From a virus, in the IMG/VR virus record IMGVR_UViG_3300037258_000252, positions 1-21,087 of that record: DNA of 21,087 nucleotides. One strand, written 5' to 3'. The position numbers were made by a program, and so were the translations under genes. This document shows, piece after piece, positions 1 to 21,087 of the stretch (position 1 is the stretch's first letter; the number at the start of each line of letters is the position of its first letter). The notes under the pieces were generated by a model that had not been told where the DNA came from, ran no database searches, and saw only the letters and a list, made by a program, of their open reading frames with translations.

Positions 1-50
1 CGCGCGCTGCCCGAGAACAACTTGATAGTTTCCTCGGTGTTTTTGAAGTA

Positions 51-70
51 TGGCGGAGAGGGTGGGATTC
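51..70 (-). other. tRNA-Ser 3'-end fragment, probable att core
   Basis: Read on the minus strand, these 20 bases are GAAT, CCCAC, CCTCTCC, GCCA: the end of a T loop, the 3' side of a T stem, the 3' side of an acceptor stem, a G discriminator and CCA. This is the usual 3' end of bacterial tRNA-Ser. Sequence to the right (71 onward) does not continue as a tRNA: there is no TTC before GAAT and no anticodon arm. It is therefore a fragment, as expected where a phage integrates at a tRNA 3' end. It may be attP of a circular genome or the distal att junction of a prophage; the window cannot decide. A by-chance match of this length and structure is unlikely. Confidence 0.7.
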
Positions 71-168
71 TCGTCCGTGTATTGAAGAAAACCGTGGAAA
101 ACCGCTTAAATCCTGCTGCCTGCTTCCCTTACCGTACTTCCCGACTGTAAGGCTGAGTCAATCTTAGA

Positions 169-217
169 CAACCTGAATCAACCTGTCAACCCCTCTTTTG
201 GTAACAGCCGGTAACAG
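169..217. repeat. Two pairs of 10-base-period direct repeats (arm-type or operator sites)
   Basis: CAACCTG occurs at 169-175 and 179-185, with a related CAACCCC at 187-193. GGTAACAG occurs at 200-207 and 210-217. Both pairs have start-to-start spacing of 10 bases, about one helical turn, so bound proteins would sit on one face of the DNA. They lie between the tRNA-Ser fragment and an excisionase-like HTH gene. Arm-type integrase or excisionase sites near attP, or operators for the HTH protein, would fit. The function is inferred. Confidence 0.5.
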
Positions 218-274
218 TCCCAATCAAATTGAGGCAACTTTGGGGATTTCTGCAAATACGCAGTATGAATATAG

Positions 275-442
275 ATGCTACTCACCACCGACGCCGCCTG
301 CGAGTACCTCGGTATCTCGCGACCCACGCTCTACAAACTGATCGGCAAAAAACTGCGTGCCCATCTGGTCGCCGGGGCTTGGAAGTTCAAGCCCGCTGAC
401 TTGGAGACGTATCTCGAAAGCGTAGCGGTCGGACCGGAATGA
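275..442 (+). CDS. Excisionase-like helix-turn-helix protein (55 aa)
   Basis: This small protein starts MLLTTDAACEYLGISRPTLY and matches the HTH_17/excisionase (MerR-like winged helix) pattern: an LTT-xx-A-xx-LG-I-SRPTLY helix-turn-helix in residues 3-21, then a basic turn, then WKFKPADLETYL (residues 36-47), the usual closing strand and helix of the family. Such proteins bind short direct repeats and act as recombination directionality factors (Xis) or small repressors. The gene follows the tRNA-Ser fragment and 10-base-period repeats, which favours Xis or a linked regulator. No Shine-Dalgarno is evident before ATG 275, so it may be leaderless or start elsewhere. It overlaps the next gene by ATGA. 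The family call is fairly sure; the role is inferred. Confidence 0.75.
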   Translation: MLLTTDAACEYLGISRPTLYKLIGKKLRAHLVAGAWKFKPADLETYLESVAVGPE

Positions 443-645
443 AGGTCGATAGCTCGCACATCGCCGATGCCACGCACGACGGCAAGCATCTGACGGTCAC
501 GTTCAAGTCCGGGGCGCAATACACCTACCACGACGTTCCGACCGAGAAGTGGGAAGCGTTCCAGAAAGCGGAGTCCAAGGGGAAGTATCTGCACGAGCAA
601 ATCAAACCAACACACCCGTCCTTGCTCATCAAGGCTGGGGAATAG
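439..645 (+). CDS. KTSC-domain protein (68 aa)
   Basis: The whole protein is one KTSC domain, a small module named for its resemblance to the C-terminal end of a lysyl-tRNA synthetase form. Visible family features are S-xx-I near the N-terminus, LTVTFKSGAQYTYHDVP (residues 18-34), W-xx-F at 38-41 and AESKGKYLHEQI (residues 44-55). Stand-alone KTSC proteins are common in phages and bacteria, with no established biochemical role. The start overlaps the stop of the HTH gene by ATGA, suggesting translational coupling. The stop codon lies inside the ribosome-binding site of the next gene. Confidence 0.8.
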   Translation: MKVDSSHIADATHDGKHLTVTFKSGAQYTYHDVPTEKWEAFQKAESKGKYLHEQIKPTHPSLLIKAGE

Positions 646-653
646 GAGATTTT

Positions 654-824
654 ATGTTTATGACTCTGGAAGAAAGACTGGCACTGATAGCCGAACAGAC
701 AACCGAGGCATTGGAGGCATGGCTGCCCGAACTGCCTTTCATCGCCCACGAAGGTTGCGTCTCCGGGTTTGAGGTCAAGGACGAACTGTATCGCAGAAAG
801 GCGGGGGAGGGAAAAAAGCAATGA
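654..824 (+). CDS. Small hypothetical protein (56 aa)
   Basis: I do not recognise this protein. It begins MFMTLEERLALIAEQTTEAL, a predicted amphipathic helix, and ends in a basic tail (RRKAGEGKKQ). The start at 654 was chosen because AGGAG at 644-648 lies 5 bases upstream; ATG 660 is a weaker alternative. The same frame is open back to 549, but that upstream part overlaps the KTSC gene and has no ribosome-binding site. The stop overlaps the next gene by ATGA. Confidence 0.65.
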   Translation: MFMTLEERLALIAEQTTEALEAWLPELPFIAHEGCVSGFEVKDELYRRKAGEGKKQ

Positions 825-1456
825 GCGGAACATTCGGACACACGCAAGTCACGGAAGAGCAGGATGCCGCGCTCGCGCGGCTGGAGGGCTTCTTCGCCGC
901 CGTCGAAGCGCAGATCAAGATTCTCTGCCCCGATGGTCGGCGCAAGAGCCTCGCGCTCACGAAGCTGGAAGAGGCTTCCATGTGGGCGAACAAGGCGGTA
1001 GCCAAGGACGCGCCGCCTGAGCAAGCGAAGATCGACTTCGGCGCGGGCTTGGAGGGGCTGCAAGCCTGCGGCGTGTCCAGCGTGCTCGATACGGACTTTG
1101 AGGCACCCGCATGGGTCGGGACGGGCGGCTCTTGCGAACTCGTCGATGGTGTCTGCCAGAACCCGGAACACTACAAGCCCGCATCGGGATGGACGGCGAA
1201 AGAGCCTTTGTCTGACGCCATCGAGAGCGGCACGTCCGGCAACGGCTCGCTGGACTTCTTCGGCGTCCCTCTTGTGCTTATCGACCCGCCCACGGACGAG
1301 GTCAGAGAAGCAGCCAAGGTCGGAACCCATTTCAAGCTGGTACCGTGTGGACTGCCGTGTGGAATGACCGTCTCGTTCTACGATCTCGTGAACCGCAAGA
1401 AGGGACCGCCGCCGCCCCCCGGCACGGTGTTCGGTTCTCTGGACGATAGCCAATAG
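821..1456 (+). CDS. Acb2/Tad1-type hairpin protein with a C-terminal extension (211 aa); candidate anti-CBASS/anti-Thoeris sponge
   Basis: Residues 12-62 carry the signature of the Acb2/Tad1 helical hairpin: CPDGRRKSLALTKLEE (36-51) followed by MWANKAVA (54-61), almost the family consensus CPDSREKSLALTKLEE...MWANAAIA. Acb2 proteins bind cyclic di- and trinucleotides of CBASS, and Tad1 proteins bind gcADPR of Thoeris; both act as cytoplasmic sponges that stop defence signalling. Here the hairpin is N-terminal and is followed by about 140 residues (70-211) that I do not recognise, with six Cys (C83, C105, C112, C176, C180 and C36 in the hairpin), a C-xxx-C pair at 176-180 and a proline run near the end (196-200). 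Typical Acb2 is only about 90-100 aa. The start overlaps the previous stop (ATGA), with a GGAGGG ribosome-binding site upstream. Family membership is strong; activity and ligand are inferred. Confidence 0.8.
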   Translation: MSGTFGHTQVTEEQDAALARLEGFFAAVEAQIKILCPDGRRKSLALTKLEEASMWANKAVAKDAPPEQAKIDFGAGLEGLQACGVSSVLDTDFEAPAWVGTGGSCELVDGVCQNPEHYKPASGWTAKEPLSDAIESGTSGNGSLDFFGVPLVLIDPPTDEVREAAKVGTHFKLVPCGLPCGMTVSFYDLVNRKKGPPPPPGTVFGSLDDSQ

Positions 1457-1471
1457 GAAAGGGGTGAGCTA

Positions 1472-2014
1472 ATGCGCCGCAAGTATGTCCATGTCTCCCC
1501 TGAGACAACTGAGAAAATTGCCGAACTGTACAACGCTGGGCAGAGCCAGCCTGCTATCTCCGCGCAACTCAATTTGTCTTCCGGTGCAATTCGTAACCAT
1601 CTGAAAAAAGCCGGGGTCCACATTCGTCCGCATGGTAGACCGGGAGAGAGTAACCCCAATTATCGGCATGGCGCGGGCGCTACCGGCACGGATCGAATCC
1701 CCGAATATGCTGCTTACCACAACGCAAAGCAACGCTGTGAAAACCCCAACAATGATCGCTATGTAGATTGGGGCGGACGGGGAATCAAATTTCTATTCGC
1801 TTCGTTCGAGCAATTCTCGGCTGAACTCGGGCACAAACCTACGCCAGAGCATCAATTAGACCGCAAGGACAACGATGGGAACTATGAGCCGGGGAATGTG
1901 CGATGGGCGACGCTAACGGTACAAGCGACGAATAAGAGACCACCAATCAGAGTAGCAGATCGTAGTCCGCTGACAGGGCGATACATTCCAACAAGAAAAG
2001 AGGAGGCAGCATGA
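1472..2014 (+). CDS. HNH-like (homing endonuclease-type) protein with N-terminal HTH (180 aa)
   Basis: The N-terminus (residues 8-48) is a resolvase-like HTH with AELYNAGQSQPAISAQL. A linker with NPNYRHG follows, then the phage-typical C-terminal block: W-GGRGI (residues about 98-104), LDRKDNDGNYEPGNVRWAT (129-147) and Q-xx-NKR. This block resembles the end of HNH/NUMOD-type homing proteins (the D-x-N-N-xx-N-L-x-W-xT pattern), but the usual first His is not visible (LDR instead), so nuclease activity is uncertain. A related copy lies at 8238-8783 with a different N-terminus. The gene sits 15 bases after the Acb2/Tad1-type gene, has AGGGGTGAG before its start, and overlaps the next gene by ATGA, so it is well embedded in the operon. 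Confidence 0.75.
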   Translation: MRRKYVHVSPETTEKIAELYNAGQSQPAISAQLNLSSGAIRNHLKKAGVHIRPHGRPGESNPNYRHGAGATGTDRIPEYAAYHNAKQRCENPNNDRYVDWGGRGIKFLFASFEQFSAELGHKPTPEHQLDRKDNDGNYEPGNVRWATLTVQATNKRPPIRVADRSPLTGRYIPTRKEEAA

Positions 2015-2184
2015 AGGGAGATTTACTCGCTAGTGGGGGTTCGAGGGCGGTATTTCCGAGCCTTAGTCACGTGTCCGATTCCAAGTGGGAACAGGCGTTC
2101 GGCAAGCCGGAATCGAAGCCGGTCAAGGGGTCTGCCGACAAGAAGCGCAAGGCTGCGCAGCGCAAGAAGGGCAAGAAAGAATGA
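2011..2184 (+). CDS. Lys-rich small protein (57 aa)
   Basis: I do not recognise this protein. The N-terminal half is mixed (MKGDLLASGGSRAVFPSLSH). The C-terminal 20 residues are strongly basic (DKKRKAAQRKKGKKE), suggesting nucleic-acid contact, though this is inference. A strong AGGAGG at 2001-2006 lies 4 bases before the ATG. It overlaps the previous HNH-like gene by ATGA and the next gene by ATGA, which supports real translation. Confidence 0.65.
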   Translation: MKGDLLASGGSRAVFPSLSHVSDSKWEQAFGKPESKPVKGSADKKRKAAQRKKGKKE

Positions 2185-2441
2185 GCTACTTTGACGAAAC
2201 CGACATTCCCGTAGTCGCGCTGTGTGCGCTGACAGTAGCTTACATACGCGACCTGATGCGGCAACTGTACGAGGTTGGTCAGATGTCCCCGGAGGAGATC
2301 AAAAGGCGGTTAGTCGAAGGGTTCGCCAAGGCTACCGCGCAAGGCTCATCCGAAAAGCCTGAATCCGTTCCCGCATCTCCTGATTCTCCGCCCGAGTCCG
2401 ACCCGCAGACGACTCCTGAAACTTCTGAATTTTCCCGCTGA
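2181..2441 (+). CDS. Small protein with hydrophobic N-terminal segment (86 aa)
   Basis: The start at 2181 overlaps the previous stop by ATGA. Residues 9-22 (IPVVALCALTVAYI) form a short hydrophobic stretch that could be a membrane helix. A helical charged middle follows, then a Pro/Ser/Glu-rich tail (residues 55-86) that looks disordered. I do not recognise the family. The last 110 bases run antisense through the 3' end of the 1130-aa gene, so the low-complexity tail is constrained by the opposite coding strand. Confidence 0.6.
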   Translation: MSYFDETDIPVVALCALTVAYIRDLMRQLYEVGQMSPEEIKRRLVEGFAKATAQGSSEKPESVPASPDSPPESDPQTTPETSEFSR

Positions 2442-5400
2442 TGAGCGGGCGCAATGCCCGCTGTTCCGTCAATCCCGCCTCGCCCCACACTTGCAGCGCG
2501 TCCGCCAAGTCCAGACGGGCGACGGTCGCCATGATCGGCATGGGGTACTTGTTCGCCTTCTCGATGATGTCCGTCGCCTGCTTCTCGCTGATCTTTGCCT
2601 CGGCTCCGCTGGCTGCCTGATGGATGGCTTTCAGCGCATTCATGCGTCCTTGCTGGTCGCGTGAGTTGATGGCATCCCGCAGATCGTCCTCCAGCTTGTA
2701 GCGACGCTGCGCGGACGCCAACTCCTCGCCTTCGAGCGGAGCGCCTTGGCTCTTTTTGGAAGCAAGCTGCATCGCAAGCGTCTGCGCTGGCGTGAATATC
2801 TTGTGCGACCCGATGCCCACGCCTTGCAGCGTCTTGTCCAGCGCACCGGGCTGGCTCACCTGCTGGTTCGGGTACAGACCTTGCAGCGGGATGGGAGTGA
2901 CCTGCCGCAAGGTGTCGAAGACCTTCTGCGCGGATGAAATCTTGTGACCCTGCTGGTCAACGCCTTCGATCCATTCGCCGGGTGCCCGCACGAGCAGCGG
3001 GTTGACGCGGTTCATGGCGAAGTCCCTCGGCTTCTCGACGAAATGCAGGAAGTCGCCGAGCGTGGTACGCAAGGTGTACTCGCGCTTGCCGTCCTTGGAC
3101 TGCACGCCGAATCCCGCCTCGGGATGGGTGTCGCCGCTGGTGAGGTAGTTGATGCCGCGAGCCAACAGCCATTGCGAGGCGTTGAACGCGATGAGGCTCT
3201 TGACGAGAGTTCCGCCGTGTCCGCCCGCAACGTCCAGCACCGAGCGTCCGGTCGATTCCAAGAAGTCGGGGGCGAGCAAGAGCGCCCGCAAGGTGTTCTG
3301 CGTGGAAGCGGAGCGTCCCATGACGGTGTAGTTGAGTCCGCCGAATTTGTTGTTGACCTGAGACGCGGCGATGCGTCCTGCTTGGGTCTCGTCCAAGTCG
3401 GGCTTGGACTTCATAATCTGACCCTTCAGTTTGTCGTACAGGTCGAACTTCAGGCTGGTAATCCAGCCGGACGGACCGAACAGTCTCTCTTCTATCGCCC
3501 GGTTGAAATTCCCGATGAGCGGAATCTTGTTGATGAGCGAGTTCTTTTCGCCGACCAACCCTTCGCCCAAATATCCGCTGAATCCCGGTCTCGTGGACGA
3601 TGCCACGACCCCGTCGCGGATGGCGGACTTCTGCGCGTCGCTCAGGTTGAAATAGTCGATGTCCTTGGGGACGAAAAGCATCTTGCGGTTGGTTCCCCAT
3701 AGCGGGTTCATCCCGCTTTCGAGCGTGCGGTTCAAGATGGTCGCCCAGTGGAAAGGGCTGAGGGAAAGCAAATCGGATTTCGCTTCGCTGGATGCCTTGA
3801 GCGCGGCTCGCAGCAAGGCGTTCTTTGGCGCGGTCGATTCGAGCATGGCGTTCAAGTGCGGGGCGATGTCGGGATGCGCGTACACCGGCACCCTCGCGTT
3901 CGCAACCTTGGGAGCCTGCGCTGCGGCATCGGTGGGGATTCCCTGCATCCCTTTTTCCATGATGGCTTGCTCGGGGACGGGACCGCTTCCAAAAGGCACG
4001 ATGGCGGACTGCGGCAGTTGCGCCGCTTCCGCGGCCGTCACGGGACGCCACACGGACAGCCCGGTCGGAACGTAGTCCGACTGCTTCCACATATACGCTG
4101 GCTGCGCGGGTTTCTCCGCCTTGACGAACTGCGCCATCTGCGGAGCCTCGCCCATCAATTTGTTCGAGGGTTGCGACTTGACGATAGCCTGCGTCTGCGC
4201 GGGAGCGTTCAAGGTCTCCGCTGGTTCTCCGGGGACTTCGTAGATGCGACCCGACTTCAATAGCTCGTCGAACTTTCCCGCCGCTTTCAGTCTCGATATT
4301 TCTCCGGGGTCAACCGGCGCATCCATCGGGCGGGTGTATCCGGGCATGAGTTTGCCGGGAGCCGCCATCGGAGCGCCTTCGTTCGTGTAGGACGATGCCA
4401 GCTTTTCGCCAAGGTCGTTGCGACCGAGAAGATTGCTCACCTTCTCGTGGTAGTCGCTGATAAGGCGGACGGCGTCCTTGGTGGTCGGTGTCAGTCCGGC
4501 TTGCTGCGCGTCCGCATAGGAATCGAACTTGCGCTTCTTGAGGAAGTCGCGGTCGGAATCCATGAGCGTGCGCTCGACCGGCTTGCCCGTCGTGGGGTCA
4601 AGGTCTTCGACCGTGTGACGGTGAGGCAGGTAGTTCGCCTTGCCGCCGTCCTCGGGCAAGAGGTTCTTGAACTTCAGGTGCGCAAGGTCGGCGTTCAAAA
4701 TTTGCTTCAACTGGTCGCGGGCTTCGATTTCCTTGTCGGACAGTTGCTTGGCGGCGCGGTAGAGCGGCGCTTCGTCCTTGGTCGCCGGATTCGCTTCCGC
4801 CCGTTGCGCCCACTTCTCTAGCACATTGGGGTCGGCGTTCGCCTCGATGCTCATGCCGATGGCGATGCGGCGTTTCTCGTCGGGGATTTGCTTCGAGAAA
4901 TGCTTGAAAATGTCGTGCGCTTGCCCGACCCCCACTTGGTTCGATTCTTGGTAGCCGTACGTGCCATCGGCGTACTGCACCTGCATCATCGCCTTGCCCT
5001 TGGGGGACGTTGCACGCATCTCTTCCAAATCGTGGGCGACGCCTTTGGTCGCCATTCCCGTCGCCACCGCGTTCAAGAGGGATTCGGTTCCGAACTGTTC
5101 CAGCCGGGTGAGCGCCTTGGCTTTGTCGTTCTCGTTTTTCGCCGAGCGGTAGTCGCCCCACATGAGTTCCGCTTGGGGCAGGGTGTTGGTGCCGAGATCG
5201 TAGCCGTACTTCGCAAGGAATCCCACGTTGCCTGCGAGCTTCGCTTTCTGCACGATGCCAGCGGCTTCGGTGAGCGTCATCGCTCCCGCCTTGACCAGTC
5301 CTTGTTCGACCGCCGACTCCCCGAAGGAAGCTACGGCGAGACCCACGGAGAGCGGCGAGGTCATGCCGGAAAGGAAGTCCTCGGCTCCCGCCTCGAACCC

Positions 5401-5724
5401 GCCCGCGCCTTGGCGGTGGGAGGCGAGTCCGAACAGGGATGTGGTGAGCGGCTCGTTGAGCCACGACCATGCCTTGGATGCGAAGGAACCGTCGCCTTCC
5501 GGTTGCGATGTAGCGGCAGGAGCCGCCTCTGTGTGCGGCTGAGAAAAGAAATTGGCGGGTAGCGTGTCGGGAGCCGCGCTCGCGGACTGCGTCGTCGCGG
5601 ACTGCGGCGTAGCTCTGCTGAAAAAGTCGGCAGGGAGAGTATCGGGAGCCGCGCTAGGCGGCGGCGTATTCGATTGAGGCTGGTCGAAAAATCCAGCCGG
5701 AAGTGTGGCGGGTGAGTTCCCCAT
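2332..5724 (-). CDS. Giant virion protein, candidate internal/ejection protein (1130 aa)
   Basis: The N-terminus carries three LPAxFF motifs (residues 8-13, 30-35, 55-60) separated by Pro/Ala/Ser/Gln-rich linkers. Residues 85-340 are mainly helical. NYLPHRHT lies at 364-371. A block with NNKFGGLNYTVMGRS (791-805) and LLLAPDFLES (815-824) resembles modules in phage polyvalent and internal virion proteins. A hydrophobic stretch (843-863) could insert in a membrane. The C-terminal 150 residues are helical and charged. It is the last and largest of a 231-575-1130 aa series, like T7 gp14-gp15-gp16, which form the internal core and the ejection conduit. The start at 5724 has AAGAAGG 6 bases upstream. 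I see no clear catalytic lysozyme motif. The gene is certain; the ejection role is inferred from size, order and composition. Confidence 0.65.
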   Translation of the reverse strand: MGNSPATLPAGFFDQPQSNTPPPSAAPDTLPADFFSRATPQSATTQSASAAPDTLPANFFSQPHTEAAPAATSQPEGDGSFASKAWSWLNEPLTTSLFGLASHRQGAGGFEAGAEDFLSGMTSPLSVGLAVASFGESAVEQGLVKAGAMTLTEAAGIVQKAKLAGNVGFLAKYGYDLGTNTLPQAELMWGDYRSAKNENDKAKALTRLEQFGTESLLNAVATGMATKGVAHDLEEMRATSPKGKAMMQVQYADGTYGYQESNQVGVGQAHDIFKHFSKQIPDEKRRIAIGMSIEANADPNVLEKWAQRAEANPATKDEAPLYRAAKQLSDKEIEARDQLKQILNADLAHLKFKNLLPEDGGKANYLPHRHTVEDLDPTTGKPVERTLMDSDRDFLKKRKFDSYADAQQAGLTPTTKDAVRLISDYHEKVSNLLGRNDLGEKLASSYTNEGAPMAAPGKLMPGYTRPMDAPVDPGEISRLKAAGKFDELLKSGRIYEVPGEPAETLNAPAQTQAIVKSQPSNKLMGEAPQMAQFVKAEKPAQPAYMWKQSDYVPTGLSVWRPVTAAEAAQLPQSAIVPFGSGPVPEQAIMEKGMQGIPTDAAAQAPKVANARVPVYAHPDIAPHLNAMLESTAPKNALLRAALKASSEAKSDLLSLSPFHWATILNRTLESGMNPLWGTNRKMLFVPKDIDYFNLSDAQKSAIRDGVVASSTRPGFSGYLGEGLVGEKNSLINKIPLIGNFNRAIEERLFGPSGWITSLKFDLYDKLKGQIMKSKPDLDETQAGRIAASQVNNKFGGLNYTVMGRSASTQNTLRALLLAPDFLESTGRSVLDVAGGHGGTLVKSLIAFNASQWLLARGINYLTSGDTHPEAGFGVQSKDGKREYTLRTTLGDFLHFVEKPRDFAMNRVNPLLVRAPGEWIEGVDQQGHKISSAQKVFDTLRQVTPIPLQGLYPNQQVSQPGALDKTLQGVGIGSHKIFTPAQTLAMQLASKKSQGAPLEGEELASAQRRYKLEDDLRDAINSRDQQGRMNALKAIHQAASGAEAKISEKQATDIIEKANKYPMPIMATVARLDLADALQVWGEAGLTEQRALRPLISGKIQKFQESSAGRTRAENQEMRERIQAFRMSLAR
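2434..2462. promoter_or_regulatory. Two mutually exclusive hairpins at the convergent gene ends
   Basis: CCCGCT (2434-2439) can pair with AGCGGG (2444-2449) around a 4-base loop; alternatively AGCGGGC (2444-2450) can pair with GCCCGCT (2456-2462) around a 5-base loop. The first arm contains the first base of the plus-strand operon's last stop codon. No T-run follows on either strand, so this is not a classic intrinsic terminator. It may slow transcription or protect 3' ends. It also lies inside the coding sequence of the 1130-aa protein. Confidence 0.35.
5522..5715 (-). repeat. Three LPAxFF-coding repeats at the start of the giant protein
   Basis: The encoded motifs are LPAGFF, LPADFF and LPANFF, spaced 22 and 25 residues apart, the last two preceded by AAPDT. 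At DNA level, TCGGGAGCCGCGCT recurs at the end of the second and third units. The surrounding sequence is low-complexity, so the conserved hexamers stand out as short linear motifs. Confidence 0.75.
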
Positions 5725-5735
5725 TTAGACCTTCT

Positions 5736-7463
5736 TTACTGCTTGACCCACTGCTGACCGTCGAATGCGTAGTTGGCACCGTTGTACGAGCGCGTCGTGC
5801 CCTTCTGCGGAGCGCCCGCAGTTGCGGGAGCCTGAGTTCCGCCGTTCTTCTGCTTCTGGTACAGGTCGCGGACTTCGCCACGCGCCGCTGGCGAGAGTTC
5901 CGGGTGTTCGCCGAGATACTTTTCGGCGTCGTCGTAATTCGGATTCGGACCCATGCCGGGGATGGAGATCGGATCGGCTTCCCGCTCGTTGTACTTTTTC
6001 TGCTTGTCGGCTTCCGCCTTCTGCTTCGCGGCGACTTGGTCGCTCTGGTCTTTCTGGAAACCCTGCTGCGCGGGAGTCAGGTTGCTCGCCTGTTGCGTCG
6101 TCGCCGGTGGGGGAGTTCCGCCGTACTGCTTGTAGCCGATTCCCAACTGGCGTAGCTCTTGGTAGGAATCGCCCAGCGCGGCGTTCGCATCGGAGACGTG
6201 GTACTTGTTCGCGAGCGCCTGATACTCGGGCGAGTTGGTGTCCACGTTGCCCTTGGCGTCGGTCGGCAACATTCCGTAGTCAGTGTCCTTCTCCATGTCT
6301 TTCTCTGCGCTCTGGTAGGCGCTCATCGTCAGCGAGAATCTCCGCTCGGAATCGCCCAACAAAGCATCCTTCGCGCCGGGACTCAGCTTGCTGTAGTCGC
6401 CGCCGTTCTTGGTGAGTTCCGCACGGGCTTTCTTGGCGGTCTCGCCTTCCTTGAAATCGCTCAGGGCTTTCGACGCCTGCGCGTAGTCCAAGGTCGCCTT
6501 GGCGTTCGCGTCCTTGGTCTGCGCGATTTTTTCCTCTTGCGCCAAGATGTCCGTGCTCGTGCCGAACATGGTGCGCTCGGTTCCCGTGGCGTCCTTCAGT
6601 TTGTATTCCTTCACGCCGTCGTCGGGCACTTCCATCAAGTGGTACTTGCGGTCGGCTCCGTACACCGGACGGGTGCGGTAGCCGTTGAGATGCAAATCCT
6701 CAAGGTGGTTTTTGGTCGCGTAATTCTCTAGGTCTCCGAGATCGTTGAACGACGGGGTCTCCGCTCCGGCGATGGTGAGCGGCTTGGCTCCCAAACGCTT
6801 GAGGGTGTCCTCGCGCTCGACTTCCTCGTTCGCAAAGTCGATGTGCGCCTTCATCAACTCGAAATTTCTCAGGTTGTGTTCGTCGCCCATGTTGGCGAGG
6901 TTCGCGTCGTCAACCGCCATCCGCTTGATGGACTCCGCCTGCTGGCGGGCGTTCTCGGCGGTCTTGAGTTGAAAGTCCTTGTCGAAATTGGACTGCTCGT
7001 TCGTGACCTTCTGCTGTTCGAGTCCAAGCTGCTTGTTGCGGAAATCCTTTTCGTCCGCCAACTCCTGCTTCTTCTGGGAACTGGCTTCCATCTCGCGAGC
7101 CGCCGCGCCGATGCCGTAGGCTGCTCCGGCACCCTTGGGCACTTGACCCGCCGCGCCGAATCCCGACAACGCGGTCTGGATTCCGGCGAGCGTAGCCTTC
7201 GCCCAATCTCCGGGCTTTCCCTGCACCTTCGTCAAGGCATTCTGCGTCGATTGCGCAATCTGCGAGGTCAACGGCGGAACGGGGTTGGGGTTCGCCGCAG
7301 ACAGGTCGGCTCCCGATGCGCTCGGGTCGCTGATGTCGGGCGGTGCCGCGAGTGCTCCGATGTCGCCGCGAGTCGGCATGATGGGAACCGATGTGTTGCC
7401 GGTCGCCAATACCGGAACGGCGGGAGATGAATTGTCTGGTGCTGGTGTGATGATCGGTGCCAT
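5736..7463 (-). CDS. Coiled-coil-rich virion protein, candidate internal/ejection protein (575 aa)
   Basis: The N-terminal 70 residues are Pro/Ala/Ser-rich and look disordered. Residues 120-225 are strongly helical and rich in Gln, Glu and Lys, with coiled-coil character (KKQELADEKDFRNKQL and onward). A central mixed region (225-300) precedes a second helical segment (about 310-400). Residues 450-480 are Gln/Lys-rich. The protein ends with YNGANYAFDGQQWVKQ, a small beta-like tail. It lies between the 231-aa and 1130-aa genes, in the place and size class of T7 gp15. No enzymatic motif is visible. The start at 7463 is preceded by AGAGGA, and just upstream lies a perfect 11-base-pair hairpin. 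Confidence 0.6.
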   Translation of the reverse strand: MAPIITPAPDNSSPAVPVLATGNTSVPIMPTRGDIGALAAPPDISDPSASGADLSAANPNPVPPLTSQIAQSTQNALTKVQGKPGDWAKATLAGIQTALSGFGAAGQVPKGAGAAYGIGAAAREMEASSQKKQELADEKDFRNKQLGLEQQKVTNEQSNFDKDFQLKTAENARQQAESIKRMAVDDANLANMGDEHNLRNFELMKAHIDFANEEVEREDTLKRLGAKPLTIAGAETPSFNDLGDLENYATKNHLEDLHLNGYRTRPVYGADRKYHLMEVPDDGVKEYKLKDATGTERTMFGTSTDILAQEEKIAQTKDANAKATLDYAQASKALSDFKEGETAKKARAELTKNGGDYSKLSPGAKDALLGDSERRFSLTMSAYQSAEKDMEKDTDYGMLPTDAKGNVDTNSPEYQALANKYHVSDANAALGDSYQELRQLGIGYKQYGGTPPPATTQQASNLTPAQQGFQKDQSDQVAAKQKAEADKQKKYNEREADPISIPGMGPNPNYDDAEKYLGEHPELSPAARGEVRDLYQKQKNGGTQAPATAGAPQKGTTRSYNGANYAFDGQQWVKQ

Positions 7464-7474
7464 TGGTTTCCTCT

Positions 7475-7499
7475 CTTTTCGGAACCGAGTTCCGAAAAG
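7475..7499 (-). promoter_or_regulatory. Perfect 11-bp hairpin before the 575-aa gene
   Basis: CTTTTCGGAAC (7475-7485) and GTTCCGAAAAG (7489-7499) are exact inverted repeats with a 3-base loop. The element fills most of the 40-base gap between two late genes and ends just before the AGAGGA ribosome-binding site. On the minus strand no T-run follows, so it is unlikely to be an intrinsic terminator. An RNA-processing or stabilising element, or a protein-binding site, would fit. Confidence 0.6.
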
Positions 7500-7503
7500 G
7501 CTC

Positions 7504-8199
7504 TTAGAACATCATGTCGCTGCCGGACAGGACGCCGTTCGTGTAGTTGCCCAGCGACGGATTGTTGTTGCCGCCTCCGCCCGGTTTCAAGAGCGACATT
7601 CCGCCCGACAACCCGGCGCTCGCAAGCGAAGTGATTCCGCCCGCGATGTCCGCCGTGGCTTGGTTCGATTCTTGGTTGATCGTGTCCGCTTCCTGAAAAG
7701 CGTTTTGACCGACTTCGTTCGCGAGCGAGCCGGTCGCATTCGGGTTGTACTGTCCCGATGCCGCCAACTCCGCGCTCTCCGCGTTCTGGAAGTTGCTGCG
7801 CCCCGTGGCGTAGTCGGACTCGGTGATTCCGAGTTCTTGGTTCGAGAGTTGACCCGCCGCGCTGGATGCCAATCCTTCTTTCAACTGCTGGTCTACGCCG
7901 GACTCGGGAAGACTTGACCCGCCGCCTCTGCCCGCAAGCTGCGAGTTCAATGCTACGGCTGCGTTCTTGTAGTTCGCACCCGTGGCGTTGACCGCTTGGG
8001 TGTTGAGCGCCGCCAGTTCCGAAGGGCTAAACCCCGTCTGCGACGGACCGGCTTCGAGCACCGGCGAAAGCACGGAATTGATGTGGCTCAGGATGTTCTG
8101 CTGGTCGGCGAAGTTGGTCGCGTAATTGTTCTGTACGCTCTGCATCAACTGCTGCTGCGACCCTTCGATGTTCTTTTCGGCTGCGCTAGGTCCGCAAAT
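7504..8199 (-). CDS. Small virion protein, candidate internal/ejection protein, with probable ATT start (231 aa)
   Basis: The frame has no ATG before 8145 but stays open to 8233. The upstream 17 codons read (I/M)CGPSAAEKNIEGSQQQ. From memory, related phage proteins begin MCGPS, then a helical stretch, then AGPxQxGFS-xx-E-xx-ALNT, as seen here (AGPSQTGFSPSELAALNT). The codon at that Met position is ATT (8199-8197), with AGGAG at 8211-8207, a 7-base spacer away. TTG 8148 and ATG 8145 lack a well-placed ribosome-binding site. The protein is Gln/Asn/Ala-rich and helical, with a glycine-rich hydrophobic C-terminal part (IAGGITSLASAGLSGGMSLL). It heads the 231-575-1130 aa series and may match T7 gp14 in role. 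A plus-strand HNH-like gene begins only 38 bases away. The gene is well supported; the start and role are inferred. Confidence 0.65.
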   Translation of the reverse strand: MCGPSAAEKNIEGSQQQLMQSVQNNYATNFADQQNILSHINSVLSPVLEAGPSQTGFSPSELAALNTQAVNATGANYKNAAVALNSQLAGRGGGSSLPESGVDQQLKEGLASSAAGQLSNQELGITESDYATGRSNFQNAESAELAASGQYNPNATGSLANEVGQNAFQEADTINQESNQATADIAGGITSLASAGLSGGMSLLKPGGGGNNNPSLGNYTNGVLSGSDMMF

Positions 8200-8217
8200 T
8201 TTCGTGCTCCTCTTGCC
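8200..8217 (-). promoter_or_regulatory. Ribosome-binding site that supports the ATT start
   Basis: On the minus strand AAGAGGAG (8214-8207) is followed by 7 bases and then ATT at 8199-8197. This is the best-placed ribosome-binding site for the 231-aa frame and is the main reason for preferring ATT over the downstream TTG/ATG codons. Confidence 0.6.
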
Positions 8218-8237
8218 TTGGTCAGTATTTACTCAAG

Positions 8238-8783
8238 ATGGGTAGACCAAGACTCGAACTCACTGGACAGCGTTTCAGCCGTCTTTTGGTGCTCGCCTTT
8301 GCCAACTATGACAAACGGCGTAATACCTTTTGGCTTTGCCTGTGTGACTGCGGCAAGCAAATAACTGTCCGTGGAACGGCTCTCAAGATCGGCAGAGTCG
8401 CAAGTTGCGGCTGCTATGCCCGAGAGGTTTCCTCAAAAATCCACTTCAAACACGGTCATCGTCGCAGACCCGATGGCAAACGGTCGCCAACCTACCGCTC
8501 GTATGGCGCTATGAAAAACCGCTGCTACGGTGAAACTCATCCTCGCTATGCCGATTACGGCGGACGCGGAATCCAAGTCTGCGAGCGATGGCTCGAATCC
8601 TTTGAAAACTTCCTCGCCGACATGGGCGAGCGTCCTACGGGCAAAACCCTCGACCGCTTCCCCAACAAAGATGGGAACTACGAACCGTCTAACTGCCGCT
8701 GGGCGACTCCAAAGGAACAGGCTGCGAACCGGCGACCCCGAAGTCGTGCCGGTACTCCTCTCGATACCCGAAACGCCGCATGA
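8238..8783 (+). CDS. HNH-like protein with N-terminal Cys-rich module, inserted in the late module (181 aa)
   Basis: The N-terminus reads LTGQRFSRLLVL, then a Cys cluster W-x-C-x-CDCGK (about residues 32-39) and SCGCY (55-59), probably a zinc-binding DNA-recognition module. FKHGH follows, then YGGRGIQVCERW and a C-terminal block LDRFPNKDGNYEPSNCRWAT with Q-xx-NRR. This block is shared with the protein at 1472-2014, but the N-terminal modules differ. As there, the first His of a normal HNH is replaced by the LDR context. The gene opposes all its neighbours and overlaps the GNAT gene tail-to-tail by 95 bases (8689-8783). No good ribosome-binding site precedes it. The position suggests a free-standing homing-type insertion. 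Confidence 0.75.
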   Translation: MGRPRLELTGQRFSRLLVLAFANYDKRRNTFWLCLCDCGKQITVRGTALKIGRVASCGCYAREVSSKIHFKHGHRRRPDGKRSPTYRSYGAMKNRCYGETHPRYADYGGRGIQVCERWLESFENFLADMGERPTGKTLDRFPNKDGNYEPSNCRWATPKEQAANRRPRSRAGTPLDTRNAA

Positions 8784-9126
8784 ATCGAATCAACGCCGGG
8801 GAAGTCGAGTCAAAAATGGCGTAGCGGAACCCCCGGCTCTTGGCTGCTTGGGCGACGAGCGGATACGCCTCTAACAAGGCAACGGCTATTCGCTTTCCCA
8901 CCCTCGGCGGGAACTGCACATGGAGCCGAATCCCCTGCCCCTCGGTCTCCTGCCGCACGTACATGCAGGCACCGTGGGCGTCCTCGATCACGAAGGAAGC
9001 CGCGTAGGAGGTCTCCCCCGGCATGAAAAAGCGCGGGACGATCTTGCCCTTGTGGTCGGAGTCCGCCTCGATCCACTCGCCGATTTGCTCCAAGTCGGCA
9101 TCTTCCACGCTGCGGAACGTGACCAT
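8689..9126 (-). CDS. GNAT-like N-acetyltransferase fold protein (145 aa)
   Basis: The N-terminus (TFRSVEDADLEQIGEWIEAD) and the C-terminal segment AAKSRGFRYAIFDSTSPALI with RFMRRFGYRE (ending about residue 122) follow the GNAT layout, in which the last strands carry a GF motif. The acetyl-CoA-binding Q/R-xx-G-x-G/A signature is weak here (PRVGKRIA, about residues 75-82), so activity is uncertain. Small GNAT-like proteins are common between tail genes in such phages, with unknown substrates. Its ATG directly follows the stop of the single-TM gene. The last 95 bases, coding about 31 residues, overlap the HNH-like gene; the last dozen residues (GSQPVPLESPSGS) look like readthrough into inserted DNA. 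Confidence 0.6.
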   Translation of the reverse strand: MVTFRSVEDADLEQIGEWIEADSDHKGKIVPRFFMPGETSYAASFVIEDAHGACMYVRQETEGQGIRLHVQFPPRVGKRIAVALLEAYPLVAQAAKSRGFRYAIFDSTSPALIRFMRRFGYREEYRHDFGVAGSQPVPLESPSGS

Positions 9127-9456
9127 CTATTCGCTGCCCCGCGTGCGCGGCGTGCGGTCAACGAGCACGGCGATGCCGGTCGAGATTTCGTTCAGGATTT
9201 CGATGGTCTTGTCGCTCTTTCCGTTCGCCGATTCCTGCTTCTCGTTCAAGTCCTTCAGGGCTTTTTGCATCGTCGGAAAGCAGGTGGTCGCCATCGTGTC
9301 GATCTGCACGAGCGCCTTGCTGGTCGCCGCCTGCGTCTGGCTGAACTGCAAGGTCAGCTTGATGGACATGCGCCAGAGCCAACCAACAAGAGACAACACA
9401 GCGCCCCACCCCACGGTGGCGATGTGCGTTTCGACGAATTGGAAGGGCGTGAGCAT
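9127..9456 (-). CDS. Single-TM small protein, holin or membrane-anchor candidate (109 aa)
   Basis: The start at 9456 shares a base with the stop of the fibre gene (TAATG), which implies coupled translation. The same frame is open to 9555, but that part is antisense-like and overlaps the fibre gene. Residues 12-30 (ATVGWGAVLSLVGWLWRMS) form one membrane segment. The rest is a long polar helix (about 32-90) with coiled-coil tendency and a basic tail. This layout fits a small phage holin or membrane-associated accessory protein, but no family is certain and no endolysin lies nearby. Confidence 0.6.
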   Translation of the reverse strand: MLTPFQFVETHIATVGWGAVLSLVGWLWRMSIKLTLQFSQTQAATSKALVQIDTMATTCFPTMQKALKDLNEKQESANGKSDKTIEILNEISTGIAVLVDRTPRTRGSE

Positions 9457-11255
9457 TAGAAAATGTTGTTCCCCTGTACCTGCCAGTATCGTGCGTAGTT
9501 CGCATTCGGAGTTCCCGTTCCGCCGCCCACTTCGGGGTTCCAGACGAGGCTCCAATAGCCGATGTACGCTCTGCGGTTCGCCGCAGGGGATGCTTCGCTG
9601 TCGTTGCCGAACATGACCCCCGGATACATGCCGGGATTAAAAGTGAACACAGCGGTCGATTGAGAAGTGGTCGAGCCTAAAGTAGAGTCGTAAGGAACAT
9701 ACGAACTGACATCGTTGAATCCGATGAGGGTTCGAGTCCACGATGCTCCCGCCGTTCCGCCTGCCCAACTAGACGCATTCAGTTTGGTTCCCTCGCCGCT
9801 GCCCATCAGGTTTGACAGACCCGAAGAAGTGAATCCAAAGGAAGTCGGTCCATTCGGAGAATTGAAGCCTACGGTCGCGCTCGTGAATGAATACTGCGGG
9901 ACGTTGACGGTTTGAAAGCCTGTCGTGGCTCCGTTGCCCGATAAGCACATCTGGACTTGACCCGCTGCGGTGCATAGCATGTCCACTCGGTACCAGATGT
10001 TCTCGGCGGGAGTCACAAGCGTATCGGTGACGTTGCCGGGGAGATTGTTGCGAACGTAGCTGTTCCGCATCGTGTTCGACACACACTCGAACTTGAATGT
10101 CGTGTCCGACAAAGCGGTGTCGTGCGTGCTCGCTGTGGCGGTTTCGGCTACGGCGCTGGCGTTTGCCAGCGTCAGGGTCGTCGAGGTGCCTGCGCTGCAA
10201 ACCCAAGGTCCGCCGTTGTTCGACGAGTGGGTGACGAAGCCGCTGACTGAAAAATACTTTCCGGTATAGGTGCTGCCGTTCGGGAAAGTGCCCGTATATA
10301 CAGCCGTGCCGCCCGACGAGGTAGCAACGGACGTGACGGCGAGAGCGCCCGTTCCGGGGTCTGCGTCGTAGCGAAGTCCGGCGAAACAAAAAGGTCGGGT
10401 ACCCGTAGAAGCGCGGGTCAGTAGCGTGTTGCTGTCCCATCCGAACAGACCGATGTAGAAACTGGTTTTAGCCAGCGTGAACGCTGTGGTGACGCTCGTT
10501 CTGTTGTTTCTTCCGAGCATGAACACCCACGACATTTGCCAGTTGGGGTAATCGAACAAAGGCCATACCGGACTCGTATCGGGGTTGGACGTTGACATCC
10601 AAGCGGGCTGTAGATAGCAGGAAGCATTCGCGGTGGTGTTGACCGCCATCGTCACCGACCCGAAGTAAGGGGGCTGAAAACAAGCCATGCCGCCAGAATT
10701 GACGCCATTTTGACTTCCCCATTGCCATCCCAAGCGCCCGACTGCTCCGCTGGTTGTGCCCGCTGAGGGCGTGAAAGCGAAATCGTCTCTGAGTGCAAAA
10801 TAAGCAGTGTCGGTGTCCCAATAGGGTGAACCGTGAATCAGTCCGTCTCCGCCCGCCGTCCCCGTGATCGTGGTGTCGCCGGTCGAGTCTGCGGACAGGA
10901 TCATGTTGGCACCCGCGACCAAGTTCAATTTCACCTGCGAGGCGTTCGGGATGTTGTTCGTCGCGAGCGCGATTCCCGGTGCCGATGCATTGATGACCCG
11001 GACGACCGATTGCGCCGCCGCGTTCGCCTGCGGAGTGACGCTCGCTGGCATTATGCGGATCGTGGGCACAGCGCCGGGGTACTGCTGGTCGTGCAAGTCG
11101 GGTTGAAGCTGCGTCGTGAGCGGAGCCGTGGCACGGAGGTACGGGTTGATCGTCACCGGAGTCGGCGGCGGAACCGGCGAAGGCACACCCGCATCCATCG
11201 CAATCCAGTTCGCGCCTAGTCCGTCGTTTTCTACCGGGTTGGCTTCGCTGCTCAT
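9456..11255 (-). CDS. Tail fibre / adhesin with lectin-like domain (599 aa)
   Basis: The N-terminal region has NDGLGANWIAM (residues 10-20), shared in form with the upstream 64-aa protein, and a Pro-rich linker. Residues 107-134 (VKLNLVAGANMIL, then TITG) are of the beta type often seen in phage fibre shafts. From 145 to the end, the sequence is rich in Trp, Tyr, Phe, Ser and Thr, like a concanavalin-type jelly roll (for example WYRVDMLCTAAGQVQMCLSG at 421-440). A module of about 70 residues (304-376; VYTGTF, SNNGGPWV, TTLTLAN, VAETATA) interrupts this region and recurs in the nozzle-like protein. It probably contacts the host surface. The gene follows the 64-aa gene directly (TAAATG). Confidence 0.7.
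   Translation of the reverse strand: MSSEANPVENDGLGANWIAMDAGVPSPVPPPTPVTINPYLRATAPLTTQLQPDLHDQQYPGAVPTIRIMPASVTPQANAAAQSVVRVINASAPGIALATNNIPNASQVKLNLVAGANMILSADSTGDTTITGTAGGDGLIHGSPYWDTDTAYFALRDDFAFTPSAGTTSGAVGRLGWQWGSQNGVNSGGMACFQPPYFGSVTMAVNTTANASCYLQPAWMSTSNPDTSPVWPLFDYPNWQMSWVFMLGRNNRTSVTTAFTLAKTSFYIGLFGWDSNTLLTRASTGTRPFCFAGLRYDADPGTGALAVTSVATSSGGTAVYTGTFPNGSTYTGKYFSVSGFVTHSSNNGGPWVCSAGTSTTLTLANASAVAETATASTHDTALSDTTFKFECVSNTMRNSYVRNNLPGNVTDTLVTPAENIWYRVDMLCTAAGQVQMCLSGNGATTGFQTVNVPQYSFTSATVGFNSPNGPTSFGFTSSGLSNLMGSGEGTKLNASSWAGGTAGASWTRTLIGFNDVSSYVPYDSTLGSTTSQSTAVFTFNPGMYPGVMFGNDSEASPAANRRAYIGYWSLVWNPEVGGGTGTPNANYARYWQVQGNNIF
10128..10346 (-). repeat. Inserted adhesin-like module, copy in the fibre gene
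   Basis: It encodes residues 304-376 of the fibre protein. Shared pattern with the copy at 13259-13468: GG-T-xYTGTF, a G-F-x-N/H-SxNNG turn, TTL-T-x-NAS, and VAET-xA. The DNA has diverged, so the similarity is best seen at protein level. It separates RYDADPGTG from TTFKFECVSNT, two parts that would otherwise read as one lectin-like domain. Confidence 0.65.
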
Positions 11256-11450
11256 TTACGCTTCGTTTGCCTCGCGCATCCTGTCCCGCTGCGTGCGTCT
11301 CTGCGGCTTGTACTTCCGCTGGTTCTCGGGCGGGAGCACAGCCGGTTCCATGATTTTTTCGACGCTCACCCGTTGCTGCTCAGGGATGAGCGGCAAGAGT
11401 TCTACCGGCATCCATCCTTCGCCGAGTCCGTCGTTGAGTTCGTCTGTCAT
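11256..11450 (-). CDS. Small protein with fibre-like NDGLG motif (64 aa)
   Basis: The start at 11450 shares a base with the stop of the nozzle-like gene (TGATG), and its stop is directly followed by the fibre ATG. Residues 6-13 (NDGLGEGW) match NDGLGANW near the fibre N-terminus. The middle is Pro/Glu-rich and the C-terminus strongly basic (QRKYKPQRRTQRDRMREA). The protein looks mostly disordered. It may be a fibre-attachment or assembly factor; this is inference from the shared motif and position. The longer open frame back to 11750 is a shadow of the nozzle-like gene. Confidence 0.6.
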   Translation of the reverse strand: MTDELNDGLGEGWMPVELLPLIPEQQRVSVEKIMEPAVLPPENQRKYKPQRRTQRDRMREANEA

Positions 11451-14400
11451 CAAGCCTCTTGGTACAGCCTGCCGAATACCGCGAGCGACAAGAGTTCGTT
11501 CTGCACGGTGTCGGTGTTTCCGAAGTCCACTTGCACGATCATTCGGCGGCATCGCGCCACGCTTTGGGTCGCCGCGAAGTAGTAGCGGTTCGGGTAGTAG
11601 TTGGTCGGCGTGATGGTCATGCCGTACACGGACGGCGGGTCGTACGCCATGCCCGCGCCGAGCGTGTTGACGAAGTTGGTGAACGAGCCGTAGGGCGCGT
11701 CGAGCAGGAAGCTGACCGTGGGCAGCGAGCCGACTCCCGAGAAATCGCATTCCACAAACTTGAGCGCGGCAGCCTGACCCGGCTGCGCGAAGGTAATCGC
11801 TCCCATCTGGAAGTTGGCGGCGTACGCGGTGCCGTTATCGGAAAATACTGTCAAGTCGCGCTTGAGGATGTTTTGGTTCGTGCCCGTTCCGCCGATGAGC
11901 AACCGCTTGACGCCGGCCGCGGTCTGCGTCGATTGAAGCATCTGGCATCCGCCCACGATGTTCGCCTTCGGACTCCAAATCGCCTCGCCTTGGGGAACTT
12001 GGTGGGGGTTGAGCCGGTACCATCCCGTCGAGCCGTCGCCCCAATACACGGCGTTGTCCACGCCGCTCTCATGCACGGTCACGTAGGCAAGAGCGGGATT
12101 CCACGCCGCCAACTGGTCGCCGATGGCGAAGCCGATGCGGGAGAGTTGCAGCGAGGGATTGATGACGAGCGCCTGAGCGTCCGCCGACATGAAATAGATT
12201 TCGCCGCCGTGGATGTCCCAAGCGTTCCACGATTGCAAGCCGACTCCGGGGAACAGGCTGGTCGAGAAAAAGCTGGAAGTCTCGGGACCGCCGTAGATGC
12301 ACTCGAAATCGGTTGCGGTCGGGCACACGAGTCCAATGGGCGTGTGGATCAGCGCCGTCACCGTGGACTCGAACGGGAAGTCGTCGCTCGGGTTGAAACA
12401 CTCGTTCGGGTTGCCGGTGATGATGTCCGGACCGCCCGAGAAATAAACCGTGTTGCCCACGGCTCCCCATACGCGCTGGAAGTGCAACTGGTCGCACAGC
12501 GGCAGGTATCCGGTCGGGGGCGGATCGTTCTCGTCGTCAATCGGCGCGGGGATGAGCGTGTTGAGTCCGGGGAACAGGCTCGTGGCGATGTCCGGCAGAT
12601 AATCTTGGAAGTACCACGGCTGCGCGATGCCGCCGATGGGAGGCGGAGAGGGAATTTCCGTCAACTCGAACATATTGGAAGCGCCGCCGCCGTCCGCGTC
12701 CCGCCAGATCACAATCGTGTCCACCTGCGGGTCGAGCGAGCCGACACCCGACACCGTGTTGACCGCTCCGGTGTTCGCGCCGGTGATCGTGAACGTCGGG
12801 GAGGCTGTCGAGATGCCGCCCGTCCCCGAGCCTTTGTAAGCGCCGTTCGGCACGGAAGCGCCGGGGGGAATGTTGGTGACGTAGTAGTCGGTTGCCGCCC
12901 GCGCCTTGAACGAAACGGCGTAGACGTGACCCTTCGTCCACGAGAGCGAGTTGATGGCGGCTTTCCCTTGGTTGTACAAAGTGATTCCGTTGTCCGTCGT
13001 GTTTGAGCCGATGGGATTCCACGACGGAGCCGATGATGACGACTTGCCGGAACTGATGACGAACTGAATATCGACGGGGCTGTGCGTGTCGATGATGGCT
13101 GCGCCGCCGTAGGGCTGCGAGCTTGATGGCGGAGCGAATCCGCTGAGAGGCAGATACCAGATGGCGTTCGCCGCCCACGCGACGCTCGATCCTACGCACG
13201 TCCAGCTTGTGGAACCGTCCGACACCGAAGCGCCGTACGTGGTTCCCCAAGCGTTGTAGACGGCGGTACCGGCGTGGGTCTCGGCGACTCCGCTGGCGTT
13301 CGTCGTTACGAGAGTCGTGTTGTTGCAGGAAACAATCTTGAATGTGCCGTTGTTCGCGGAGTTCGTAAATCCCGCTATCGTCACCGGCAGTCCGGTCGGA
13401 TAGGCGGTCGTGAAAGTTCCGGTGTAGGTGGTCTGCCCGCCGCTGGCGGTCGAGGCTGCGGTCAGGACGCTCGAAGTACCGGGCTTGACGGTTCCGCTCG
13501 CGCCGGTCAGGGTGCAAACTTGCAGGTTGCTGTTGGGGTCTTTGATGACCGAAAAGCTGCTCGAACCGAATGTCCACGCCGAATAGTTGGTGGTCGCCGC
13601 CCATGTAGCGGACGAAAGCATGACCCATCCGAGTTGACCGTCGAAAGTTGTTTGACCGGGAACCGTCGCCCACGTCGGAGCGGTGGAACCGCTTCCCGTG
13701 GTGCCCGCCGTGGTCGCGCCTTGCAGGTAGACAAACTGACCGGCAGGAGCGGGGAGAATCAGGGTCGGCTCGATGATGGCGCAATTGAGCGCGTTCGGAT
13801 CGTTGCCGGAACTCGGCTGTATGTACTGGTTGAAAGCGGTGGATGCGCTCCAAGATTTTACGAGCGTGGGCGAGCCGTTGACCTGTCCCAGACTTCCCCA
13901 CTTGCCGCCGCCCGAATGTTCCAGCGTGCGAGCGCCCGTCGAAACGAGCGCGGGGTTCCACGTCGGCTGCACGGTGCCCGAAGTCCACGGGTAGTTGTGG
14001 GTGTTGACGAAAATGCATTTCGTTCCGGGGTCGTAGATCGGCTGCCCGCTCAGGTACAGCGTGCTCGCCGCCCAGAGCGTGATGGCTCCTTGGTTCGTCC
14101 ACGTGACCGAGCCGTCCGAGGGAGTCGTTCCGCCCGTCCCTTGGTTCCATGCGGGCTGACCGTTCGAGGCGGTTCCGTATCGCGAAGTGGGGTTGCTGCC
14201 GTCCGCATTGACGGTGTAAAGCTGCTGGACGTTTCCGTTCGCATCGACGATGAGTCCCATCGTCGAGTAGTAGGAGTTCGCCTGCCACACGACGGAGGAC
14301 GAAGCGGACTGCACGATGGAGACGGAGGGTGCCGCCGTGGGTGTGGCGATGCCCCAATTCCACACGGTTCCGTTCGGATTTCCCGGCGTGTATTTCAGCG

Positions 14401-14848
14401 TATCGACGCCGTCGCCGTAGTAGCAGACGCTCCCGACCGCGACGAAATATCCCTGCCCTGCTCCCGCACCTTTCGTGAAAATCGTGGTCTTGGTTCCGTC
14501 TTGGTTGTCGAGGTAGACGAACGACGGCGTGTCCACCAAAAGCTGAATCGCGCCGCTGGTAAGCTGGAAGGAAAACGAGCGGTCGGGAGCCTGCGGATAG
14601 GTGGCGGTGGAAAATTGCGAAGTCCCCGGACGGCGGGCGAGCGTCAGCTTGTTGGTGAGTTCGATGTTCAAGCCCGTCCAAAGCGTGTCGGGTCTGCCGC
14701 CGTAGAAGCGGGAGGTGACGAGGTCGCTCGGGTCGTGGAAGACAGACCGCTGCGTATAAAGCCCGGTGAACGCCTTGTCGATGAACAACGGCGCATAGCG
14801 CGGCTGCTTCTGCGGCTGTGCGCCGCTCTGTTGGAACGGTGTGCTCAT
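11450..14848 (-). CDS. Large tail protein, nozzle-like (tail tubular B-type), with tandem repeats (1132 aa)
   Basis: Residues 17-170 (FTGLYTQRS, ELTNKLTLARRPGTSQF) and 780-1132 look like the beta-rich body of T7 gp12/nozzle-type proteins: YLPLCDQLHFQRVWGAVGNT, VCPTATDFECIYGG and a long propeller-like run of strands. Between them (188-640) lie tandem modules, each beginning W-x-A/K at residues 188, 259, 333, 416, 558 and 637 and ending near DGxxxW. The fourth unit is about 70 residues longer because a module (461-530) is inserted; the same module occurs in the fibre protein. The gene follows two adaptor-type genes, which fits the T7 order adaptor then nozzle. The ATG directly follows the upstream stop (TAAATG). 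The nozzle role is an inference from order and style. Confidence 0.65.
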   Translation of the reverse strand: MSTPFQQSGAQPQKQPRYAPLFIDKAFTGLYTQRSVFHDPSDLVTSRFYGGRPDTLWTGLNIELTNKLTLARRPGTSQFSTATYPQAPDRSFSFQLTSGAIQLLVDTPSFVYLDNQDGTKTTIFTKGAGAGQGYFVAVGSVCYYGDGVDTLKYTPGNPNGTVWNWGIATPTAAPSVSIVQSASSSVVWQANSYYSTMGLIVDANGNVQQLYTVNADGSNPTSRYGTASNGQPAWNQGTGGTTPSDGSVTWTNQGAITLWAASTLYLSGQPIYDPGTKCIFVNTHNYPWTSGTVQPTWNPALVSTGARTLEHSGGGKWGSLGQVNGSPTLVKSWSASTAFNQYIQPSSGNDPNALNCAIIEPTLILPAPAGQFVYLQGATTAGTTGSGSTAPTWATVPGQTTFDGQLGWVMLSSATWAATTNYSAWTFGSSSFSVIKDPNSNLQVCTLTGASGTVKPGTSSVLTAASTASGGQTTYTGTFTTAYPTGLPVTIAGFTNSANNGTFKIVSCNNTTLVTTNASGVAETHAGTAVYNAWGTTYGASVSDGSTSWTCVGSSVAWAANAIWYLPLSGFAPPSSSQPYGGAAIIDTHSPVDIQFVISSGKSSSSAPSWNPIGSNTTDNGITLYNQGKAAINSLSWTKGHVYAVSFKARAATDYYVTNIPPGASVPNGAYKGSGTGGISTASPTFTITGANTGAVNTVSGVGSLDPQVDTIVIWRDADGGGASNMFELTEIPSPPPIGGIAQPWYFQDYLPDIATSLFPGLNTLIPAPIDDENDPPPTGYLPLCDQLHFQRVWGAVGNTVYFSGGPDIITGNPNECFNPSDDFPFESTVTALIHTPIGLVCPTATDFECIYGGPETSSFFSTSLFPGVGLQSWNAWDIHGGEIYFMSADAQALVINPSLQLSRIGFAIGDQLAAWNPALAYVTVHESGVDNAVYWGDGSTGWYRLNPHQVPQGEAIWSPKANIVGGCQMLQSTQTAAGVKRLLIGGTGTNQNILKRDLTVFSDNGTAYAANFQMGAITFAQPGQAAALKFVECDFSGVGSLPTVSFLLDAPYGSFTNFVNTLGAGMAYDPPSVYGMTITPTNYYPNRYYFAATQSVARCRRMIVQVDFGNTDTVQNELLSLAVFGRLYQEA
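12940..14287 (-). repeat. Tandem W-x-A modules in the nozzle-like protein
   Basis: Units start at W188, W259, W333, W416, W558 and W637, at spacings of 71, 74, 83, 142 and 79 residues. Common features are W-x-A-xx-x-Y near the start, a D-xx-N/G turn, a T-x-P-xW element and a closing DGxxxW with N/C-xG. Subtracting the roughly 70-residue insert from the 142 spacing restores the period. Such modules are often carbohydrate-binding or decoration domains in phage tails. Confidence 0.65.
13259..13468 (-). repeat. Inserted adhesin-like module, copy in the nozzle-like gene
   Basis: It encodes residues 461-530, with YTGTFTTAYPTG, IAGFTNSANNGTF, TTLVTTNASG and VAETHAGTAVY. It splits repeat 4 between SGTVKPGTSS and AWGTTYGASVSDGSTSWTC, which would otherwise join as one normal-length unit. 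It matches the copy in the fibre gene at 10128-10346. Confidence 0.65.
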
Positions 14849-15574
14849 TTAGACTGCCTGTGCCTGTTGTCCCTGCTGCGTCTGCAACTGCCGCACGAGC
14901 GCCTGCGCGTCCTTGTCGCCCCACTGCGCGAGCACGACGTTGCGCTGCATGGCGGTCAGACCCTCCGCCTTGGCAAGCAATGCCGCGACTCCGCGCTGGC
15001 GGTAGTACGTGGCTCGCGTGTCATCGGCGACGGTGAACGCCTCGGCGAGAAACAAATTGTTGTAAATGTCGGAGTACCAGTCGGGGATTCCCGTTTGGGA
15101 CAGCCATCCTTGACTGAGCGTGGTGAATGCGACCGGCGCTTTCTGGTAGGTGAACGTCGCCGTGTAGTTGGCGTCCGGCGCATTCAGGAAGCGGGCGGTG
15201 AAACTCGTTCCCGGCACGCTGGTCTGGATCGCGCAATTCTCGGGACGGCTTTGCTGGCTCGTGAGCGAGAGCGGCTCGGTGTTGAATACCTTGGTGATTT
15301 CGGTGATGGCGTTGTTTGAATCCGTGAGCGAGACCTTCTCCAAGAATCCGAAGTCGGTCGCGGAAACGACGTAGTCCTGTCCGCCGACTGCGGTCAGCGC
15401 AGCGGTCTTGGTGGCGCGGTTGAAACTCCATACCAGCGGCGCACTGAAGATTCGGTTCACGAGCATGTTGGCGATGGAGATGGCAGGCTCGGAGCCGGTG
15501 CCCGCGCTGAGGGGCAGGTATTGCGTGGACATCGCCTGCGTCCAATTGATGGTGGTCTGTAGGGTGTTCGCCAT
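14849..15574 (-). CDS. Adaptor / tail tubular A-like protein (241 aa)
   Basis: The protein shows a head-to-tail adaptor style: an N-terminal helical region, W-S-F with a strand run and YVVSATDFGFLEKVSL (residues 68-83), FLNAPDANYTATFTYQKAP (129-147), and a C-terminal helical bundle (LFLAEAFTVADDTRATYYRQ) with a Gln-rich tail. Adaptor proteins of T7 gp11 type form the ring between portal and nozzle. It lies directly between another adaptor-like gene and the nozzle-like gene, joined by TAAATG junctions on both sides. The assignment rests on pattern and order, not on a database match. Confidence 0.6.
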   Translation of the reverse strand: MANTLQTTINWTQAMSTQYLPLSAGTGSEPAISIANMLVNRIFSAPLVWSFNRATKTAALTAVGGQDYVVSATDFGFLEKVSLTDSNNAITEITKVFNTEPLSLTSQQSRPENCAIQTSVPGTSFTARFLNAPDANYTATFTYQKAPVAFTTLSQGWLSQTGIPDWYSDIYNNLFLAEAFTVADDTRATYYRQRGVAALLAKAEGLTAMQRNVVLAQWGDKDAQALVRQLQTQQGQQAQAV

Positions 15575-16639
15575 TTAGAAGCCCACCAAGTACGGGTTGT
15601 AGGGACCGAGGTAGCCGCCCGCTCCCCCCCCGCCCGCCTGCAAAATCGTCCGCTCCACGATGAAGCGGTCTTCGTCGCGCTCGCGGTCGGATTCGCTGCG
15701 GGCTTCCACAAGCGATTCCTTCCAGAGCGCCCATTCCTGCGCGAACTTCGCCCGCACCTTGGCTTCGGGCGAGTAGCGGTATGCCTGCGCCACGCATCCT
15801 TGGCGGAAGTGCGACTCGTAGTCGTCGGTGAGCGGAAACAAGGTCTGCGCGAAAGAGGAAAAGCGGACAGGCTTCATCTGTCCCACGAGGTTGATCTGCC
15901 AAACGCATCCGCTCGCGGAGGGTACCGGCGTGAGGCGGATGCCCGACCCGTAGGGATCGACTACCGTCCATACGGTCGTGGCTCCCGTGCCGGGAGTCGC
16001 CACCGTGCCCGCTGCGGAGTTCGCCGGGGCGACCGGAGCGGTCGTGCCTTCGGTTCCGTAGCCGGTCAGGATGAGATAGTTGCCGTTCGCGTCCTGAATC
16101 TGCGTGATGGGATTCGAGGGCTGCGATTCGTTCGCCCCGAGAGGGTTGGCGTACACGGAACCGGAGACCGGGTTGTTTCCCCACGTCGCGTTGCCCGTCC
16201 CTGCGAGTCCCCACGTGCCGTAGTACATCTGGTTGTTCGGGATGGAGTTCGCGGTGAATACCGGCGAACGGAAAATGTTGTTGGCGATGAGCGCGGATGT
16301 GCGGCGGGACTGGCGGCGTCCGACTTCGATCCACGAGCACGGCTTCGGCACCGAGTCGTTGTTGATGTCGATGGCGGTTCCGTCCTCAAGCCACGCAAGG
16401 TTGGTGAGGCTGAGGGCGTAGTCCTGCTGGTAGCTGTTGGCGTAAAAAACGGGGAGGTTGAACGAGTTCCACTTCCACGGGAAGCTCACGTCGCAGAACG
16501 CCTGCATCACGTCGTCCGCGATGGTCAGCATCGGCTGCAAGCCGTAGCCGCCCTTGGTCAGTCCCGGTGCCAGTTCGCCGTAGGTCAGCAGGATGTCGTA
16601 GATATTCTGAAGCGTGACTGTCGATTGGGTGCTCGGCAT
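15575..16639 (-). CDS. Second adaptor-like head-tail protein with inserted repeat-like segment (354 aa)
   Basis: The N-terminal helical region contains LTIADDVMQAFCDVSFPWKWN (starting at 38), followed by QQDYALSL and a beta-rich middle. The C-terminal part has VWQINLVGQMKPVRFSSF (246-263), PLTDDYESHFRQG and a helical region with W-A-LWKESL, which together recall phage adaptor proteins. Residues 178-228 (QIQDANGNYLILTGYGTEG to ATTVWTVVDPYG) resemble one of the modules of the nozzle-like protein. A Gly-rich tail ends the protein. It probably joins portal and tail together with the 241-aa protein. Its ATG follows the zinc-knuckle-like gene by 21 bases. Confidence 0.55.
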   Translation of the reverse strand: MPSTQSTVTLQNIYDILLTYGELAPGLTKGGYGLQPMLTIADDVMQAFCDVSFPWKWNSFNLPVFYANSYQQDYALSLTNLAWLEDGTAIDINNDSVPKPCSWIEVGRRQSRRTSALIANNIFRSPVFTANSIPNNQMYYGTWGLAGTGNATWGNNPVSGSVYANPLGANESQPSNPITQIQDANGNYLILTGYGTEGTTAPVAPANSAAGTVATPGTGATTVWTVVDPYGSGIRLTPVPSASGCVWQINLVGQMKPVRFSSFAQTLFPLTDDYESHFRQGCVAQAYRYSPEAKVRAKFAQEWALWKESLVEARSESDRERDEDRFIVERTILQAGGGGAGGYLGPYNPYLVGF

Positions 16640-16660
16640 CCTGTTGTACCCCGGTTGTTT

Positions 16661-17140
16661 TTAGACGAACTCTTCTTGCTCGATCTTCACTAGCCGGAAA
16701 GCGCGGCTCGGCTTGTTGCCCAAATTGCTGTTCTGGATGACCTTCTCGTACATCTCTTTCCAGCCCTGCCCTGTCGGGTTCGGGAGCGTCTTGCCGTCGC
16801 GGAAAATATTTTTCTTGCTGTCCTTCGGTCGCCACTCGAAGCGGCAACGGTTGCACTTGATTCGGCTGCGTCCGCTCGAATAGGTGTGCAAGCTAAGGTC
16901 GGGAATCTCGCGCGAGGGTCTTTCCCTCCCGCGTACGTGGTTGCCCATCAGGTGGTCGCAAGCGCCCTGCTTGGAATTTCGGTCTTTGTCCTGCTGCGCT
17001 TCGAGCGCCATCTGGCGTTCGGCTGCGGCTTTCTTCTTGTCCGCCGCGTCCTGCTTCGCCTGCTGCTTCTCGCGGCGTTCCTCCAACATCAGTTCCGCCA
17101 AGATTTCATTGGCGCTCTTGCCCTTCATGTCGTCGCTCAT
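16661..17140 (-). CDS. Zinc-knuckle-like small protein (159 aa)
   Basis: The start at 17140 overlaps the upstream stop by ATGA; the longer open frame to 17416 is a shadow of the 203-aa gene. Residues 5-60 are a charged helix rich in Lys, Glu, Gln and Ala. CDH (61-63) and CNRC (96-99), with H68 and W103 nearby, could form one zinc site. A short C-terminal domain follows. The function is unknown; the position between capsid and adaptor genes suggests a virion or assembly role. Confidence 0.6.
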   Translation of the reverse strand: MSDDMKGKSANEILAELMLEERREKQQAKQDAADKKKAAAERQMALEAQQDKDRNSKQGACDHLMGNHVRGRERPSREIPDLSLHTYSSGRSRIKCNRCRFEWRPKDSKKNIFRDGKTLPNPTGQGWKEMYEKVIQNSNLGNKPSRAFRLVKIEQEEFV

Positions 17141-17748
17141 TGTTTGGCTCCATTGTTTCGGAAGGCTTTCAAGTCCTCCCGGTAAAGACTGCTGACTGCG
17201 GCTTCCCGTGGCGCTCCGAAAACTTTGTGCGCTTGCGCCTCGGTGAGAACTTTTTTCGTAATCAACGCTTTCACGGCGTCGCGCCATCCGATGAAGCGGA
17301 ATCCCGTCACCAAGCCGTGGGCATCGGTGCGGACAATCGTCCACTCGCACATCCAAGGAACCTGAATCGAAGCCACGTAAATCGGCTTCGCCCCGTTCCA
17401 CGACTGCGTCACGCAATGCAGACCAGCGGTGCCGTTTCGCAACTGGCTCTCGTGGCTCCAGCAGGTGACGCCTGCCGAGCGCAGCTTGCGCATGAACTCG
17501 GTCGCCGACATGATGTTTACGAAGCGGGTTCCGAAATCCGCGAGGATGTCCTGACCCCGGACTTTGTAGTGCGCGGCTGCGCGTCTCGCGTTTTCGAGAT
17601 GCGCCTGCCGGTCTTCCTCAGCCATCTGCCGGTAATGCTCGGGATGCGAAACCCAATCGGGCGTGCCATCCTTCAGGATTTCCTTGATGGCTCTCTGCGT
17701 CGCCTTGGACTTCATGCCCGTGGATTTCAAGGGCTGGTCTGAGTACAT
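17137..17748 (-). CDS. Conserved-looking hypothetical virion-module protein (203 aa)
   Basis: I do not recognise a named family. The N-terminal 70 residues are helical and charged. The centre contains SHESQLRNGTAGLHCVTQSW (98-117), VPWMCEWTIVRTDAHG (129-144) and GWRDAVKALI (153-162), and the end contains EAQAHKVFGAPREA and SSLYREDLKAFRN. The start at 17748 has GAGG close upstream; M12 is a weaker alternative without a ribosome-binding site. It is the first gene after the capsid terminator and overlaps the zinc-knuckle-like gene by ATGA. Confidence 0.6.
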   Translation of the reverse strand: MYSDQPLKSTGMKSKATQRAIKEILKDGTPDWVSHPEHYRQMAEEDRQAHLENARRAAAHYKVRGQDILADFGTRFVNIMSATEFMRKLRSAGVTCWSHESQLRNGTAGLHCVTQSWNGAKPIYVASIQVPWMCEWTIVRTDAHGLVTGFRFIGWRDAVKALITKKVLTEAQAHKVFGAPREAAVSSLYREDLKAFRNNGAKQ

Positions 17749-17759
17749 GTCGCCTCAAC

Positions 17760-17799
17760 AAAAATGTGAGAGGCTGCGCCCAATCGGGAACAGCCTCTC
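17760..17799 (-). terminator. Rho-independent terminator after the capsid gene
   Basis: GAGAGGCTG (17768-17776) and CAGCCTCTC (17791-17799) form an exact 9-base-pair stem, with a possible inner CCC/GGG stem (17779-17781 with 17786-17788). On the minus strand the hairpin is followed by ACA and TTTTT (17764-17760). It lies between the capsid stop and the next gene, like the main terminator after the T7 capsid gene, so it would favour capsid over downstream gene expression. Confidence 0.8.
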
Positions 17800-17820
17800 G
17801 GTTTTCAAACACCCGCTCAG

Positions 17821-18864
17821 TTAGGTCGTGAGAGGGATTGCGTCGATGTAGCGGACACGCTGGCTGTTGACACCCGTACCCGGAGGGTTGGTGAAAACGT
17901 TGTGCCAGCGAACCGAAGTCCACGCGGGGATTTGACCGACCGGGTCCCAAGCCGAAGGAGCCGCGTTGGTCACGACGTTGCAGTCGATTGTCTTCCAATC
18001 CGCTTCGCCGATTTCCGTGTCGCCGGGGACGCCGAGCCAGATGCCGATCAAGCCGAATTGCGCTTCCATGTAGGAGCGGTATGCGGTCTTGCCGGATGAC
18101 TGGAAGTTCGCCGTCGAAGTCACGAACGGAGTGATGTGGAACTCCACGCCAAGACCCGGACCGATTTCAAGCGCCTGCCATTGGTTGGTGGTTCCCGCCA
18201 CTTCGTTGTACTTCTCCTGAGATTGAGCGGTGTACTTCCAAAAATCGGTGATCGAGTTGTTGACCGTCGTTTCGTTGGAAACGTCGTTCAGGATCATCGG
18301 GTGCATCTGACCCTTGTACAGACCGTTGCGGATCGGGAGAGCGCCCAGCGTGAACAACTGGTTCTTCATGGTGCGCAAGTCCGAAATCGCGAGCGATGTG
18401 GTCGAGGGGGACGAGATGAGCGACGACTGGTTGACGTTCGAGTCGATGTTGGAAAGGTCGTCGAGCGTGCTGGATGCCTGTTCCGACACCGTGATGCCGG
18501 TCTGGTACGACAACAGCTTCGCGGTTGACTCGACTTGGTCGGGGTCAATGCTGGAAGCCACGGAGAAAGCGGAGAAGTTCGCGAAAGCAGCGTTCTCGCC
18601 GATCTGCGCGGGCTGGACGATCTGAGCGAAAAACTCGGGCGACCCGATGACGCCGTCGCTGGTTGCCGCGATTGCATCAGTGAGTAGCTCGTAGGAAAAC
18701 AGAGTGCGGTTGATGCCCGAGTTGAGCGGCTGCATGCGGCGGTCTTGGGCGACCAAGAAAGCTGCCGTGTTGCTCATCATCGGGGGAACGAAAGAAGAAT
18801 CGAAAAGCACAGCCTGCGATGACAGGTTGTCTCCGACGTTTGTTGCTGATGGATTTGCGCCCAT
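17821..18864 (-). CDS. Major capsid protein, HK97-fold/N4-gp56-like candidate (347 aa)
   Basis: The length and style fit phage major capsid proteins. RTLFSYELL (53-61) and the stretch FAQIVQPAQIGENAAFANFS (79-98) with LLSYQTGITVSEQASSTLDD (117-136) resemble the pattern of N4-gp56-type capsid proteins (a substrate-arm region, then Q-Y-G-like and S-D-like segments). WKYTAQSQEKYNEVAGTTNQ (209-228) and a C-terminal beta-rich part (GVEFHITPFVTST) follow. It comes after the scaffold candidate and before a strong terminator, as expected for a highly expressed capsid gene. AGGAA lies 7 bases before the ATG. Confidence 0.75.
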   Translation of the reverse strand: MGANPSATNVGDNLSSQAVLFDSSFVPPMMSNTAAFLVAQDRRMQPLNSGINRTLFSYELLTDAIAATSDGVIGSPEFFAQIVQPAQIGENAAFANFSAFSVASSIDPDQVESTAKLLSYQTGITVSEQASSTLDDLSNIDSNVNQSSLISSPSTTSLAISDLRTMKNQLFTLGALPIRNGLYKGQMHPMILNDVSNETTVNNSITDFWKYTAQSQEKYNEVAGTTNQWQALEIGPGLGVEFHITPFVTSTANFQSSGKTAYRSYMEAQFGLIGIWLGVPGDTEIGEADWKTIDCNVVTNAAPSAWDPVGQIPAWTSVRWHNVFTNPPGTGVNSQRVRYIDAIPLTT

Positions 18865-18878
18865 GTTGATTTCCTCGA

Positions 18879-19700
18879 TTAGCTATTCAGCGCCGCTTCC
18901 AAAACCTTCTTGAGTTCGGGGTTGCGCATCATGCGTTTGAACTCGTTCGGGTTGTTGCGGGAAAGAAGCAGTGCTTCTTTCTTCGTCATGCCGGTTTGCC
19001 GGACAGGACTCCTCGCTGTGAACTGCCCCGGCTGAATCGTGCCGGTTGCCTGTCTTGCAGGCGGTGCCGCATTGGTGGGTGCATTGTTTCCATCATTGGT
19101 AACTTCGGGTGCTGCTACTGCGGGTGGTGCATTGTTCGCCTTGGGGCGTTGAGCCAACTGCGCACTCAAGGCGACGAAAGCGATGTCCAGATTGCCTACC
19201 GTCCACGCGAGACCCTGTTGGTCGAGGTAGTCGCGCAGCATGGCTTCGTTCGCTTGGCACGGGAAGTAATCCGCCGTGTGGCTCGACATCCATGTCCGCG
19301 CTGCCCGGTCGCGCTTCTGAATCTCTAACTCCAACTCGATCTGCTCGACCCGCTTCGTGGTGTCCGCGATGGGGACTAGCGTTTCCAGTCCTTGCTTCGC
19401 CGTTTTCGGATTCTGCAATTCCAGACCGGCTTGATACTCCTCGTCGGCTGTAAGCTGCTTCGGTTCCGGCTTCGGCGCTACAGGGGTCGGTTTGCGGGTC
19501 TTGAGAATCTCGAAAGCCTTGTTCTGCCGGTGCAAAGCGCGGGTTGCCGCGATGTGCGCGTCAGACTGCTTCTTCGACATCTCTTCCCACGAGTCGGCTA
19601 CCAGTCTGGTAGGCTCCCCGATGGCAATTCCGTTTTCGTCGGTGGGCTGGTACTCCACGACGATCTTGTTCCCCTGCTCCTGCATTGTTGGTTCCGGCAT
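18879..19700 (-). CDS. Scaffold protein candidate (273 aa)
   Basis: It lies directly between the 101-aa gene and the capsid gene, the usual place for scaffolding protein. It is hydrophilic: helical segments (SWEEMSKKQSDAHIAATRAL and 100-135), a Pro/Ala/Asn-rich disordered region (about 185-230) and a short basic helical C-terminus (MTKKEALLLSRNNPNEFKRM), the kind of tail that contacts capsid subunits in known scaffolds. AGGAG precedes ATG 19700 by about 10 bases; ATG 19685 is an alternative. The scaffold role is inferred from order and composition. Confidence 0.65.
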   Translation of the reverse strand: MPEPTMQEQGNKIVVEYQPTDENGIAIGEPTRLVADSWEEMSKKQSDAHIAATRALHRQNKAFEILKTRKPTPVAPKPEPKQLTADEEYQAGLELQNPKTAKQGLETLVPIADTTKRVEQIELELEIQKRDRAARTWMSSHTADYFPCQANEAMLRDYLDQQGLAWTVGNLDIAFVALSAQLAQRPKANNAPPAVAAPEVTNDGNNAPTNAAPPARQATGTIQPGQFTARSPVRQTGMTKKEALLLSRNNPNEFKRMMRNPELKKVLEAALNS

Positions 19701-19726
19701 TGTTGGTGCTCTCCTAAAAGGGTCGG

Positions 19727-20032
19727 CTAGTTGGTTTCCTGCCCCACGGCGGCTTCCTCGGCGTCCTCGTCGGGCACCTGCAACATGGCGATGTTCCAGT
19801 TCACGTCTGCGGAGAGTTCGGAACAGAACTTGTCCATCGCGAAGGCGACGGCTTGCATCGCGGACAGCTTGACGAGGCGCTCCGGGTCGTCCGGCTTGAT
19901 GTTGAGCATCTCGACGGTCGCCATCTTGGTGCGGGTCTCCATCAATTTCAGGAGCACCTTGAATCCGTCGTGGTACACGAGCGACGAAAGGATTTCGCGT
20001 TCGGCTCGGTTCAAAATGGTGGGGACTGGCAT
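19727..20032 (-). CDS. Small hypothetical protein between portal and scaffold (101 aa)
   Basis: I do not recognise a family. The protein is mainly helical (NRAEREILSSLVYHDGFKVL and KLSAMQAVAFAMDKF), with an acidic C-terminus (VPDEDAEEA). A small gene at this site is common in phages with this portal type. Its start follows the portal stop by 4 bases, suggesting coupled translation. Confidence 0.55.
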   Translation of the reverse strand: MPVPTILNRAEREILSSLVYHDGFKVLLKLMETRTKMATVEMLNIKPDDPERLVKLSAMQAVAFAMDKFCSELSADVNWNIAMLQVPDEDAEEAAVGQETN

Positions 20033-20036
20033 TGTT

Positions 20037-21087
20037 TTATAGCTCCGTTACGTCGCCGAAAGGCGCTTCGCCTTCGGACGCTCCAAGGGAATGTTCGAGC
20101 ACGACGCGCTGCTGTTCGGCTGCGGCACGACCCAACTGCTTGTTGTCCTGCAAGGTTTCCTCTTGCTGGAATTTCTGCGCTTGCAAGTTCTGCTGCGATT
20201 GCGCCTTGAGTTTGGCGAGAGCCTGCGGGCTGCTTTGCGCCCGCTTCTGCATCTGCTGCGGTGTCGCTTTCTTGAAAAACTTGCGGCTGTACTTGAATCC
20301 CGCCATGTCGCAGAAGGTCTGGATGAAATCGTTGAAATCGAAAATCAGGTCGTCCTCGTAGGCGTACTCCATGAGGGTCGGGTTGTTGACGATGGATTCC
20401 AGCACCGGCAGGAATTGCGCCATCTCTTTCTTCGGACCCAAGTGAGCGCCGGTCAGGACTTCGTATTCCAGTTCCGCGTTGCGGAACTCCTCGTGGTCGA
20501 TCTGGATGTCGTCGCCGAGTTCCTGCCCGATGATGTCGCGCAGTTCCGAGCTTGGAAGCCGCTGGTTGTTGAGGTTGTCCATCTCATAAATAAATGGGAG
20601 GAACACTTGTCGGCAGAAGCGTTCGATGGGACCGTCGAGGCGCGACGCCGATGCTGCGGTGACGGACGCGGCACCCGTGGCGCTGCGCATGCCGGTGGTC
20701 TTGATGCCCATCGCGCCAGCGCCGAGCGTGGTCTGCTGGTTCGCGCCGGATGTCTCGTAGGCGTCGGACTTCGCTTGGTTGATGAACTGCCACGCTTCGC
20801 TGGGGACGGGCGGCATTTGCAGGAAGCCGAATGCCTGACGAATATCGTCGTCCACGTCGATGATTCCGCCCTGCTTCCAGCGGATCGGTTGAGTCGGCGC
20901 ATTAAAGCCGCGCTTGCGGACGGCGGTCGGCTGCAAGCCGTAATTCAGCATTCCCAAAGCGAGGGTCGTGGTTCCCTGCTCGATCACCTGCTCGGTGCCG
21001 CAGAGTTGACCGATTCCCTGCCCGTAAAAACAGTCGGGAATGTTCCGCCAGTTGGACGAAAAATAGGTGATCTTCCCGTAGGGATTC
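20037..21087 (-). CDS. Portal protein, partial (start beyond the window)
   Basis: The frame stays open to the right edge, reading NPYGKITYFSSNWRNIPDCF, then YGQGIGQLCGTEQ before the V/M at 20987, so the gene is cut by the window and that codon is not its start. FYGQGIGQL-CGTEQ, the long helical C-terminal region (PQQMQKRAQSSPQALAKLKA and onward, Gln-rich) and the position before scaffold and capsid are typical of portal proteins of podovirus-like phages, which form the dodecameric gate for DNA in the capsid. DLIFDFNDFIQTFCDMAG and GAHLGPKKEMAQFL also fit the clip/stem end of such proteins. The final residues are acidic. At least 350 residues are in the window. Confidence 0.75.
   Translation of the reverse strand, partial: NPYGKITYFSSNWRNIPDCFYGQGIGQLCGTEQVIEQGTTTLALGMLNYGLQPTAVRKRGFNAPTQPIRWKQGGIIDVDDDIRQAFGFLQMPPVPSEAWQFINQAKSDAYETSGANQQTTLGAGAMGIKTTGMRSATGAASVTAASASRLDGPIERFCRQVFLPFIYEMDNLNNQRLPSSELRDIIGQELGDDIQIDHEEFRNAELEYEVLTGAHLGPKKEMAQFLPVLESIVNNPTLMEYAYEDDLIFDFNDFIQTFCDMAGFKYSRKFFKKATPQQMQKRAQSSPQALAKLKAQSQQNLQAQKFQQEETLQDNKQLGRAAAEQQRVVLEHSLGASEGEAPFGDVTEL

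Follow-up and report, generated by a model that had tools for sequence, protein, structure and literature searches.

A probable ATT start codon in a putative phage virion gene and apparent near-cognate starts among its homologues

The DNA analysed here (hereafter the window) is a phage contig of 21,087 nucleotides (21 kb) with 60% GC, from a soil phage that is probably short-tailed. Its putative 231-aa virion gene very probably has a genuine start at an ATT codon (8199–8197), and comparison with the homologues indicated that a near-cognate start appears to be a recurring trait of this gene family rather than a sequencing slip. Near-cognate initiation as such is known; here it appears to recur within one phage virion gene family.

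The ATT codon and its gene

The minus-strand leader of the gene reads TGA GTA AAT ACT GAC CAA GGC AAG AGG AGC ACG AAA ATT TGC GGA CCT AGC, in which the ATT stands directly 5′ of the codons for CGPS and is separated from an AGGAG motif by the spacer CACGAAA. A sequence-only reading of the window had placed ATT at the Met position with AGGAG exactly 7 bases upstream, and this was accurate to the base. Counted from the Cys, the open reading frame encodes 230 residues up to the TAA, or 231 with the initiator. No ATG, GTG or TTG was found in frame in the window from the upstream TGA up to codon 16 past the Cys, and the first such codons are a TTG followed directly by an ATG. The 16 residues ahead of this TTG are conserved at the protein level, the differences between the window (TGC GGA CCT AGC ... 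GAA AAG AAC) and the homologous locus L006 (TGT GGT CCT AGC ... GAA AAG AAT) being synonymous. The window gene thus has no canonical start at its conserved N-terminus, homologues have one there, and a suitably spaced Shine-Dalgarno motif precedes the codon. Initiation most likely takes place at the ATT itself. The features of the region are collected in Table 1.

Table 1. Features in and around the 231-aa gene of the window
Feature	Coordinates	Strand	Basis or remark
Virion gene, 231 codons, probable ATT start (8199–8197) to TAA (7506–7504)	7504..8199	-	Homologous to Tunturi_3 gp23 and about 120 unique viral loci
Probable ATT near-cognate start codon	8197..8199	-	Aligned codon ATG/GTG in 77 homologues, ATT/ATC/ACG in 7 others
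AGGAG Shine-Dalgarno-like motif, 7 nt ahead of ATT	8207..8211	-	Strength not above that of ATG genes
In-frame TGA stop 5′ of ATT	8233..8235	-	Window sequence
First downstream in-frame TTG (8148–8146) and ATG (8145–8143), rejected as start	8143..8148	-	Preceding residues conserved in homologues
575-aa gene directly downstream, gp15-like ejection gene position	5736..7463	-	Gene order; no family match
1130-aa gene, gp16-like ejection gene position	2332..5724	-	Gene order; no family match
Predicted HNH endonuclease gene, antisense, between acetyltransferase-like and virion genes	8238..8783	+	PHROG 374, E 3.8e-66
Acetyltransferase-like gene, conserved upstream neighbour	8689..9126	-	Weak GNAT match, E 0.012

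Tunturiibacter phage Tunturi_3 (PP885686) was the sole annotated relative to be found; its gp23 shows 30% identity to the window gene, and its major head protein matches window positions 17821–18864. Tunturi_3 is a podovirus by electron microscopy (PMC11924767), and no virion mass spectrometry was found in that source. Its gene order acetyltransferase, gp23, gp24, gp25 corresponds to acetyltransferase-like gene, 231-aa gene, 575-aa gene and 1130-aa gene in the window. Although this order is shared, gp23, unlike the window gene, has an annotated ATG start and an N-terminal extension of 20-odd residues ahead of the CCGASS segment. The 231-aa protein had no match in PHROGs or Pfam, and a structure model of moderate quality (pLDDT 67.7) gave no PDB fold match at E ≤ 0.001. 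In phage T7, the small internal virion (ejection) protein gp14, whose second residue is Cys, is encoded ahead of two large proteins. The window gene likewise precedes two large genes, themselves without a family match, and also has Cys as residue 2, an analogy by position only, with no sequence-family or solved-structure match. A role as an ejection protein in a T7 gp14-like place may be proposed; because no family or fold search confirmed a likeness to gp14-gp15-gp16, the term ejection protein is drawn here from gene position.

Start codons of the homologues

A single-sequence scan of viral contigs gave no matches, and a two-sequence profile then opened the family. Once duplicates were removed, profile scans of viral contigs had yielded 121 unique loci (designated by L-numbers; metagenomic contigs underlie nearly all the alignments), and the conserved Cys could be located in 114 of them. 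A search of cellular genomes revealed no relatives. At the residue next to the start codon nearly all family members have Cys and a few have Ser, and the Cys is also retained in homologues whose N-terminal extension places it inside the protein.

Among the 85 genes without such an extension, the codon ahead of the conserved Cys was ATG in 71, GTG in six and near-cognate in eight, namely ATT in the window, L009, L034, L156 and L212, ATC in L051 and L108, and ACG in L006; TTG was not seen at this position. The remaining homologues have a variant N-terminus or an N-terminal extension with the start further upstream; the extension, present in about a quarter of the homologues, is often of the ...FEYxGxVEL-CG type. 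The MCGPS start that the sequence-only reading had named for the family is borne out in substance, most homologues reading MCG[PA][ST] here, and in homologues with a clear start ATG or GTG aligned precisely with the ATT. In the window, L006, L034, L156 and L212 (5/8), the open frame has no canonical start 5′ of the near-cognate codon. In L051 the nearest upstream canonical start is a GTG 60 codons away, and the upstream TTG codons of L009 and L108 are implausible, that of L108 lying inside the Shine-Dalgarno region. No downstream canonical start was present in the 133 codons of L108 that were examined.

A tree of 113 proteins indicated at least seven separate changes to a near-cognate start, and an earlier, smaller and careful tree indicated five changes for the five cases then known. 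Sister genes with a canonical start, each ATG or GTG, were identified in the pairs L034/L103 (ATG), L156/L155 (ATG), L108/L007 and L051/L050 (GTG). L004, among the nearest relatives of the window, has an ATG start where the window has ATT, and the tree is consistent with the proposal of the sequence-only reading that the ATT arose from ATG by a single change.

The near-cognate genes retain the conserved motifs of the homologues. The proteins of L155 (ATG) and L156 (ATT) are 95% identical, with dN 0.033, dS 0.255 and dN/dS of about 0.13; for L050 (GTG) and L051 (ATC), dN was 0.15, dS 1.5 and dN/dS about 0.10. The low dN/dS in both pairs shows that these genes are maintained, the near-identical ATG/ATT pair being under purifying selection. 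At positions 2980–3003 of L155/L156, where the two phages are about 90% identical, the leader bases differ sharply (AGGACATCAGC-ATG versus GAAGCAGGGTAGCTAT-ATT).

Two other genes served as controls. None of the 106 acetyltransferase-like genes in the same loci lacked ATG, GTG or TTG near the conserved N-terminus, and for relatives of a 354-aa gene (window 15575–16639) one of 55, L290, lacked a canonical start. The L290 sequence, TAG GGT ATT TAT ATC GGA CAG, probably represents another ATC start; at positions 580–620 (contig IMGVR_UViG_3300043654_000004) it reads TAGGGTATTTAT-ATC-GGACAGTC, with no upstream in-frame canonical start. Under the lenient rule, near-cognate starts were counted in 6/113 virion genes versus 1/161 for both controls (p=0.02); the strict rule gave 8/85 for the virion gene. 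Because the lenient excess is of this size, the specificity of near-cognate starts to the virion gene appears modest. The probability of seven further near-cognate cases among 84 genes ranges from 4e-12 to 2e-5 at a background of 0.1–1% per gene, a value assumed under the guidance of the three S. aureus non-canonical starts discussed in PMC13009471. A genome-wide scan for other startless open reading frames was rejected as too noisy in GC-rich contigs, the L009 candidate proving to be antisense low-complexity sequence.

The upstream junction and alternative explanations

In relatives, the acetyltransferase-like and virion genes are usually −41 to about 30 nt apart. In the window, L006 and L212 the distance is about 490–970 nt with an endonuclease gene inside, which is an antisense HNH gene in the window, AP2-HNH in L006 and HNH-AP2 in sense in L212. 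The result showed that an HNH-gene insert lies directly upstream of 3/8 near-cognate genes versus 0/77 ATG/GTG genes (p=0.0006). The site is occupied in the window, L005, L006 and L212, and empty in L004, L034 and others. L005, closely related to the window, also has an HNH gene at this junction, and its start is a new ATG upstream. Insertion accompanies loss of the ATG at the Cys position. In the window, the C-terminus of the acetyltransferase-like protein runs into the insert and its last residues look chimaeric. The family match together with the occupied and empty sites points to an HNH homing endonuclease as the product of 8238–8783, for which site-specific cleavage and homing are predicted.

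The start switch of the window is probably tied to this antisense HNH insertion. Insertion between the acetyltransferase-like and virion genes would have replaced the old leader and destroyed the original ATG, and we infer that the causal direction runs from insertion to start loss. The insertion explains the pattern only in part, because five of the eight near-cognate genes have no insert and another cause is needed for them. One tentative and rather unlikely extension is that the junction is a homing-endonuclease hot spot, at which arrival or departure repeatedly destroys the ATG; near-cognate starts, with AU directly ahead of them in 5/8 cases, would then be tolerated, or exploited as a fixed low-output throttle on a few-copy ejection protein, and the insert-free cases would be scars or endonuclease-resistant alleles.

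Other features resembling elements of this kind were observed. A further open reading frame inserted at this junction (L052:2184–2900) appeared GIY-YIG-like by eye, a likeness that neither Pfam nor PHROGs matches supported. On the plus strand of the window, an open reading frame (1472–2014) close to the opposite end of the virion block resembled regional HNH-type endonucleases by eye and gave a weak N-terminal helix-turn-helix match. In L015 (3001–4038), the virion protein has a Hint-like domain fused to its C-terminus (Pfam Hom_end_hint, with an E of 5e-6 that falls short of the curated cut-off).

Several alternatives to initiation at the ATT were considered. Translation of the window gene could begin downstream, at the TTG (8148) or ATG (8145) that are its first canonical in-frame codons, to give a 214-aa protein. 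This is very unlikely: the CGPS... segment that precedes them is conserved, its codon differences being synonymous, relatives have ATG or GTG at the ATT position, and the first downstream start of L009 is codon 97, on the far side of the conserved core. Homologues starting at 8145/8148, which the sequence-only reading had named as evidence against its proposal, were not found, the closest, L004, reading ...GSEQQFMNE there. It is even less probable that the true codon is ATG, hidden by an assembly or sequencing error. The base in the window comes from one assembly (an exact search of other viral contigs with its leader gave no match), ATT is one base from ATG and L004 has ATG; however, ATT, ATC or ACG occurs at the same position in seven other genes, and L108 and L109, from two metagenomes, both have ATC and agree across two assemblies with one mismatch in 6576 nt. 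In addition, L156 and L155 differ over the whole leader, not at one base. Gene decay classically begins with loss of the ATG, and the ATT might thus mark loss of function, but an intact, full-length frame, the conserved motifs kept in near-cognate genes and the low dN/dS in the two near-cognate/canonical pairs render decay highly improbable.

The two remaining alternatives concern the upstream region. The adjacency or overlap of the acetyltransferase-like and virion genes in most relatives would allow the frame to be entered by frameshifting or read-through, with no start codon needed, but in the window, L006 and L212 the two genes are held apart by the endonuclease gene, and an in-frame stop stands 12 codons ahead of the ATT of the window, which makes this route extremely improbable. 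Scarcely credible is a model in which the endonuclease lies within an intron and splicing restores an ATG. HNH endonucleases are frequently encoded in introns, and the upstream gene has an HNH match. Against the model, neither the window nor eight related loci had an Rfam intron match at the gathering threshold, a sensitive scan of 7900–9000 was also without an intron match, the endonuclease gene of the window is antisense, and five near-cognate genes have no insert.

Probable initiation at near-cognate codons and its significance

Initiation at the ATT would involve reading of this codon by the initiator tRNA (fMet) with reduced efficiency, guided by the AGGAG 7 nt upstream, and the initiator Met would probably be removed afterwards, residue 2 being Cys. 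The window would represent one of several independent switches in the gene family by which ATG or GTG at this position gave way to a near-cognate codon. Shine-Dalgarno strength in near-cognate genes did not exceed that in ATG genes (p=0.46), and compensation by a stronger motif or a uniform 7-nt spacing was rejected by the aligned calculation. In post-hoc comparisons, U at −1 was present in 6/8 near-cognate versus 18/71 genes (p=0.008), and AU at −2/−1 in 5/8 versus 1/71 (p=1.4e-5). A U at −1 could lengthen pairing with A37 of the initiator tRNA. No unusual hairpin at the start was detected in the leaders. A phage-encoded initiation apparatus was rejected as the cause, no IF3 homologue being found in 10 contigs.

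The L009 and L034 contigs (G002 and G003), from two near-cognate-start phages, carry nearly complete phage tRNA sets of 31 and 33 predicted tRNA genes, respectively, with one tRNA-Met(cat) each. L006 has one tRNA gene, and L051 and the window have none. Because tRNA gene number thus varies from 0 to 33 among the near-cognate phages checked, tRNA supply was rejected as an explanation of the pattern.

In E. coli, infC and pcnB start at AUU, and low, IF3-sensitive initiation has been documented for them (PMC5472188; Binns and Masters 2002 as cited in PMC13009471). The infC start is AUC in Streptomyces and AUA in S. aureus, and IF3 represses near-cognate initiation (PMC5472188). Streptomyces sigR starts at GTC, and S. 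aureus cvfC1 and ccpN start at AUU and AUA, the start limiting protein yield (PMC5472188, PMC13009471); in S. aureus reporters, non-canonical starts yield about 10% of AUG output (PMC13009471). From this literature it is reasonable to expect that the ATT start of the window would be of low efficiency and sensitive to IF3, as the sequence-only reading had suggested. The window gene resembles infC and pcnB in being a bacterial-type gene with an AUY/AUA start and a Shine-Dalgarno motif. However, infC and pcnB are regulatory genes of the host whose unusual starts are conserved, whereas the window gene belongs to a phage virion gene family in which most members have ATG and the switch has apparently occurred independently several times. 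Its ATT may limit protein yield as the starts of sigR, cvfC1 and ccpN do, although the gene is not known to be under partner-ratio or metabolic control. Free-standing endonucleases of phage T4 (mob/seg) occupy junctions of conserved genes and can interfere with the expression of their neighbours (PMC2988022). The window likewise has an HNH gene inserted between conserved genes, but here the insertion coincides with loss of the ATG of the next gene.

Only a handful of well-characterised bacterial genes have ATT, ATC or ACG starts. The ATG/ATT and GTG/ATC sister pairs described here are natural matched pairs for measuring the effect of a near-cognate start in a phage operon. The findings also carry a warning that gene callers limited to ATG, GTG and TTG will shorten or miss such genes. 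For the phages themselves, they suggest homing-endonuclease insertion at a gene junction as a route by which a start codon may be lost without loss of the gene.
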